Of a DNA stretch of 64,000 bases, positions 1 through 64,000 are shown piece after piece. The stretch is from assembly GCA_022826665.1 (NCBI GenBank), contig JAJDUK010000024.1, positions 191,844 to 255,843 on the forward strand, written 5' to 3'. A model generated the notes under the pieces. It searched no databases. It worked only from the letters and a program-made list of their open reading frames with translations, and was not told the DNA's origin. Source of the DNA: Alphaproteobacteria bacterium (GTDB taxonomy: Bacteria > Pseudomonadota > Alphaproteobacteria > UBA828). Both the position numbers and the translations under genes were made by a program. Numbering within the stretch: position 1 is the first letter of the stretch; the number at the start of each line of letters is the position of its first letter.

Positions 1-2
1 GG

Positions 3-833
3 GGGCGGACCGCGTTCTCGACGGTCATCAGCTTCATCTACTTCTTCCCGGTGCTGTGGATCATCCTGACCGCGTTCAAGAGCCACACCGACGCGCTCTC
101 CACCCCGCCCAAGTTCATCTTCACGCCGACGCTGGACAACTTCGTCAGCGTCTTCGCCCGCGCCTACGAGCGCGGCGGCGCGGCGGTGGACACCCACTTC
201 GACCTCTTCTTCTTCAACTCCATCTTCATCGCCGGCGCCTCGGTCGGGGTCGCGCTCATCATCGGCACAATCGCGGCCTACGGCTTCTCGCGCTGGCCGC
301 TCCGGGGCAACGAGACCTACCTCTTCATCATCCTCACCACCCGGATGCTGCCGCCGATCATCGTCATCATCCCGATCTTCATCATGTTCCGCCTGAGCGG
401 GCTCAGCGGCAGCTACATTGGCATCATCCTGCTCTATGCCGCCTTCAACCTGCCCTTCACCATCTGGATGATGAAGAGCTTCTTCGACGAGATACCGCGC
501 GAGGTGGAGGACGCGGCGCGCATGGACGGCAGCTCGGAGATGAAGATCTTCTTCCGCATCTGCCTGCCGCAGGTGAAGGCCGGCATCGCGGCGACCGCCG
601 TCTTCGGCCTGATCCTGACCTGGAACGAGTTCCTCTTCGCCCTGCTGCTCACCGGACGCGACACGCGAACGGTGCCGGTCGCCATGGCGCAGACCATCGG
701 TGGTGACATCGGCGTGCGCTGGGGGCTGCTGGCGGCGATCGAGACGTTGTTCCTGATCCCCGTGGTGTTCGTGACGTTCCTGCTGCAGAACCAGCTCCTG
801 CGCGGCGTCACCTTCGGCACCATCAGGCGGTAG
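3..833 (+). CDS. ABC transporter permease, MalG/UgpE-like (5' truncated by window edge)
   Basis: Frame stays open from base 3 through the listed start at 51 (GRTAFSTVISFIYFFPVLWIILTAFKS); EVEDAARMDGSSEMKIFFRICLPQ matches the permease EAA loop; multiple TM segments. Confidence 0.9.
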   Translation, partial: GRTAFSTVISFIYFFPVLWIILTAFKSHTDALSTPPKFIFTPTLDNFVSVFARAYERGGAAVDTHFDLFFFNSIFIAGASVGVALIIGTIAAYGFSRWPLRGNETYLFIILTTRMLPPIIVIIPIFIMFRLSGLSGSYIGIILLYAAFNLPFTIWMMKSFFDEIPREVEDAARMDGSSEMKIFFRICLPQVKAGIAATAVFGLILTWNEFLFALLLTGRDTRTVPVAMAQTIGGDIGVRWGLLAAIETLFLIPVVFVTFLLQNQLLRGVTFGTIRR

Positions 834-840
834 CGGGCCC

Positions 841-1941
841 ATGGCCGATATCGAGCTGCGCAACCTGTCCAAGCACTTCGGCTCGCTCGCCGCGGTCGAC
901 GACATCGACCTCGACGTCGAAGCCGGCGAGGTGGTGTGCCTGCTCGGGCCCTCCGGCTGCGGCAAGACCACGACGCTCCGCATGATCGCAGGGCTCGAGG
1001 ACGCGACGGCGGGCGACATCTTCATCGCGGGTGCGCGGGTCAACGAGCTCGCGCCGCGCGATCGGGACATCGCCATGGTGTTCCAGTTCTACGCGCTCTA
1101 TCCGAGCCTGACGGTGTCGGAGAACCTGGCCTTCCCCCTCCATGCCGAGCGCATCACCAAAGAGGAGATCGACCGCCGGGTGCGGGAGATTGCAGGCCTG
1201 CTGGACCTCTCCCACGCGCTCGGCCGGGTCCCCGGCCGGCTTGCGGAGGGCGAGAAGCAGCGCGTCGCGGTCGGCCGGGCCGTCATCCGGGACCCGCAAT
1301 GCTTCCTCTTCGACGAGCCCTTGAGCCGCCTCGACATTGCCGTCCGCCAGGAAATGCGCGGGCAGATCAAGCAGCTCCTCAACGGCCTGCACAAGGCGAC
1401 CGTGATCGTGACCCACGATCAGATCGAGGCGCTCACCATCGCCGACCGGATCGCGGTCATGCGCGACGGCATCATCGAGCAGGTGGCCAGCCCTCACGAC
1501 ATCTTCGCCAAGCCCGCCAACGTCTTCGTCGCGGGGTTCATCGGCACGCCGCAGATGAATCTGGTCGAGGCCAACGTCATCGACGCGGACGAGGACACGG
1601 CGACCGTGAACATGCTGGGGCAGGAGGTCGTGCTGCCGCTGCATGCGGAGATCTCCCTACAGGGCACCGCCCCGCGGCGCAATGCTCCGGTCACCGTGGG
1701 CGTACGCCCGCGCGGACTGGCACCCGCATCCGAGACTGGCCCCACCACGATCTCGGGCCAGGTCGACCTGATCGAGCCGATGGGGGCGGAGACCCTGATC
1801 CATCTCCGCATCGGCGAGGACGACCTGCGCGTGGTGACCAGCCGGGGGCACCCGGCCGCGGTCGGCGAGACCATGCACGTGGCGCCGACGCCAGGGCAGG
1901 TCCATCTGTTCGACCACGACGGCATGAGGATCGCCTCATGA
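841..1941 (+). CDS. ABC transporter ATP-binding protein (UgpC/MalK type) with atypical signature motif
   Basis: Walker A GPSGCGKTT, Walker B CFLFDEPLSRLD, H-loop VTHDQ, C-terminal TOBE-like region; signature reads LAEGEKQ instead of LSGGQ. Confidence 0.92.
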   Translation: MADIELRNLSKHFGSLAAVDDIDLDVEAGEVVCLLGPSGCGKTTTLRMIAGLEDATAGDIFIAGARVNELAPRDRDIAMVFQFYALYPSLTVSENLAFPLHAERITKEEIDRRVREIAGLLDLSHALGRVPGRLAEGEKQRVAVGRAVIRDPQCFLFDEPLSRLDIAVRQEMRGQIKQLLNGLHKATVIVTHDQIEALTIADRIAVMRDGIIEQVASPHDIFAKPANVFVAGFIGTPQMNLVEANVIDADEDTATVNMLGQEVVLPLHAEISLQGTAPRRNAPVTVGVRPRGLAPASETGPTTISGQVDLIEPMGAETLIHLRIGEDDLRVVTSRGHPAAVGETMHVAPTPGQVHLFDHDGMRIAS

Positions 1942-2267
1942 GCGAGGCGCAGGTGGAGCCCCAGGAAGCGCCAGCGCAGGAAAAGCCCGCACGTCGCAAC
2001 ATGTCCCGCCGCACGGCGCGGCTGATCGTGATTGCGATCATCGCGCTCTGCCTGCTCGCTTTGGTCTTCATATTCCAGCCCGTCTACCGGCCGCTCTTCT
2101 CGGCCGGCTGCATCATGGTGGTGGCCGGCGGGCTCCTCTTCAATCTCATCCCCTTCGCCAACACCCAGAACCCCGTGAGGCGAGTGGTGCGGGTCACCGC
2201 CATCGTCGGCGCCATCCTCCTCACCGCCGTGCTGGTCGCCCTCGGCTTCGTCGAGATCCTGCTCTAG
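1938..2267 (+). CDS. small membrane protein associated with ABC importer
   Basis: ATG overlaps the ATPase stop (ATGA); two or more hydrophobic helices in MSEAQVEPQ...VALGFVEILL. Confidence 0.75.
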   Translation: MSEAQVEPQEAPAQEKPARRNMSRRTARLIVIAIIALCLLALVFIFQPVYRPLFSAGCIMVVAGGLLFNLIPFANTQNPVRRVVRVTAIVGAILLTAVLVALGFVEILL

Positions 2268-2292
2268 CACCGGCACGCTGGAACTGCGCACG

Positions 2293-2757
2293 ATGACGAG
2301 AGACGACTACGTGGACCTGGTGGAGCGGCACTACTTCGGCAGCGTCGCGCAAGCCGACATCCCGGCGGTGGTGGCCTGCTTCACCGACGACGCCTCGGTC
2401 ACGATCTATCACGGCGATGCCGCGCCGCGCCTCTTCAAGGCCAGGCCCACCGCCGGCGAGACTCCGCTGCCGCGCTTCTTCGAGCATCTGCTCGCGAACT
2501 ACGAGCCCCAATTCACCGAGTTCGTCCACTACGTGGATGTCGCCAACGAGCGCTGCGCCGCGATGTTTCTCGTGACGCTGACGCCGAAGCCCGATTCGCC
2601 TTACCGCGACGCCGGCGTGCAGCGCCTCCGCAACTGCAACTTCTTCCGCTGCCGGGACGGTCTCATCCACGAGATGACCATCTATTACAGCAATCCCGGC
2701 ACCGCAGGCGGTACGGACGCCCACGGCTCCCGCCCCACCGGCTTTCCCCAAGCCTGA
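2293..2757 (+). CDS. NTF2/SnoaL-like protein
   Basis: ~154 aa, cystatin-like fold pattern (YVDLVERHYFGSV...VVACFTDDASVTIYHG); same strand as preceding genes. Confidence 0.65.
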   Translation: MTRDDYVDLVERHYFGSVAQADIPAVVACFTDDASVTIYHGDAAPRLFKARPTAGETPLPRFFEHLLANYEPQFTEFVHYVDVANERCAAMFLVTLTPKPDSPYRDAGVQRLRNCNFFRCRDGLIHEMTIYYSNPGTAGGTDAHGSRPTGFPQA

Positions 2758-2765
2758 CGCCGGGC

Positions 2766-3650
2766 CTAGCCCTCGGCGCTCCAGCCCTGCGGCGGGCGCG
2801 GGAACCAGACGTGCACTTGCCCGGTGCCCGCCGCGTTTTCGTAGTCGCTGAACGGCGTTCCGGTCGCGGTGCATTCGCGTCCGCCCAGAGCGGCGACCAT
2901 CATCAGGTAGTGCCCGAACAGTCCTTCCGGCTTGTGGGGGCGGAACGCGTCCATGGAGTCGATGACTGCCGCGTGGTCGCCTTGCACCCACCAGGCCAGG
3001 CGTTCGAGGTCGGCGGCGCGCGCTTCGGGCGTGCGGATGTGGATCGGGTCCGAGGCTTCGTGCCGGTCGATCTCCGAGAGCGGCCAGAAGCGGTGGCTCA
3101 TGCCCCCGCTCGCGAGCAGCACCGCGCGCTCGTCCGATTCGGCAATCGCCCGCCCCAGCGCCGCCCCCACCGCCAGAAAATCCTCGTCCCGCGCGGTCTG
3201 GCAGATGCTGACGGAGACCCAGCGCTCGCCCCGATTCAGGTAGTGGGCGAGGTTGACGGTGGGGTAGTGGATCGGCAGGTGCGTATCGTCGTTGGCGATG
3301 CAGGGGATGCCGGCGTGCTCGCGCACCGCCGCTGCCATGCTGGCAGCCAGCGCCGGGCCCCCGGCGAGGTCGTAGGGCAGGCCGTGAATGCCGCGCGGGA
3401 GCTCGCCCGAGGTGTAGCGGCCCCGGCGGCGCTCGTGGGCGCTCACGATGAACTCCACGGTGGTGAACCAGTGGGTGTCGAACACCACGAAGGTATCGGG
3501 TTGAAGGTCGTCGAGGACCTCGCTGCGCAGCCGCTCGAGACCGGGCACGAGGCTCAGCTCGCGGCCCTCGTTCAGCGCAAGCCGGACCTCCTTCGGCAGC
3601 ATGATCGTAGGCACATGCGACAGAAAGCCGGCGCCCGCGATATCTCCCAC
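2766..3650 (-). CDS. class III extradiol ring-cleavage dioxygenase, homoprotocatechuate 2,3-dioxygenase-like
   Basis: LSHVPTIML, VVFDTHW, GRYTSGELP, VLLASGGMSHRF, GTGQVHVWFP motifs; ORF track starts at 3710 but GTG at 3650 has upstream AGGAGG. Confidence 0.8.
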   Translation of the reverse strand: MGDIAGAGFLSHVPTIMLPKEVRLALNEGRELSLVPGLERLRSEVLDDLQPDTFVVFDTHWFTTVEFIVSAHERRRGRYTSGELPRGIHGLPYDLAGGPALAASMAAAVREHAGIPCIANDDTHLPIHYPTVNLAHYLNRGERWVSVSICQTARDEDFLAVGAALGRAIAESDERAVLLASGGMSHRFWPLSEIDRHEASDPIHIRTPEARAADLERLAWWVQGDHAAVIDSMDAFRPHKPEGLFGHYLMMVAALGGRECTATGTPFSDYENAAGTGQVHVWFPRPPQGWSAEG

Positions 3651-3793
3651 GTCTCCTCCTTTGCCGCCTCGCCCGCGCCCCGGAGCCGACCCGCCGGCTC
3701 GGGCTGGCACGCACAGCGAACGACTTCGGTGGACAGATCGTTCGTATCCGAACTATCATGCTGCCAACCGGTTCGCAACCAAACGAGACCGCC

Positions 3794-5053
3794 ATGTCCG
3801 CGCTTCTTTCTTCCGAGCCGGAGGGGATCGCCGACCTCTCCTCCCACGACTCCTTCGTCAATTGCGTGCCGCACAGGACCTTCGAGGCGCTGCGGCGCGA
3901 CGACCCGGTTGCGTGGTTCGACGAGCGCGACGCCTCCGGGTTCTGGGCCATCACCCGCCACGAGGACATCGCGGAGATCAGCAAGAACTTCCGGCAGTTC
4001 ACGACCCGGCAAGGAATCCGGCTCGAAGAGATGACGGACGAGGAGCGGATCGCGCGGCTCACCATGATGGAGCAGGACCCGCCCGAGCACACCCGCCTGC
4101 GCCGCCTGGTCAACCGCACCTTCTCGCGCCGCTTCATCGAGACCTACCGGGACCGGGTCCGCGCCATCGTCTCCCGCGTGCTCGATGAGGCCCTGAAGCA
4201 GGACGAGTTCGATTGTGTCGACGCGATCGCGAAGCCTCTACCCATGCTGATGCTGGCAGGCGTTCTCGGGGTGTCGGAGGAGGACGGCGCCTGGCTCGCC
4301 GACAAGGGCGACGAGATGATGGCGAACAGCGACCCGGACTTCACCGACCACGTGGTCGACCAGACCGACACTGACGCCTTCCGCCTCATGCCCTTCCGCT
4401 CGCCGGCCGGCGCGGAGGTCTTCGAGTACGCGGAGCGCCAGGCCGCGCTCCGGCGCGGGAAGCCGCGCGGCGACGTGATCAGCCTTCTGCTGGAGCCCGA
4501 TCGCGACGGCGAGCCGCTCACCGATCACGAGTTCAAGAACTTCTTCACGCTGCTGGTGGTGGCGGGCAACGACACCACGCGCTACGCGGTCGCCTCCTCT
4601 GTCGACCTGCTCGCGCGCGAGCCCCAGCTCTTCGAACAACTACAGGGCGCCGACGAGACGCTCTGGGCCACGGCGGTGGAGGAGCTGCTGCGCATCTCGT
4701 CGCCCACCATGCACTTTCGCCGCACCGCCGTGGAGGATTGCGAGATGCACGGGCGCACCATCGCGGCGGGCGACAAGGTGATCCTGTGGTTCATCTCCGG
4801 CAACTTCGACGACCGGGTCTTCGACGATCCCTACAACACCGATTTCGCGCGCGATCCGAACCCGCAGATGGCCTTCGGTCGGGGCGGGCCGCACCTCTGC
4901 CTCGGCCTCTGGCTGGCGCGGCTGGAGCTGCGCATCGTGCTGGAGGAGCTGACGCGGCGGGTGCGCACCATCCGACCGGCCGGCCAGGCGCTCCGGCTCC
5001 GCTCCAACTTCATCAACGGCATCAAGTACCTGCCCGTGTCGGTGACCTGCTGA
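3794..5053 (+). CDS. cytochrome P450
   Basis: I-helix AGNDTT, ExxR-like EELLRISSP, heme loop AFGRGGPHLCLGLWLARLEL. Confidence 0.95.
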   Translation: MSALLSSEPEGIADLSSHDSFVNCVPHRTFEALRRDDPVAWFDERDASGFWAITRHEDIAEISKNFRQFTTRQGIRLEEMTDEERIARLTMMEQDPPEHTRLRRLVNRTFSRRFIETYRDRVRAIVSRVLDEALKQDEFDCVDAIAKPLPMLMLAGVLGVSEEDGAWLADKGDEMMANSDPDFTDHVVDQTDTDAFRLMPFRSPAGAEVFEYAERQAALRRGKPRGDVISLLLEPDRDGEPLTDHEFKNFFTLLVVAGNDTTRYAVASSVDLLAREPQLFEQLQGADETLWATAVEELLRISSPTMHFRRTAVEDCEMHGRTIAAGDKVILWFISGNFDDRVFDDPYNTDFARDPNPQMAFGRGGPHLCLGLWLARLELRIVLEELTRRVRTIRPAGQALRLRSNFINGIKYLPVSVTC

Positions 5054-5083
5054 CCGGCATGGCCGAGTGATAGGGCGCTTGGC

Positions 5084-6370
5084 ATGAGCGACTACGAACG
5101 CATTCGGGTCCTGTTCTGCGACCACCTGAACCTCGCGCGCGGCAAGTACGTCCCGCGCGCAATCGCCGAGTCCGGCACGCTCCGGCAGTGCGTCGGGGTC
5201 TACGCCGTGGACTACGAGCGTGCCTTGATCCCCGCCCCCGGATCGGGTGTCCCCGAAGGCCTGCCGGATATGGAGGCGGTGTTCGACCTCGACCAGGTCC
5301 GGCCCGGTTGGGAAGCCGGCACCGGCGTGGTGGTGGCGGACCTGGAGAAGGAGGGGCAACCGCTTGGGCTCTGCGCACGGGGCGCGCTCGCCCGCGCGAT
5401 TGCCGCATGGCAGCAGGTCGGCCTCGCGCCCTTCCTCGGCATCGAGCTCGAGGCTTTCGTCTTCGAGCGCGATTCCACCGGCAACTGGGTGCCCTACGAT
5501 ACCCCCGGCGCCTACGTCTACGGCACCGGCACTGCAGTCGACCCCGCCGGCCTGGTCGACGACATCTGGTCGCAGGCGGAGGCCTGCGGCTTCCCGCTGG
5601 AGGCGATCAACAGCGAATTCGACTGGCCGCAGTTCGAGTTCACGCTACGCTACCGGGACGCGCTCGGCGCCATCGACGACATCTTCCTCTTCCGCCTGAT
5701 GGCGCGAGAGGTCGCGGCGAAGCGGGGCTATCTGCTCAGCTTCATGCCCAAGCCGCTCTCGGATCGCGGCGGCAGTGGAGTCCACCTCAACCTCAGCTTC
5801 GCCGGCAAGGACGGCAACAACGCCTGCGCCGACCCCGCGCAGGCGGACGGCCTCTCCGAACTCGCCCGGCAATGCATCGCGGGGCTCATGCATCATCACC
5901 GCTCCATGGCCGGGCTGATTGCACCCACCGTCAACTCCTACCGCCGGCTTCGCCCGGCCAGCCTCGCCGGCTACTGGGCGAACTGGGGATACGACCACCG
6001 CGGCGTCGCGGTGCGGGTGCCCGGCGAGCGCGGCCCGGCGACGCGCATCGAGCATCGCGTTGCCGACGGCGCTGCCAATCCCTACGTCGCCGCCGCAGCC
6101 ATGCTGCGGGCGGCCCGGCTCGGGGTGGAGAACGACTATCCGCTACCGCCGGCGGAGACCGGCGACGGGCTGGAGAGCGTCGATACCGACGTGACCGTGC
6201 CCGAGAACTTGGGCGCGGCGCTCGACGCCCTGGAGCAGGACGACGCGCTGGTCTCCGCCATCGGCGCGCTGCTGGTCGCGAACCACATCGGGATCAAGCG
6301 CAAGGAGTGGGACGACTACCTCGGCAGCACGACGGACTGGGAGATGTCGCGCTACCTCAACTTCCTCTAG
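5084..6370 (+). CDS. glutamine synthetase-like ligase (GS catalytic domain)
   Basis: FLGIELEAFVFERD, GSGVHLNLSF, NSYRRLRP, IEHRVADGAANPYVAAAAML motifs. Confidence 0.88.
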   Translation: MSDYERIRVLFCDHLNLARGKYVPRAIAESGTLRQCVGVYAVDYERALIPAPGSGVPEGLPDMEAVFDLDQVRPGWEAGTGVVVADLEKEGQPLGLCARGALARAIAAWQQVGLAPFLGIELEAFVFERDSTGNWVPYDTPGAYVYGTGTAVDPAGLVDDIWSQAEACGFPLEAINSEFDWPQFEFTLRYRDALGAIDDIFLFRLMAREVAAKRGYLLSFMPKPLSDRGGSGVHLNLSFAGKDGNNACADPAQADGLSELARQCIAGLMHHHRSMAGLIAPTVNSYRRLRPASLAGYWANWGYDHRGVAVRVPGERGPATRIEHRVADGAANPYVAAAAMLRAARLGVENDYPLPPAETGDGLESVDTDVTVPENLGAALDALEQDDALVSAIGALLVANHIGIKRKEWDDYLGSTTDWEMSRYLNFL

Positions 6371-6410
6371 CCCCGCGCCTCGACCCGCACGGCATAGAGC
6401 GGAGGAGTCG

Positions 6411-7874
6411 ATGACTGCGCCCCGGATCGACATCGACGGCGTCTCCGTCTCACCCGATCACTACATCGCAGGGCGCCGCGTGCCCTCGGAACGCCGCTTC
6501 GAGGATCGTTCGCCGCTCGACTGGACCCGGAAGCTCGGAGACTTCGCGGCGGGCGATGCCGAGACCGCCGCGCAGGCGGTAAGCGCGGCGGCGGACGCCT
6601 TCCCCGGCTGGTCGGCAAAGAGCCCGGCCGAGCGCGCTGTCTACATGCACCGTCTGGCCGAGCTCATCGACGCGAACGTCGCCACCCTGGCCCGGCTCGA
6701 ATGCCTCGACATGGCGATGCTTCAGGAGAGCCTGGAGCTGCGGGTGATCCCCCGAGGGGCGCGGAACTTTCGCGCCTACGCGGACCTCGCCTGCGACTAC
6801 GAGGCGCGGGCCTGGAACTCCAACGGCACCGCTAACCGTGTGTTGCGCATGCCCGCCGGCCCCGCGGTGATCATCACGCCCTGGAACGCGCCCTTCATGC
6901 TCGCGACCTGGAAGTGCGCGCCGGCGCTCGCCGCCGGCAACACCGTAGTCCTCAAGCCGGCGGAATGGTCGCCGATCACGGCCTCCCTGCTCGCCGATCT
7001 CGTGGACGAGGCGGGGTTCCCGCCCGGTGTCTTCAACGTCGTCCAGGGAATCGGCGAGGAGGTCGGCGCAGCCTTGGTCGCGGACCCGCGGGTGCGCCGC
7101 ATCTCCTTCACCGGCTCGCCCGAGGCGGCCCGACAGATCGGGGCTGCCGCTGCCCACAACATCGTGCCGTTCACGGCGGAGCTCGGCGGCAAGAGCCCCT
7201 TCATCGTGTTCGCCGACGCCGACCTCGATGCCGCCGCCCGCAAGGCCGCCGGCCAGTACGACGACGCAGGCCAAATCTGCCTGGCAGGCACGCGCCTCTT
7301 GGTGGAGCAATCGGTGCGCGACGCGTTCCTGGAGCGAATGCTCGCCTACACCGACGAGCACGTGGCGGGTGACAGCCGGGAGCCCGGCACCACGCTCTCT
7401 CCGCTCATCCATCCCGAGCACCTCGCGCGGGTCCACGGTTTCGTCGAGCGGGCGCGGGCGGCGGGAGACCGGGTGCTGAGAGGCGGGCACGTCACGAAGG
7501 AGGGCGGGCTCTGGTACGAGCCGACCCTGATCGAGCCCCGCAGCAACGAGGCCGAGATCGTGCAGCACGAGGTGTTCGGCCCGGTGCTGACCCTGCAAAC
7601 CTTCGCGGACAAAGACGAGGCAGTGGCGCTCGCCAACGGCACGCACTACGGGCTGGCTGGGGTCGTCTACACCGGCGACGCGGCGAGGGCCGAGCGCATC
7701 GGCCAGCGGGTGCGCGCGGGCACGGTCTGGGTCAACTGCTTTCTCGTCCGCGACCTGAGCGCGCCCTTCGGCGGCTGCGGCATCAGCGGCATCGGCAGAG
7801 AGGGCGGCGACTACGCCCTCGACTTCCACAGCGACCTGAAGACCCTGCAGATCCTGGAGGGCTCCACCGCCTGA
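6411..7874 (+). CDS. NAD(P)-dependent aldehyde dehydrogenase (semialdehyde dehydrogenase-like)
   Basis: PAVIITPWNAPF, FTGSPEAARQIG, ELGGKSPF, GQICLAGTR catalytic Cys, HEVFGPVL. Confidence 0.93.
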   Translation: MTAPRIDIDGVSVSPDHYIAGRRVPSERRFEDRSPLDWTRKLGDFAAGDAETAAQAVSAAADAFPGWSAKSPAERAVYMHRLAELIDANVATLARLECLDMAMLQESLELRVIPRGARNFRAYADLACDYEARAWNSNGTANRVLRMPAGPAVIITPWNAPFMLATWKCAPALAAGNTVVLKPAEWSPITASLLADLVDEAGFPPGVFNVVQGIGEEVGAALVADPRVRRISFTGSPEAARQIGAAAAHNIVPFTAELGGKSPFIVFADADLDAAARKAAGQYDDAGQICLAGTRLLVEQSVRDAFLERMLAYTDEHVAGDSREPGTTLSPLIHPEHLARVHGFVERARAAGDRVLRGGHVTKEGGLWYEPTLIEPRSNEAEIVQHEVFGPVLTLQTFADKDEAVALANGTHYGLAGVVYTGDAARAERIGQRVRAGTVWVNCFLVRDLSAPFGGCGISGIGREGGDYALDFHSDLKTLQILEGSTA

Positions 7875-7904
7875 CGCCGCGCGCCGGCGCCGGGCTGGAG
7901 GAAG

Positions 7905-8753
7905 TCAGGATTTGCGCGGTGCGCGAATGCCGCGGAACTCCCAGTCGCCGCCGAGCGCGGTGGACATCACTTCCTCCGTACTCGTCGGCTGGGCGCCGAC
8001 ATCGTCGCGGATGGGCGCAGGTCCCTGGACGATTTCGTTCTCCAGCGCCCCCAGCCCGTCCACCTCCACCCGCACCACGTCGCCGGGCTGAACCGGCCGG
8101 CTGTTGGCGGGCGTGCCGGAGAGCAGCAGGTCGCCGGGCTCCAAGGTGATGTTGCGGGCGATGTCGGCCACGAGATAGTGCATGTCCCACGCCATCTCGT
8201 CCGTGTTTCCGTCCTGGGCGAGGGCGCCGTTGACGTAGGTGCGGACCGACTTGCCGCGAAAGTCCCAGCCGCCCACCAGGGCGGGGCCGACCGGGCACAG
8301 CGTGTCCGAGCCCTTCACCCGCAGCATTGAGCCCGCGTCGGTATCGCGGAAGTCGTGCAGGCCGTAGTCGTTGGCGATGGTGTAGCCGGCGATGTAGTCG
8401 CCAGCCTCCTCGCGCGCGATGTTCCGGCAGTGCCGGCCGATGACGATGGCGATCTCGCCCTCGTAGTTCAGCCACTGGCAGCGCTCGGGCCGCACCACCT
8501 GGGCACGGTGCCCGCAGAGCGCGCTCACCGGCTTGTGGAAGTAGGTCGGCGTCGCCGGCAGCGTCACCATGAACTCGTCCACCCGGCTCTTGTAGTTGAG
8601 GTGCACGCAGATGATCTTGCGCGGCTCCGTCGGCGGCAGGTGGATCGCATCTGCCAGCGCGACCGAGCGCCCGTCCTTCGCGTGCAGGCGCTCGCCTTCT
8701 CTGGTCACGACGACGGGATAACCGTCGAGCAGGATGCGCCGGAACTCCGTCAT
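7905..8753 (-). CDS. fumarylacetoacetate hydrolase family protein
   Basis: ICVHLNYKSRVDEF, NYEGEIAIVIGR, GYTIANDYGLHDFR, LLLSGTPANS; internal ATG at 8753 preferred over the 8867 start. Confidence 0.9.
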   Translation of the reverse strand: MTEFRRILLDGYPVVVTREGERLHAKDGRSVALADAIHLPPTEPRKIICVHLNYKSRVDEFMVTLPATPTYFHKPVSALCGHRAQVVRPERCQWLNYEGEIAIVIGRHCRNIAREEAGDYIAGYTIANDYGLHDFRDTDAGSMLRVKGSDTLCPVGPALVGGWDFRGKSVRTYVNGALAQDGNTDEMAWDMHYLVADIARNITLEPGDLLLSGTPANSRPVQPGDVVRVEVDGLGALENEIVQGPAPIRDDVGAQPTSTEEVMSTALGGDWEFRGIRAPRKS

Positions 8754-8847
8754 GGCTGGCCCTCGGCTTGAAATCGTTCGGTCCCTGACGATAGGATCGC
8801 GGCTCAGGAAAGACAAGGAATCGTCGCGATTCCGGGAGTGATTCGTC

Positions 8848-9669
8848 TTGTCCCTCAAAGGCTTCATGTTTCCGCGCTCCGGCAGCGGCCGGGCCTCCCT
8901 GCTGCCGCCCGTGCCGTGGCATTACTCCGGCCAGATGCTCACCCTCGAATACCGGACCGATCCGGATGCGGTGGCCGAGCTGATCCCGCCCGGTCTCGCG
9001 CCGGCGGACGAGGACCCCGGCGCCGTGGCGCTCATCTGGGCGGAGTGGCAGAGCTGCTCCAACACCTTCGAGGAGCTGCTCGACCCTATCCGGGCGCAGT
9101 ACCGGGAGATGTTCGTCGTCATCCGCTGCAAGTACCGGGACCGGCACTACTCGCGCTGCGCCTACATCTGGGTCGATACCGACTACGCCATGGTGCGCGG
9201 CCATCACCAGGGCTACCCCAAGAAACTGGGCTCGATCTATCTCACCCGCCCGGTCACGGTGGGCCGGGCCGGGCCGCGCCTGGAGCCCGGCGGGCGCTTC
9301 GGCGCGAGCCTCGCCGCCAACGACCGCCGCCTGCTGCACGCGACCTTCGAGATTGAGGCCGAGAGCGACCATGCCGGCTTCGTCAACGCGCTGCCGATGG
9401 TGCACAACCGCTGGATGCCCGCGATCGAGGGCGACGGCAGCGACAGCCTGGACGAGCTGGTGACCATGTCCGCGTACGAGGGCGAGGTCGGCCGCTGCTT
9501 CCGCGGCAGCTTCGAGCTCTGGATCGGCGACTCCCCGGTGGAGGAGCTCACCCGGCTGCAGCCCCGCGAGCCGATCGCGGGCTACTGGCGCGAGGTCGCC
9601 ATGTCCTGGCGCAGCGGCACGACGCTGGAGCGGCGCAACCTCCCCGAGATCGGGGGCGCCGACGCATGA
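8848..9669 (+). CDS. acetoacetate decarboxylase-family protein
   Basis: PVPWHYSGQMLTLEYRTDPDAVAELIPPGL, GYPKKLGSIYLTRP with conserved Lys; TTG start at 8848 or ATG at 8866. Confidence 0.85.
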   Translation: MSLKGFMFPRSGSGRASLLPPVPWHYSGQMLTLEYRTDPDAVAELIPPGLAPADEDPGAVALIWAEWQSCSNTFEELLDPIRAQYREMFVVIRCKYRDRHYSRCAYIWVDTDYAMVRGHHQGYPKKLGSIYLTRPVTVGRAGPRLEPGGRFGASLAANDRRLLHATFEIEAESDHAGFVNALPMVHNRWMPAIEGDGSDSLDELVTMSAYEGEVGRCFRGSFELWIGDSPVEELTRLQPREPIAGYWREVAMSWRSGTTLERRNLPEIGGADA

Positions 9670-10160
9670 GCAGGGAGGTTGCGCTCACCCGCGAGGAGCG
9701 CGAGGCGCGCGCGCGGGTCGAGGGGCTGGGGATCGACATCGACGCCTTCGCCGCCGTCTCCAATGTCTTTCGCGTGGCCAATGCCGTGCGCAACTACATG
9801 GAGCGCAACCTGCTCGCCGAATACCGCCTCTCCTTCTCGGGCTTCACGGTGCTCTGGGTGCTGTGGGTGTGGGGGCCGAAGGAATCCAACGTCCTTGCCG
9901 AGGAATCGGGCATCTCCAAGAGCACGCTTACCGGCGTGGTGAAGACCCTGGAAGGGTTGGGCTTCGCCGCCCGCCGCCCCCATGCAGCCGACGGCCGCCG
10001 GGTGCTGGTGGAGGCGACCGAGAAGGGGATGGCCACGGTGCGCGAGATCTTCCCCCGCTTCAACGCGCTCGAAGGCGAGATCACCCGCGACCTCTCCACC
10101 GCGGAGAAGGAGGAGCTCGCGCGAGCGCTTCGGGTCATGCTCCACACCGTCGAGGCCTGA
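9666..10160 (+). CDS. MarR family transcriptional regulator
   Basis: wHTH pattern VLWVLWVWGPKESNVLAEESGISKSTLTGVVKTLEGLGFAARRPHAADGRRVLVEATEKG; overlaps the end of the previous gene by 4 bp. Confidence 0.93.
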   Translation: MSREVALTREEREARARVEGLGIDIDAFAAVSNVFRVANAVRNYMERNLLAEYRLSFSGFTVLWVLWVWGPKESNVLAEESGISKSTLTGVVKTLEGLGFAARRPHAADGRRVLVEATEKGMATVREIFPRFNALEGEITRDLSTAEKEELARALRVMLHTVEA

Positions 10161-10187
10161 CCGCGCCCGCACGACGAGAGGAATCCC

Positions 10188-10583
10188 ATGACAGCACCGA
10201 TCTTCCACATGGCGGCCGGCGCACCCACGCCTGTCGCGCCCTTCAGCCACGCGGTCGAAGCGGATGGCTGGGTGTTCGTCACCGGCCAGATGCCCAACGA
10301 TCCCGATGACGAGGCCGCGCCGCTCCCCGACGGCATCGAGGGCCAGACCCACAACGTCATGGCCAATCTGAAGATCGTGCTCGCCTCCCTCGGCCTCGGG
10401 CTCGAGCATGTCCTCGTCGCGCGGGTCTATCTCACGCACTTCAAGGAGGACTACGCGGCCATGAACGCGGTCTACGAGACCTATTTCGATCCCGAACGGC
10501 GCCCGGCGCGCACGTGCGTGGGCGTCACCGGGCTCGCCCTCGATGCCCGTGTCGAGATCGACCTGCTGGCACGGCGGCCGTGA
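10188..10583 (+). CDS. RidA family protein
   Basis: PVAPFSHAVEADGWVFVTGQ, ARTCVGVTGLALDARVEID. Confidence 0.93.
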   Translation: MTAPIFHMAAGAPTPVAPFSHAVEADGWVFVTGQMPNDPDDEAAPLPDGIEGQTHNVMANLKIVLASLGLGLEHVLVARVYLTHFKEDYAAMNAVYETYFDPERRPARTCVGVTGLALDARVEIDLLARRP

Positions 10584-10602
10584 GGCGGACCGGCAGTCGC
10601 GA

Positions 10603-11475
10603 TCAGGACGCGGAGTCGCCGGCCTCCTCCTGCACCGCGAAGAACGATGCGCGTATCGGCTGCTCGGGCAGCTCGACGGTCGCCTCGGCGAGGCGGGCAC
10701 GGCGCGTAGGCCGGCCGCGCACCATCATGCCCTCGTTGCGGTTCGGCATGGGGTTGCGGGCGATGGGGAACGCGTCCGCAGCGCTGTAGACGCAGATGTA
10801 GAGGCCGCGCGGCGCGGACGAGCGGTTGGGCTCGGAGCCGTGCGCGAGCCGGGTGTGCATCAGGCAGACGCTGCCGGCGGCGCCGAGAACCGGCACCTCG
10901 TGCTCGCGCAGCGAGCGCTCCACGGCGGGCGCGACGAAGCCGGTGAAGCGCTCACCGTCGAAGAGCGAGTGCACCGGGCCGCGGTGGCTGCCGGGCACCG
11001 CCATGAGGCAGCCGTTCTCGGGGGTCATGTCGTCGAGCATGAGCAGGGCGGTCACGACATCGTCGTTCGTGTGCGGCGTGTAGGCGAAGTCCTGGTGGTA
11101 GCGCACCTCGGTGTTCGAGCCGGGCAGCTTGAGGTTGATCTTGCAGTGATGGTGCTTGACGTCGGGGCCGATGAGGGCAGCGACCATGTCGGTCATCGCC
11201 GACTCGCGCATCGCCTCCATGTAGGCGTCGTCGATCTCGCTGGGATTGTTGACCCGCCGCAGCGCGGGCAGCTTCGCGTTGTGCTCGGGCGCCAGGTCGA
11301 AGCGCGGCCGCCCGTCGGTGGTCGGCTCGCCGAACGGCGCGTCGTGGTTCCGGCTATCATCGACCCACCCCGCCAGCACGTCGCGCAGGCGCGTGAGCTG
11401 GCGGCGGTCGACCGCGTTCTCGGCAACGATGAAGCCGTCGCGCCAGAACGCATCGACTTCGTGCTTCGCGATCAT
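10603..11475 (-). CDS. phytanoyl-CoA dioxygenase family protein
   Basis: YHQDFAY (HxD), LMLDDMTPENGCLMAVPGSHRGP, distal HTRLAHGSEPNRS. Confidence 0.9.
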   Translation of the reverse strand: MIAKHEVDAFWRDGFIVAENAVDRRQLTRLRDVLAGWVDDSRNHDAPFGEPTTDGRPRFDLAPEHNAKLPALRRVNNPSEIDDAYMEAMRESAMTDMVAALIGPDVKHHHCKINLKLPGSNTEVRYHQDFAYTPHTNDDVVTALLMLDDMTPENGCLMAVPGSHRGPVHSLFDGERFTGFVAPAVERSLREHEVPVLGAAGSVCLMHTRLAHGSEPNRSSAPRGLYICVYSAADAFPIARNPMPNRNEGMMVRGRPTRRARLAEATVELPEQPIRASFFAVQEEAGDSAS

Positions 11476-11559
11476 GATCCGACCCTTCCCGCGCGCATGC
11501 GTCCCTGCCGTGCTCGGCCCCGCCCGGTGGAGGCGAACGATCTGGCGCAGGCCGAGGAT

Positions 11560-13680
11560 CTAAACCGCGCTCACCTCCACCAGCGTGTCGGAGAAGGTCG
11601 GCGCGTTGCCGTAGTCTGCGAAGGCCGGCGGGTTGATGGCATTCACCGTGCGGCCGTTGGGGCTGCTCTTCGCCCAATAGCCGAGCGGTGCGACCACCAC
11701 ACCGGGGCTTGCGTCCTCGCTGACGTGCGCCACCGCATGGAAAGCGCCTCGGTCGTTGAAGACCTGCACCGCGTTTCCGTCAGCGATGCCGCGGGCACCC
11801 GCGTCGCTCGGATTGATCATCACCATCTGCTCGCCGGCGTGATGAAGCTGGGTATCCATATTGGCGTAGCACGAGTTGAGGAAGGCGTGGGCCTTCGGTG
11901 AGAGCATGTTGAGCGGATAACGCGCGGCGAGCTCGGGGTTGGTGCGCGCTGACTCGTTCTGCGGAATGAAGTTTGGCAACGGGTCCAGCGGCTCGCCCGA
12001 CTGATCGGCGGCATAGCCCTGGCGAAACAGCGGCAGCACCATGTTGCCGGCGGCCTCGGCAACGGACGACTTGAACTCCATCTTGCCGGAGGGCGTCGGG
12101 AAGTTGCCCTCGCGGTGCGGTACGAACTCCTCCGGCGAGCCGACCTTGAGCCGGGCATAGCCGGTCTGGCGCAAGCCATCAAGGTCGATCCCCTCCAGCA
12201 CCGGGTTGTCCCAATCCAGGGCATCAAGCGCCATTTGCTCGTCCGATCGATCCCAGAAGGGGTCGTTGAAGCCCATGGCGCGCGCCAGGCGCCGGAACAG
12301 CTCGGTGTTGGATACCGCCTCGCCGAGCGGCGCGATCGCCGGCTCGTTGAGGGTCAGATAGAGGTGCCCCCACGAGAACATGAGATCAAACTGTTCCAGC
12401 TGCGTCGTGGCGGGCAGCACGATGTCGGCGTAGAGCGCAGTATCGGTGAGGAAGTGCTCGCTCACGACGGTGAACAGGTCCTCGCGCGCGAGACCCTGCA
12501 GCATCTTGTCCTGCTCCGGCGCCACCACGACCGGATTCGAGTTGTAGACGAAGAGCGAGTTGACCTTGTGGTCGAGCTCGCCCGCGAGCGCGGGGCCGAG
12601 CCGCCACTGGTTGATCACCGGTGTGCCTTCGCGGATCCAGTCGGGGCGGCTGAGATCGTCCCACTTCATCGGAAACGCCCAGATCGGCATGTGCAGGATG
12701 CCGCCGCCGCAATGCCGCCAGGAGCCGACCAGGGCGGGGATGCAGGACATCGCCCGCACGGCGTTGCCGCCGGAGGCGTTGCGTTCGATCGCCACGCCCA
12801 TGCGGATCACCGAGGGCTGCGTGGTCGCGAACTCCCGTGCCAGCGTGCGGATGTCGTCGGCCGCAATCCCGGTGATCTCAGCGACCTTATTCGGAGGGAA
12901 GTTCGCCGCACGCTCGGCCAGCTCGTCGTAGCCGACGGTGTACTTCTCGACGTAGTCGTGATCGACCAGGTCCTCGGCGATGATCACGTTGATCATGCCG
13001 AGCGCCAGAGCGGCGTCGGTGCCAGGCTTGATCGGCAGGTGCCAGTCGGCCTGCTTTGCCGTGCGGGTCGCCACCGGATCGATCACCACCACTTTGGCAC
13101 CGCGGCGCTGTGCCTCGGCAATGAAGGGCCAGTGGTGCAGATTGTTGCTGATGGTGTTGATCGCCCAAAGGACGATGTACTTCGAGTAAACGAAGCTTTC
13201 GGGGTCAACCGCGGCGGTCGGCCCGCAGCTCATGAAGAATGCCGTGATCGCGGCAGAGTCGCAGAAGGTCCGTTCCGAGACCGCAGCGCCAAGCTTGTTG
13301 AAGAAGGCATCGCCGGAGTTGAGGCCGTTCAGGATGCCCTCGGTGCCGAGATAGCTGTAAGGCAGAATCGTGCTCGGTCCGTCCTCGTCGATGATGTCGT
13401 TCCAGCGGCGCGAAATCTCTTCGAGCGCGTCGTCCCAGGAGATGCGCTCGAATTCGCCGGCGCCCTTCGCTCCCGTGCGGCGCAGCGGATGCAGCACGCG
13501 ATCCTCGCTGTAGACCCGATTCTGGTAGTCGTTGACCTTGACGCAGAGACCGCCCTGAGTGAACGGGTGGTCGGGATTGCCGCGCACCTGGGTCACCTTG
13601 CCGTCCTCGACGGTGGTGAGCATGGCGCATGTGTCTGGGCAATCGTGAGGACAAGCGCTGAAGACGGTGGTCTCTGCCAT
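11560..13680 (-). CDS. molybdopterin-dependent oxidoreductase
   Basis: N-terminal CPHDCPDTC...GGLCVK Fe-S motif, ISWDDALEEISRRW, IDPVATRTAKQADWHLPIKPGTDAALALGM, C-terminal molydopterin dinucleotide-binding pattern. Confidence 0.95.
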   Translation of the reverse strand: MAETTVFSACPHDCPDTCAMLTTVEDGKVTQVRGNPDHPFTQGGLCVKVNDYQNRVYSEDRVLHPLRRTGAKGAGEFERISWDDALEEISRRWNDIIDEDGPSTILPYSYLGTEGILNGLNSGDAFFNKLGAAVSERTFCDSAAITAFFMSCGPTAAVDPESFVYSKYIVLWAINTISNNLHHWPFIAEAQRRGAKVVVIDPVATRTAKQADWHLPIKPGTDAALALGMINVIIAEDLVDHDYVEKYTVGYDELAERAANFPPNKVAEITGIAADDIRTLAREFATTQPSVIRMGVAIERNASGGNAVRAMSCIPALVGSWRHCGGGILHMPIWAFPMKWDDLSRPDWIREGTPVINQWRLGPALAGELDHKVNSLFVYNSNPVVVAPEQDKMLQGLAREDLFTVVSEHFLTDTALYADIVLPATTQLEQFDLMFSWGHLYLTLNEPAIAPLGEAVSNTELFRRLARAMGFNDPFWDRSDEQMALDALDWDNPVLEGIDLDGLRQTGYARLKVGSPEEFVPHREGNFPTPSGKMEFKSSVAEAAGNMVLPLFRQGYAADQSGEPLDPLPNFIPQNESARTNPELAARYPLNMLSPKAHAFLNSCYANMDTQLHHAGEQMVMINPSDAGARGIADGNAVQVFNDRGAFHAVAHVSEDASPGVVVAPLGYWAKSSPNGRTVNAINPPAFADYGNAPTFSDTLVEVSAV

Positions 13681-13782
13681 GTGTCTATCCCCCCTTTTGT
13701 GACGAGCATGATATAGGCAAGTCCGCGCGGCTGGCTACGCGCATCGCCGCGCTAACCAGTATCGGAGAGGGGCGTCTCGCAC

Positions 13783-14295
13783 ATGGCTGACGGAGACGGC
13801 GGCGGGGGCATAGACAAGGGTCTCTTCACGATGGCCTTCGGCCGCGATGTGGACTTCCACGATACACATCCGCAAGTGGTCTACCTCGACCGGCAGACGG
13901 GCGGCATCGTCTGGCTCTACGAGACGGACGACGACGCCTACATGGAGGTCGGCATACCCGCCGAGGAGAATCGCCAGGAGCGCGAAGCGATCGAGGCCGA
14001 GCCGGAGCGTTATCTGGAGATTCCCGGCCTCGATCACGACGATCACCATCGGATTCTCAGGCGATTCCTGATGTCGGATTGGACCCGCGACAAGGAGCGG
14101 AAACAGCGGGCGGAAGACGCCTACAGGGGCTCGATCGGCAAGTGGAAACGGGACGTCAGAGACGAGGCCGCCGTCGACGCCTTCTATGAGTTCCGAGAAG
14201 CGGAAATCGTGGCGATGGCCGAGGAGTTCCTGCGGGAGAACGGCATCGAGCCGATCTGGAAGTCGTATGGCGAACGGACGCCTGCCGAGAGCTAA
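13783..14295 (+). CDS. UPF0158-like hypothetical protein
   Basis: VVYLDRQTGGIVWLYETDDDAYMEVG pattern and helical tail ending EFLRENGIEPIW. Confidence 0.65.
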   Translation: MADGDGGGGIDKGLFTMAFGRDVDFHDTHPQVVYLDRQTGGIVWLYETDDDAYMEVGIPAEENRQEREAIEAEPERYLEIPGLDHDDHHRILRRFLMSDWTRDKERKQRAEDAYRGSIGKWKRDVRDEAAVDAFYEFREAEIVAMAEEFLRENGIEPIWKSYGERTPAES

Positions 14296-14327
14296 GGACC
14301 GGCGAACGCCCGTCGTTGCACCACGGT

Positions 14328-15143
14328 CTATTCAGGCGAAGGGCTGCGGCGTTCCAAAAAATCTCTGAGGGCGCCGGCACACTCCGGCCCGTGCGAATAG
14401 GCGACGCCGTGACGGGCGCCGGCGACCACGTGCATCTCGCAATCGGGCATGGCGCGCAGCCGTTCCACTTGCGTCTCGAGCGAGACGAAGGGGCTGTCGT
14501 CAGGCGCGATGAGGAGGGTGGGAACGTTGACATCGTTAAGCGCCTCCGTGAGGTCCACCTGCACCAGCATGTCCACGAGGTCGACGCAGGCCTGTGGCGC
14601 CGAGGCACGTTGCGTGTCGTGGAACCAGCGCTCCATCGCGGGGCTCAGGCAACCTGCGGGGAAGCGGAGCGGCATGAGCTTGGCCGACCACGCGTCCATC
14701 CCCAGCCCGTGGACATCGTCCCGGAGCGCCTGCGCCCGCCCGATCGTGCCGCCCCGGTGAGCCGCCGAAACCATGGTCAGCGTTTGAAGGCATCCCGGAT
14801 GGTGCGCGGCGAGATGGAGGCCCACGGTGCCGCCCGTCGATTCGCCGACGAAGTGCACCTGCTGCGTCCCGAGCGCGCCGAGTACGTCGAGAACATCGCC
14901 GGCCATCGCGTCGATAGACCAGGCAGCACCCTCCGCCGGGACGAAGGACCGGCCGAAGCCGCGCAGGTCCACTCGAATGATCCGATAGCGGTCAGCCAGG
15001 ATCGGCAGCCACGTGATCCAGATGTCGGAATCGACGGCGAGCCCGTGGAGAAAGAGGATGGTTTCGCGCGGCTCCTGCCACGGGGGCACGATGTCGCAGA
15101 GCTCGTAGTGGATGTCCCCTTCGAAACGTTCCAGCATCGGCAT
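14328..15143 (-). CDS. alpha/beta hydrolase
   Basis: ETILFLHGLAVDSDIW oxyanion motif, VGESTGG nucleophile elbow, VAGARHGVAYSH distal His. Confidence 0.9.
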   Translation of the reverse strand: MPMLERFEGDIHYELCDIVPPWQEPRETILFLHGLAVDSDIWITWLPILADRYRIIRVDLRGFGRSFVPAEGAAWSIDAMAGDVLDVLGALGTQQVHFVGESTGGTVGLHLAAHHPGCLQTLTMVSAAHRGGTIGRAQALRDDVHGLGMDAWSAKLMPLRFPAGCLSPAMERWFHDTQRASAPQACVDLVDMLVQVDLTEALNDVNVPTLLIAPDDSPFVSLETQVERLRAMPDCEMHVVAGARHGVAYSHGPECAGALRDFLERRSPSPE

Positions 15144-15158
15144 GGCATCGCCTCCGGC

Positions 15159-15473
15159 TCAGGGTTCGACGAGCGCGTAGATCGCGCCGTCCTCGACGAC
15201 GAGGTCATAGCTCCGAATGGGCTCGGTGCAAGGCGGCTCCACCGGCTGGCCGGTCTTGATCTCGAAGCAGCCGCCGTGGAGCGGGCATTCGATGATGTCG
15301 CCGTCTATGAAGCCCTGGGAGAGCCAGGCCTGGCTATGGGAACACGTGTCGTCGGTGGCGAAGAACGCGCCGTCCAGGTTGTAGACCGCGACCGGCGGCA
15401 GGCCGTCGGTCTCGACCCGCAGGATTTCGCCGGCGTAAACGTCATCGACGCGGCAAAGCAGGATCTTCTCCAT
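15159..15473 (-). CDS. Rieske-type [2Fe-2S] ferredoxin
   Basis: CSHSQAWLSQG...CPLHGGCFE Rieske ligands; ATG at 15473. Confidence 0.92.
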   Translation of the reverse strand: MEKILLCRVDDVYAGEILRVETDGLPPVAVYNLDGAFFATDDTCSHSQAWLSQGFIDGDIIECPLHGGCFEIKTGQPVEPPCTEPIRSYDLVVEDGAIYALVEP

Positions 15474-15806
15474 CGTCCGCGTATCTTCCGGCCTGGCGTT
15501 GTGTTGCGGCCCCAGCGCATGTTCCGGCGCCGGGTCGCGTCCGGACGATGGAGTGTCTGAATTCTGCGATCGGTTGACAAGCAAACGACGTGCCGGCGTT
15601 GCGCGGGTTCAGGCCGAGCGCTACAGTCGCGGCGCCGATGCGGCCCTGGCGGGCCGAGTGACCGCCCGAACGACGGAACGGTCGGTCCCCGTCGGCGGCG
15701 GTCGAGGCGCCGTGGAGGTGCGGGAGCGCTCGCTCCAGTCGGATCCAGCCTCATGCACGCAAGTTGAGGAAGAGGCGCGAGCCCCGCAGGGGCCGCGACG
15801 CGCGAC

Positions 15807-16607
15807 GTGTGGCATGGAAGAGGCGACCGGCGGCGGCGATCCTCGGTGCTTCGGGCGGCATGGCTGGTGCTTGCCGTGCTCTCCGCCTGTTGCTGGGCGG
15901 GGCCGGCGGCAGCCGAGCGGGTGATCGTGCTCGCCGCAGCCAGCACCGCACACGTGATCGACGAGGTGATCGAGCAGTTCGAGGCCGGGCCCGACAACAG
16001 TGTCGTGGCCTCCTACGCCGGCACCTCCGCGCTCGCGCGGCAGATCGAGAGCGGCGCGCCGGTCGATATCTTCCTCGCCGCCAACGCGGCATGGATGGAC
16101 CATGTGGAGGCGCAGGGCCTGATCGAGCCCGGCAGCCGTCAGGCGCTCGCCGGCAATCGGCTGGTGTTCGTCACGGGCGACGGCGACATGGCGCCCTTCG
16201 AGCCGTCCGCGGCGCCCGATCTTCCTGCATTGCTGAACGGCGGGCGGCTTGCCATCGGCAACCCCGACCACGTGCCGGCCGGCATTTACGCGCGCCAGGC
16301 ACTGGAAGCGCTCGGCCTTTGGCCCGACGTGCAGAGCCAGCTCGCGCCGGCGGCCGACGTGCGTGCGGCGCTCGCGCTGGTAGCCCGAGGCGAGGCGCCG
16401 CTCGGCATCGTCTACGCCACCGATGCTGCCCTCGTTGAAGACGTGCGTGTCGTTGGGACGATCCCGGCCGCGCTGCATGAGCCCATCGTCTACCCGGTGG
16501 CCCTCGTCGCGGACCGCGCCTCGCCGCCGGCGACGCGCTTCTTCGACTTCCTGACGGGGCCGGAAGGCCGGGCGGCCTTCGCCCGCGCCGGCTTCATCGT
16601 CGAGTGA
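15807..16607 (+). CDS. modA: molybdate ABC transporter substrate-binding protein
   Basis: Signal peptide, VLAAASTAHVIDEVIEQFE, SYAGTSALARQIESGAPVDIFLAANAAWMD, followed by modB and modC. Confidence 0.93.
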   Translation: MWHGRGDRRRRSSVLRAAWLVLAVLSACCWAGPAAAERVIVLAAASTAHVIDEVIEQFEAGPDNSVVASYAGTSALARQIESGAPVDIFLAANAAWMDHVEAQGLIEPGSRQALAGNRLVFVTGDGDMAPFEPSAAPDLPALLNGGRLAIGNPDHVPAGIYARQALEALGLWPDVQSQLAPAADVRAALALVARGEAPLGIVYATDAALVEDVRVVGTIPAALHEPIVYPVALVADRASPPATRFFDFLTGPEGRAAFARAGFIVE

Positions 16608-16611
16608 GACG

Positions 16612-17301
16612 ATGGCGCTAACCCCGCTTGAGGTCGAGGCAATCCAACTCAGCCTGCGGGTGGCGGGCTGGGCGGTGCTGATCAGCCTGCCCCTCGGCAT
16701 CGCCGTCGCCTGGCTGCTGGCGCGCTATCGCTTCCCGGGCCGGGAGCTGCTCAACGGTCTGGTCCACTTGCCGCTGGTGCTGCCGCCGGTGGTGGTGGGT
16801 TTCGTGCTGCTGCTGCTGCTTGGCAGGCAGGGTCCGCTCGGCGCCTGGCTCGACGACTGGTTCGGCATCACCCTCGCCTTCACCTGGCAGGGCGCGGCAG
16901 TGGCCTCGGCCGTGGTCTCCTTCCCGCTCATGGTGCGCGCGATCCGGCTTTCCATCGAGGCCATGGATCGCCGACTGGAGACCGCCGCACGCACCCTCGG
17001 CGCCCCGCCCATCTGGGTCTTCGTGACCATCAACTTGCCGCTGATTGCGCCTGGCGTGCTGACCGGCATTATCCTCGCCTTCGCCCGCTGCCTCGGCGAG
17101 TTCGGCGCGACCATCACCTTCGTCTCCAACATTCCCGGCGAGACCCGGACCCTGCCGCTCGCGCTCTACACCTACACGCAAGTGCCGGGCGGGCTGGACG
17201 GCGCCTTCCGCCTGATGGTGATCGCCATCGTGATCGCCTTCGCCGCGCTGATCGGCTCCGAATTCCTGGCGCGCATCGTCAAGCGCCGGCTGGAGGGGTA
17301 A
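16612..17301 (+). CDS. modB: molybdate ABC transporter permease
   Basis: ARYRFPGRELLNGLVHLPLVLPPVVVGFVLLLLLGRQGPLG, ETAARTLGAPPIWVFVTINLPLIAPGVLTG. Confidence 0.95.
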   Translation: MALTPLEVEAIQLSLRVAGWAVLISLPLGIAVAWLLARYRFPGRELLNGLVHLPLVLPPVVVGFVLLLLLGRQGPLGAWLDDWFGITLAFTWQGAAVASAVVSFPLMVRAIRLSIEAMDRRLETAARTLGAPPIWVFVTINLPLIAPGVLTGIILAFARCLGEFGATITFVSNIPGETRTLPLALYTYTQVPGGLDGAFRLMVIAIVIAFAALIGSEFLARIVKRRLEG

Positions 17302-18404
17302 TGCTGGCGGTCCAGGCGCGACTCACGCGGAGCGAATTCACGCTCGATGCGTCCTTCGGCGCAGAGGCCGACGGTGTGGTGGCGCTATTCGGCGCCTCGG
17401 GCGCCGGCAAGACCACGCTGGCCGATGCCATCGCAGGCCTCGTGCGGCCCGAGGCGGGGCGGATCGCGCTCGGAGACCGTGTGCTCTTCGATGCGGAGGC
17501 CGGGATCAACCTCAAGCCGGAACGCCGCCGGATCGGCTACGTGTTTCAGGATGGCCGCCTCTTCCCCCACCTCAGCGTGCGCCGCAACCTGCTCTACGGG
17601 CTCCGCTTCGCGCCGCGCGACCGGCGCTACGCCACGCTGGAGAGGATCGTGACGCTGCTGGGTCTCGAAGCGCTGCTGCAGCGCCGGCCCGGCACCCTCT
17701 CGGGCGGCGAGCGTCAGCGGGTTGCGCTCGGGCGCGCGCTCATGGCCCAGCCGGAGCTGCTCCTGATGGACGAGCCGCTGGCCGCGCTCGACGTACCCCG
17801 CAAGGCGCAAGTCATCGACTACATCGAGCGGCTGCGGGACGAGATCGGCGTGCCCATCGTCTTCGTCAGCCACGCGGTGGACGAGGTGGCGCGGCTCGCC
17901 GGCACGATCGTGGTCATGGCCGGCGGCAGAGTCGCGGCGGCGGGCCCTGCCGCGGAGATCATGGCGCGTCTCGACCTCGACCCGCTCGCCGGGATCGAGG
18001 CCGCCGGCGCCGTGCTGGACGCGACCGTGCAAAGCCACGACGCGGCTTACGGGCTCACCGAGCTCGCCGTGCCGGGTGGCATCCTGCGCGTGCCGCGCCT
18101 CAGGCTTGTGCCGGGACGGCGGCTCAGGGTCCGCGTGCGGGCGCGGGACGTGTCACTCGCGACCGCCGAGCCGCGCGAGACCAGCGTCCTCAACGTCTTC
18201 CGCGGCCGGGTCGTGGAGATCGGCCCGCGCCGCGGCGCCTCGGTCGACGTGGCGGTCGACATCGGCGCCCGGCTGACGGCGCGGATCACGGCGCGATCGG
18301 CCGATGCGCTGGGCCTCGCACCCGGCACGGAGGTCTACGCGCTGGTCAAGAGCGTCGCGGTCGATCCGGCATCGCTGGTGCAGGCCGAACAGGACAACCC
18401 CTGA
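17301..18404 (+). CDS. modC: molybdate ABC transporter ATP-binding protein
   Basis: GASGAGKTT, LSGGERQRVALGRAL, LLMDEPLAALD, C-terminal TOBE/Mop-like domain. Confidence 0.95.
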   Translation: MLAVQARLTRSEFTLDASFGAEADGVVALFGASGAGKTTLADAIAGLVRPEAGRIALGDRVLFDAEAGINLKPERRRIGYVFQDGRLFPHLSVRRNLLYGLRFAPRDRRYATLERIVTLLGLEALLQRRPGTLSGGERQRVALGRALMAQPELLLMDEPLAALDVPRKAQVIDYIERLRDEIGVPIVFVSHAVDEVARLAGTIVVMAGGRVAAAGPAAEIMARLDLDPLAGIEAAGAVLDATVQSHDAAYGLTELAVPGGILRVPRLRLVPGRRLRVRVRARDVSLATAEPRETSVLNVFRGRVVEIGPRRGASVDVAVDIGARLTARITARSADALGLAPGTEVYALVKSVAVDPASLVQAEQDNP

Positions 18405-18501
18405 TCCGAGCACGGTGGGGGCGCGCGGGGGTCGGTTGCCGGCAACATTTTTTTCCCCTTACCATCCGACGTGGAACCAATCGCCAGACGGGGAGGGCGA
18501 C

Positions 18502-19008
18502 ATGAGAGCCAGCAGAGGATTTGCCGTGGCAGCAGCAGCCATGATGGGCGTTCTATGCGCGGCCCCGAGCGCGTTCGCGCAGGAGAGCGGCAGCTTCAGC
18601 GCAATCGCAACCTACGTTCGAGATTTCACCTCCATAGAGCACGCCGACGGCGCGTATTTCGGCGGCAAGCTGGAGGGCAGCGTCACCACCCTCGCGAGCA
18701 GTGGCGCGCCCTTCGACGAGGGCGGGCACAGCCTGTCGACGTGCGTGATCTTCGGCAAACGCTCGGCCGCCGGTCTCGATCTTCAGACCGCCTGCACGAT
18801 AGTCAACGCCTCCGGCGACACGCTCTATCTCGTGGCTCAGAGGCGCGCGGGCGACGTGGATGCAGGCGGCGGCGGGCAGGGTCAGTTGGAGCTGGCAGGC
18901 GGCACCGGTGTCTATGCCGGGATGGCAGGAAGCTGTGCCTACGAGACCAGCTACCTGGCCAACGATCAGGTCGTCACGACCACGGATTGCTCCTGGCACA
19001 GGGAGTGA
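18502..19008 (+). CDS. secreted hypothetical protein
   Basis: Signal peptide MRASRGFAVAAAAMMGVLCAAPSAFAQ, GGTGVYAGMAGSCAYET. Confidence 0.7.
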   Translation: MRASRGFAVAAAAMMGVLCAAPSAFAQESGSFSAIATYVRDFTSIEHADGAYFGGKLEGSVTTLASSGAPFDEGGHSLSTCVIFGKRSAAGLDLQTACTIVNASGDTLYLVAQRRAGDVDAGGGGQGQLELAGGTGVYAGMAGSCAYETSYLANDQVVTTTDCSWHRE

Positions 19009-19102
19009 TCGTCGCGAGACAGCGCGTTCCGCCCGCGGGCTTGCGCAGGGCCCGCCAACCTGCAACGCTTCGCCGCGGTTATTCCTTGCAGTGGAGGTGG
19101 CT

Positions 19103-19384
19103 ATGGGCGCGGCAACGCCGACCGTGCTAATCGACAACGACCGCGTGCGCGTCACCGAGTGGCGATTCAAGCCCGGCGAGGCGACGGGTTGGCACCGGCA
19201 CGAATACGACTACGTGGTGGTGCCGGTAACGACCGGACACCTCCACCTCGTGGAGCCCGACGGCGAGCGCACAGTCCAAATCGTCCACGGCTCGCCCTAT
19301 TACCGGGACGAAGGGGTCGAGCACGACGTCATCAACCCGAGCGATACCGACGACGTGGTCTTCGTCGAAGTCGAGGTGAAGTAG
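19103..19384 (+). CDS. cupin domain protein
   Basis: TEWRFKPGEATGWHRHEYDYVVVPVTTG cupin motif 1; ATG at 19103. Confidence 0.82.
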   Translation: MGAATPTVLIDNDRVRVTEWRFKPGEATGWHRHEYDYVVVPVTTGHLHLVEPDGERTVQIVHGSPYYRDEGVEHDVINPSDTDDVVFVEVEVK

Positions 19385-19423
19385 GGCCAGCCCCGGCTAG
19401 CGCGCCGGGCCGGAGTCAACGAA

Positions 19424-19441
19424 CCGTCACAATTCCGTATT
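19424..19441 (+). promoter_or_regulatory. putative Pho box upstream of pstS
   Basis: CCGTCACAATTCCGTATT, two imperfect CTGTCAT-like 7-mers 11 bp apart, ~100 bp before the pstS start. Confidence 0.45.
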
Positions 19442-19544
19442 ATTTCCATCTTGGCTCGGCGTTAGCGTTCGCCTGCCATCCCGGGCGGCCGCGCCGGCGC
19501 GCGGTCACGACCGTCGGGATGAGAGCGAACCCGGAGGAAGCCCC

Positions 19545-20591
19545 GTGACCAAGACACCCCTCGCCATCGCCGCGGCGGCAGCTCTTGCGCTGACCGCGTC
19601 AGTGGCGCTGACCAACGCCGCGGAGGCCCGCGACCAGATCAGGATCGTCGGCTCGTCTACCGTTTTCCCGTTTGCCACCGCCGTCGCCGAAGAGTTCGGC
19701 AAGACCACGGGGAACAAGACCCCGGTGGTCGAGAGCACCGGCTCGGGCGGCGGGCTCAAGCTCTTCTGCGCCGGCGTCGGCGTCGCTCACCCCGACATCA
19801 CCAACGCCTCGCGCCGGATCAAGACCTCGGAGGTCGAGCGCTGCGCCGGGAACGGCGTGACCGACATCACCGAGGTCAAGATCGGCTACGACGGCATCGT
19901 GCTCGCCAACTCGAAGTCGGCGGAGCGGTTCTCGATCACCCTGCAGCAGCTCTTCCTCGCGCTGGCGAAGGACGTGCCCTCCGACGGAGGCATGGTGCCC
20001 AATCCCAACCAGACCTGGAGCGACATCGACGCCTCCCTGCCGGGGGCGAAGATCGAGGTGCTCGGCCCGCCGCCGACCTCCGGCACGCGGGACGCCTTCG
20101 TCGAGCTCGCCATGGAGGGCGGCTGCAAGACCTTCCCCGGCATCAAGACGCTCAAAAAAGAAGACAAGAGCGCCTACAAGGTCATCTGCCATTCAATTCG
20201 TGAGGATGGCGCCTTCGTCGAGGCGGGCGAGAACGACAACCTCATCGTCCAGAAGCTCGAAGCCAATCCCTCGGCGCTCGGGATCTTCGGCTACAGCTTC
20301 CTCGACCAGAACCGCGACAAGGTTCGCGGCAGCATCATCGACGGCGTCGAGCCCGACTTCGACACCATCGCCGACGGCGACTATCCGGTCTCCCGCTCCA
20401 TGTACTTCTACGTGAAGAAGGCGCATGTGGGCGTGATCCCCGGAATCGACGAGTACGTCGCGACGTTTACTGACGAGGACGCCTGGGGTCCCTACGGCTA
20501 CCTCGCGGATAAGGGGCTGATCCCGCTCCCCGATGCGGATCGCGAGGCGATGCGCACCCAGGCCACCACCTTTGCTCAGCTCTCCATGTAA
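19545..20591 (+). CDS. pstS: phosphate ABC transporter substrate-binding protein (PstS family)
   Basis: Signal peptide, RIVGSSTVFPFATAVAEEF, ESTGSGGGLKLFCAG; GTG start. Confidence 0.92.
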   Translation: MTKTPLAIAAAAALALTASVALTNAAEARDQIRIVGSSTVFPFATAVAEEFGKTTGNKTPVVESTGSGGGLKLFCAGVGVAHPDITNASRRIKTSEVERCAGNGVTDITEVKIGYDGIVLANSKSAERFSITLQQLFLALAKDVPSDGGMVPNPNQTWSDIDASLPGAKIEVLGPPPTSGTRDAFVELAMEGGCKTFPGIKTLKKEDKSAYKVICHSIREDGAFVEAGENDNLIVQKLEANPSALGIFGYSFLDQNRDKVRGSIIDGVEPDFDTIADGDYPVSRSMYFYVKKAHVGVIPGIDEYVATFTDEDAWGPYGYLADKGLIPLPDADREAMRTQATTFAQLSM

Positions 20592-20626
20592 CGGGGCTCA
20601 CCACAAGACCCTGAAACATGCTACAG

Positions 20627-20662
20627 CGGCGCCCGTTCCTCACCGGGGGCGGGCGCCGTTTT
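20627..20662 (+). terminator. intrinsic terminator after pstS
   Basis: CGGCGCCCG-loop-CGGGCGCCG followed by TTTT. Confidence 0.85.
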
Positions 20663-20718
20663 CAAACAGCGCCGCAAGACAATAGCCAACCGCAGGGAGA
20701 GCGACAGGAGCATGCGCG

Positions 20719-21408
20719 ATGACGGATAGCCCGCTCATCCTCGTGATCGAAGACGAAACCTCGCTGACAACCCTGCTCCGTTACAATCTTGAGAGTCACC
20801 GGTTCCGCGTCGCTTCGATCGAGAACGGCGGCGACGCGATGGGCACGATCGCTTCGATAAAGCCCGATCTGGTACTGCTCGACTGGATGCTGCCCGGAGT
20901 CTCTGGAATAGAGATTTGTCGCAAGATCCGGCGCGATCCGGAGACCCACAGCCTGCCGGTCATCCTGCTCACCGCACGCGGCGAGGAAAGCGACCGCGTC
21001 CGCGGCCTCGACTGCGGTGCCGACGACTACGTGGTCAAGCCATTCGCAATTTCGGAACTCATCGCACGCATTGGCGCGGTGCTGCGCCGGGCTGCGCCGA
21101 CGAGCGCGGCCCAATCACTCGCCAGCGGCGACATCGCGATGGACCTTGCCAGCCACCGCGTCAGCCGCAACGGACGCTCGATTCACCTGGGGCCGACCGA
21201 ATACCGCCTGCTGCGTCACTTCATGGAGCATCCCGGCCGGGTGCTCTCCCGCGACCATCTGCTCGAGGCGGTGTGGGGGCGCGCGGTGCACATTGAGCAA
21301 CGCACCGTGGACGTGCATGTTCGCCGTCTGCGCCAGGCGCTTAACCGCGACGGCGAGGACGACGTGATCCGGACCGTGCGCTCGGCGGGCTACGCCTTCT
21401 CAGGCTGA
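20719..21408 (+). CDS. phoB: PhoB-type response regulator
   Basis: Receiver VIEDETSLTTLLRYNLE, DLVLLDWMLPGVSG, GADDYVVKPF; OmpR-type wHTH TEYRLLRHFMEHPGRVLSRDHLLEAVWG. Confidence 0.9.
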   Translation: MTDSPLILVIEDETSLTTLLRYNLESHRFRVASIENGGDAMGTIASIKPDLVLLDWMLPGVSGIEICRKIRRDPETHSLPVILLTARGEESDRVRGLDCGADDYVVKPFAISELIARIGAVLRRAAPTSAAQSLASGDIAMDLASHRVSRNGRSIHLGPTEYRLLRHFMEHPGRVLSRDHLLEAVWGRAVHIEQRTVDVHVRRLRQALNRDGEDDVIRTVRSAGYAFSG

Positions 21409-21424
21409 TCGAAGCGCCGCTCTA

Positions 21425-22048
21425 TCAACCGAACTCTGGCACCGTTGCGACCGCGCTCTCGCGCTCGTCGATAGCGGCCTGCCAGCGGGCGATGTTGGCC
21501 CTGGGAGCCAGCAGCGTCGCGCCCTCGGGCGTCATCTTCAGGTAGTGCAGCACGGGCAGCACCATGTAATCGGCGATCGAGGCCTCGTCGCCGGCAAAGC
21601 AGGCATTGCCTTCCAGCGCGCCGTCGAGCGCGACGAGCGCCTTGTCGGACTTGGGCACGCTGCTCTCGACCAGAGCCTCGTCGGGCTCGCCGCCCTGCGC
21701 GGGCACGATCAGACGCTGCAGCACGATGTCGATCGCCGGCCGGTAGAGATACTGGATGAAGACCGACGTCCATTGCCAGCAGCGAGCGTTGGCGAGCGGG
21801 TCGGCCGGCTGCAGGGGCGGCCCGTCGAACGCGTTGTCGATGTAGTTGCAGATCGCGACCGATTCGTACATGCGCACATCGCCGTGGGTCATGGCCGGCA
21901 CCGACCCCCAGGGCTGCATCGCGATTTGCTCGTCCGACTGGGGCATGACGGGATCGAGCTCGTAGGCCACCCCCTTCTCCCCGCACGCCATGCGGCATGT
22001 GCGGACATAGGTGCTCAGCGGTATGCCATGAATAATCAGTGTCGCCAT
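21425..22048 (-). CDS. glutathione S-transferase family protein
   Basis: IPLSTYVRTCRMACGEKGVAYELDPV, GSVPAMTHGDVRMYESVAICNYID. Confidence 0.9.
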   Translation of the reverse strand: MATLIIHGIPLSTYVRTCRMACGEKGVAYELDPVMPQSDEQIAMQPWGSVPAMTHGDVRMYESVAICNYIDNAFDGPPLQPADPLANARCWQWTSVFIQYLYRPAIDIVLQRLIVPAQGGEPDEALVESSVPKSDKALVALDGALEGNACFAGDEASIADYMVLPVLHYLKMTPEGATLLAPRANIARWQAAIDERESAVATVPEFG

Positions 22049-22225
22049 CGTTCACTCTCCCACTCCGGTCGGGGCGGCAGGGCCCTCCCCGACCGCGCGC
22101 CTATCTTGCATATCCCGCCCGGGGTTGCACCGGGACCGCAGCGTGAACGCGTCAGGTCGAGTTGTTCGCCCGCTGGCCGCTGACTATGCTCGCGGCAGAA
22201 GGATGGCGCAGCGCGGAGGCGCGGC

Positions 22226-24478
22226 ATGCTGACGATCACCGGCTATCCCGACCGGATCAGCGTCCGGCCGGGCGAGACCATCAAGTTCCATGTGAACTGC
22301 GAGCATCCCACCTATCAGGCGGACATCGTGCGCCTGATCTGCGCGGACGACACGCCCGCCGGGCCCGGCTTCAAGGAACGGCCGGTCCGCACGCCGGTGA
22401 GCAAGCGCCACAAGGGGCGCCGGCAGGCCATCCACGCGGGCTCCTACGCACTGGTGGAGAGCCGGCCGCTGCTGGAGACGCTCGGCAGCTTCACCGTTCA
22501 GGCCATGATCTGGCCGACCACGCCCGGCAAGGGCGAGCAGGGCATCGTCACCAAGTGGGACCCGCGCGGCAAGACCGGCTTCGCCCTCGTGATCGACGAT
22601 GCGGGCTCCGTCGCGCTCCGGCTCGGCATGGCGGACGGCACGGTGGAAAAGGTCTCGGTCGGCAAGCCGCTGCTGGAGCGCCACTGGTACCTCGCCGCCG
22701 CCAGCTACGATGCCGAGTCCGGCCGGGTCACGGTGTATCAGGAGCCGCTCCTGCCCTACGCCCGCGTCGACGACGGCGGCACGAAGACGCGCAAGGCCGG
22801 TGCAGCATCCCCCGGCAACGGCGCGCCCATCGTCATGGCCGGCATCTTCAAGCGGCGCCAGAAGGGCCGCGCGCTGGTGGACGGCCTCTACAACGGCAAG
22901 ATCGATTCGCCCCGGCTGGTCGGCCGCGCCTTGGATCGTCTGGAGATCGAGCGCGTGCGGAACGAGGCGGTCCCCGCCGGGCTCGCGCCCGACATCCTCT
23001 GCGCCTGGGATTTTTCGCGCGATATCACGTCCATCAGGATTTCCGACCGCTCCCCCAACCATTGCCACGGCGAGATCGTCAACCTGCCCGCGCGCGGCAT
23101 GACCGGCTGGAACTTTTCGGGCGAGGAGATGTGCTGGCGCCACGCACGGCACGAGTACGGCGCCATCCACTTCCACGACGACGATCTCTACGACGCCGGC
23201 TGGGAGGTGGACTTCGAATGGACTGTGCCGGCGCGCATGGCGAGCGGGGTCTACGCCGCCCGGCTCAGAGCCAAGGGGGCCGAGGAATACGTGCCCTTCG
23301 TGGTGCTGCCGGCGCCGGGGCGGGCAGCGCGCATCGCCTTCCTGCTGCCGACGGTCGAGTACATGGCCTATGCCAACGAGCACCTGGCCTTCGACGGCCC
23401 GCTCGGCGAGTTGCTCACCGGCCAGCTGCCTACGCTCAATGCGCAGCAGCTCTTCCTCAACGAGCATCGCGAATACGGCTCGTCGCTCTACGACACCCAT
23501 TCGGACGGGAGCGGCGTCTGCTATTCGTCGCGGCTGCGCCCGATCCTCAACATGCGCCCCAAGGCGGAGACGCCCTGGGCTTGCGCCGGCGAGGACTCGA
23601 CCAACGCGCGCGAATTCATCCTCGACATGTACGTGGTGGACTGGCTGACGCACTTCGGCATGGAGCACGACGTCATCACCGACGAGGACGTCGACCGCGA
23701 GGGCATCGACCTGCTCAAGCCCTACAACGTGCTGATCACCGGCGGCCACCCGGAGTACTACTCCAAGGCCATGCGGGACGCCGTGCACGGCTTCACCCAG
23801 CAGGGCGGCCGACTGATGTATCTCGGCGGCAACGGCTTCTACTGGCGCGTCGCCATGCACAGGGAGCTGCCGGGGGTGATGGAGGTGCGCCGCTGCGAGG
23901 CCGCGATCCGCACCTGGGAGGCCGACCCCGGCGAGTACTATCACAGCTTCACGGGCGAATACGGCGGCATCTGGCGCCACCAGGGGGACTTCGCGCCCCA
24001 GCGGCTGGCCGGCGTCGGCTTCGTCGCCGAGGGCTTCGACAAGTCTTCCTACTACCGGCGCATGCCGGGGAGCTTCGACCCCCGTGCGCAGTTCATCTTC
24101 GAGGGGATCGGCGACGACGAGCTGATCGGCGACTTTGGCTATCACGGCGAGGGCGCCGCCGGCAACGAGCTGGACGCCACTGACCCCCGCCTCGGCACAC
24201 CCCCGCACGCGCTGGTTCTCGCCCGCTCGGAGGACCACACCGACCTCTACCTCGTGGTGAACGAGGAGGTGCTGGTGAACCATGCCGGCCTCGGCGGCAC
24301 CGAGCACGAGAAGGTCAAGGCCGATATGGTCTTCTACGAGACGCCGAACGGCGGCGCGGTGTTCTCGGTCGGCTCGATCTGCTATCCCGCGAGCCTGCCG
24401 TGGAACGGCTACGACAACAACATCGCGAAGCTCACGACCAACGTGCTCCGCCGCTTCGCCGACCCAACGCCCTTCTGA
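22226..24478 (+). CDS. N,N-dimethylformamidase large (beta) subunit-like protein
   Basis: Lectin-like N-terminal domain (FTVQAMIWPTTPGKGEQGIVTKWD) plus DMFase-like domain (SSLYDTHSDGSGVCYSSRLRPILNMRPK, YNVLITGGHPEYYSKAM). Confidence 0.82.
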   Translation: MLTITGYPDRISVRPGETIKFHVNCEHPTYQADIVRLICADDTPAGPGFKERPVRTPVSKRHKGRRQAIHAGSYALVESRPLLETLGSFTVQAMIWPTTPGKGEQGIVTKWDPRGKTGFALVIDDAGSVALRLGMADGTVEKVSVGKPLLERHWYLAAASYDAESGRVTVYQEPLLPYARVDDGGTKTRKAGAASPGNGAPIVMAGIFKRRQKGRALVDGLYNGKIDSPRLVGRALDRLEIERVRNEAVPAGLAPDILCAWDFSRDITSIRISDRSPNHCHGEIVNLPARGMTGWNFSGEEMCWRHARHEYGAIHFHDDDLYDAGWEVDFEWTVPARMASGVYAARLRAKGAEEYVPFVVLPAPGRAARIAFLLPTVEYMAYANEHLAFDGPLGELLTGQLPTLNAQQLFLNEHREYGSSLYDTHSDGSGVCYSSRLRPILNMRPKAETPWACAGEDSTNAREFILDMYVVDWLTHFGMEHDVITDEDVDREGIDLLKPYNVLITGGHPEYYSKAMRDAVHGFTQQGGRLMYLGGNGFYWRVAMHRELPGVMEVRRCEAAIRTWEADPGEYYHSFTGEYGGIWRHQGDFAPQRLAGVGFVAEGFDKSSYYRRMPGSFDPRAQFIFEGIGDDELIGDFGYHGEGAAGNELDATDPRLGTPPHALVLARSEDHTDLYLVVNEEVLVNHAGLGGTEHEKVKADMVFYETPNGGAVFSVGSICYPASLPWNGYDNNIAKLTTNVLRRFADPTPF

Positions 24479-24489
24479 GGACGCCCGAC

Positions 24490-25032
24490 ATGCCAGGCTA
24501 TGTGATCGCCGACGTGACCGTGACCGATCCGGAGACCTATGCGGACTACCGGGCGCTGACGCCGGGCTCGATCGCGGCGTTCGAGGGGCGCTTCCTCGTG
24601 CGTGGCGGCGAGCACGAGGTCATCGCCGGCGGCTGGCAACCGGGGCGGCTGGTGCTGCTGGAGTTCGACAGTCCGGCTCGCGCCGCGGCCTGGTACGATT
24701 CGCCCGCCTACGTCGAGGCGCGCGCGATTCGACAGCGCGCATCGACCGGCCACATGGTCCATCTCGAAGGCGGTGACGCTGCACAGGGTGGCGGCCACTA
24801 CCTGATCCTCCGTGGAGCGAGCGGCGAGTCCGACATCGATACCCGTAGCGTCGCCACCCATGGCGGTCGGGTGCTGTCGAGCGGCCATGTGCCGGCGGTG
24901 AAGGAAGGCTCTTGGCCCGACGGGCGCATGACGGTGCTCGAATTCGACGATCACGCAGCGGCGGAGGCTTGGCGCGAGTCGGCAGACGCGGGGCGGTTGG
25001 AGGGCGAAGCGGTCCTGGTCGAAGGCGCCTGA
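24490..25032 (+). CDS. tandem DUF1330-like protein
   Basis: Two ferredoxin-like repeats: DPETYADYRALTPGSIAAFEGRFLVRGG...VLLEFDS and RSVATHGGRVLSSG...TVLEFDDHAAAEAW. Confidence 0.78.
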   Translation: MPGYVIADVTVTDPETYADYRALTPGSIAAFEGRFLVRGGEHEVIAGGWQPGRLVLLEFDSPARAAAWYDSPAYVEARAIRQRASTGHMVHLEGGDAAQGGGHYLILRGASGESDIDTRSVATHGGRVLSSGHVPAVKEGSWPDGRMTVLEFDDHAAAEAWRESADAGRLEGEAVLVEGA

Positions 25033-25040
25033 GTCTTGCG

Positions 25041-26258
25041 TCAGGCAGGCGCGCCGACGATACCGCGATCGTGCAGCGCGCCGATGGCGCCGTCGCTGAG
25101 GCCCAGCACCTCCGCCAGAATCTCGTCGGTGTGCTGGCCGAGCTGCGGCCCCGGCGCGACCTCACCTCGGGGAGACGCGGCGAAGTCCAGCGGCGAGCCC
25201 GGCGTGAGCACAGGCCCGATCCCCGGCTGATCGATCCGCTGGAACAGCGGATTGGCGGTCGAGCAGAAGGGGTCTTCCGCGACCATCTGAGTATGGGTGC
25301 GGAACGGCCCCCAGAGCACGCCGGCTTCGGTGAGACGAGCGCCCACCTCCTCCAGGCTCAGTGAGGCGAACCAGGGCTCCAGCGCGGCGCGAAGCTGCTC
25401 TCGCGCCTCCCAGCGGTCGGCCTCGTCGGTGAGGTTGACGCCGTGCTCCGCCTCGACAGCGGCGAATGTCTCGGTGAGTCCGGCCGCCTGCCCCAGCGCC
25501 TTGACGTGGCGCGGCGTCACCACCACCAGCATGACCCGGCGGCCGTCGCGGGTGGCGAAGTCGCCGCCGAAGGTGCCGTACATGTCGTTGCCGATGCGCG
25601 GCCGCTCGGCGCCGTTGATCTCGACGTCGCCGATGTATCCGAGCGAGCCGGTGATGTGATAGGCGACGTCGGCGAGGCTGAGCCGTACCTCCTGCCCCTC
25701 GCCGGTGCGGCTGCGGTGGCGCTCGGCGGCGAGCAGGCCGATGGCGGCGGTAAGCCCGCAGGTCAGGTCCCAGCCCGGCAGCACGTTGTTGACCGGCTCG
25801 TCCAGGTCCGCCGGTCCGGTCACGAAGGGCCAGCCCATGCGCGCGTTTACGGTGTAGTCGACCGCGACCGTGCCGTCCGGGTTGCCGATGATGCGGAGCA
25901 TGATGAGGTCCGCGCGCCTGGCGCTCAGCGTCTCGTAAGAGAGCCAGTCTCCCACCTGCAGATTGGTGAGGAAGATGCCCGCCTCCGGCCCCGGCGCGGT
26001 GATGAGGGCCGCCACCAGCTCGCGCCCCTCCGCTTCGCGCAGATTGACCGCGAAGGAGCGCTTGCCCTTGTTCATGCCGGCCCAGTAGATGCTCTCGTTC
26101 TCGGGCGTGACCGGCCAGCGGCGATAGTCGAGGCCGCCGCTGAGGGGATCGAAGCGGATCACGTCCGCGCCCATCTGGGCGAGCGTCATGCCGCCGAGCG
26201 GAGCCGCCACGAAGGCCGAGCCTTCGACCACACGCAGGCCTTTGAGAATGCCGTTCAC
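25041..26258 (-). CDS. CaiB/BaiF family CoA transferase
   Basis: LRVVEGSAFVAAPLGGMTLAQMGADVIRFDPLSGG, FLTNLQVGDWLSYETL. Confidence 0.93.
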   Translation of the reverse strand: MNGILKGLRVVEGSAFVAAPLGGMTLAQMGADVIRFDPLSGGLDYRRWPVTPENESIYWAGMNKGKRSFAVNLREAEGRELVAALITAPGPEAGIFLTNLQVGDWLSYETLSARRADLIMLRIIGNPDGTVAVDYTVNARMGWPFVTGPADLDEPVNNVLPGWDLTCGLTAAIGLLAAERHRSRTGEGQEVRLSLADVAYHITGSLGYIGDVEINGAERPRIGNDMYGTFGGDFATRDGRRVMLVVVTPRHVKALGQAAGLTETFAAVEAEHGVNLTDEADRWEAREQLRAALEPWFASLSLEEVGARLTEAGVLWGPFRTHTQMVAEDPFCSTANPLFQRIDQPGIGPVLTPGSPLDFAASPRGEVAPGPQLGQHTDEILAEVLGLSDGAIGALHDRGIVGAPA

Positions 26259-26349
26259 GCCCTCTCCTCCCCGCTCTCTCCGCCTCGCCCGACCTATTAG
26301 GGAGCCGGGCTGCGGCTAGGGCGCTGTGTAGTGGCCGCGTGGGCTGCGA

Positions 26350-29300
26350 TCAACCGTCGCTTTCGCGAAGCCTGAGAGCCGGTGACGCATCGTCCTCGAC
26401 GGCCTCCTCATCCCCGGCCGGCGGGCGGCCGAAGAGAGCGGCGATGTCGCCCTGAATGGCGAGCAGGCACGGCACCAGGATCAGCACGATCAGGGTCACG
26501 CCGAGCAGGCCGAAGACGATGGTGACCGCCATGGGCTTCAGGAACTGCGCCTGAAGGCTGGTCTCGAACAGCAAGGGCGTGAGGCCGAAGATCGTGGTCA
26601 CCGAAGTCAGAATGACGGCACGCAGACGATCCCGCGCGCCGCCGACCAGGGCCTCCATCAGCGGTTCGCCGGCATTGAGACGATCCTGGATCGCGCGCAC
26701 GAGGATGATCGAATCGTTGACCACGATGCCGCTGAGCCCGAGCAGCGCCATCATGCTCAGCACGGTGAGGTCGTAGCCCAGGACGAAATGGCCGAAGACG
26801 GCGCCAACCGCACCGAAGGGAATCACGGCCATGACGAAGATCGGCCGCGAGTAGCTGGAGAACACCCAGGCCAGAATGAGATAGATCGCAACCAGGGCGA
26901 CCACGGCGCCGGTCATCATGTCGCCCATGGTCGTCGCCTGTTCCTCGGCCTTGCCGCGCAGCAGGATGCCGACGCCGTACTTCTGCGAGAGCTCCGGCAG
27001 ACCCTCAACCTGGAGCGCGTCCAGGACCTCGTCGGTGTTGGTGGTCGATTCGTCGATCTCCGCCGTGACGGCGATCATGCGCTGGCCGTCCTCGCGGCGG
27101 ATGCTCGCGAACCCGGTTGCCTCGTCGAAGTCGACCACTTCGGCGAGCGGCACCTCGACACCCGCAGGACTGCGCAGATAAAAGCGCCGCAGATCACCCT
27201 CGGTGAGGGCTTCGTGCGGCAGGCGGACACGGATCGCGACCTCTTCGTCACCTCGCGCGAAGCGCCTCGCGATCACGCCCTCGAAGGCGGCGCGCACCTG
27301 GCGCGCGGCGCTCTCCGTGGTGAAGCCGAGGGCGCGGCCGCGCGCATTGACGGTAAGGATCGCCTCCTGCTTGCCGTAGGGGGTGTTGTCCTCGATGTCG
27401 CTCACACCTGGGAAACGGCCGAGCAACACGCTCACCTCGCCTGCCGCTGCCTTGAGCGCCTGCACGTCGTCGCCCGCGATCCGAATGTCGATCTCGCGGC
27501 CGGGTGGCCCCGCTGCACGCTCGAGGATCGTCATGGTCTCCAGCCCCGGCAGCGGGCGCACCCGCTTGCGCCATTCCTCGATCAGCGCCTGCGTGCGGAT
27601 GGTGCGCCGATCCGATGGCTGCAACTCGACCCGCATGGCGCCCACGTGGTCGCCGGTGCCGAGGAAGAACGTGTTGGGACGGGATGCCGGCTTGCCGACC
27701 TGGCCGAGGCTCATGACCACGAGGCCACCAGCACCACCTGTGAGCGCGCGCTCGGCCTCGTCCAGCGCCCGCCCGAGCTCGTCCACCATGGCTGCCGTGG
27801 TCTCCCGCTTGGTGCCCTCGACGAAGGTGACGTTAGCGACCACAGAGTCCGCTTCGGGCGAGGGGAAGAAAACGAATGAGATACGCCCGCCCCCGATCAG
27901 CCCTATGAACAGCAGCAGCAGGCCGATCGCGACGGCGACGGTGAGGTATCGCCAGGCGACGCAGGCCCGCACGGCGCGGGCGAACAGCCCGTCGCGGAAC
28001 GCCTCGAAGCGCGGGTTGAACCATCGCGCGAATCTGTTTTCCCCCCTCGGATCGGTCTTCAGACCGATCCGCAGATGGCCGGGCAACACCAGGAAGCACT
28101 CGATCAGGCTCGCGACGAGCACGGCCACGATCACCAGGGGAATAGCCCCGATGATCTCACCGATCTGGCCCGACACCATGAAGAGCGGCAGGAAGGCGGC
28201 GACGCTTGTCAGCGTTGCCGCCATCACCGGCGCCAGCATTCGTCGGGCGCCGAGTTCCGCCGCATCGGCCGGGCCGGCGCCCGCGGCGCGCTGGGTCACA
28301 GCATGCTCACCGACCACGATGGCGTCGTCCACGATAATGCCGATGGCCATGATGAGCGCGAACAGGCTCACCATGTTGATCGTCTGGCCGGTCAGCATCA
28401 TCACGCCGAGGGTGGCGAGCAGCGAGACGGGAATGCCGACCGTGACCCAGAAGGCGACCCGCGTGCTCAGGAAGATGAACAGCACCAGCACCACCAGAGC
28501 CAGCCCGCTCGCGCCGTTGCGGAGCAGCATGTTGATGCGGTCGTCGATGAGTTCGGCCGCATTGTCATAGTGCTCGACGACCAGAGTCGGGGGCAGCGTC
28601 GGCCGCATCTCCTCCAGAAATTCATCGAGGATGCCCGCCTGCTCCAGCGCATCGGACGTGCTCGCCCGCCGCACCTGGAGCTCGATGGCGGGGTAGCCCG
28701 CCCTGTACGCGACAGCATCCCGCTCGTTGAAGCGTTCGCTGATGGTCGCGATATCGCGGAGGTGGACCTTGGCCCCGTCCTCGCGCGCGATGATCTCGAC
28801 CTGGCCGATCTCATCGGCCGATCTGGCAAGGCCCAGGCTTCGGATCTGCTTGTTGGTGCCGGCAGGGACGATGCCGGAGGGCTGGTCGGCCGAGCTCGTG
28901 CCGATCCGCGACGCGATATCGCCGAGTGTGAGGTCGAGCTGGCGCAGACGCCCCTCGCCGACCTCGACCCAGATTTCCTCGCGCCGGCTACCGAACAGGT
29001 CGACCTTGTCGACCCCAGCGGCAAGCAGACGCTCCCGGATGTCCTTGGCGTGGGCACGCAGCGCCGCTTCGGAGAACGGGCCGGAAACGACGATATTGCC
29101 TATGTTCTCGTAGAAGTAGAGGCGGTTGACGACCGGCCTCTCGGAGTCCTCCGGCAGCGTCTCGACCCGATCCACAGCGTTCTCGACATTGGCCAGCGCC
29201 GTATCGAGATTCGTCCCCGGCTCGAACTCCACGACGACCGAGCCGATGCCTTCGACAGACTGCGCGAAGACGCGCTTGACCCCGTCGAGGAAGCGGACCT

Positions 29301-29523
29301 CCGGCTCAATTGCCGCGACGATGTTGGTATCCACGTCCTCGGCGCTGGCGCCGGGCCAGGTCACGCTGACCGAGACCCATTCGACGGCGAAGGTAGGGAA
29401 GAATTGCGTGTTCATGCGCGCGAGCCCGAGCGCGCCGAACAGGATCATCAGCACCATCACCAGATTGGCGGCCGTACGGTGGCGCGTGAACAGCGCGATC
29501 AGACCGCGACCGGTCTGGCTCAT
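26350..29523 (-). CDS. RND efflux transporter, inner-membrane pump (AcrB/HAE1-like)
   Basis: 1057 aa; NLVMVLMILFGALGLARMNTQFFPTF, GIIVDDAIVVGEHA, GLSGIVVNDSIILVRAI. Confidence 0.96.
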   Translation of the reverse strand: MSQTGRGLIALFTRHRTAANLVMVLMILFGALGLARMNTQFFPTFAVEWVSVSVTWPGASAEDVDTNIVAAIEPEVRFLDGVKRVFAQSVEGIGSVVVEFEPGTNLDTALANVENAVDRVETLPEDSERPVVNRLYFYENIGNIVVSGPFSEAALRAHAKDIRERLLAAGVDKVDLFGSRREEIWVEVGEGRLRQLDLTLGDIASRIGTSSADQPSGIVPAGTNKQIRSLGLARSADEIGQVEIIAREDGAKVHLRDIATISERFNERDAVAYRAGYPAIELQVRRASTSDALEQAGILDEFLEEMRPTLPPTLVVEHYDNAAELIDDRINMLLRNGASGLALVVLVLFIFLSTRVAFWVTVGIPVSLLATLGVMMLTGQTINMVSLFALIMAIGIIVDDAIVVGEHAVTQRAAGAGPADAAELGARRMLAPVMAATLTSVAAFLPLFMVSGQIGEIIGAIPLVIVAVLVASLIECFLVLPGHLRIGLKTDPRGENRFARWFNPRFEAFRDGLFARAVRACVAWRYLTVAVAIGLLLLFIGLIGGGRISFVFFPSPEADSVVANVTFVEGTKRETTAAMVDELGRALDEAERALTGGAGGLVVMSLGQVGKPASRPNTFFLGTGDHVGAMRVELQPSDRRTIRTQALIEEWRKRVRPLPGLETMTILERAAGPPGREIDIRIAGDDVQALKAAAGEVSVLLGRFPGVSDIEDNTPYGKQEAILTVNARGRALGFTTESAARQVRAAFEGVIARRFARGDEEVAIRVRLPHEALTEGDLRRFYLRSPAGVEVPLAEVVDFDEATGFASIRREDGQRMIAVTAEIDESTTNTDEVLDALQVEGLPELSQKYGVGILLRGKAEEQATTMGDMMTGAVVALVAIYLILAWVFSSYSRPIFVMAVIPFGAVGAVFGHFVLGYDLTVLSMMALLGLSGIVVNDSIILVRAIQDRLNAGEPLMEALVGGARDRLRAVILTSVTTIFGLTPLLFETSLQAQFLKPMAVTIVFGLLGVTLIVLILVPCLLAIQGDIAALFGRPPAGDEEAVEDDASPALRLRESDG

Positions 29524-30776
29524 CGCACCTCGACTTTGACGCCGGGTCCGATCTCGGGGAAGCGCGTCGTGGCGACGCTCTCGCCCTCGATGATCCCGCC
29601 GGATACCACGACGTCGTTGCCGACGCGCGCGAGCAGCGCCACCGGCCGGGGCTCGAGCCGGCCGTCCACGACCGCGTAGACCGTATCGCCGCCGACCAGC
29701 GCAGTCTCCGGCAACTGCGTGGCCCCCCGGTACACGCGGTCCGGTATGCGAACCTCCACGAAGGCGCCGGGGCGGAGCGGCAGCGCCGCCGCGTCATGCT
29801 CGATCCGCGCATACACACGAACCCCGCCGCTCGCCGCGTCGACCTCGCCGTCGGCCCGCTGGATCACCGCGCGGAAGGGGAAGTTGCGGTCGCCCGCACG
29901 CCACGTCACCTCCACCGGTCGCCCGCGAAGACCCGCCGCAGAGGAGACGAGCCGCCCGTAGTCCGCGTCGCTCAGATGAATTTGGATGTCCAGTTGGGCC
30001 TGATCCAACAAGCGGACCACACGGTCGTTCACGCCGAGCCGCTTGCCGAGCGCAGCGGACACTGACGTCAGATACCCGTCGAAGGGTGCGACCAGCCGTG
30101 TGTTCGCAAGATCGCGTTCGGCCCGTTCCAGCGCCACGGTGCTACGAGCAATCACCGCCTCCTGCCGCGCGATCCGCGCGCGCAAGCCCGCTATCCGACG
30201 CTCCGTCGCCGCCAGCGCCCGCACCCGCTCGCTCCGGCGCACCAGGGCATCGTCGACCGTCTTCTGTGCGGCGGTGCCTTTGGCGAGCAGCGCCTCCCGC
30301 CGTTCCAGCTCGCGCTCCGCCAACGCCAGTTGGGTGCGATCTGCCGTGAGCCCCGCCTCTTCCGCTCCCAGCTCCGCCCCGGTCTCCGAAAGCTGCGCCC
30401 GCGCCTCCGCCAGTGCCGCCTCCGCCTCCGTGACCGCTGCGCGATACTCGAAGGGGTCGATCTCCACCAGGAGCTCGCCGGCCCGCACCGTGCCGCCGTT
30501 CACGAAGTTCCGGCCCACGGCCACCACCGGCCCCGCCACCAGTGCCCGCAGCTCCACATCGCGATGCGCCACCACCTCGCCGTAGGCGCCGATGGAAGGC
30601 TGCACGTCGGCGATGCGGACGGTCGCGGCGGCAATCGGCCGGGCGCGCTCCGCCGGGCCGGTGCGCTCGATCTCGGGCCGCGTCGCCTGCAGGTAGCCGA
30701 CCGCCAACACCGCGCACACCAGCGTGAGCAACGGCAGCACGACCTTCAGCGTGCGAAAGCGGCGGCGTTTGGCCAA
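29520..30776 (-). CDS. RND efflux periplasmic adaptor (MFP/HlyD family)
   Basis: Coiled-coil hairpin and lipoyl halves, ERAERDLANTRLVAPFDGYL; 4-bp overlap with the RND pump gene. Confidence 0.94.
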   Translation of the reverse strand: MAKRRRFRTLKVVLPLLTLVCAVLAVGYLQATRPEIERTGPAERARPIAAATVRIADVQPSIGAYGEVVAHRDVELRALVAGPVVAVGRNFVNGGTVRAGELLVEIDPFEYRAAVTEAEAALAEARAQLSETGAELGAEEAGLTADRTQLALAERELERREALLAKGTAAQKTVDDALVRRSERVRALAATERRIAGLRARIARQEAVIARSTVALERAERDLANTRLVAPFDGYLTSVSAALGKRLGVNDRVVRLLDQAQLDIQIHLSDADYGRLVSSAAGLRGRPVEVTWRAGDRNFPFRAVIQRADGEVDAASGGVRVYARIEHDAAALPLRPGAFVEVRIPDRVYRGATQLPETALVGGDTVYAVVDGRLEPRPVALLARVGNDVVVSGGIIEGESVATTRFPEIGPGVKVEVR

Positions 30777-30882
30777 CTGCGGCCTCCCCTTACTCCCCTA
30801 CTCGGCAACCTGTGGTGGGCGGCCTTGTGCCGCCGCCATGCCGCGGCGACAATCCCCGCCCGCCACACGGATGGTGACGCGA

Positions 30883-32052
30883 ATGTCCGGCACTCATTAC
30901 GATCCCATCGAAATGATCGAGCGACTCGTGTCTTTCGACACGACAAGTCGCGAGTCGAACCTCGCGTTGATCCACTTCGTGCGCGACTATCTCGCCTCAC
31001 ACGGCATTGATTCTACACTTATTCATGACGAAACGGGAAACAAGGCGAATCTTTACGCCACGGTCGGCCCCAGCGATGTGCCGGGAATAGCACTCTCGGG
31101 CCACACCGACGTGGTGCCGGTGGACGGCCAGCCCTGGGATACGGACCCGTTCAGCGTCGTAGAGAAAGACGGCCGTCTCTATGGGCGCGGCACCTCGGAC
31201 ATGAAGAGCTTCAGCGCCATTGCGCTCGCCCTCGTGCCCGAGTTCACCGCCCGCCCGCTCAAGACCCCGATCCATTTTGCGCTCTCCTTCGACGAGGAGG
31301 TCGGCTGCCTCGGGGCACCGCTGATGATCGACGGGCTTGGCACCAAGCTCGGCGTCAAGCCGCATATCGTGATCGTGGGCGAGCCCACCAACATGGCGGT
31401 GGTGAACGCCCACAAGGGTGTCTACAGCTTCGAGACCCGCGTGCGCGGGCTGGAGGTCCATTCCAGCGCCACTCATCTCGGCGTGAACGCGGTGCAGTAC
31501 GCCGCGACGTTGGTCCACTTCCTGACCGAAATCGCGGACGAGATGGCCGCACGTGCCGAGCCCGAGAGCGGCTTCGACCCGCCGTATACGACGGTCCATG
31601 TCGGCACGATCCGAGGCGGAACGGCCCAGAATATCGTGCCGCTTGACTGCAAATTCACCTGGGAATACCGGCTGGTACCGGGGGCGGACCCTGACGAGAT
31701 TCGCAACCGCTTCGAGCGTTTCGCTGAGGAGACCGTGCTGCCGCGCATGCGTGCGGTCGATCCCGCGACCGGAATCTCCACGAAGGCCCGCGCCGTCGTG
31801 CCCGGCCTGGTGCCGGAGGACGGCTCGCCGGCCGAGGCGATCGTGATGGCGCTCGCGCGCACCAATCACACCGAGGTGGTGGCCTACGGCACGGAGGCCG
31901 GGCAGTTTCAGGAGGCCGGGATTCCCACCGTGATCTGCGGGCCCGGCAGCATCCGCCAGGCGCACCAGCCCAACGAATACATCGAATTGAGCGAGGTCCG
32001 CGCCTGCGAAGCCTTCATGCGCCGCCTGCTCGACGAGGTGTGTGCGGTCTGA
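30883..32052 (+). CDS. argE: acetylornithine deacetylase
   Basis: ALSGHTDVVPVDGQPWDTDPF, GRGTSDMKSF, FDEEVGCLGAP M20 motifs; alternative start 30871. Confidence 0.92.
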   Translation: MSGTHYDPIEMIERLVSFDTTSRESNLALIHFVRDYLASHGIDSTLIHDETGNKANLYATVGPSDVPGIALSGHTDVVPVDGQPWDTDPFSVVEKDGRLYGRGTSDMKSFSAIALALVPEFTARPLKTPIHFALSFDEEVGCLGAPLMIDGLGTKLGVKPHIVIVGEPTNMAVVNAHKGVYSFETRVRGLEVHSSATHLGVNAVQYAATLVHFLTEIADEMAARAEPESGFDPPYTTVHVGTIRGGTAQNIVPLDCKFTWEYRLVPGADPDEIRNRFERFAEETVLPRMRAVDPATGISTKARAVVPGLVPEDGSPAEAIVMALARTNHTEVVAYGTEAGQFQEAGIPTVICGPGSIRQAHQPNEYIELSEVRACEAFMRRLLDEVCAV

Positions 32053-32064
32053 TTGCGGGGCCGA

Positions 32065-32129
32065 TTTTCCACAGGGTCTCCACAGGTATTTGACAACGAT
32101 ATCCACAGCTTATCGACAGCTTCTCCACT
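32065..32129. promoter_or_regulatory. phased array of DnaA-box-like 9-mers (TTWTCCACA-type)
   Basis: TTTTCCACA (32065), GTCTCCACA (32076), ATATCCACA (32099), TTATCGACA (32110), TTCTCCACT (32121); starts spaced 11, 23, 11, 11 bp. Confidence 0.6.
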
Positions 32130-32150
32130 AAGGACAAAGGAACGCGAGCA

Positions 32151-34250
<2,100 letters not shown>

Positions 34251-34271
34251 GAAGCGCCGCCGGCGCCGGGT

Positions 34272-35468
34272 TCAGGCCGCCGGCATGCCCGCCGCGTCGG
34301 CGCCGACACCCCGCCGCCGCGGGCGCGGCACGCTCGCCGACTTGAGCTGGCCGCAGGCCGCCTGAATGTCGCGGCCGCGCGGTGCGCGCACCGGCGCAGC
34401 GTAGCCCGCCCGGTTGACGATCGCGGCGAACTTCTCGATGGCCTCCGGCGCGGAGCACTCGTAAGGCGCGCCCGGCCACGGATTGAAGGGGATCAGGTTG
34501 AGCTTGGCCGGAATGCCGGCGATCAGGCGGACCAGCGCGCGGGCGTCGGCCTCGGAATCGTTCACGCCCTTCAGCATCACGTATTCGAAGGTGATACGCC
34601 GCGCGTTGCTGGCGCCGGGGTAGCGCCGGCAGGCGTCGAGCAGCGCCGCGATCGGATACTTGCGGTTGATCGGGACCAGCTCGTCGCGCAAGTCGTCGCG
34701 AACGGCATGAAGCGAGACCGCGAGACCGACGCCGAGCTCGGCGCCGCAGCGCTCGATCATCGGCACCACGCCGGCGGTGGAGAGCGTGATCCGCCGGCGC
34801 GAGAGCGCGATCCCCTCGGGATCCATGACGATGCGGAGCGCCTTCGCGACATTGTCGTAATTGAACAGGGGTTCGCCCATGCCCATCATCACGATGTTCG
34901 AGAGCAGGCGCGGGCCACGCGGCGAGGGCCATTCGCCGTAGGCATCGCGGGCCGTGAGGAACTGCGCGACGATCTCGCCGGCTTCCAGATTACGCACCAT
35001 GCGCTGGGTGCCGGTATGGCAGAAGGTGCACGACAGCGTGCATCCCACCTGGGAGGAGATGCAGAGCGCGCCGCGATCCTCCTCCGGGATGTAGACGGTC
35101 TCCACCTCGCGGCCGTCGGCGAAGCGCAGCAGCCACTTCCGCGTGCCGTCGGACGCGCGTTGCTCCGTCGCCACTTCAGGCCGCGCCAGGGCATAGCGCT
35201 CGGCGAGCACTGCGCGCAGCGCGCCGCTTATGGTCGTCATCGCGCCGAATTCGACGGCGCCCCGGTGGTATACCCAGTGCCAGAGCTGCTTGGCCCGCAT
35301 GCGCAGGCGGTCCTCCGGCACGCCGACAGCCCGCAGGCGCTCGCCAAGCTCGTCCCGCGTGAGCCCGATCAGGCTTTCGCGCTCGTTCGCCGAAGCGCTC
35401 AGTTCGTTCGTTGAGTGGTCGTCCATAACGGGCCCGGAGCCCGTCGCGGAACTATCCGCTACGGGCAC
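34272..35468 (-). CDS. rlmN: 23S rRNA (adenine(2503)-C(2))-methyltransferase
   Basis: Radical [35 protein letters not shown]. Confidence 0.96.
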
Positions 35469-35995
35469 GCCCTGACGATGGCGTCGTGGATCTTGGTAAA
35501 GCCGATCAGGGAGTAGCTGTCTTCGGAAAAGGTGTTCTTGAGAGACACCCCGCGCACCTTCATCTCGCGGCCGCGTATCATGGCCTTGACGACCGTGGCG
35601 TCCGCCTCTTCGTCACTCACCCAGGCGTGCTCTCCATGGGTCAGGTCGAAGCTGAATTGGCGGCCGTCGATGGTCACCTTCACGACCTTTCCCTCCGGAT
35701 AGGGATAGCCCGAGGTTACGCTGACCTCCTCGGTCGTCCTCGCCGCCTGGCGGCGGGTCACCATGACGTTGGGCGCACCGCGCCGCTTGTAATTGCCCTT
35801 GGACTTCGCCGGTTTGGCATGCATGTAGCAGACCTTATTGCCGTCCCGGACGTAGCTGTGCGCCTTCCAATTTGCGTTCTCGGCCAAGGGCTCAGGCTTC
35901 ACCTGCGCGTCCGCCCCCTGGGGGCCGGCGAGCAGTGAAACACACAGAACGGCGGAAAACAGGAGCGCCAGCGTCGCGGCGATGCGTCGGTTCAT
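35459..35995 (-). CDS. invasion-associated locus B (IalB)-like secreted protein
   Basis: Signal peptide, [59 protein letters not shown]. Confidence 0.82.
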
Positions 35996-36141
35996 GGCCT
36001 CTGGAAGCTTATGGGCGACGGCGGCGCAGCATAACCAAAATGATGCCGGGCCGCCAGTACCTCTCCCCGCCGGTTCGAATCACGATTTTGACACCGGCTG
36101 CCCAACGTGCTTCGCGCCCTTCTTCGGCACTCGGGCGCCTG

Positions 36142-36408
36142 GCCCGCATTTCTCACCACGGTCATGGTCTGCGCGGCGCATTCAGGGCGAGAGGGCAGGA
36201 GCGCCATGCAGCGCGATGCGGGGACATCGGGCAAACGGCACGACGCACCCTGTCGCCCTGAAGGCGCCGCCCTTCGGGTCGCGCCCAGGCGCCCGCCCGC
36301 GTCGTCGCGGGCCTCAACCGTATTCCCTGATACGCTTTTCGGCCCGCTCCTGGCGGATCGAACGCCTGGTGTGCGACGCAGGCCGTGACCGTGGTGAGAA
36401 GTGCGGGC
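36142..36408. repeat. hairpin-rich inverted-repeat element, copy A
   Basis: Left end GCCCGCATTTCTCACCACGGTCATGGTCTGCG pairs with right end CGCAGGCCGTGACCGTGGTGAGAAGTGCGGGC (three mismatches); nested internal stems. Confidence 0.8.
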
Positions 36409-36449
36409 TAGCGGTTTACGGCGGGCCCGGCGCAGGCCATATAGAGAGC

Positions 36450-37013
36450 ATGGCGATACTCAAGATCGCGCGCATGGGCCATCCCGTGCTGAGCCGCGCC
36501 GCGTTGCCGGTGGCCGACCCGACCGCACCGGCGATCGCGCGACTGATCGAGGACATGATGGAGACGTTGGAGGACGCAAACGGAGCCGGCCTCGCGGCAC
36601 CCCAGGTCCACGTGCCGCTGCGACTCGTGCTCTTCCGCGTGCCGCCCGGCCGTGAGACGGCGGAGGAAGAGAGCGCGGACGGCGAGCACGCGCCTTCGTC
36701 GGAGCTGGAGTCGCCTACGGTTCTCATCAACCCCGCAATCGAGCCGATCGGCGAGCGCATGGTGGAGGACCTGGAAGCGTGTCTCTCCCTCCCCGGCCTC
36801 GCCGGCGTCGTGCCGCGCCACGACCACATTCTATATCGTTGGACGGACACCGAAGGCCGAAAGCACGAATGCGAAGCGCGGGGCTTCCATGCGCGCGTAG
36901 TGCAGCATGAGTGCGACCACCTGGACGGTATCCTCTATCCGATGCGGATGACCGATCTCTCGACCCTCAGCTTCACGAGCGAGCTCGGCCGCCCGGCGGC
37001 CTTAGAAGCCTGA
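36450..37013 (+). CDS. def: peptide deformylase
   Basis: GAGLAAPQVHVP, EACLSLPG, QHECDHLDG motifs; ATG at 36450. Confidence 0.93.
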   Translation: MAILKIARMGHPVLSRAALPVADPTAPAIARLIEDMMETLEDANGAGLAAPQVHVPLRLVLFRVPPGRETAEEESADGEHAPSSELESPTVLINPAIEPIGERMVEDLEACLSLPGLAGVVPRHDHILYRWTDTEGRKHECEARGFHARVVQHECDHLDGILYPMRMTDLSTLSFTSELGRPAALEA

Positions 37014-37016
37014 GCC

Positions 37017-37706
37017 ATGTGGCGAGCGCTGCCTGCGGACGAGACGCGCGACCGGCTGCTGACCGCGGCACTCCCCCACGTGCCCTTCGACGGCTGGTCC
37101 GAGAAGGCGCTGGCTGCGGCAGCGGCGGAGCTTGGTATCGAGACCGAGGAGGCGCACCAGACCTTTCCTGGCGGGTCCGTCGCGCTCGTCACCTATCACG
37201 CGGCCTACGCCGACCGGCGCATGGAAGAAGCGCTGAAGGAGGCCGATCTGGCGGAGATGCGACTGCGGGAGCGCATCGCCCATGCCGTGCGTCTCAGGCT
37301 CGAGCAGAACGTGGCACACCGCGAGGCGATCCGTGCGGCGTTGCCGATTCTGGCGCAGCCCGCCAATGGCCCGCACGCGCTTTCGTCCCTCTACCGCACC
37401 GTGGACACGGTCTGGTTCGCGGTCGGTGACAAGTCGACGGATTTCGGCTTCTACACCAAGCGCGCCCTGCTCGCCGGCGTCTACCTCTCCACCCTGCTCT
37501 ACTGGCTGAACGACGGCTCCGAGGATACGCAGGCGACCTGGGGCTTCCTCGACCGCCGTATCGCCGACGTCATGCGTATCCAAACGGCGCGGGGGCAGTT
37601 CGCCCGCTTCCGCCCGCCGGGCTTCGGGCTATTGCGGCGCCTGCGCGAGGCGGCCCGCGCCGCCGCGGACCCCATGCACGGGCGCGGCCCGGAGAGACCG
37701 TCGTAG
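37017..37706 (+). CDS. COQ9 family protein
   Basis: LLTAALPHVPFDGWSEKAL, TDFGFYTKRALLAGVYLSTLLYWLND, TWGFLDRRIADVM. Confidence 0.93.
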   Translation: MWRALPADETRDRLLTAALPHVPFDGWSEKALAAAAAELGIETEEAHQTFPGGSVALVTYHAAYADRRMEEALKEADLAEMRLRERIAHAVRLRLEQNVAHREAIRAALPILAQPANGPHALSSLYRTVDTVWFAVGDKSTDFGFYTKRALLAGVYLSTLLYWLNDGSEDTQATWGFLDRRIADVMRIQTARGQFARFRPPGFGLLRRLREAARAAADPMHGRGPERPS

Positions 37707-37734
37707 CACTCGGTTCCGGCGCGATTGCCGGCTC

Positions 37735-38922
37735 CTACACAAGCAACTCGATCAGCAGGCTGTTGAGCAGCGGCCGGCCGGCGGCGGTGGCGCGGAGCCG
37801 CCCGTCCCGTCGCTCCAGATAGCCGGCCTCGACGAGGCGTGTGAGGCCATCGCGGTCGAGTACCCGGTCCGGCTCACAGCCGGTGCGCCCCTTCAGGCGC
37901 GCTTCCGATACCCCTTCTGCGAGCCTGAGTCCCATCATCAACATCTCGCGCGCCTGCTCGTCGGGGTCGAGGGAGCGCGTCTCGGCGGTGCCGTGGCCCG
38001 CGCGCTCGACGGCGGCAAGCCAGGATTCGGGGGCGGCGTGCTGGCGCGTCGCCTGCCGCCCCTCCCCTGCCGGCGCGATACGACCGTGGGCACCCGGCCC
38101 GATGCCCACGTAGTCGTCGTAGCGCCAGTAGGCGAGATTGTGGCGGCAGGCATCGCCGCCGCGCCCATGGTTCGAGACCTCGTAGGCCGCAAAGCCGGCC
38201 GCCTCCATGATCTCTTGGGTCAAGTCGTACAGAGCGCGGCCGGTATCGTCGTCGGGAAGCGCGAACGCGCCGTCGCGCGCCTGCCGCCAGAAGGGCGTGC
38301 CTTTCTCGATGGTGAGCTGGTAGAGGGAGAGGTGGTTGTCGGCGAACGACAACGCCTCGCTCAGCTCATCGCGCCAGGCCCCCACAGTCTGGCCCGGCCT
38401 CGCGTAGATCAGGTCGAAGGAGCTGCGCGGCATGATGCGCTGCGCCAACGCCACCGCCTGCCGCGCCTCCGCCACGTCGTGTCCGCGACCAAGGAATTTG
38501 AGAGCGTCATCGTCCAGCGCCTGCACGCCGAGCGAGACACGGTTGACGCCGGCCGTGCGGAAGTCTTCGAGCCGTGCCGCCTCGGTCGAGGTCGGATTGG
38601 CTTCGAGGGTGATTTCGGCGTCCGTCGCGAGGGTCCAACGCGCCGCCGCCCCGTCGATGACGGCGGCGGCGGTCTCGGGCGGCATCAGCGAGGGCGTGCC
38701 CCCACCGAAAAAGATGCTGTTGACCGTCGCCCGCGGCAGCAACGCCGCGAAGTGGTCGAGCTCGCGCAGCAGCGCACCCCGCCACCTGGCCTGATCCACG
38801 CTCTCCCTGACGTGGCTGTTGAAGTCGCAGTAGGGGCACTTGGAGAGGCAGAACGGCCAGTGGACATAGAGAGCGAGCGCCTGTTGCGCTCCGGCAGAAG
38901 ACGGCTCGGGTTCGCCGGTCAC
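37735..38922 (-). CDS. hemW: radical SAM family heme chaperone HemW
   Basis: [54 protein letters not shown] start overlapping the rdgB stop. Confidence 0.93.
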
Positions 38923-39533
38923 GGCCGGGGCGGCAGGAAGGCCGCCAGTTGCTCGAAGGCCCGCGCCCGATGGGTCAGCGGCTGTTTCTCCTCCGGCGGC
39001 ATCTCGCCCAAGGTGCGCCTGTGGCCGTCGGGGACGAAGATCGGGTCGTAACCAAACCCATGCGGACCGCGCGGCGGAAAGGTGAGAGTCCCGTCCACGC
39101 GGCCCTCGACGGTCTCGCAGTGACCGTCCGGCCAAGCGAGGGAGAGCGCGCAGACGAAATAGGCCGCCGCGCCAACGGTCTCGACCCCCCGCGCCGCAAG
39201 CTCCGCCTCGATCCGGTCCATCGCCACGCAAAAATCCTTCCCCGGCCCCGCCCAGCGGGCGGAATAGATGCCGGGCGCGCCGTCGAGCGCCGGCACCACG
39301 AGGCCGGAATCGTCGGCGAGCGCGGGCTCGCCACTCGCCTCGGCCGCTGCGCGGGCCTTGAGCACCGCGTTGGCGATGAACGTCTCGCCGGTCTCCTCCG
39401 GCTCCGCGAGGCCCAGCGCCGCAGCGCCCATCGCCTCGATGCCGAGGGGGTCCAGCAGCGCTGCGATCTCGCGGACCTTGCCCGCGTTATGGCTCGCGAC
39501 GATCAGGCGCGCCGCCGAGAGACGACGGGCCAC
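38919..39533 (-). CDS. rdgB: non-canonical purine NTP pyrophosphatase RdgB/HAM1
   Basis: [54 protein letters not shown]. Confidence 0.96.
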
Positions 39534-39538
39534 GCCGT

Positions 39539-40261
39539 CTAACCCGCCCCGGCGAGGGCGTCCCGCTGCAGGGCGAAGAGTTGCTCGGCTCCTGAGCGGG
39601 CGAGCGCCAGCATGGCGATCAGCTGCGCCTCGCTGAAGGGATCGCCCTCTGCCGTGCCCTGCACCTCGACGATCCCGCCGCCGGCGGTGAACACGAAGTT
39701 CGCGTCCGCCTCCGCCGTGCTGTCTTCGTCATAATCCAGATCAAGCACCGCCTCCCCGCCGACGATCCCGCAGCTCACCGCGGCAACCTGGTCCGCGAGC
39801 GGCAACCCCTCGATCGCACCGCCCGCCACAAGGCCTTCAAGCGCCATATGGAGCGCGACGTAGGCGCCGGTAATAGCCGCGGTGCGGGTGCCGCCGTCGG
39901 CCTGAATCACGTCGCAGTCGAGGGTGATCTGACGCTCCCCCAGCGCTTCCATATCGGTCACGGCGCGAAGCGAGCGCCCGATCAAGCGCTGGATCTCCTG
40001 GGTGCGCCCGCCCTGGCGCCCGCGCGCCGCCTCGCGCGCCGAGCGGGAGCCGGTGGAGCGCGGCAGCATGCCGTATTCCCCGGTGACCCAGCCTCGCCCC
40101 TTGTTGCGGAGGAAGGGCGGCACGCGATCCTCCACGCTCGCAGTGCAGAGCACGTGCGTGTCGCCGAAACGAACCAGGCACGAGCCCTCGGCGTGCTTGT
40201 TCACGCCCGACTCGAGCTTGACCCGTCGCATTTCGTCCGGTCTGCGGCCGGATGGTCGCAT
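39539..40261 (-). CDS. rph: ribonuclease PH
   Basis: [73 protein letters not shown]. Confidence 0.97.
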
Positions 40262-40422
40262 AAAGGGCCCTCCCCCGCTGGCGGCGCGACACTATCGCGG
40301 GGCCCTAAGAGCGTCCACAGTATTCATTTCCCTCAATCGCCGGGCGTTCGCTCCGCTCGCGCGGGCAGCGTGACGACGGAGCCTGTAGAATGCCCGCTTC
40401 ATTCGCGGCGCGGAGCCCCGCC

Positions 40423-43400
40423 ATGCCCTACTGTATCGCCGTCGATACCGGCGGCACCTTCACCGATGTCGTCGTCGCAGCACCCGGCGGCGCGCTCACT
40501 GTCGGCAAGGCGCCGTCTACGCCCTCTCGCAGCGCGGATGGGGTCAAGGCGGGCCTCGCCGATGCGGCGCGGGCCATGGGCATCCCGGTCGAGGCCCTGA
40601 TCGGAGACGCGGACGTGCTGATCTACGGCACGACCTGGGCCACCAACGCCATCGTCACCGGCAGTACGGCAAAGACCGCCCTTCTGGTGACCGAGGGCTT
40701 TCCCGACATTCTGGTCTACCGCCAGGGCGGCAAGCTGCACCCTTTCGAGCTCCACATCGATCCGCTCAAGCCCTACGTGCCGCGCCGGCTCACCGCCGAG
40801 ATCTCCGAGCGGGTGACGGCCGAAGGCGAGGTGGAACGGGCGCTGGATGAGGACGCCGCGCGCGCGGCGCTGACCCGGCTCGCCCGGCAGGGCGTGGAGG
40901 CGGTTGCCGTCTGCCTGCTCTGGTCGATCAAGAACCCCATGCACGAGGAGCGGCTGGGCGCCTTGATCGAGGAGACGATGCCGGGCGTCCCTTACACGCT
41001 CTCGCACCGGCTCAACCCGATCCTGCGCGAGTATCCGCGCGCGTCCTCGGCCGCCATCGACGCGTCGTTGAAGCCGCTGATGCAGCGCCATCTGCGCGCG
41101 CTCAGCGATGACCTCGGCGCTGCGGGATTCGCCGGCGAGCTCCTGGTCAGCACGGTCTCCGGCGGCCTGATGCACGTGGAGGACGTCGCCGACCGGCCGA
41201 TCTTCATGGTCAAGTCGGGCCCGGCAATGGCACCGCTCGCCGGCATCGCCTACGCCGAGGCCGAGGGGCTCGGGCGCGACGTGCTGGTGGTGGATGCCGG
41301 CGGCACCACATTCGACGTGAGCATGGTGCGCGACGGCGCGGTCAAGTACACCCGCGAGACGTGGCTTGGTGGGCTCTTCTCCGGCCACAACCTCGGGCTC
41401 TCCTCGGTCGACGTGCGGAGCGTGGGTGCGGGCGGTGGCTCGATCGCCTGGATCGATCCCGGCGGGCTGCTGCGCGTCGGACCCGAGAGCGCCGGTGCCG
41501 ACCCCGGCCCCGCCTGCTACGGCCGGGGCGGCGATGCGGCAACGGTGACCGACGCCGCCGTGGTGCTGGGCTACATCGACCCCGACGCCTTCCTCGGCGG
41601 GCGCATGAAGCTCGACGTGGCCGCCGCCCGGCATGCCGTCGAAGCGCTGGCCGAGCAGCTCGACATGACGGTCGAGGAGACAGCCTCGGCAATCCTCACC
41701 CTCGCCAGCGAGACCATGATCAAGGCGATCGAGGAGATCACGGTCAACGAGGGGGTCAATCCGCGCGAGAGCGTGCTCGTGGCGGGTGGCGGGGCCGCCG
41801 GCCTCAACATCCTGCCGATCGCCGCTGCACTCGGCTGCGAACGGGTGCTGCTGCCCAAGACGGCAGGTGCGCTCAGTGCCTGCGGCGCGCAGTATTCCGA
41901 CATCGTCGCCGAGTTCAGCGCGAGCCACTACGTCCGCACCGACCACTGGGACGAAGCCGCCATCAACGACACCCTCGGCGACATCGACGCGCGCATGGAG
42001 GCGTTCGCCGACGGCTTGCGGGCGCGGGGGATCGCGCGCTTCCGCAAGGACCACTTCGTCGACGCGCGCTACCTCAACCAGCAATGGGAAACCGAGATCG
42101 CAATGCCGGCCCCGCGCTTCGCGGGCCGCGGCGCTGTCAACGCGCTCATCGAGCACTTCCACGAGGTGCACGAGCGGCTCTACGGCGTGAAGGAGGAGAA
42201 CGGGCTGCTCGAATGCCTGAACTGGAAGGGCCGGCTCACGGCCTTCCTCGACCGGCCCCAGCCTGCGGCGTCTGCAGGGAACGCCGGGCCGAGCGGGCCG
42301 CCCGTACCGCGTCGCACCATGAGCGCCTTCTTTGGCGACGCGGGTTTCCTGGAGACGCCGGTCTACGAAGGCGCGACGCTCGCGGCGGGCGATGCGATCG
42401 CCGGCCCCGCCATCATCGAGGAGCCGACCACCACGGTGGTGGTCTACCCCCGGACGCGGGCGCGAGTCTCGCCCGGCGGCAACTACATTCTGGAACCGGC
42501 GGAAGAGACGGCACGGGCGCCGACGGAGGGCGCAGAGGAGCTCGATCCGGTGCAGGTCGCGATCATGGCCAACCGAATCGACGCGATCCTGCGCGAGATG
42601 ACAGGTGTCGTCATGCGCACCGCGCGCTCGGCGGTGATAGGCCAGTCGCGCGATTTCTCCTGCGCCATCGTCACCGCCGACAACGAGCTGCTGGCGGCCG
42701 CCGAGGGCATCCCGGCCCACATATACGGCGCCCATCTGCAGACCAGGACCATGTGCCGGGTGCATCCGGACTTCCGCGAGGGCGACGCCTACCTCCACAA
42801 CGACCCCTACGACGGCAACAGTCACGCCGCCGACTGGTCGATCATCGTGCCGGTCTTCTGCGACAGTGAGCACCTGTTCAACGTCACCGTGAAGGGGCAC
42901 CAGGCCGACTGTGGCGACAGCATCCCAACCACCTATACGCCGCGCGCCCGCGACGTGTACGAGGAAGGCGCGCTGATCTTCCCCTGCGTGCGAGTGCAGC
43001 GGGACTTCCGGGACAACGAGGACATCGTGCGCATGTGCCGCCGGCGCATCAGGGTGCCGGACCAGTGGTACGGCGACTACCTCTCGCAGCTCGGCGCGGC
43101 GCGCATCGGAGAGCGCCGACTCAAGGCGTTTGCCGCGAAGCACGGCGTGGATCAGATGCGGCGCTTCATCGAGGCCTGGTTCGACTATGCGGAGCGCCGC
43201 GCCGACCACGCCATCCGCAGGCTGCCCAGGGGCACGCTGGTCAACAAGGGAAAGCACGACCCGGTGCAGCCCTTCCTGCCCGAGAGCCTGGAGATCACGG
43301 TCAAGGTCGGGATCGACCCCGACGAGGGCCGCATCACCGTGGACCTCCGCGACAACCCGGACTGCATCGACGCAGGCCTCAACCTTACGGAGGCTTGCGC

Positions 43401-44346
43401 GACCGCCAACTGCATCCAGGGCGTGTTCGAGAACCTGGAGTCCGATATCCCGCCCAACGCCGGCAGCTTCCGCCGCCTCGAGGTCAAGCTGCGCGAGGGC
43501 TGCGTCGTGGGCATCCCGCGCTTCCCGCACAGCTGCTCGCTGGCGACCACCAACATGGCGGATGTTGTGGTGAACCTCGTTCAGTCGGCCTTCACTCAGC
43601 TCGGGGACGGCCACGGGCTCGCCCAGGGCAATCTCTGCTTTTCGGCCGGCATGGGCGTGGTCTCAGGCAGGGACTGGCGGCGCGGTGGGGCCGAGTACAT
43701 CAACCAGGTCTATCTGATGGGCGGCGGCGGGCCGGCGCTGCCCGAGCATGACGGCATGATCTACCTGCTGACGCCGGGGGGCTGCGGGTTGCTGCATCGG
43801 GACAGCATCGAGTTCGACGAGCAGCGCTTCCCCATGCTGATTCGCTCACAGCGGCTCCTCCCCGATTCGGGCGGCGCGGGGCGCAGGCGGGGCGGGCCCG
43901 CGACCGAGGTGATCTTCGGCCCGCGCCGCGACCAGATGACCGTGAGCATCATGGGCGGCGGCACGATCAACCCGCCCAGAGGCGTGCGCGGCGGCAGCGA
44001 CGCCAACCACGCCTACCACGGCCACTTGCACGCCGACGGCTCCGAGGACTCGGTGCCGAACGGGGTGATGCTGGCACTGGCGCCCGGCGAGTTCGTGCGC
44101 TCGGTGGATAACGGCGGCAGCGGCTACGGCGACCCGCTCACCCGCGAGCCCGGGCGTGTGCTGGAGGACGTGGTCGAGGGCTATGTGACCCCAGACCATG
44201 CAGAGGCGGTGTATGGCGTGACGCTCACCGGAAGTGCGGAAGACGGCACGCTCGCCGTCGACGAGTCCGGCACCGCGGAGCACCGCGCCGCATTAGCCGG
44301 CGCCGCGGTGCCGCCGCGTAGCGTCAACCGGTTCGGGCAAGGGTAG
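40423..44346 (+). CDS. fused hydantoinase A/B (HyuA-HyuB, 5-oxoprolinase-like)
   Basis: HyuA VDTGGTFTDVVV, LVVDAGGTTFDVSMV; HyuB DPVQVAIMANRIDAILREMTGVVMRTARSAVIGQSRDFSCAIV in one ORF. Confidence 0.93.
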   Translation: MPYCIAVDTGGTFTDVVVAAPGGALTVGKAPSTPSRSADGVKAGLADAARAMGIPVEALIGDADVLIYGTTWATNAIVTGSTAKTALLVTEGFPDILVYRQGGKLHPFELHIDPLKPYVPRRLTAEISERVTAEGEVERALDEDAARAALTRLARQGVEAVAVCLLWSIKNPMHEERLGALIEETMPGVPYTLSHRLNPILREYPRASSAAIDASLKPLMQRHLRALSDDLGAAGFAGELLVSTVSGGLMHVEDVADRPIFMVKSGPAMAPLAGIAYAEAEGLGRDVLVVDAGGTTFDVSMVRDGAVKYTRETWLGGLFSGHNLGLSSVDVRSVGAGGGSIAWIDPGGLLRVGPESAGADPGPACYGRGGDAATVTDAAVVLGYIDPDAFLGGRMKLDVAAARHAVEALAEQLDMTVEETASAILTLASETMIKAIEEITVNEGVNPRESVLVAGGGAAGLNILPIAAALGCERVLLPKTAGALSACGAQYSDIVAEFSASHYVRTDHWDEAAINDTLGDIDARMEAFADGLRARGIARFRKDHFVDARYLNQQWETEIAMPAPRFAGRGAVNALIEHFHEVHERLYGVKEENGLLECLNWKGRLTAFLDRPQPAASAGNAGPSGPPVPRRTMSAFFGDAGFLETPVYEGATLAAGDAIAGPAIIEEPTTTVVVYPRTRARVSPGGNYILEPAEETARAPTEGAEELDPVQVAIMANRIDAILREMTGVVMRTARSAVIGQSRDFSCAIVTADNELLAAAEGIPAHIYGAHLQTRTMCRVHPDFREGDAYLHNDPYDGNSHAADWSIIVPVFCDSEHLFNVTVKGHQADCGDSIPTTYTPRARDVYEEGALIFPCVRVQRDFRDNEDIVRMCRRRIRVPDQWYGDYLSQLGAARIGERRLKAFAAKHGVDQMRRFIEAWFDYAERRADHAIRRLPRGTLVNKGKHDPVQPFLPESLEITVKVGIDPDEGRITVDLRDNPDCIDAGLNLTEACATANCIQGVFENLESDIPPNAGSFRRLEVKLREGCVVGIPRFPHSCSLATTNMADVVVNLVQSAFTQLGDGHGLAQGNLCFSAGMGVVSGRDWRRGGAEYINQVYLMGGGGPALPEHDGMIYLLTPGGCGLLHRDSIEFDEQRFPMLIRSQRLLPDSGGAGRRRGGPATEVIFGPRRDQMTVSIMGGGTINPPRGVRGGSDANHAYHGHLHADGSEDSVPNGVMLALAPGEFVRSVDNGGSGYGDPLTREPGRVLEDVVEGYVTPDHAEAVYGVTLTGSAEDGTLAVDESGTAEHRAALAGAAVPPRSVNRFGQG

Positions 44347-44430
44347 GCGCCCAACCGTCCTCCATCGGCTTACGTTGTCTTGTCCGAACCAACTGGGTGG
44401 ACATCTGCACTGTCGTTCTTGGCGGGAATG

Positions 44431-44536
44431 TCTCACCACGGTCATGGTCTGCGCGGCGCTGCCCGGCCTGCAGGGAGGGACAGGCGGGCAGCGGGTCGAG
44501 CGCCAGGGAGGGGCGCAGACCATGACCGTGGTGAGA
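44431..44536. repeat. hairpin inverted-repeat element, copy B
   Basis: Perfect 24-bp inverted arms TCTCACCACGGTCATGGTCTGCGC / GCGCAGACCATGACCGTGGTGAGA with nested GCTGCCC/GGGCAGC and GCCTG/CAGGC stems. Confidence 0.88.
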
Positions 44537-44562
44537 AGAGCGGGTTAAGGGTGTCACGCGGC

Positions 44563-44652
44563 CTATGCTCCCGCCGTCGAGAGAAGGAGCGCCGCGAGAA
44601 TGAGGCACACGCCCGTGAGCCACGCCGCGAATACGGAATACGTCCACATCAT
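44563..44652 (-). CDS. candidate small single-TM protein, 29 aa (MMWTYSVFAAWLTGVCLILAALLLSTAGA)
   Basis: Hand-translated; strong SD TGAGGAGA upstream of ATG; continuous hydrophobic segment; absent from the ORF track because it is short. Confidence 0.5.
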   Translation of the reverse strand: MMWTYSVFAAWLTGVCLILAALLLSTAGA

Positions 44653-45268
44653 CGAGGCGTCTCCTCACGCCAAGGGCGGATACTTGCCGTTGCATTCAGC
44701 CATTTGCTCCGCCTAAACGAGACGGGTACTCCGAACTCACTCATGGGCTTCTCACCTCACAACCGGTGCCATTCTCGAGAATCGAGACCGCGCTTCAGCA
44801 TCACAGTGTCAAAGTCGAGGGAGACTGAGATCGCTAGACAGAGAGAAAGTAGATATAAATTGACAAGAAATGTACACCGAATCAATATATTTTTCTGATT
44901 TTGAACTATATCAATATTGATATATAAAACGATATAATACGTTGCAATAACGCTATAAAATAAATTAGTATGTATAATACATCTTAGAAAATGGCCCGAC
45001 AAATGCGAAATTGATATGAAGCAGCAAGGCCAGTGCTCTCTTTCAAGAAAAATCGTATGCCATCACATCATATCAACCATGTTACAGCGTAATATCTTGG
45101 GAATACTATAAGATTTCATGGGAATATCATCACCTAATAGTCTTGATTCTAGAGGGAAAACCGGCCCCACCTTCCATGCCATGTGTGCGACTCGGGGCGC
45201 GGTGGAGACAGGGCAACTGGTCGATTACCATTGGGGCAGAGCGCAAGAGCCTCGGGAGGGCCGGTGCC

Positions 45269-46444
45269 ATGCGTTGCAGCGACTCTAGGATCCTCACTAC
45301 GCACGCCGGCAGCCTGGCGCGCAACCCGGAGCTCAGCGCGCTGCTGATCCGACAGGACCACGGCAAGCCGGTCGACCCTTTGGAGCTCGACGCCGCGATC
45401 CGCGCGCGCACCCGGCACGTCGTCGCGCGCCAGCTCGAGAGCGGCATCGACATCGGCGGGGACGGCGAGCAGGCCCGCGCCGGCTATTCGACCTATCCGG
45501 CCCAGCGCATGAGCGGCTTCGGCGGGAGCTCCAGCCGCAACGACCTGCTGGACTTCGAGAGGTTCCCCCTCTACGCCGAGGCCTACCACGAGGCCTTTCG
45601 CACCAACCCGAAGGAACGCACGCGCATCGTCAACGCGCCGCAAGCGATCGCGGAGCTGAGCTACGATCCCGACTGCGCCGGCGTGCGCGCGGAGTGCGAT
45701 GCCTTCGACGACGCGCTCGCCCGGCAGGAGACGCGCTTCGCCGAGACCTTCGTGACCGCGGCGTCGCCCGGCTGCGTGCTGACCATCATGCACAACGCGC
45801 ACTACGCGTCGGACCGCGAGTACCTCTTCGCGCTCGCGCGGGAGTTGAAGACGGAATACGAGTTCATCGTCTCGCGCGGCCACGTGCTCCAGATCGACGC
45901 GCCGGACCTCGCCATGGAGCGCTACCTCTATTTCCGCGATGCGCCGGATGCGGCCTTCCTCTCCAGCGTGGAAGACCACATCGAGGCGCTCAACATGGCG
46001 CTGGCCGATGTGCCGCGCGAGCGGGTTCGACTGCACGTGTGCTGGGGCACCTGGGACGGGCCGCATGCCGACGACACGCCGCTCGCCCCGCTCCTGCCCC
46101 GTCTTTACAAAGCCAAGGTGGGCGCGCTCAACATCCCCTTTGCCAATCCCGGCCATCAGCACGAGTACGAGACGGTGCGCAGGAACCCGCCGCCCGACTC
46201 GATGGTGCTGATCCCCGGCGTGATCGACAACATGACCAAGCACCTTGAGCACCCGGAAGTGGTGGCCGAGCGCATCCAGCGTGCGGTGGACGCGGTGGGG
46301 GAGCGCGAACGCGTGATCGCCGGCGTGGACTGCGGCTTCGCCGTCTTCACCGACAACGCGATGATGACCGAGGACATCTGCTGGGCGAAGTTCCGCGCGC
46401 TGCGCGCCGGTGCGGACCTAGCTAGCAGCCGGCTGTGGGGTTAG
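45269..46444 (+). CDS. cobalamin-independent methionine synthase (MetE C-terminal)-like protein
   Basis: ILTTHAGSLAR, VHVCWGTWDGPHADD-like region, VIAGVDCGF at C-terminus; ATG at 45269. Confidence 0.85.
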   Translation: MRCSDSRILTTHAGSLARNPELSALLIRQDHGKPVDPLELDAAIRARTRHVVARQLESGIDIGGDGEQARAGYSTYPAQRMSGFGGSSSRNDLLDFERFPLYAEAYHEAFRTNPKERTRIVNAPQAIAELSYDPDCAGVRAECDAFDDALARQETRFAETFVTAASPGCVLTIMHNAHYASDREYLFALARELKTEYEFIVSRGHVLQIDAPDLAMERYLYFRDAPDAAFLSSVEDHIEALNMALADVPRERVRLHVCWGTWDGPHADDTPLAPLLPRLYKAKVGALNIPFANPGHQHEYETVRRNPPPDSMVLIPGVIDNMTKHLEHPEVVAERIQRAVDAVGERERVIAGVDCGFAVFTDNAMMTEDICWAKFRALRAGADLASSRLWG

Positions 46445-46469
46445 GGCGCGGCTCGGTCGGTTCCGCCCT

Positions 46470-47402
46470 CTATGGCCGGTCAACGGCCCCCTTCAAAGCG
46501 TCCTCGTGGCCGAGGCCGAGTATCCAGGCTTCTTCGGTCTGGATGAGGCGGCGTTCGTCGGCGGTGAGGCACGGGGCACCGCCGAAGAGCGGCACGAGCC
46601 CGCCCAGCGCATCCAGCCGGGCAAAGGCCTCCGCGTTCACGCGCACCTGGGCGCTGTCGAGGATTTCGTCCTCGCCCCTGCGCGCACGGACTTCCGCCCT
46701 GAGCAGCGAGGGATAGACCTCCGCGATCACCGCCGGCGCGTCGGACGTTTGCAAGCCGGTCTGGAAGGGCCAGATTGCCGCGTGGCCCGCGATGCGCGGG
46801 TCGGCGACCAGGTGCTTGAGCGCGGGCAGGCCCAGCAGCATCTGGGAGCCGACGGAGCCCGTATAGGCCAATTGCCAGACCGTCTTGGCGCCGGTGGCGC
46901 GGACGTCGCAGATGCGGCGCTCCGGCGGGTGCGCATTCTGCTCCGTGCGCTCGGATGCCCGCACCGGAATCGTCGGGTAATCCCAGGTGCCAGGACGGCC
47001 CCAGAACGGGCCCACACCCGGATAGGCCGTATTGATGGCGGCCGCCACGCCGTAGCGATTGTTGGCGTTGTCAGGTGCGTCCTTGATTTGCGCGGCGATC
47101 CAGTCCCACAGCGCGATGGCGGACGCTTTGCCGGTCAGATGTTTGGCAACACCCGCCGGATAGCCGAAAGGAAAGTCGAATCCGAGCAGAACCCGCCGGC
47201 CAGCATTCAGCTCGCCGGCGATCAGGCGAGTCAAGCTCTCAAGCGCCTCATGGCGGGTGCGGACGTATTCCGGCTCCGCCACTTCGATACCATCGCCAAT
47301 ACGAGCAACGGCCCACCAGATCGAGTCCCGGCTCTTCCGTTTGGGACTCGGCTCCGACCGCGCCGACCAGTCGACGACAATGTGGGTATGGAAGAGAGGC
47401 AT
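46470..47402 (-). CDS. conserved hypothetical protein, possible RNase H-fold/DUF429-like
   Basis: VVDWSARSEPSPKRKSRDSIWWAVAR, RRVLLGFDFPFGYPAG, ALWDWIAAQI; ATG at 47402. Confidence 0.6.
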   Translation of the reverse strand: MPLFHTHIVVDWSARSEPSPKRKSRDSIWWAVARIGDGIEVAEPEYVRTRHEALESLTRLIAGELNAGRRVLLGFDFPFGYPAGVAKHLTGKASAIALWDWIAAQIKDAPDNANNRYGVAAAINTAYPGVGPFWGRPGTWDYPTIPVRASERTEQNAHPPERRICDVRATGAKTVWQLAYTGSVGSQMLLGLPALKHLVADPRIAGHAAIWPFQTGLQTSDAPAVIAEVYPSLLRAEVRARRGEDEILDSAQVRVNAEAFARLDALGGLVPLFGGAPCLTADERRLIQTEEAWILGLGHEDALKGAVDRP

Positions 47403-47500
47403 TCCGGTTTCGCACGCGATGGCTGAATGGGCAGCGTGACAGGGGCAAGCCGGTGCGTCACCCTTGGCGGCCGCCACTGGCGAAACATCGAGACCGAGCC

Positions 47501-49051
47501 ATGCGAACGATCCGCCGCCTGAGACACGTCGCGATGGCCGTCGCGGCCGTCTTCGTGGGCGCGATTGCGCTTGCCGCACTGGCCCCGCCGGGCTTGGCAG
47601 CACCGCTCCGGCTCACGCTCGTTCACGTCAACGACTGGGACCAGATGGCGGGGATCGGCGGTGCAGGCGGCGCCGCGAAGATTGCAACCGTGGTCGCCGA
47701 AGAACGCGCGCGAGCGGAGGTCGAGGGCGGCCTCGCGGTGGTGACCTTCGGCGGCGACATGATCTCGCCCTCCGTGCTCTCCGGGATCGACAAGGGCGCG
47801 CACATGATCGACCTCGCCAATGCCGTCGGCTTCGACGTGGCGGTGCTCGGCAACCACGAGTTCGACTTCGGCCCGGATGTCCTGGAGCAGCGGCTCGCGG
47901 AATCGGAAACCATCTGGCTCGCGAGCAACGTAGCGATCGCGGGCGGTGCCTTCCCCGGCACCAGGGCCACGACGGTGGTGGAGAGGGACGGCTACCGCGT
48001 CGGCTTTCTCGGCCTGGTCACGACGGAAACACCCGTGATCTCAAGCCCCGGTCCCGACGTCGCCTTCGCACCGGTGGCGCAAGCGGGCGCCGCGGATGCC
48101 GAGAGGTTGAGGGCGGAGGGCGCCGACATCGTGGTCGCGCTGACTCATCAGGGGCTCGGCACGGACCTGGAGCTGCTACGCCAAGTCAAGGGAATCGACG
48201 TGGTGCTCGGCGGCCACGATCATCTCCTCCTCGCCCACCATGACGGCCGCCGGGCGGTGATGAAGGCGGGTTCCCAAGGACGCCACGTGGGCGTGCTGAC
48301 GCTCACGATCAATCGCGTCGAGGGGCGCGGCGGAGTACCCAAGGTGATCTGGACCCCGGAGTTCCGCCTCCGCTCGACTGCTGGCACCGAAGGCGACGCC
48401 GCCATCGCCGCCAAGGTTCGCGACTATCAGGCGCGCCTCGACGAGACCCTGGACGTGGTGATCGGCGAGACCGCGGTGGAGCTCAGCACCCGCGGGTTCC
48501 AGCACGGATCGGCCGAGACCGCCTTCGGCAATCTGCTGGCAGACGCCATGCGCGAGGCGACCGGCGCCGACATCGCGCTCACCAACGGTGGCGGCATTCG
48601 CGGCGACACGGACTATCCGCCCGGCACCAAGCTCACCCGCAAGATGGTGCTGACCGAGCTTCCCTTCGGGAACAAGACCGTGGTGCTTCGCCTGACCGGC
48701 GCCCAGGTGCAGGAGGCACTGGAGAACGGCGTAAGCCGGGCCGAGAACCCCTCGGGCCGGTTTCCGCAGGTCTCTGGCCTTGCCTTCACCTTCGATGCGC
48801 GCCGGCCGCCGGGCGAACGGGTGACGAGCGTCACGGTGGGCGGCGCGCCGCTGGAGGACGGCAAGGCCTACACGCTTGCAACCAACAGCTTCCTCGCGAA
48901 TGGCGGCGACGACTACCGCGTGTTCAGGGCCGGCGAGATGCTGGTCGACCCGGCGTCCGGCAGTCTGATGGCCGGTCAACTGATTGACCACGTCATCGCG
49001 GCCGGCAGTGTCGCGCCGAAGATCGAAGGGCGGATTACCCGCGAGGACTGA
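47501..49051 (+). CDS. 5'-nucleotidase/UshA-like metallophosphatase, exported
   Basis: Signal peptide; LVHVNDWDQM, GGDMISPS, LGNHEFDFG, TNGGGIRGD, TNSFLANGGDDY. Confidence 0.93.
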   Translation: MRTIRRLRHVAMAVAAVFVGAIALAALAPPGLAAPLRLTLVHVNDWDQMAGIGGAGGAAKIATVVAEERARAEVEGGLAVVTFGGDMISPSVLSGIDKGAHMIDLANAVGFDVAVLGNHEFDFGPDVLEQRLAESETIWLASNVAIAGGAFPGTRATTVVERDGYRVGFLGLVTTETPVISSPGPDVAFAPVAQAGAADAERLRAEGADIVVALTHQGLGTDLELLRQVKGIDVVLGGHDHLLLAHHDGRRAVMKAGSQGRHVGVLTLTINRVEGRGGVPKVIWTPEFRLRSTAGTEGDAAIAAKVRDYQARLDETLDVVIGETAVELSTRGFQHGSAETAFGNLLADAMREATGADIALTNGGGIRGDTDYPPGTKLTRKMVLTELPFGNKTVVLRLTGAQVQEALENGVSRAENPSGRFPQVSGLAFTFDARRPPGERVTSVTVGGAPLEDGKAYTLATNSFLANGGDDYRVFRAGEMLVDPASGSLMAGQLIDHVIAAGSVAPKIEGRITRED

Positions 49052-49157
49052 CGCATATCACGGCAGGCACGGGGGGATTGCGAACCGGCGGGCTTCGCAC
49101 CACGCTCGTGCCGCCCAACCTCCCGAACGGCAACCCTCCAACGAGGAGCACGCGACG

Positions 49158-50114
49158 ATGACACTTCTTAGGTACATGCCCCGCGCGGTACGCGCCTCGA
49201 TCGCCGGCCTCGCCATGGCGCTCTCGCTCGCAGCCGTCTCGACCGCGCCGGCAGACGCGCACGGCATCCGCGACGAGACCCCGCGCATTGCCGTGGTCTC
49301 CGCCTTCGCGCCGGAGCTCACGATCCTGCAAGCGGAGCTGGAGGGCGCGTCGACGCAGTCGGTCAACGGAGTCGCCTTTACCACCGGCACCCTGGAGGGG
49401 CGCGACGTGGTGCTCTTCCTGAGCGGGATCAGCGTGGTCAACGCGGCCATGACGGTGCAGCTGGCCCTCGATCACTTCGCCATCGACCGCATCGTGTTCT
49501 CGGGCATCGCCGGCGGCGTGGACCCCGGCCTGAACATCGGCGACGTCGTGATCGCGGACCGCTGGGGGCAGTACCTGGAGATGCTCTTCGCCCGCGAGGT
49601 GGACGGCGGCTGGATGACGATGCCCTTCTTCGAGTACCCCTACGCGAACTTCGGCATGATGTTCCCGCGCTCGGTCACCGTGCTCCGCCCCGGTGCCGAG
49701 GCGCCGGAGACCCGCTTCTGGTTCCCGGTGGATGAGACATTGCTCGCCAGCGCCGGCAGCGCGGCAAGCGACGTGACACTCGCCCGCTGCACGGCGGAGG
49801 ACCGCTGCCTGGATCAGGCGCCCCGGATCGTCGGCGGCGGCTCCGGGGTCTCGGGCGGCGCCTTCATCGACAACGCGGCCTTCCGCACCTGGGCCTTCGA
49901 GACCTTCGGCGCGCGCGTGCTGGACATGGAGAGCGCCCCCGTCGCCCACGTCGCCTACGCCAACGACGTGCCCTTCATCGCCGTCCGCAGCCTCGCGGAC
50001 CTCGCCGGCGGCGGCGAAGGCGCAAACCAGATGGAGGTTTTTCTGGGCCTCGCGGCTGGCAATGCGGCGGCGGTGGTCAAGGCGCTGCTGCGGGCGATGC
50101 CGGGCGAGAACTGA
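49158..50114 (+). CDS. exported MTA/SAH nucleosidase-like (nucleoside phosphorylase superfamily)
   Basis: Signal peptide through APADAHG; IAVVSAFAPELTILQAEL, FSGIAGGVDPGLNIGDVVIADRW, VLDMESAPVAHVAYANDVPFIAVRSLAD. Confidence 0.88.
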   Translation: MTLLRYMPRAVRASIAGLAMALSLAAVSTAPADAHGIRDETPRIAVVSAFAPELTILQAELEGASTQSVNGVAFTTGTLEGRDVVLFLSGISVVNAAMTVQLALDHFAIDRIVFSGIAGGVDPGLNIGDVVIADRWGQYLEMLFAREVDGGWMTMPFFEYPYANFGMMFPRSVTVLRPGAEAPETRFWFPVDETLLASAGSAASDVTLARCTAEDRCLDQAPRIVGGGSGVSGGAFIDNAAFRTWAFETFGARVLDMESAPVAHVAYANDVPFIAVRSLADLAGGGEGANQMEVFLGLAAGNAAAVVKALLRAMPGEN

Positions 50115-50146
50115 CCGTGCCAGTGCTTGTGCCGCCCCTCCCCCGC

Positions 50147-50776
50147 TCAGGTGACGAACGGAATCAGCACCATGATGCCGAGGGTGAGGACGGCGAGCCC
50201 GATCGCGGCAACCGCGCCGTAGCGGTGCTCGAGGATGCGCCGGGCCTTGGGTCCCAGATACCAGAGTATCGCCGCCTCGACGTAGAAGCGCATGCCGCGG
50301 GCGACGAGCGATGCCGCGATGAAGGCGCCCACGTTGAGATTGGCGGCGCCGCTCGCGACGGCCACTAGCTTGTAGGGCAGCGGCGTCAGCGCACCGGCGG
50401 CGACGAACCAGGCGCCCCACTTGTCCCTGTACTCGTAGAAGGTCTCCAGGTCGCTGGCGTGGCCGGAGATTGCGAGAAGAGGCTCGCCCAGCCAGTCGTA
50501 GAGAAAGTAGCCGATCAGGTAGCCGGTGAGGCCGCCGCCGACCGACGAGACCGTAGCGATGCCGGCGAAGAGCCACGCCTTGGCGCGCTTCGCCAGCACC
50601 ATGGGGATGAGCAGCAGGTCCGGCGGCACCGGCAGGAACAGGCTCTGCAGGTAGCAGAGGCCCGCCAGTACCCAGATGGCGCGGCGCGTCCCGGCGCTTT
50701 CGATCGCCCAGTCGTAGAGCCGGCGGAGGAGATGGCGCTGCCCTCTCGCCGCAGGCGTGGCGCTGTCGTCGGTCAT
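50147..50776 (-). CDS. YqaA/DedA family membrane protein
   Basis: ESLFLPVPPDLLLIPMVLA, GGGLTGYLIGYFLYDWLG, AAGALTPLPYKLVAVASGAANLNV. Confidence 0.88.
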   Translation of the reverse strand: MTDDSATPAARGQRHLLRRLYDWAIESAGTRRAIWVLAGLCYLQSLFLPVPPDLLLIPMVLAKRAKAWLFAGIATVSSVGGGLTGYLIGYFLYDWLGEPLLAISGHASDLETFYEYRDKWGAWFVAAGALTPLPYKLVAVASGAANLNVGAFIAASLVARGMRFYVEAAILWYLGPKARRILEHRYGAVAAIGLAVLTLGIMVLIPFVT

Positions 50777-50835
50777 GTCGGATACGTGTGAACGGCCCAG
50801 GAGCTGCGGCCCGCGCGGGTGGTGGGAGCCGGAGT

Positions 50836-52143
50836 CTACCCCCTAAAGAGCTTGCGGTCTTTGCGCTTGTTCCACGCCACCGCGAGCGGCAGGAACCAGG
50901 GGCGGCCGGTGTAGAACGGCCAGGTCGGGAAGGGCCGGCCGTCGAAGGGGCTCGCGGCCTCGGGGTCGCCCAGCACCCGGAGCGCGGTCTTGTGGCCAAG
51001 GTAGGTGCCCATGGGCACGCCGGAGCCGCACCAGCCCATGGCGTACTCGACACCGTCGTGGCTCCCGGTGTGGGGCATCATGTCGAAGGTGAAGGCGGTC
51101 TTGCCGGTCCAGCAATGGCTGATCTTCACGCCTTCCAGTGAAGGGACAACTTGCACCATGGCATCGCGGAGGATGCGGGCCTTCTGCGTGAGGTCGGCGG
51201 GCGGCTCGGCACTGAGCCCGCCGAAGAGGATGCGCGTGCTGTCCTCGTTGGGCCTGATCCAGCAGGGGGAATAGCGGTGCTCGACCATCGGCTTGCCGCC
51301 GGGCGCGATGTGCTCGACACGATCTTCGGGCAGGGGCTCGGTCGCGATCATGAAGGCGTCGACCGGTACCACACGGCGGCGCAGCCATTGGGCCGCCTTG
51401 GGCGTATAGCCGTTGGTCGCCACGATCACGTGACCGGCCTTCACTTCGCCGCGCGGCGTCGATACGCGGAAGCCGCTGTCTGAGCGCTCGATCGCCTGCA
51501 CCGGACAGTGGCCGATGATGCGTGCACCGTCTCGCGCGGCCCGCTCCAGCAGGCCCGCGTGGTAGAGGCCCGCGTGGATCGTGCCGTTGCCGCGCAGGAT
51601 CTGGCCGCCGTGGTAATGCCCCTTGCGGTAGGCCGGCGGTGCCTGGGCCGGCTCCACCATCTCCGCGTCCACCGGCACGCCGTCCTCCCGCATCATGGCG
51701 AGGTCGCGCGCGAGGCCGTCGAACACGCGCTTGGAGGGCGCCGCGATGAAGCGCCCGGTGTTGCGGTAGAAGCAGGCAATCTGCTCGCGCTCGATCAGGA
51801 AGGCCGCGTAGTCGTGGGCGGCGATCGCCGCGCGGCAGACCTCTGCGGCCCGCTCGCGCCCGAGCTTGGGCACCATGTCGCCGTACTTGTGCCAGACCTG
51901 GCGGCCCAGATAGCCGGCGTTGCGGGTGCTGGCGCCGTGGCCTGCGGCCTCGGCATCGAGGACCACCGCGTCCGTGCCCCGGCGCGCGAGCGTGAGCGCT
52001 GCGGAAAGCCCCACGTTGCCCGCCCCCACGATCACGACTTCGGCCTCCTTGGGCGGCGCCTCGTCGGTGATATCCGGCCGCGGTGCTAGGTCCCACCAAT
52101 AGGGCGTGGCCTTGAAATCCACCGTCAGCACGTCCCGCGCCAT
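50836..52143 (-). CDS. FAD-dependent amine/amino-acid oxidoreductase (DadA-like)
   Basis: EVVIVGAGNVGLSAALTLARRGTDAVVLDAE, GAS TRNAGYLGRQ region, MGWCGSGVPMGTYLG. Confidence 0.92.
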   Translation of the reverse strand: MARDVLTVDFKATPYWWDLAPRPDITDEAPPKEAEVVIVGAGNVGLSAALTLARRGTDAVVLDAEAAGHGASTRNAGYLGRQVWHKYGDMVPKLGRERAAEVCRAAIAAHDYAAFLIEREQIACFYRNTGRFIAAPSKRVFDGLARDLAMMREDGVPVDAEMVEPAQAPPAYRKGHYHGGQILRGNGTIHAGLYHAGLLERAARDGARIIGHCPVQAIERSDSGFRVSTPRGEVKAGHVIVATNGYTPKAAQWLRRRVVPVDAFMIATEPLPEDRVEHIAPGGKPMVEHRYSPCWIRPNEDSTRILFGGLSAEPPADLTQKARILRDAMVQVVPSLEGVKISHCWTGKTAFTFDMMPHTGSHDGVEYAMGWCGSGVPMGTYLGHKTALRVLGDPEAASPFDGRPFPTWPFYTGRPWFLPLAVAWNKRKDRKLFRG

Positions 52144-52556
52144 GGCGCCCTCCGGCACTATCCAGGCCGCAAACTACGGCCTAAAGGGCCCAAGAGTATG
52201 CCGGAGCATGGCCGAGGGCTATGGACTATACGACCGGACTCAATCGCGCATCCACGCCGACTCGTTAGAGAACCAACTCCCCAATTGCGGCTGCACGCTG
52301 CCTCCTAAGGTCCAAGGCATGAATACCGGGACGCGCTTGAAGCGCAGCTATTTCATACCGCATCGCGCTCTAACACGCGCACCGTCATGACGACCGAAGT
52401 GAATCGTGACGCGGCTTCACCTCTCAATAGACTCAGAGCAACCAACCCAGAAGCACTCTCGCGCATTACTCACATATGTGCGCTGGACTTCGTGCTGCTT
52501 CAACCTCAACAACCTGCGCCTGTTTCTGGACCAGTAGCTGGAACACCACGCGGCAC

Positions 52557-54086
52557 CTATTCCAACCCAAACGCTTTAACTGACCCTGTTTCCAGATATC
52601 TCTTCGAATGCTCCTTCTGCCAACTGTAACGATACAACTTAGACTTCACTGCATCCAGTGATAGAAATTCTCTCAACCGACTTTTTGCTTTCTTCTTAAT
52701 GTCTATTTTTGCTCTCTTCCCCATTTTCGGCTTGTTAAAGTTTCGTTCTGCAGCTTCCGCTAGTGCCCAGCCCTCCCCATATATTGTCTTTGCAATTTCT
52801 TGCTTACCGACTTGATAGGCGTACCTGTTCGTTAGTGTGACGAGAATATCCCGAGCCTTTATCATTTCCTTAATCGCCTCGGTCGCCCCTGGCCCCTCCC
52901 AATCCAATTGCTCCGCCACCAGAATCGACACACCTCGATAGTAGTGAAAGTCTGCTAACACCGCCATGTATCTTTTTTTTGCTCTCACTCCACTAATTTT
53001 CGATCGCAGACCCTCAAGTCTCTGCCGTGTCTTCTCGCTCGGATGTCCCATTATGAACCGCCAGCCCGCTTCACTGATCGCGTCATCCTCGTCAATCGCC
53101 GCATTCAACATTTCTAACCAGACCATATCTAAATGCCGATCACTCATGAACATGTCGTTTCTGGGCAACGGGTCAGCTCTTGAAATGGCCCACATTGCAC
53201 CCAAGCGTTCCCAATATGAACCGCCTTTTTTTAGCACTAATTCATTCAAGACTTCGGGCTTCTGCCAGTGGTGATCTCTAAGAAAACGTCGCGCACTATG
53301 CCTAACTCGCGCATCAGCGGAACTTAATGACTGCCGCGCTGCACGAAAGTCCAATAATTGGTTGTCACTGACATTCTCGATTTCTTCCGCACGCGCCTGC
53401 CCTATTAGCCTCAAAGCTGTTGATCGTCCATTTGGGAAATCTACTACCGGTGAGCTCGAGTACAAGTGCACATCCTTAGTGGTACATCGGATTAGACGAT
53501 CGTTCATTGTAGGAATACTGATCAATGCTGTTTGCAGATTGAACTGCATCTCTCGATGGTAGCTGCTGTTTAGCCCAGCTTCCTCACGCTTTACTTTACA
53601 ATACACTGCGAACTCACTTTTTTTTCCATTTATTTTTTTCTCTCCTATGAACATGAACTTGATCATTTTTGGCACTTCGTCGCTTACCATATTGTTATAG
53701 ACCCAATGGACATCCTTCCTCCCTTGGGGCCCGATTCGGCTTACTCGCGAAAATAGGTGGCCGTGTTCGGTATCAACTTCCACTGTTTGGTCGACTTTGG
53801 TAAAGGCCCCACGAACGATCAACTCTGTTTGGTTATCCTGATGCACCTGCTTGCTCTCCACCAATGTGTAAATCCATCCTCCCGTTCCAACTAGCAACAT
53901 CAACACCACGACAGACCAAACAGACATATGCAGCCAGTCGTAGAGCCTTTCAGTCTTCGGATCGCTTACGTCTTTTTTGGCCCGCGAGATCATTCTTGGA
54001 ATTATGCGATGACCAAATAGAAGGAGCAACAATGCCACACCAATGGGTCCATAAGTTAGGCCAGTCTGGAGGACATCAATTTGCAT
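52557..54086 (-). CDS. hypothetical two-TM protein with possible HEAT-like helical repeats
   Basis: Two N-terminal TM helices (GPIGVALLLLLFG; VWSVVVLMLLVGTGGWIYTLV), then soluble region with LSSADARVRHSARRFLRDHHWQKPEV; AT-rich relative to surroundings. Confidence 0.75.
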   Translation of the reverse strand: MQIDVLQTGLTYGPIGVALLLLLFGHRIIPRMISRAKKDVSDPKTERLYDWLHMSVWSVVVLMLLVGTGGWIYTLVESKQVHQDNQTELIVRGAFTKVDQTVEVDTEHGHLFSRVSRIGPQGRKDVHWVYNNMVSDEVPKMIKFMFIGEKKINGKKSEFAVYCKVKREEAGLNSSYHREMQFNLQTALISIPTMNDRLIRCTTKDVHLYSSSPVVDFPNGRSTALRLIGQARAEEIENVSDNQLLDFRAARQSLSSADARVRHSARRFLRDHHWQKPEVLNELVLKKGGSYWERLGAMWAISRADPLPRNDMFMSDRHLDMVWLEMLNAAIDEDDAISEAGWRFIMGHPSEKTRQRLEGLRSKISGVRAKKRYMAVLADFHYYRGVSILVAEQLDWEGPGATEAIKEMIKARDILVTLTNRYAYQVGKQEIAKTIYGEGWALAEAAERNFNKPKMGKRAKIDIKKKAKSRLREFLSLDAVKSKLYRYSWQKEHSKRYLETGSVKAFGLE

Positions 54087-54198
54087 ACTTTCGCCCCTCT
54101 GTTGCTAACGTAAACCTAGTGTTGTCCGATCAGTTATTCTCCGAGTAGTGTCGTCCATTAAAAATTGGAATATTTCGAGTGGTGCTGTTTCGTTTCCT

Positions 54199-55365
54199 TC
54201 ATAGTTGAACTATTCCTTCAGGACACCCATTTTCACGACAGTCCTTAGTCATCCATCTGTCCCTTTCGCGCAAAATGCGACTATAAAGTTGCATATTTCC
54301 TCTATGAGTATAGTAATACCAGTGATCCCACCATTCCTCGGGATTGTCGCCGGATATGTGTAGATCGTGCTCCGCAAGCCACGTCATGAGCGGCTCGCCG
54401 TCGATCTGGAGATCGATCCAGCGCTCGGTGGGTCTGCGGGCCTCGAGGCCGTTGTGGCCGATAACCTGGGAATTGAAAGAGAACAGACCTCGTGGGCCGA
54501 AGTTTTCTGCCAAGACGTCGAGCACTGCGTTTTCGCGGCTCACGATGTTGTAGAAGTGAGGCCCCACATCCGCCGCCCACTTCTGTTGCCTGACCTCCCT
54601 CATGAGGGCGGTGTACATCTGGCGAGCGTCGTCCGTGTACTCGGACCCGCCGAGCAGGATGACGCGGCCGATACGGCTCAGGAGGGGAAGCCTGTTCTCG
54701 GCAGCGATACTCAGAGCCCCGATCACGACCACCGAGCCAAGACTGTGGCAAAAGATGTCGATCGGCTGGTTCTTGAATTCCTTTAGCTGGGATAGGGCCT
54801 GCAGAGCGCGAAGCAACGGCCACGAGGCCTTGCGGCCCAGGTCGTACGCGCGCGCGTAGAAATTCTGCTGGTGCGACAGGAGTGAAGAGGCGAATCCCGG
54901 CTGGCTGTACCAGCCGAAAGCGATGGCCACGCCGTTCTTGCCCTTGTCACTGCGTTTGAAGCAGAGTTGCCGGGGCCAACTGGTCGTGTGGTGGCGAATC
55001 TCGATTAGCTCGTCGTACTCCTTGAAGTGAAAGACCCTCCCATGGGGATTGTCGGTCTCCTTCGGGTCGCCTGTGACCGCGTTTCTCGGATCGTAAAGAA
55101 AGCCATGCACCATCACAGTCACGGGCGCACCGGCCACGTAGTCGGCGGCCTCGCTGGATGCCTTGAACTGAAGGTAATCGCAGAGTTCGGGCGAGGGAGT
55201 GAGCGCACTCTCGGGCGGCGAGTCCGGGCGGGGCGGATTCACGCCGACTTCGAGCAAGCCGCGCTTCGTGCCATTGCTTTGGACGTACTTGGTATCGACG
55301 AGCGCGCCCAAGCCGGTCGGTGCGTAGAGACGGTCCTTGATGAGTGTCAGGCGGATGATCGACAT
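54199..55365 (-). CDS. alpha/beta hydrolase (lipase/esterase-like)
   Basis: PVTVMVHGFLYDPR oxyanion region, DIFCHSLGSVVVIGAL nucleophile elbow, RVILLGGSEYTDDAR. Confidence 0.85.
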   Translation of the reverse strand: MSIIRLTLIKDRLYAPTGLGALVDTKYVQSNGTKRGLLEVGVNPPRPDSPPESALTPSPELCDYLQFKASSEAADYVAGAPVTVMVHGFLYDPRNAVTGDPKETDNPHGRVFHFKEYDELIEIRHHTTSWPRQLCFKRSDKGKNGVAIAFGWYSQPGFASSLLSHQQNFYARAYDLGRKASWPLLRALQALSQLKEFKNQPIDIFCHSLGSVVVIGALSIAAENRLPLLSRIGRVILLGGSEYTDDARQMYTALMREVRQQKWAADVGPHFYNIVSRENAVLDVLAENFGPRGLFSFNSQVIGHNGLEARRPTERWIDLQIDGEPLMTWLAEHDLHISGDNPEEWWDHWYYYTHRGNMQLYSRILRERDRWMTKDCRENGCPEGIVQL

Positions 55366-55483
55366 CTCACCGCCCTCTCACCCGTTGAAACGCTGCCAAA
55401 CGGGAGGCGCTTCGACATCATCCGGAGGGTGCGATCCCTTCACCGTCGTCATGCTCAACCGGCCCTGATCTGCGCTAACTAAG

Positions 55484-55512
55484 ATAGCACATAAATGCTA
55501 TATCATAAATGC
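55484..55512. promoter_or_regulatory. operator-like repeats upstream of alpha/beta hydrolase
   Basis: ATAGCA-CATAAA-TGCTAT inverted repeat and CATAAATGC direct repeat at 55490 and 55504. Confidence 0.45.
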
Positions 55513-55710
55513 ATTATCTGCGGAGCCTTTGGTGTCTTCTTCGGACCACGGATTTGGGCCGGCGCGGTTGGCCACGCCGAGGACTCGGCCTTAGCGGGGC
55601 GAAGGTTAGGGTCGCCTTGACAGTCCGGGCGTGTGGGTGCCAGCGTCACCCAAGCCGGCCATGCAACAATCACCGATTAAGCGGCCGGCACGCGACGGTG
55701 GAGGCTGACC

Positions 55711-56151
55711 ATGAGGACAGGCTTGGTGTGCGGCGCGCTGGCGGGTGCGCTGATCGTTGGCGGTTTCACGGGCGGTGCGCTCGGGGCGGATCCTTACGGC
55801 GTCTGGCTCAACGAGCGGCAGGATGCGCACGTCAAACTCTATTCCTGCAACAAGGACGAGCTGTGCGGCCAGATCGTGTGGCTCAAGCGTCCCCTGGGCG
55901 ACGACGGCAAGCCGCGGCGGGACGTCAAGAACGATGACGAATCCCTCCGAGACCGGCCGATGTTGGGCATCCAGGTGCTGTTTGACCTGGAGGACCAGGG
56001 CGGCGGCCAGTGGGAAGACGGCGAGGTCTACAATGCCAGGGACGGCGACACCTACGACGCGGAACTCGAGGTCATCGATGCGAACACGGTCAAGATGAGC
56101 GGCTGCATCTGGTTCGTCTGCAAGACCGAGACCTGGACCCGCGTCGAGTAA
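55711..56151 (+). CDS. DUF2147 domain protein, exported
   Basis: Signal peptide; GVWLNERQDAHVKLYSCNKDELCGQIVWLK, AELEVIDANTVKMSGCIWFVCKTETWTR. Confidence 0.9.
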   Translation: MRTGLVCGALAGALIVGGFTGGALGADPYGVWLNERQDAHVKLYSCNKDELCGQIVWLKRPLGDDGKPRRDVKNDDESLRDRPMLGIQVLFDLEDQGGGQWEDGEVYNARDGDTYDAELEVIDANTVKMSGCIWFVCKTETWTRVE

Positions 56152-56173
56152 TCGGACGGCGACGCCGTCCGAT
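56151..56173 (+). terminator. perfect palindrome at DUF2147 stop codon, possible terminator
   Basis: ATCGGACGGCG-A-CGCCGTCCGAT, 11-bp arms. Confidence 0.6.
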
Positions 56174-56227
56174 AAACTCTCCTTCATATCCCTCTATCGC
56201 CGGGCGCGCGCGGCGCAGTCGCGCCGT

Positions 56228-56256
56228 CCGGGCCTGACGGCCCGGCCTCTTGTTGT
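56228..56256 (+). terminator. intrinsic terminator candidate
   Basis: CCGGGCC-TGAC-GGCCCGG followed by CCTCTTGTTGTCTT. Confidence 0.65.
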
Positions 56257-56295
56257 CTTACATCACGCTGGTAGCCGGTTGGATGTTCAGGCCGG

Positions 56296-56769
56296 CTAAG
56301 CGGCGCCTTTAAGCCAGCGGGCGAGCGCCTTGTCGGAATCGGCGATTTCGCCCACCGAGCCGTACCAGTAGTCTTCCCAGCCGATCTCGGGCAGGCCGGT
56401 GAAGACCATCAGGTTGAGCGGATAAGCCTCGCTGTCGGTGCAGCGCCGAAAATCGTCGCGGAACAGGAACACCGCTTTCTTCCAGGCGACGGCCATGCCG
56501 AGCTCCACCATCACGCCTTCGTCGGGCGGGCAGCCGTTGACCACGGCGAAGATGCCGTCGGCATCGCGCACGTCGCGCAGGTCCGCCTGGCCGATCCGGT
56601 AGGCCCAGCCGGCGGTGGCCTTGTCGATCTGGTTGTTGCGGGCGAAGGGCTCCCACACCTCGGCGCCGAGCGCCTCCAGCGCCGCGACCAGCGCCTGCAG
56701 CGGCCCGTCCTTCTGCTGGGCGGAGAAGCCGTAGGGGTTCGCCAGATAGAGCGTCTTGGCCGCGGGCAT
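56296..56769 (-). CDS. nucleoside 2-deoxyribosyltransferase
   Basis: KTLYLANPYGFSAQQK, DADGIFAVVNGCPPDEGVMVELGMAVAWKKAVFLFRDDFR. Confidence 0.92.
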   Translation of the reverse strand: MPAAKTLYLANPYGFSAQQKDGPLQALVAALEALGAEVWEPFARNNQIDKATAGWAYRIGQADLRDVRDADGIFAVVNGCPPDEGVMVELGMAVAWKKAVFLFRDDFRRCTDSEAYPLNLMVFTGLPEIGWEDYWYGSVGEIADSDKALARWLKGAA

Positions 56770-56803
56770 GAGCGCGCCCTCCCCGCTTACGCCAGCCGCC
56801 CCG

Positions 56804-57472
56804 CTACGCCGCCGCGCGATAGCGCGCGATGGCGGCCTCGAGGCCCGAGCGCGGGCTGGTCAAGAGCGGCACCTGAATGTCGGTGCAGCGGGCGAGCGCC
56901 GGCGTCATGGAGGCCTGGGCGAGCACGATGGCATCGGCCGAAGAAGCCGCCTCGTGCAGGCCGTCCGCGATGATGCGCTCGTGGCCCTCTGCGTCGCCCG
57001 CCACCAGCCGGGCGCGGGCCTCGGCGAAAACGACCGAGTCGATCTCCACCTCCTTGCCGGCGCAGCGTGCGGCGTCCGCGACCAGATCGGCGGTGGGCCC
57101 GATGGTTGTGGCGAGCGTCGCGGCCACGGTGATGCGCCGGCCGGCCTCCACCGCCGCCTCGGCCATCGGCCGGTCCACCCGGAGGATCGGCACGTCCGCC
57201 CGCGCCACCGCGTCGTCGGCGCCGGGGCCGACGGTGGAGCAGGTGCAGAGCACGAGTGCAGCGCCCTTGGTCGCCTCCAGCAGCGCGTCGCGTGCGCGCG
57301 CCCTGATCTCGTCGGTCAGTCCGCCCTCGTCGATCGCGTCGGTCAGCAGCGCTGCCTGAACCACATGGCGCACCGGGACGCCGGGATCGATCTCGGCGCG
57401 CAGCTCGTCGAACAGGTCGATCAGCCCCGCCACCGTGTGGACCATGACCAACTCGCCGGTTCCGCCGCCCAT
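56804..57472 (-). CDS. Asp/Glu racemase family protein
   Basis: VLCTCSTVGPGADDA, ADAIVLAQASMTPA conserved Cys/active-site pattern. Confidence 0.8.
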   Translation of the reverse strand: MGGGTGELVMVHTVAGLIDLFDELRAEIDPGVPVRHVVQAALLTDAIDEGGLTDEIRARARDALLEATKGAALVLCTCSTVGPGADDAVARADVPILRVDRPMAEAAVEAGRRITVAATLATTIGPTADLVADAARCAGKEVEIDSVVFAEARARLVAGDAEGHERIIADGLHEAASSADAIVLAQASMTPALARCTDIQVPLLTSPRSGLEAAIARYRAAA

Positions 57473-57543
57473 CGCCCGCTCCTTCGTGCCCCTGCGCCGT
57501 CCCTATCAGATGACAAAGCGGCGGGAAAGCGCACCCGCCAAGC

Positions 57544-58344
57544 TCACGCCCGCCAGACGACCGGGTACTGCGGGTCTTCGTGGAAGGGCTGGCCGGTGCG
57601 GAGCGCGGTAGGATGCTTGGGAAACTCGGCCGGCGGGTCTCGCAGGATGAAGCGCACGTCGTCGCCGAGCCAGCGGTGGGTGAGCGTGCGGCGGCGCGTG
57701 TCTTGCGTGGGGTTGTTGCGGCCCTGGTGCACGACCAACCCCTGAAAGAAGATGCAGTCTCCGGGCTCCAGCTCCCACGAGACGATGTCGTAGTCCTCGC
57801 GCGCGGCCTCGATATCCGGGCAGCGCTCGAACGCGGCGCCGGGATGGCGGGTGCCGTCCAGCATGCTGTCGAAGGGCGCGAACCAGCGCCCCCAGCGGTG
57901 GGAGCCCCTCACGAACTCCAGCGTGGTCTCCGGCGTGATGGGGTCGAGCGGGATCCAGTTGGAGCAGAACTGCTGGCCGTCCACCGCCATGTAGGGCTGG
58001 TCCTGATGCCACTGCGTGAGGCCCTCGGTGCCGGGCTCCTTCACGAACACCTGGTCGTAGAAGAACGTGATTGTGGACGCTCCCGAGAGCGCGGCGGCGA
58101 TCCCGGCGCACGGCCCCTCCAGGGCAAACGCCTTCATCTGCGGCACATGGCGCCAGAGGTCGAAGTCGTTGAAGAAGAGGCCGGGGTCGGAGTCCTCGGT
58201 GTAAATCTCGACATGGGGGCCGGGTTTCGCCATGTCGGCGGCGACGCCCTCGCGCAGCCGCTCGATCCAGTCCTGGTCGATCACGCCGCGCAGGCACACC
58301 ACCCCGTCGGTGCGATAGGCCTCGATCTCGGCTTGCGTCGGCAT
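57544..58344 (-). CDS. phytanoyl-CoA dioxygenase family protein
   Basis: WHQDQPYMAVDGQQFCSNWIPLDPITPETTLEFVRGSHRWG, VVHQGRNNPTQDTRR; start at 58344 or 58347. Confidence 0.92.
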   Translation of the reverse strand: MPTQAEIEAYRTDGVVCLRGVIDQDWIERLREGVAADMAKPGPHVEIYTEDSDPGLFFNDFDLWRHVPQMKAFALEGPCAGIAAALSGASTITFFYDQVFVKEPGTEGLTQWHQDQPYMAVDGQQFCSNWIPLDPITPETTLEFVRGSHRWGRWFAPFDSMLDGTRHPGAAFERCPDIEAAREDYDIVSWELEPGDCIFFQGLVVHQGRNNPTQDTRRRTLTHRWLGDDVRFILRDPPAEFPKHPTALRTGQPFHEDPQYPVVWRA

Positions 58345-58529
58345 CATGGCGCGCCTCTCCGCCACCCTGGCCGAGTGTAGCGCAGCGCGCACCGTGCGGG
58401 CCATTCCTCGTGCCCCTCGTCTCTTGTCCCGACTTGAATTGCGGGGCGCCGGTGCGCACCTATGGCGGCAACTTCATGGGTCGATTCGCGGCCGCGCATG
58501 AGAACGGCCGCCATCAGAGGAGGCACAGT

Positions 58530-59162
58530 GTGAACGGCACAGCGTTAGGAAAACGTCTTCCGCTATCGCGGCGCGGTCTTGTGCGGGCGGGTCTCGCCGG
58601 TGCCGCGATGCTTGCGGTGACGGCGATTGTCGCCGCCTGCCAGCCGCCGCCAAGCTACGAGAGCGAGCCCTTCTCCTTCGCGGCACTGCCGCCGCTAGTG
58701 TTCGACCTGGGCGGGATCGAGGTCGTCGAGCGCGGGTCCACATCGCACCCCTCCGACGTCGATCACCTCTTCTCGACCCCGCCGGCTGTCGCCGCGCGGC
58801 TCTGGGCGGAGGACCGGCTGCAGACGAGCGGAGACCTCGGCCTGCTGCGGGTGACGATCGAGGAAGCCAGCGCCAGGATCACGCCGCTCAAGACCAATAC
58901 CGACCTCAAGGGCCTGTTCACGGAGGAGCAAGCCGAGCGGTTGGACCTGCGGCTGCGCGTGACGATTGAGGCGATCGACGGGAGTGGGCAGGTGAACGGC
59001 AGCGCCACGGCGGATGCCCGGCGCTCCCGCACGCTGCTGGAAGGCATCACGCTTGCAGAGCGCGAACGGGCTTACGACGAGGTCGTGAAAGCGCTCTTCC
59101 ACGACTACAACGCGAGCCAGGAGAAGGCGATCCGGCAGTACCTGGGGCTCTATCTGCGCTGA
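58530..59162 (+). CDS. putative lipoprotein
   Basis: GAAMLAVTAIVAACQPP lipobox; GTG start preferred over the 58410 start. Confidence 0.65.
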   Translation: MNGTALGKRLPLSRRGLVRAGLAGAAMLAVTAIVAACQPPPSYESEPFSFAALPPLVFDLGGIEVVERGSTSHPSDVDHLFSTPPAVAARLWAEDRLQTSGDLGLLRVTIEEASARITPLKTNTDLKGLFTEEQAERLDLRLRVTIEAIDGSGQVNGSATADARRSRTLLEGITLAERERAYDEVVKALFHDYNASQEKAIRQYLGLYLR

Positions 59163-59192
59163 CACCAGACGGAGCGTTGCAGGCCCCTTCCC

Positions 59193-60233
59193 CTACCCGC
59201 CGACCACCGCCTCCAGCACCTCGCCTGCCGCATCGACCGCCGCCGCATCGACATCGAGGTGCGTGACCGCACGCAGCCGGTGGCGGCCCACGGCGCCGAT
59301 CAGCACGCCCTTGGCCCGCAGCGCCTCCGAGAGATCGGACGCGCTCATCCCCGTCTCGGCGCAGTCGAAGAAGACCAGGTTGCTGTCGACCCGCCGCTGG
59401 TCGAGGCTGAGCTGCGACAGCGTGCGCACCTTGTCGGCGAGGCTGCGGGCATTGGCGTGATCCTCGGCGAGGCGCGCGACATGGTGGTCGAGCGCATAGA
59501 GCCCAGCGGCGGCGAGGATGCCGGATTGGCGCATGGAGCCGCCGAGGCGCTGCTTCCACTGCCACGCGGCCTCGATGAACTCGGCAGAGCCGGCGAGCAC
59601 GGCACCGACCGGGCAACCGAGCCCCTTGCTGAAATCCACCCACACGGAATCGAAGGGGGTGGCGTAGCGGGCGGCGTCCACGCCCGTTTCGACCACCGCG
59701 TTGAGGAGCCGTGCGCCGTCCATGTGAAGCGCGAGCCCGTGCGCCCTGGCCATCTCGCCCACAGCCTCGATGGTCTCCAGCGGCCAGATCGTTCCGCCGC
59801 CCTGATTCGAGGTCTGCTCGACCACGGCGAGCCGCGAGCGCGGCGCGTAGCGGGTCACGGCGCGGACCGCATCGGCAAGCTGCTCCGGCGAATAGACACC
59901 GGCCTCGCCGTCGAGAGGGCGCACCATCGCGCCGGCGAGCGCCGCCGGGCCGCCGCCTTCCGACGTGATGATGTGCGCCGTCCGGTCGCAGATCACCTCC
60001 TCGCCGGGGCGGCAGTGCACCAGCAGCGCGATCTCGTTGCACATGGAGCCGGACGGGAGGAAGACCCCCGCCTCCTTGCCCAACATCGCGGCCACGCGCG
60101 CCTGCAGTGCGTTGACGGTGGGGTCCTCGCCGCGCTGCTCGTCGCCGACCTCGGCCTCGGCCATGGCCTGGCGCATGGCCGCCGTCGGCCGCGTGACCGT
60201 GTCGCTCCTGAGATCGACGTGATTGCCCGACAT
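59193..60233 (-). CDS. low-specificity threonine aldolase-like PLP enzyme
   Basis: [60 protein letters not shown]. Confidence 0.95.
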
Positions 60234-60315
60234 GCCGTCCTCCTCGTTGTCCGCGCGTGGCGCGACGCAATGATGCCACCGAGCCGGTGCCGGCTACAGC
60301 CCCACTTATCCCGCA

Positions 60316-61626
60316 ATGCTTCCTGGGTGCCCGCCTATGCGTCGTGCGTCCCAGTCGCTATGGTCGCGCCCCGTGCCGCCCGCCTCTCTCTCACCCACTG
60401 TACCGCCCCACGAGCATGGCTATCGCTGGGCCATGCTGGGCGGGGTGTGGCTGATCTATTTCGGCTTCGGTCTGCTGTCGCTGGCGATGGCGCCGCTGGT
60501 CGATCCCATCAGCCGCGACCTCGGCCTCAGCTACACGACGATGGGCGCCATCCTGGGCGCCTGGCCGCTGGTCTATATCGTGGCGGCCGCGCCCTGCGGC
60601 GCCTTAGTCGACCGTGTCGGGCTCAAGTGGTCGCTGTTCCTGGCCGCCCTCATCATCACCGCATCGGGCGGACTGCGCATCGTCGCCGTCGACGCCGTCT
60701 CGATGTTCGTGGCGGTCGGGCTGTTCGGCATCGGCGGGCCGCTGGTCTCGATCGGCGCGCCCAAGGCGATCGCGCAATGGTTCGAAGGTGCCGAGCGCGG
60801 CTTCGCCATGGGCGTCTATATTACGGGCCCCTTCTTAGGCCACATCCTCGCGCTGGCGCTGACCAACAGCGTCCTGATGCCGTTCTTCGACGGGGATTGG
60901 CGCCTGGTCCTGTTGATCTATTCCGGCTTCATCCTCGCCTGCGGCATCGCCTGGTTCCTGCTCGGAAGCCACCCGATCAACCGCGTGGTCGAGCAGGCCG
61001 GGCTCCGCCGCGAGACCATCGCAGGCCAGATGGCCGTCTTCGGTGCGCTGCTACGCCTGCCGAGCATTCAGGTCATTCTGGCGATGAGCATCGGCGCCTT
61101 CTTTCTGCATCACGCGCTCGCCAACTGGCTGCCGGAGATGCTGCGCACCGGCGGCATGGCGCCGGATGAGGCCGGCATCTGGTCGGCCCTGCCGACGGCC
61201 GTCGGGATCGTGGGCGCGCTGATGATTCCGAGGCTCGCGACGCCGCCCAGGCGCTTCGCGATCCTCATCGCGCTCGCGCTTTGCACCGGCGCGGGCGCGC
61301 TGCTGCTGCTGGCCACGGGCGTGCCGGCGCTGGTGGTGGCGATGGTGCTGCAGGGCATCGGCCGCGGCTCGCTGATCGCGGTTCTGATTTTGGTGCTGAT
61401 GGAGACGCGCGGCGTCGATCCGCGCAACACCGGGGCGGCGGTCGGCCTGTTCTTCTCGGCGGCGGAGATCGGCGGCGTGCTGGGGCCGCTCGTGATCGGC
61501 GCAATGTGGGACCTGACCGGCGGGTTCGACGCGGGCCTAGGGCTCCTCGGCGCCGTGAGCGTCGCTATCGTGGGGCTGCTCTACCTCCACCGGGGGATCG
61601 AGCGCCGCGACATCGCCGCGGCTTGA
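60316..61626 (+). CDS. MFS transporter (CynX/NimT-like)
   Basis: 12-TM pattern; YFGFGLLSLAMAPLVDPISRDLGLSYTTMGAILGAWPLVY; start uncertain. Confidence 0.9.
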   Translation: MLPGCPPMRRASQSLWSRPVPPASLSPTVPPHEHGYRWAMLGGVWLIYFGFGLLSLAMAPLVDPISRDLGLSYTTMGAILGAWPLVYIVAAAPCGALVDRVGLKWSLFLAALIITASGGLRIVAVDAVSMFVAVGLFGIGGPLVSIGAPKAIAQWFEGAERGFAMGVYITGPFLGHILALALTNSVLMPFFDGDWRLVLLIYSGFILACGIAWFLLGSHPINRVVEQAGLRRETIAGQMAVFGALLRLPSIQVILAMSIGAFFLHHALANWLPEMLRTGGMAPDEAGIWSALPTAVGIVGALMIPRLATPPRRFAILIALALCTGAGALLLLATGVPALVVAMVLQGIGRGSLIAVLILVLMETRGVDPRNTGAAVGLFFSAAEIGGVLGPLVIGAMWDLTGGFDAGLGLLGAVSVAIVGLLYLHRGIERRDIAAA

Positions 61627-61630
61627 GCGT

Positions 61631-62944
61631 CTACTCCGCCGCGGCGGCCACCCGGCGTGCTGCACCGCGCCGCGGCTGGGGCGGCTTGTGGTACGCGCCA
61701 TCCTTCATGATCATCAGGATGTTGTTCTTGTCCTGGAACAGCGTGAGGTCCGCCAGCGGATCGCCGTCGATCATGATGAGGTCGGCGAGATAGCCCTCCT
61801 TGACCTCGCCCATCTCGGGGATACCGCTGCCCTGCGCGTTGGCGTGGGCGTAGAGCTCGCCGCCGAGCTTGGTGGCGGCGTGCAGCACCTCGGCGGGGGT
61901 GAAGTCGAAGTAGTTCACGAAGTGCTCGAAGTCGCGGGCGTCCGTGCCGTGCGGTACCCAGGCGAAGGCATAGTCGCCGAAGGGCAGCACGCGGACGCCG
62001 CGGGCGTGCAGCTTCTTGACGGTCTCGCTGACGATGGCGAGCTCGTGGTGGTGCCTGAGCGCAATCTCGCTCTCCGGCGGCATGCCGAATTCCGCAGACT
62101 CGTAGGCCGTGTTGTGGGTGATGCCGATTGCCGGCACGACGAAGACCTCGTCCTTGGCCGCCGCCAGCATGTCGATGGTCTCGTCGTCGGCGTAGGTCGC
62201 GTGGTGGATGATGTGGACGCCGTACTTCAGGCAGAACTGGACCGCCTCCGAGGTGCGCGCGTGGGCGCAGACTCGCCGGTTGCGCTGCCTCGCGACCTGG
62301 CAGACCGCGGCGACCTCCTCTTCCGTCATCACGGTCGTGTCGCCCCTGCCGTAGGGGTAAACGAACTCGTCGCTCGACGGCATGATCTTGAGGATGTCGA
62401 CGCCTTCGCGGCAGAGCATCCGCGCGGTCTGGCGGAACTGCTCCTCGCCGTCGCAGATGATCGAGAATGCCCCGTGGTACATGTGGAGCTGGCGCGCATC
62501 GCCCAGTCCGCCGGTGACCGTGAGCTCGGGCGAGGCGGCGAGGATGCGCGGCCCCTCGATCTGACCGGCGTTGACCGCGTTCCGAATCACGATGTCCATG
62601 CGGGTCTTGCCCGTCGCGGCGCAGACCAGGGCGGTGAAGCCGTGGTCGTACAGGATCTGGGCGTGCCGCATCGTGATCAGCGTGTTCTCCTCGGGCGGCG
62701 TATCGCCGAGGGAGTAGAGGGACGTCCCCTCCTCGGAATAGCCGATGTGGGAGTGACCGTTGACGAGGCCCGGCATCAGCGTTGCACCGCCGCCGTCCAC
62801 CACGTCCGCACCGTTCCGCTCGATGCGCTTCTTGCCCTTGACCACCTTCTTGATGCGGTTGCCCTGGACCAGAACCTCTCCCCGGTAGGACTTCTTGCCG
62901 GAGCCGTCGAAGATCGAGATGTTGGTGAATAGCGTCTGCGTCAT
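61631..62944 (-). CDS. amidohydrolase family protein
   Basis: DGGGATLMPGLVNGHSHIG, VCAHARTSEAVQFCLKYGVHIIHHATYAD, KEGYLADLIMIDGDPLADLTLFQDK. Confidence 0.93.
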   Translation of the reverse strand: MTQTLFTNISIFDGSGKKSYRGEVLVQGNRIKKVVKGKKRIERNGADVVDGGGATLMPGLVNGHSHIGYSEEGTSLYSLGDTPPEENTLITMRHAQILYDHGFTALVCAATGKTRMDIVIRNAVNAGQIEGPRILAASPELTVTGGLGDARQLHMYHGAFSIICDGEEQFRQTARMLCREGVDILKIMPSSDEFVYPYGRGDTTVMTEEEVAAVCQVARQRNRRVCAHARTSEAVQFCLKYGVHIIHHATYADDETIDMLAAAKDEVFVVPAIGITHNTAYESAEFGMPPESEIALRHHHELAIVSETVKKLHARGVRVLPFGDYAFAWVPHGTDARDFEHFVNYFDFTPAEVLHAATKLGGELYAHANAQGSGIPEMGEVKEGYLADLIMIDGDPLADLTLFQDKNNILMIMKDGAYHKPPQPRRGAARRVAAAAE

Positions 62945-63152
62945 GGTCGCCCCCTTGCCCGCTCGACTGCCGGCGAAGGGAGCGCGCCTGTCTCATCTTG
63001 TTATTGTTGGCGCCGACGCTCCGTCAGCCCCGCATCGCCGCTCATGCAACGAACGCGAGACCGCACCTGCCAGCCGATTCAACCGAAGTCCACTCGGTGC
63101 ACCCCGGTCACGCCGGTCAGTGTACTCGCACGCTCCACTCGCAACAATCGAA

Positions 63153-63170
63153 AGCCCGATGGCGCGGGCT
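63153..63170 (-). terminator. intrinsic terminator candidate after dioxygenase gene
   Basis: Minus strand AGCCCG-CGCCAT-CGGGCT followed by TTCGATTGTTG, abutting the stop codon. Confidence 0.55.
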
Positions 63171-63838
63171 CAGGCCGGCGGGAGCACGAAGTCGAAGCGC
63201 CCGCGCCAAGCGTCGTCGGCACGGTCGAGGCGCATCACCAGGTCGTCCCTGAAAATCCAGTCGTTGGCGTTGGCCTCCACCAGGTCCGGAAAGTAGACCT
63301 GGGTCGTGAGGACAGGGGTCGCCTCGCCTTGCACCTTCACGTGAATATGAGGCGTGCGGCCGGAATAGCGCACCGGCCGGACGGTCTCGAACCGGAACGC
63401 GCCGGCCGCATCGGTGAACTGATGCCCGCGATAGCGGAAGCCTCGATTGTCGTAGCGGCCGTCCTCGTCGCAATGCCAGATGTCTATCACGGCACCGGCG
63501 AGCGGCCGGCAGTCGTGCGAGAGCACCAGCCCTTCGAAGATAAGCGACTCGCCACGGGTGTCCGGCTCGCGCAGTGTGGCCCGCCGGGGCGTCAGCGGCG
63601 TGTAGAACGGCCCGGCCGTCGACGATCGCGTGCCGGCCGTGCATGCCGCAGGCGGCGCGAGACCGAGGCCGCGGTCGGCTGCCGGGCCCTTGAACGTGTA
63701 GCCCAGGGAGGCCCAGCCGGTGCGGGCGACGAGGGGCGCCGCTGCAGCGCCTCCGGCGGCGGCGAGCCCGGTCAGTGCCAATCGGCGCGTGACGGAGCGG
63801 TTCATCGCCCGGTCAGAGTAGCCGATCCTGGCCTGCAT
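63170..63838 (-). CDS. intradiol ring-cleavage dioxygenase-like protein, exported (Tat-like signal)
   Basis: NRSVTRRLALTGLAAAGGAAAAP; IDIWHCDEDGRYDN, TDAAGAFRFETVRPVRYSGRTPHIHVKV. Confidence 0.9.
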   Translation of the reverse strand: MQARIGYSDRAMNRSVTRRLALTGLAAAGGAAAAPLVARTGWASLGYTFKGPAADRGLGLAPPAACTAGTRSSTAGPFYTPLTPRRATLREPDTRGESLIFEGLVLSHDCRPLAGAVIDIWHCDEDGRYDNRGFRYRGHQFTDAAGAFRFETVRPVRYSGRTPHIHVKVQGEATPVLTTQVYFPDLVEANANDWIFRDDLVMRLDRADDAWRGRFDFVLPPA

Positions 63839-63863
63839 TTCTAACGACGGTCATGGCCTGGGT
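63834..63863. repeat. diverged half copy of the inverted-repeat end sequence
   Basis: GCATTTCTAACGACGGTCATGGCCTGGGTG aligned to GCATTTCTCACCACGGTCATGGTCTGCGCG with few mismatches; no second arm seen before the window edge. Confidence 0.5.
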
Positions 63864-63912
63864 GTACGTCGTGATTTTGCGAGGTTGAGAAATGCCGTGG
63901 TTTCGCTACGAT

Positions 63913-63949
63913 GTCTGTTTCCAATATACGGATACAGATGGAAACGGAC
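63913..63949. promoter_or_regulatory. operator-like inverted repeat abutting the start of the last gene
   Basis: GTCTGTTTCCA-N15-TGGAAACGGAC, 11-bp arms with one mismatch. Confidence 0.5.
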
Positions 63950-64000
63950 ATGGCTACCGCCGCTCACGACGATCTCGCCGAACAGCGCGGGAAGTTGCTC
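63938..64000 (+). CDS. start of truncated unknown gene
   Basis: ATG at 63938 or 63950 (METDMATAAHDDLAEQRGKLL), open to window end; too short to classify. Confidence 0.4.
   Translation, partial: METDMATAAHDDLAEQRGKLL

What the first reader, a model, noticed from the sequence alone, without database searches (positions are those of the whole stretch)
32065..32129. Helically phased DnaA-box-like array upstream of the FadB-like gene
The argE/fadB-like intergenic gap contains TTTTCCACA, GTCTCCACA, ATATCCACA, TTATCGACA and TTCTCCACT, with starts at 32065, 32076, 32099, 32110 and 32121. The 23-bp gap holds a degenerate unit TATTTGACA at 32087, giving six units with an ~11-bp period. Most core units are one mismatch from the DnaA box TTATCCACA. 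One-helical-turn phasing on a single face suggests cooperative DnaA binding. This could be part of an origin, a DnaA titration site, or a DnaA-controlled promoter; a TTGACA lies inside the array at 32090. No convincing AT-rich unwinding element is visible next to it, which argues against a complete oriC.
Basis: partly seen in the sequence, partly recalled or inferred. Interest (0 to 1): 0.72.

Follow-up and report, generated by a model that had tools for sequence, protein, structure and literature searches.

The report
DnaA-box array before one fat-burning gene
In one genus of uncultured bacteria, a ladder of binding sites for the DNA-replication starter protein DnaA, one per helical turn, sits directly before a single fatty-acid-breakdown gene, which suggests that the replication initiator controls this metabolic gene rather than marking a replication origin.

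Summary
The array is real: five DnaA-box-like 9-mers (three with 1 mismatch, two with 2) on the + strand at 32065-32129, plus a degenerate unit at 32087; pitch 11,11,12,11,11 bp. Simulated 64-kb sequences gave at most 3 such boxes in 65 bp (5 observed). It does not look like an origin: no GC-skew switch, no AT-rich element, not shared beyond the genus.

All seven genomes with the fadB-like orthologue carry a 5-8 unit array just before its ATG. The 42-unit consensus is TTATCCACAGG, also without the window's genome. The array follows fadB, not argE: in G002, where the two genes lie on different contigs, it sits before fadB; G004 has argE but neither fadB nor array. A three-unit pattern over eight genomes hits only this site (14 of 14).

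Head-to-tail sites 2 bp apart are the design of E. coli oriC low-affinity DnaA arrays. A class-wide scan found similar arrays in origin-like gaps, one at the Caulobacter-type hemE/COG1806 locus. Best reading: a fadB cis-element on which DnaA assembles cooperatively, probably repressing. Main rival: an OmpR/PhoB-family regulator, which also binds 11-bp direct repeats. Binding and effect are untested; base-by-base constraint is weak.

The parts
32065..32073 (+). array unit 1, TTTTCCACA (followed by GG)
   Evidence: 1 mismatch to TTATCCACA; 2-unit pattern hit
32076..32084 (+). array unit 2, GTCTCCACA (followed by GG)
   Evidence: 2 mismatches
32087..32095 (+). degenerate unit 3, TATTTGACA (contains TTGACA at 32090)
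   Evidence: 4 mismatches; in phase; the orthologous unit is TTATCCACA-like in G003, G001 and G005
32099..32107 (+). array unit 4, ATATCCACA (followed by GC), after a 12-bp step
   Evidence: 1 mismatch
32110..32118 (+). array unit 5, TTATCGACA (followed by GC)
   Evidence: 1 mismatch
32121..32129 (+). array unit 6, TTCTCCACT, at -30 from the fadB-like ATG
   Evidence: 2 mismatches; last unit at -30/-31 in six of seven genomes
32151..34250 (+). fadB-like gene: enoyl-CoA hydratase / 3-hydroxyacyl-CoA dehydrogenase fusion, 699 aa
   Evidence: Pfam ECH_1, 3HCDH_N, 3HCDH; array present upstream in all 7 genomes with the orthologue
30877..32052 (+). upstream M20-family (argE-like) gene; keeps no array where fadB is not next to it
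   Evidence: Pfam Peptidase_M20; downstream sequence compared in 18 genomes

Best explanation
A cis-regulatory DnaA array of the fadB-like gene. Five to eight weak DnaA boxes in one orientation, each 9 bp plus a 2-bp spacer (11-bp pitch), put DnaA monomers on one face of the helix so that they load cooperatively, as on the low-affinity arrays of E. coli oriC. The array fills the argE-fadB gap and ends about 20 nt before the start codon, so a DnaA oligomer there would cover the promoter or block polymerase coming from argE. The most likely effect is repression of fadB when active DnaA is abundant, linking a beta-oxidation enzyme to the replication cycle. Shown: the array, its phase, consensus, conservation in the genus and linkage to fadB. 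Inferred: binding by DnaA, cooperativity, sign of regulation, dependence on the nucleotide state of DnaA.
For: Consensus of 42 units from 7 genomes is TTATCCACAGG, unchanged when the window's own genome is left out. Present in 7/7 genomes with the orthologue; absent upstream of all 77 FadB-like homologues from outside the genus and downstream of argE in G004 and in G002, where fadB is on another contig with the array and 24 nt of the argE tail. A 3-unit core pattern finds only this site in 8 genomes, 14 of 14 hits. The genome encodes DnaA with a GKRDHTTVLYA motif in domain IV. E. coli oriC arrays: low-affinity sites exactly 2 bp apart, same direction, same face (PMC4451416). Class scan: similar 11-bp arrays between COG1806 and hemE in G359, which is the Caulobacter origin locus (PMC1914354), and in AT-rich gaps of G123 and G068. 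At box position 9 the commonest non-A base is C (11 of 14), which suits the relaxed E. coli consensus (own knowledge).
Against: No binding or expression data. Only 12 of 42 units meet the strict relaxed E. coli consensus YYHTMCRHM; position 6 is G/A/T in 9 units. Units differ between close species as much as 4-fold sites do (0.28 against 0.23-0.28), and the position-specific constraint test is marginal (p 0.018 with all units, not significant without one). No promoter was recognised, so the sign of regulation is a guess.
Confidence: 0.55

Rival explanations
1. A direct-repeat site for an OmpR/PhoB-family response regulator. Such regulators bind 7-bp motifs in head-to-tail repeats of 11-bp pitch, often more than two per site, and ArcA does so at beta-oxidation genes.
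For: M. tuberculosis PhoP motif TCACAGC-N4-TCACAGC has the same pitch and shares C6-A7-C8-A9-G10 of the unit (PMC4832192). ArcA sites carry 2-5 repeats at 11 bp and repress fad operons (PMC3798270). A7 and C8 are among the least variable positions and G10, outside the 9-mer, is kept in 36 of 42 units. One site before a metabolic gene is a normal regulator layout.
Against: The first four positions (TTNT) carry as much information as the core, although PhoP leaves the spacer free of a motif; pos 5 is C (32/42), not T, and pos 11 is G more often than C. The consensus equals the DnaA box at 9 of 9 positions. No second promoter with 3 units exists in 8 genomes, unlike a usual regulon.
Confidence: 0.2
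2. A DnaA titration or DnaA-nucleotide-state site (like datA or DARS) that happens to lie beside fadB.
For: One cluster per genome, cooperative-looking, conserved in the genus.
Against: It lies before fadB and not behind argE when the two are apart, is anchored near the fadB start codon, and IHF-type partner sites were not looked for. datA and DARS do not depend on a gene start (own knowledge).
Confidence: 0.08
3. A decaying 11-bp minisatellite without present function.
For: Unit divergence is near that of 4-fold sites; mean match of units to the 9-mer is about 78%, as expected for neutral decay of an ancestral perfect array; copy number varies; constraint test weak.
Against: Pitch and orientation kept in all seven genomes; non-uniform decay by position (A3 19/42 against T4, A7, C8 38/42); exact DnaA-box consensus.
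Confidence: 0.14
4. Part of a replication origin.
For: Similar arrays occur in origin-like gaps of other Alphaproteobacteria.
Against: Cumulative GC skew of contig C13 falls without a switch at the array. Highest AT in any 40 bp nearby is 57.5%, against 82.5% at the C33 cluster. C33:60969-61074 scores higher in mixed orientation and lies at a weak skew minimum. Not in other genera; missing from G004.
Confidence: 0.03

Closest known systems
Low-affinity DnaA arrays of E. coli oriC (R5M-tau2-I1-I2 and C3-C2-I3-C1)
   Same: weak boxes, same orientation, 2 bp apart, one face of the helix (PMC4451416)
   Different: here 5-8 units before a metabolic gene, no strong anchor box or IHF site shown, no unwinding element
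DnaA-regulated promoters (dnaA, and hdaA in Caulobacter)
   Same: DnaA boxes next to a gene start; DnaA as activator or repressor (PMC8203912)
   Different: a long phased array at a beta-oxidation gene; the fad link was not found in the review or in a paper search
ArcA / PhoP-type direct-repeat sites (OmpR/PhoB family)
   Same: 11-bp pitch, several repeats, control of carbon oxidation (PMC3798270, PMC4832192)
   Different: consensus is the DnaA box; single site per genome
datA / DARS and B. subtilis DnaA-box clusters
   Same: DnaA-box clusters away from oriC
   Different: this one is linked to one gene and in one orientation

Membership tests
DnaA-box array | repeated 9-mers matching TTATNCACA/TTATCCACA above chance | tested here: met
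DnaA-box array | consensus conserved in relatives | tested here: met
   7 of 7 genomes with the orthologue; consensus TTATCCACAGG without own genome
DnaA-box array | strict relaxed E. coli consensus in each unit | tested here: inconclusive
   12 of 42 units
DnaA-box array | binding by DnaA | not testable with these tools
   needs footprint or ChIP
oriC low-affinity array architecture | same orientation, 2-bp spacing | tested here: met
   pitch 11,11,12,11,11; one 3-bp spacer
chromosomal origin (oriC) | GC-skew switch at the site | tested here: not met
chromosomal origin (oriC) | adjacent AT-rich unwinding element | tested here: not met
   max 57.5% AT in 40 bp
chromosomal origin (oriC) | hemE/COG1806 neighbourhood usual in Alphaproteobacteria | tested here: not met
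   hemE is on contig C14
chromosomal origin (oriC) | highest copy number in growing cells | not testable with these tools
   no reads
DnaA-regulated gene | boxes remain with the regulated gene | tested here: met
DnaA-regulated gene | expression changes with DnaA | not testable with these tools
   no expression data
OmpR/PhoB-family direct-repeat site | 11-bp direct repeats | tested here: met
OmpR/PhoB-family direct-repeat site | motif of a named regulator (PhoP TCACAGC) | tested here: inconclusive
   5 of 7 positions of the majority unit agree
OmpR/PhoB-family direct-repeat site | other promoters with the same repeats | tested here: not met
   3-unit pattern only at fadB in 8 genomes; 2-unit only there and at C33 in own genome
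datA/DARS-type site | effect on DnaA nucleotide state, IHF dependence | not testable with these tools
   none

The most novel reading that the evidence does not exclude
The replication initiator directly switches a beta-oxidation gene through an oriC-type cooperative array, so that fatty-acid breakdown in this genus is set by the amount or ATP state of DnaA; the array would be a transcriptional read-out of the same low-affinity assembly that times initiation.
Probability: 0.35. Interest if true: 0.7.

Novelty: new variant of a known kind. Interest (0 to 1): 0.42.

Why it matters
DnaA is known as a transcription factor, and ordered low-affinity arrays are known in E. coli oriC; a long phased array tied to one metabolic gene would join the two and give a natural reporter of cooperative DnaA assembly outside an origin. 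It would also suggest a direct wire from replication control to lipid catabolism. [quoted passage not shown] coli, so the natural variation of seven arrays (42 units) is useful data.

Tried and rejected
Origin: rejected on skew, AT content and distribution. Sigma-70 promoter through TTGACA: no -10, not conserved. RNA family: no Rfam match in 31900-32300. Plasmid-derived iterons: no similar plasmid DNA. C33 nifU-upstream cluster as a proven oriC: boxes are partly conserved in the genus but not in other genera or in G006, so it stays a candidate only. The hemE/COG1806 gap of the own genome has only weak boxes and no skew switch. An early alignment of congeners used the wrong strand for three loci and was replaced. 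A position-constraint test was only marginal. A literature search for DnaA and beta-oxidation gave nothing relevant.

Full report
Observation. Three are one mismatch from TTATCCACA and two are two mismatches away; the unit at 32087 has four mismatches and is placed by phase. The steps are 11, 11, 12, 11, 11 bp. The window has only six boxes within one mismatch in 64 kb and half of them are here. In 120 simulated 64-kb sequences with the same dinucleotide make-up, no 65-bp stretch had more than three boxes on one strand; here there are five.

Genome context. The window is contig C13:191844-255843 of a 4.63-Mb draft genome in 106 contigs. Its congeners include records named Rhodospirillales bacterium MAGs. 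The array lies in the gap of about 100 bp between an M20-family (argE-like) gene and a gene for an enoyl-CoA hydratase / 3-hydroxyacyl-CoA dehydrogenase fusion, both on the + strand. In the whole genome, a two-unit pattern with up to three mismatches is found at the array (three overlapping hits) and at one other place, C33:60968, with no hit of the reversed control.

Conservation. Seven genomes of the genus, the window's included, hold the fadB-like orthologue (82-93% identity to it), and every one has the array upstream. Parsing gave 42 units, 5 to 8 per genome, with consensus TTATCCACAGG, the same without the window's genome. The last unit starts at -30 or -31 from the ATG in six genomes; in the seventh (G002) the scored chain ends at -43 and a degenerate TTATTCAGC follows at -31. 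With a matrix from the six other genomes the window's 5-unit chain scores 62 bits; the next best place in 655 kb (contigs C13, C14, C33, both strands) scores 16. A three-unit core pattern with up to two mismatches over the eight genomes of the genus gives 14 hits, all in this array; the reversed control gave one.

The array belongs to fadB. In G004 the argE gene is present (90% identity) but neither fadB nor the array is in the assembly. In G002 the argE gene on contig C39 has no array behind it, while fadB on contig C82 has the array and the last 24 nt of an argE-like end. The caveat is that G004 and G002 are incomplete drafts (93% and 67%). None of 77 FadB-like homologues from outside the genus has such an array, nor does argE in the 11 genomes of other genera of the family that were compared.

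Not an origin. Cumulative GC skew over C13 falls on both sides of the array without a switch. No 40-bp stretch near it exceeds 57.5% AT, whereas the C33 cluster reaches 82.5%. The C33 cluster (four boxes within one mismatch in 106 bp, both orientations, upstream of a nifU-like gene) lies at a weak local skew minimum, but it is poorly conserved even within the genus, so the true origin is not settled. The classical hemE/COG1806 gap is on contig C14 with weak boxes and no skew switch.

What binds it. For DnaA: the consensus is the DnaA box at nine of nine positions; the genome's DnaA has a DHTTVLYA-type domain IV motif; and head-to-tail low-affinity sites exactly two bp apart on one face of the helix are the described layout of E. 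coli oriC (PMC4451416). A scan of 387 genomes of the class for three such units found arrays in several origin-like places: in G359 between the COG1806 kinase/pyrophosphorylase gene and hemE, which is the Caulobacter origin locus (PMC1914354); in G123 as two opposed TTATCAACAGG arrays; in G068 in an AT-rich gap with many boxes; and in G153 as at least 20 identical TTATGCACAGG units. Some other hits of that scan are probably chance. That those loci are origins is inferred from context.

For an OmpR/PhoB-family regulator: such proteins also bind 11-bp direct repeats, PhoP of M. tuberculosis at TCACAGC-N4-TCACAGC (PMC4832192) and ArcA at sites with two to five repeats, including control of fad operons (PMC3798270). 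The unit shares CACAG with PhoP. Against it stand the strong TTNT half, C rather than T at position 5, and the lack of any other three-unit site in the genus. I keep this rival at 0.2.

Constraint. Pairwise differences between orthologous units of four close genomes are lowest at T4, A7 and C8 (0.11, 0.08, 0.00), but the average over the unit (0.28) is no lower than at 4-fold sites of fadB (0.23-0.28), and a permutation test gives p = 0.018 with all six units and no significance without the unit at the slip. So selection on single bases is not shown; what is kept is the array as such. A decaying minisatellite is therefore not excluded (0.14).

Mechanism. The array ends about 20 nt before the start codon and fills the gap, so a DnaA oligomer would sit on the fadB promoter or in the path of polymerase coming from argE. 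Repression is the simplest outcome; activation is possible. No promoter was recognised. Every step from binding on is inferred.

Verdict. A real, genus-conserved, single-locus array, most likely a DnaA-responsive control element of a beta-oxidation gene, new as a combination of known parts.

Noticed in passing
own genome C33:60969-61074 (L033 about 8960-9080): Cluster of four DnaA boxes within one mismatch in both orientations, 82% AT, upstream of a nifU-like gene; best origin candidate by box score, but poorly conserved in the genus and absent in other genera.
   Followed up: partly
L267 end and L268 start (G153 C4 and C28): At least 20 identical TTATGCACAGG units at 11-bp pitch between a fabI-type enoyl-ACP reductase gene and a HAD phosphatase gene; both contigs break inside the array.
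   Followed up: partly
L269:1081-1350 (G123 C2): Two opposed arrays of TTATCAACAGG units in an AT-rich gap near a comEC-type gene; looks like an origin.
   Followed up: partly
L274:2455-2486 (G359 C45): 11-bp DnaA-box array inside the hemE/COG1806 gap, the Caulobacter-type origin locus.
   Followed up: partly
L273:2829-2990 (G068 C58): Ten or so TTATNCACA-like boxes, several at 11-bp pitch, in an AT-rich gap between an argC-type gene and an M23 peptidase gene.
   Followed up: partly
L185, L276, L277 (G002 and G004): In both genomes the sequence behind argE differs from the other congeners from about the last codons of argE on; a possible insertion hot spot at the argE end.
   Followed up: no
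window 52000-55400: Low-GC patch (about 51% against 67%) with two genes of unknown function (509 and 388 aa, - strand), the second with a lipase-like GHSLGS-type motif; possibly acquired DNA.
   Followed up: no
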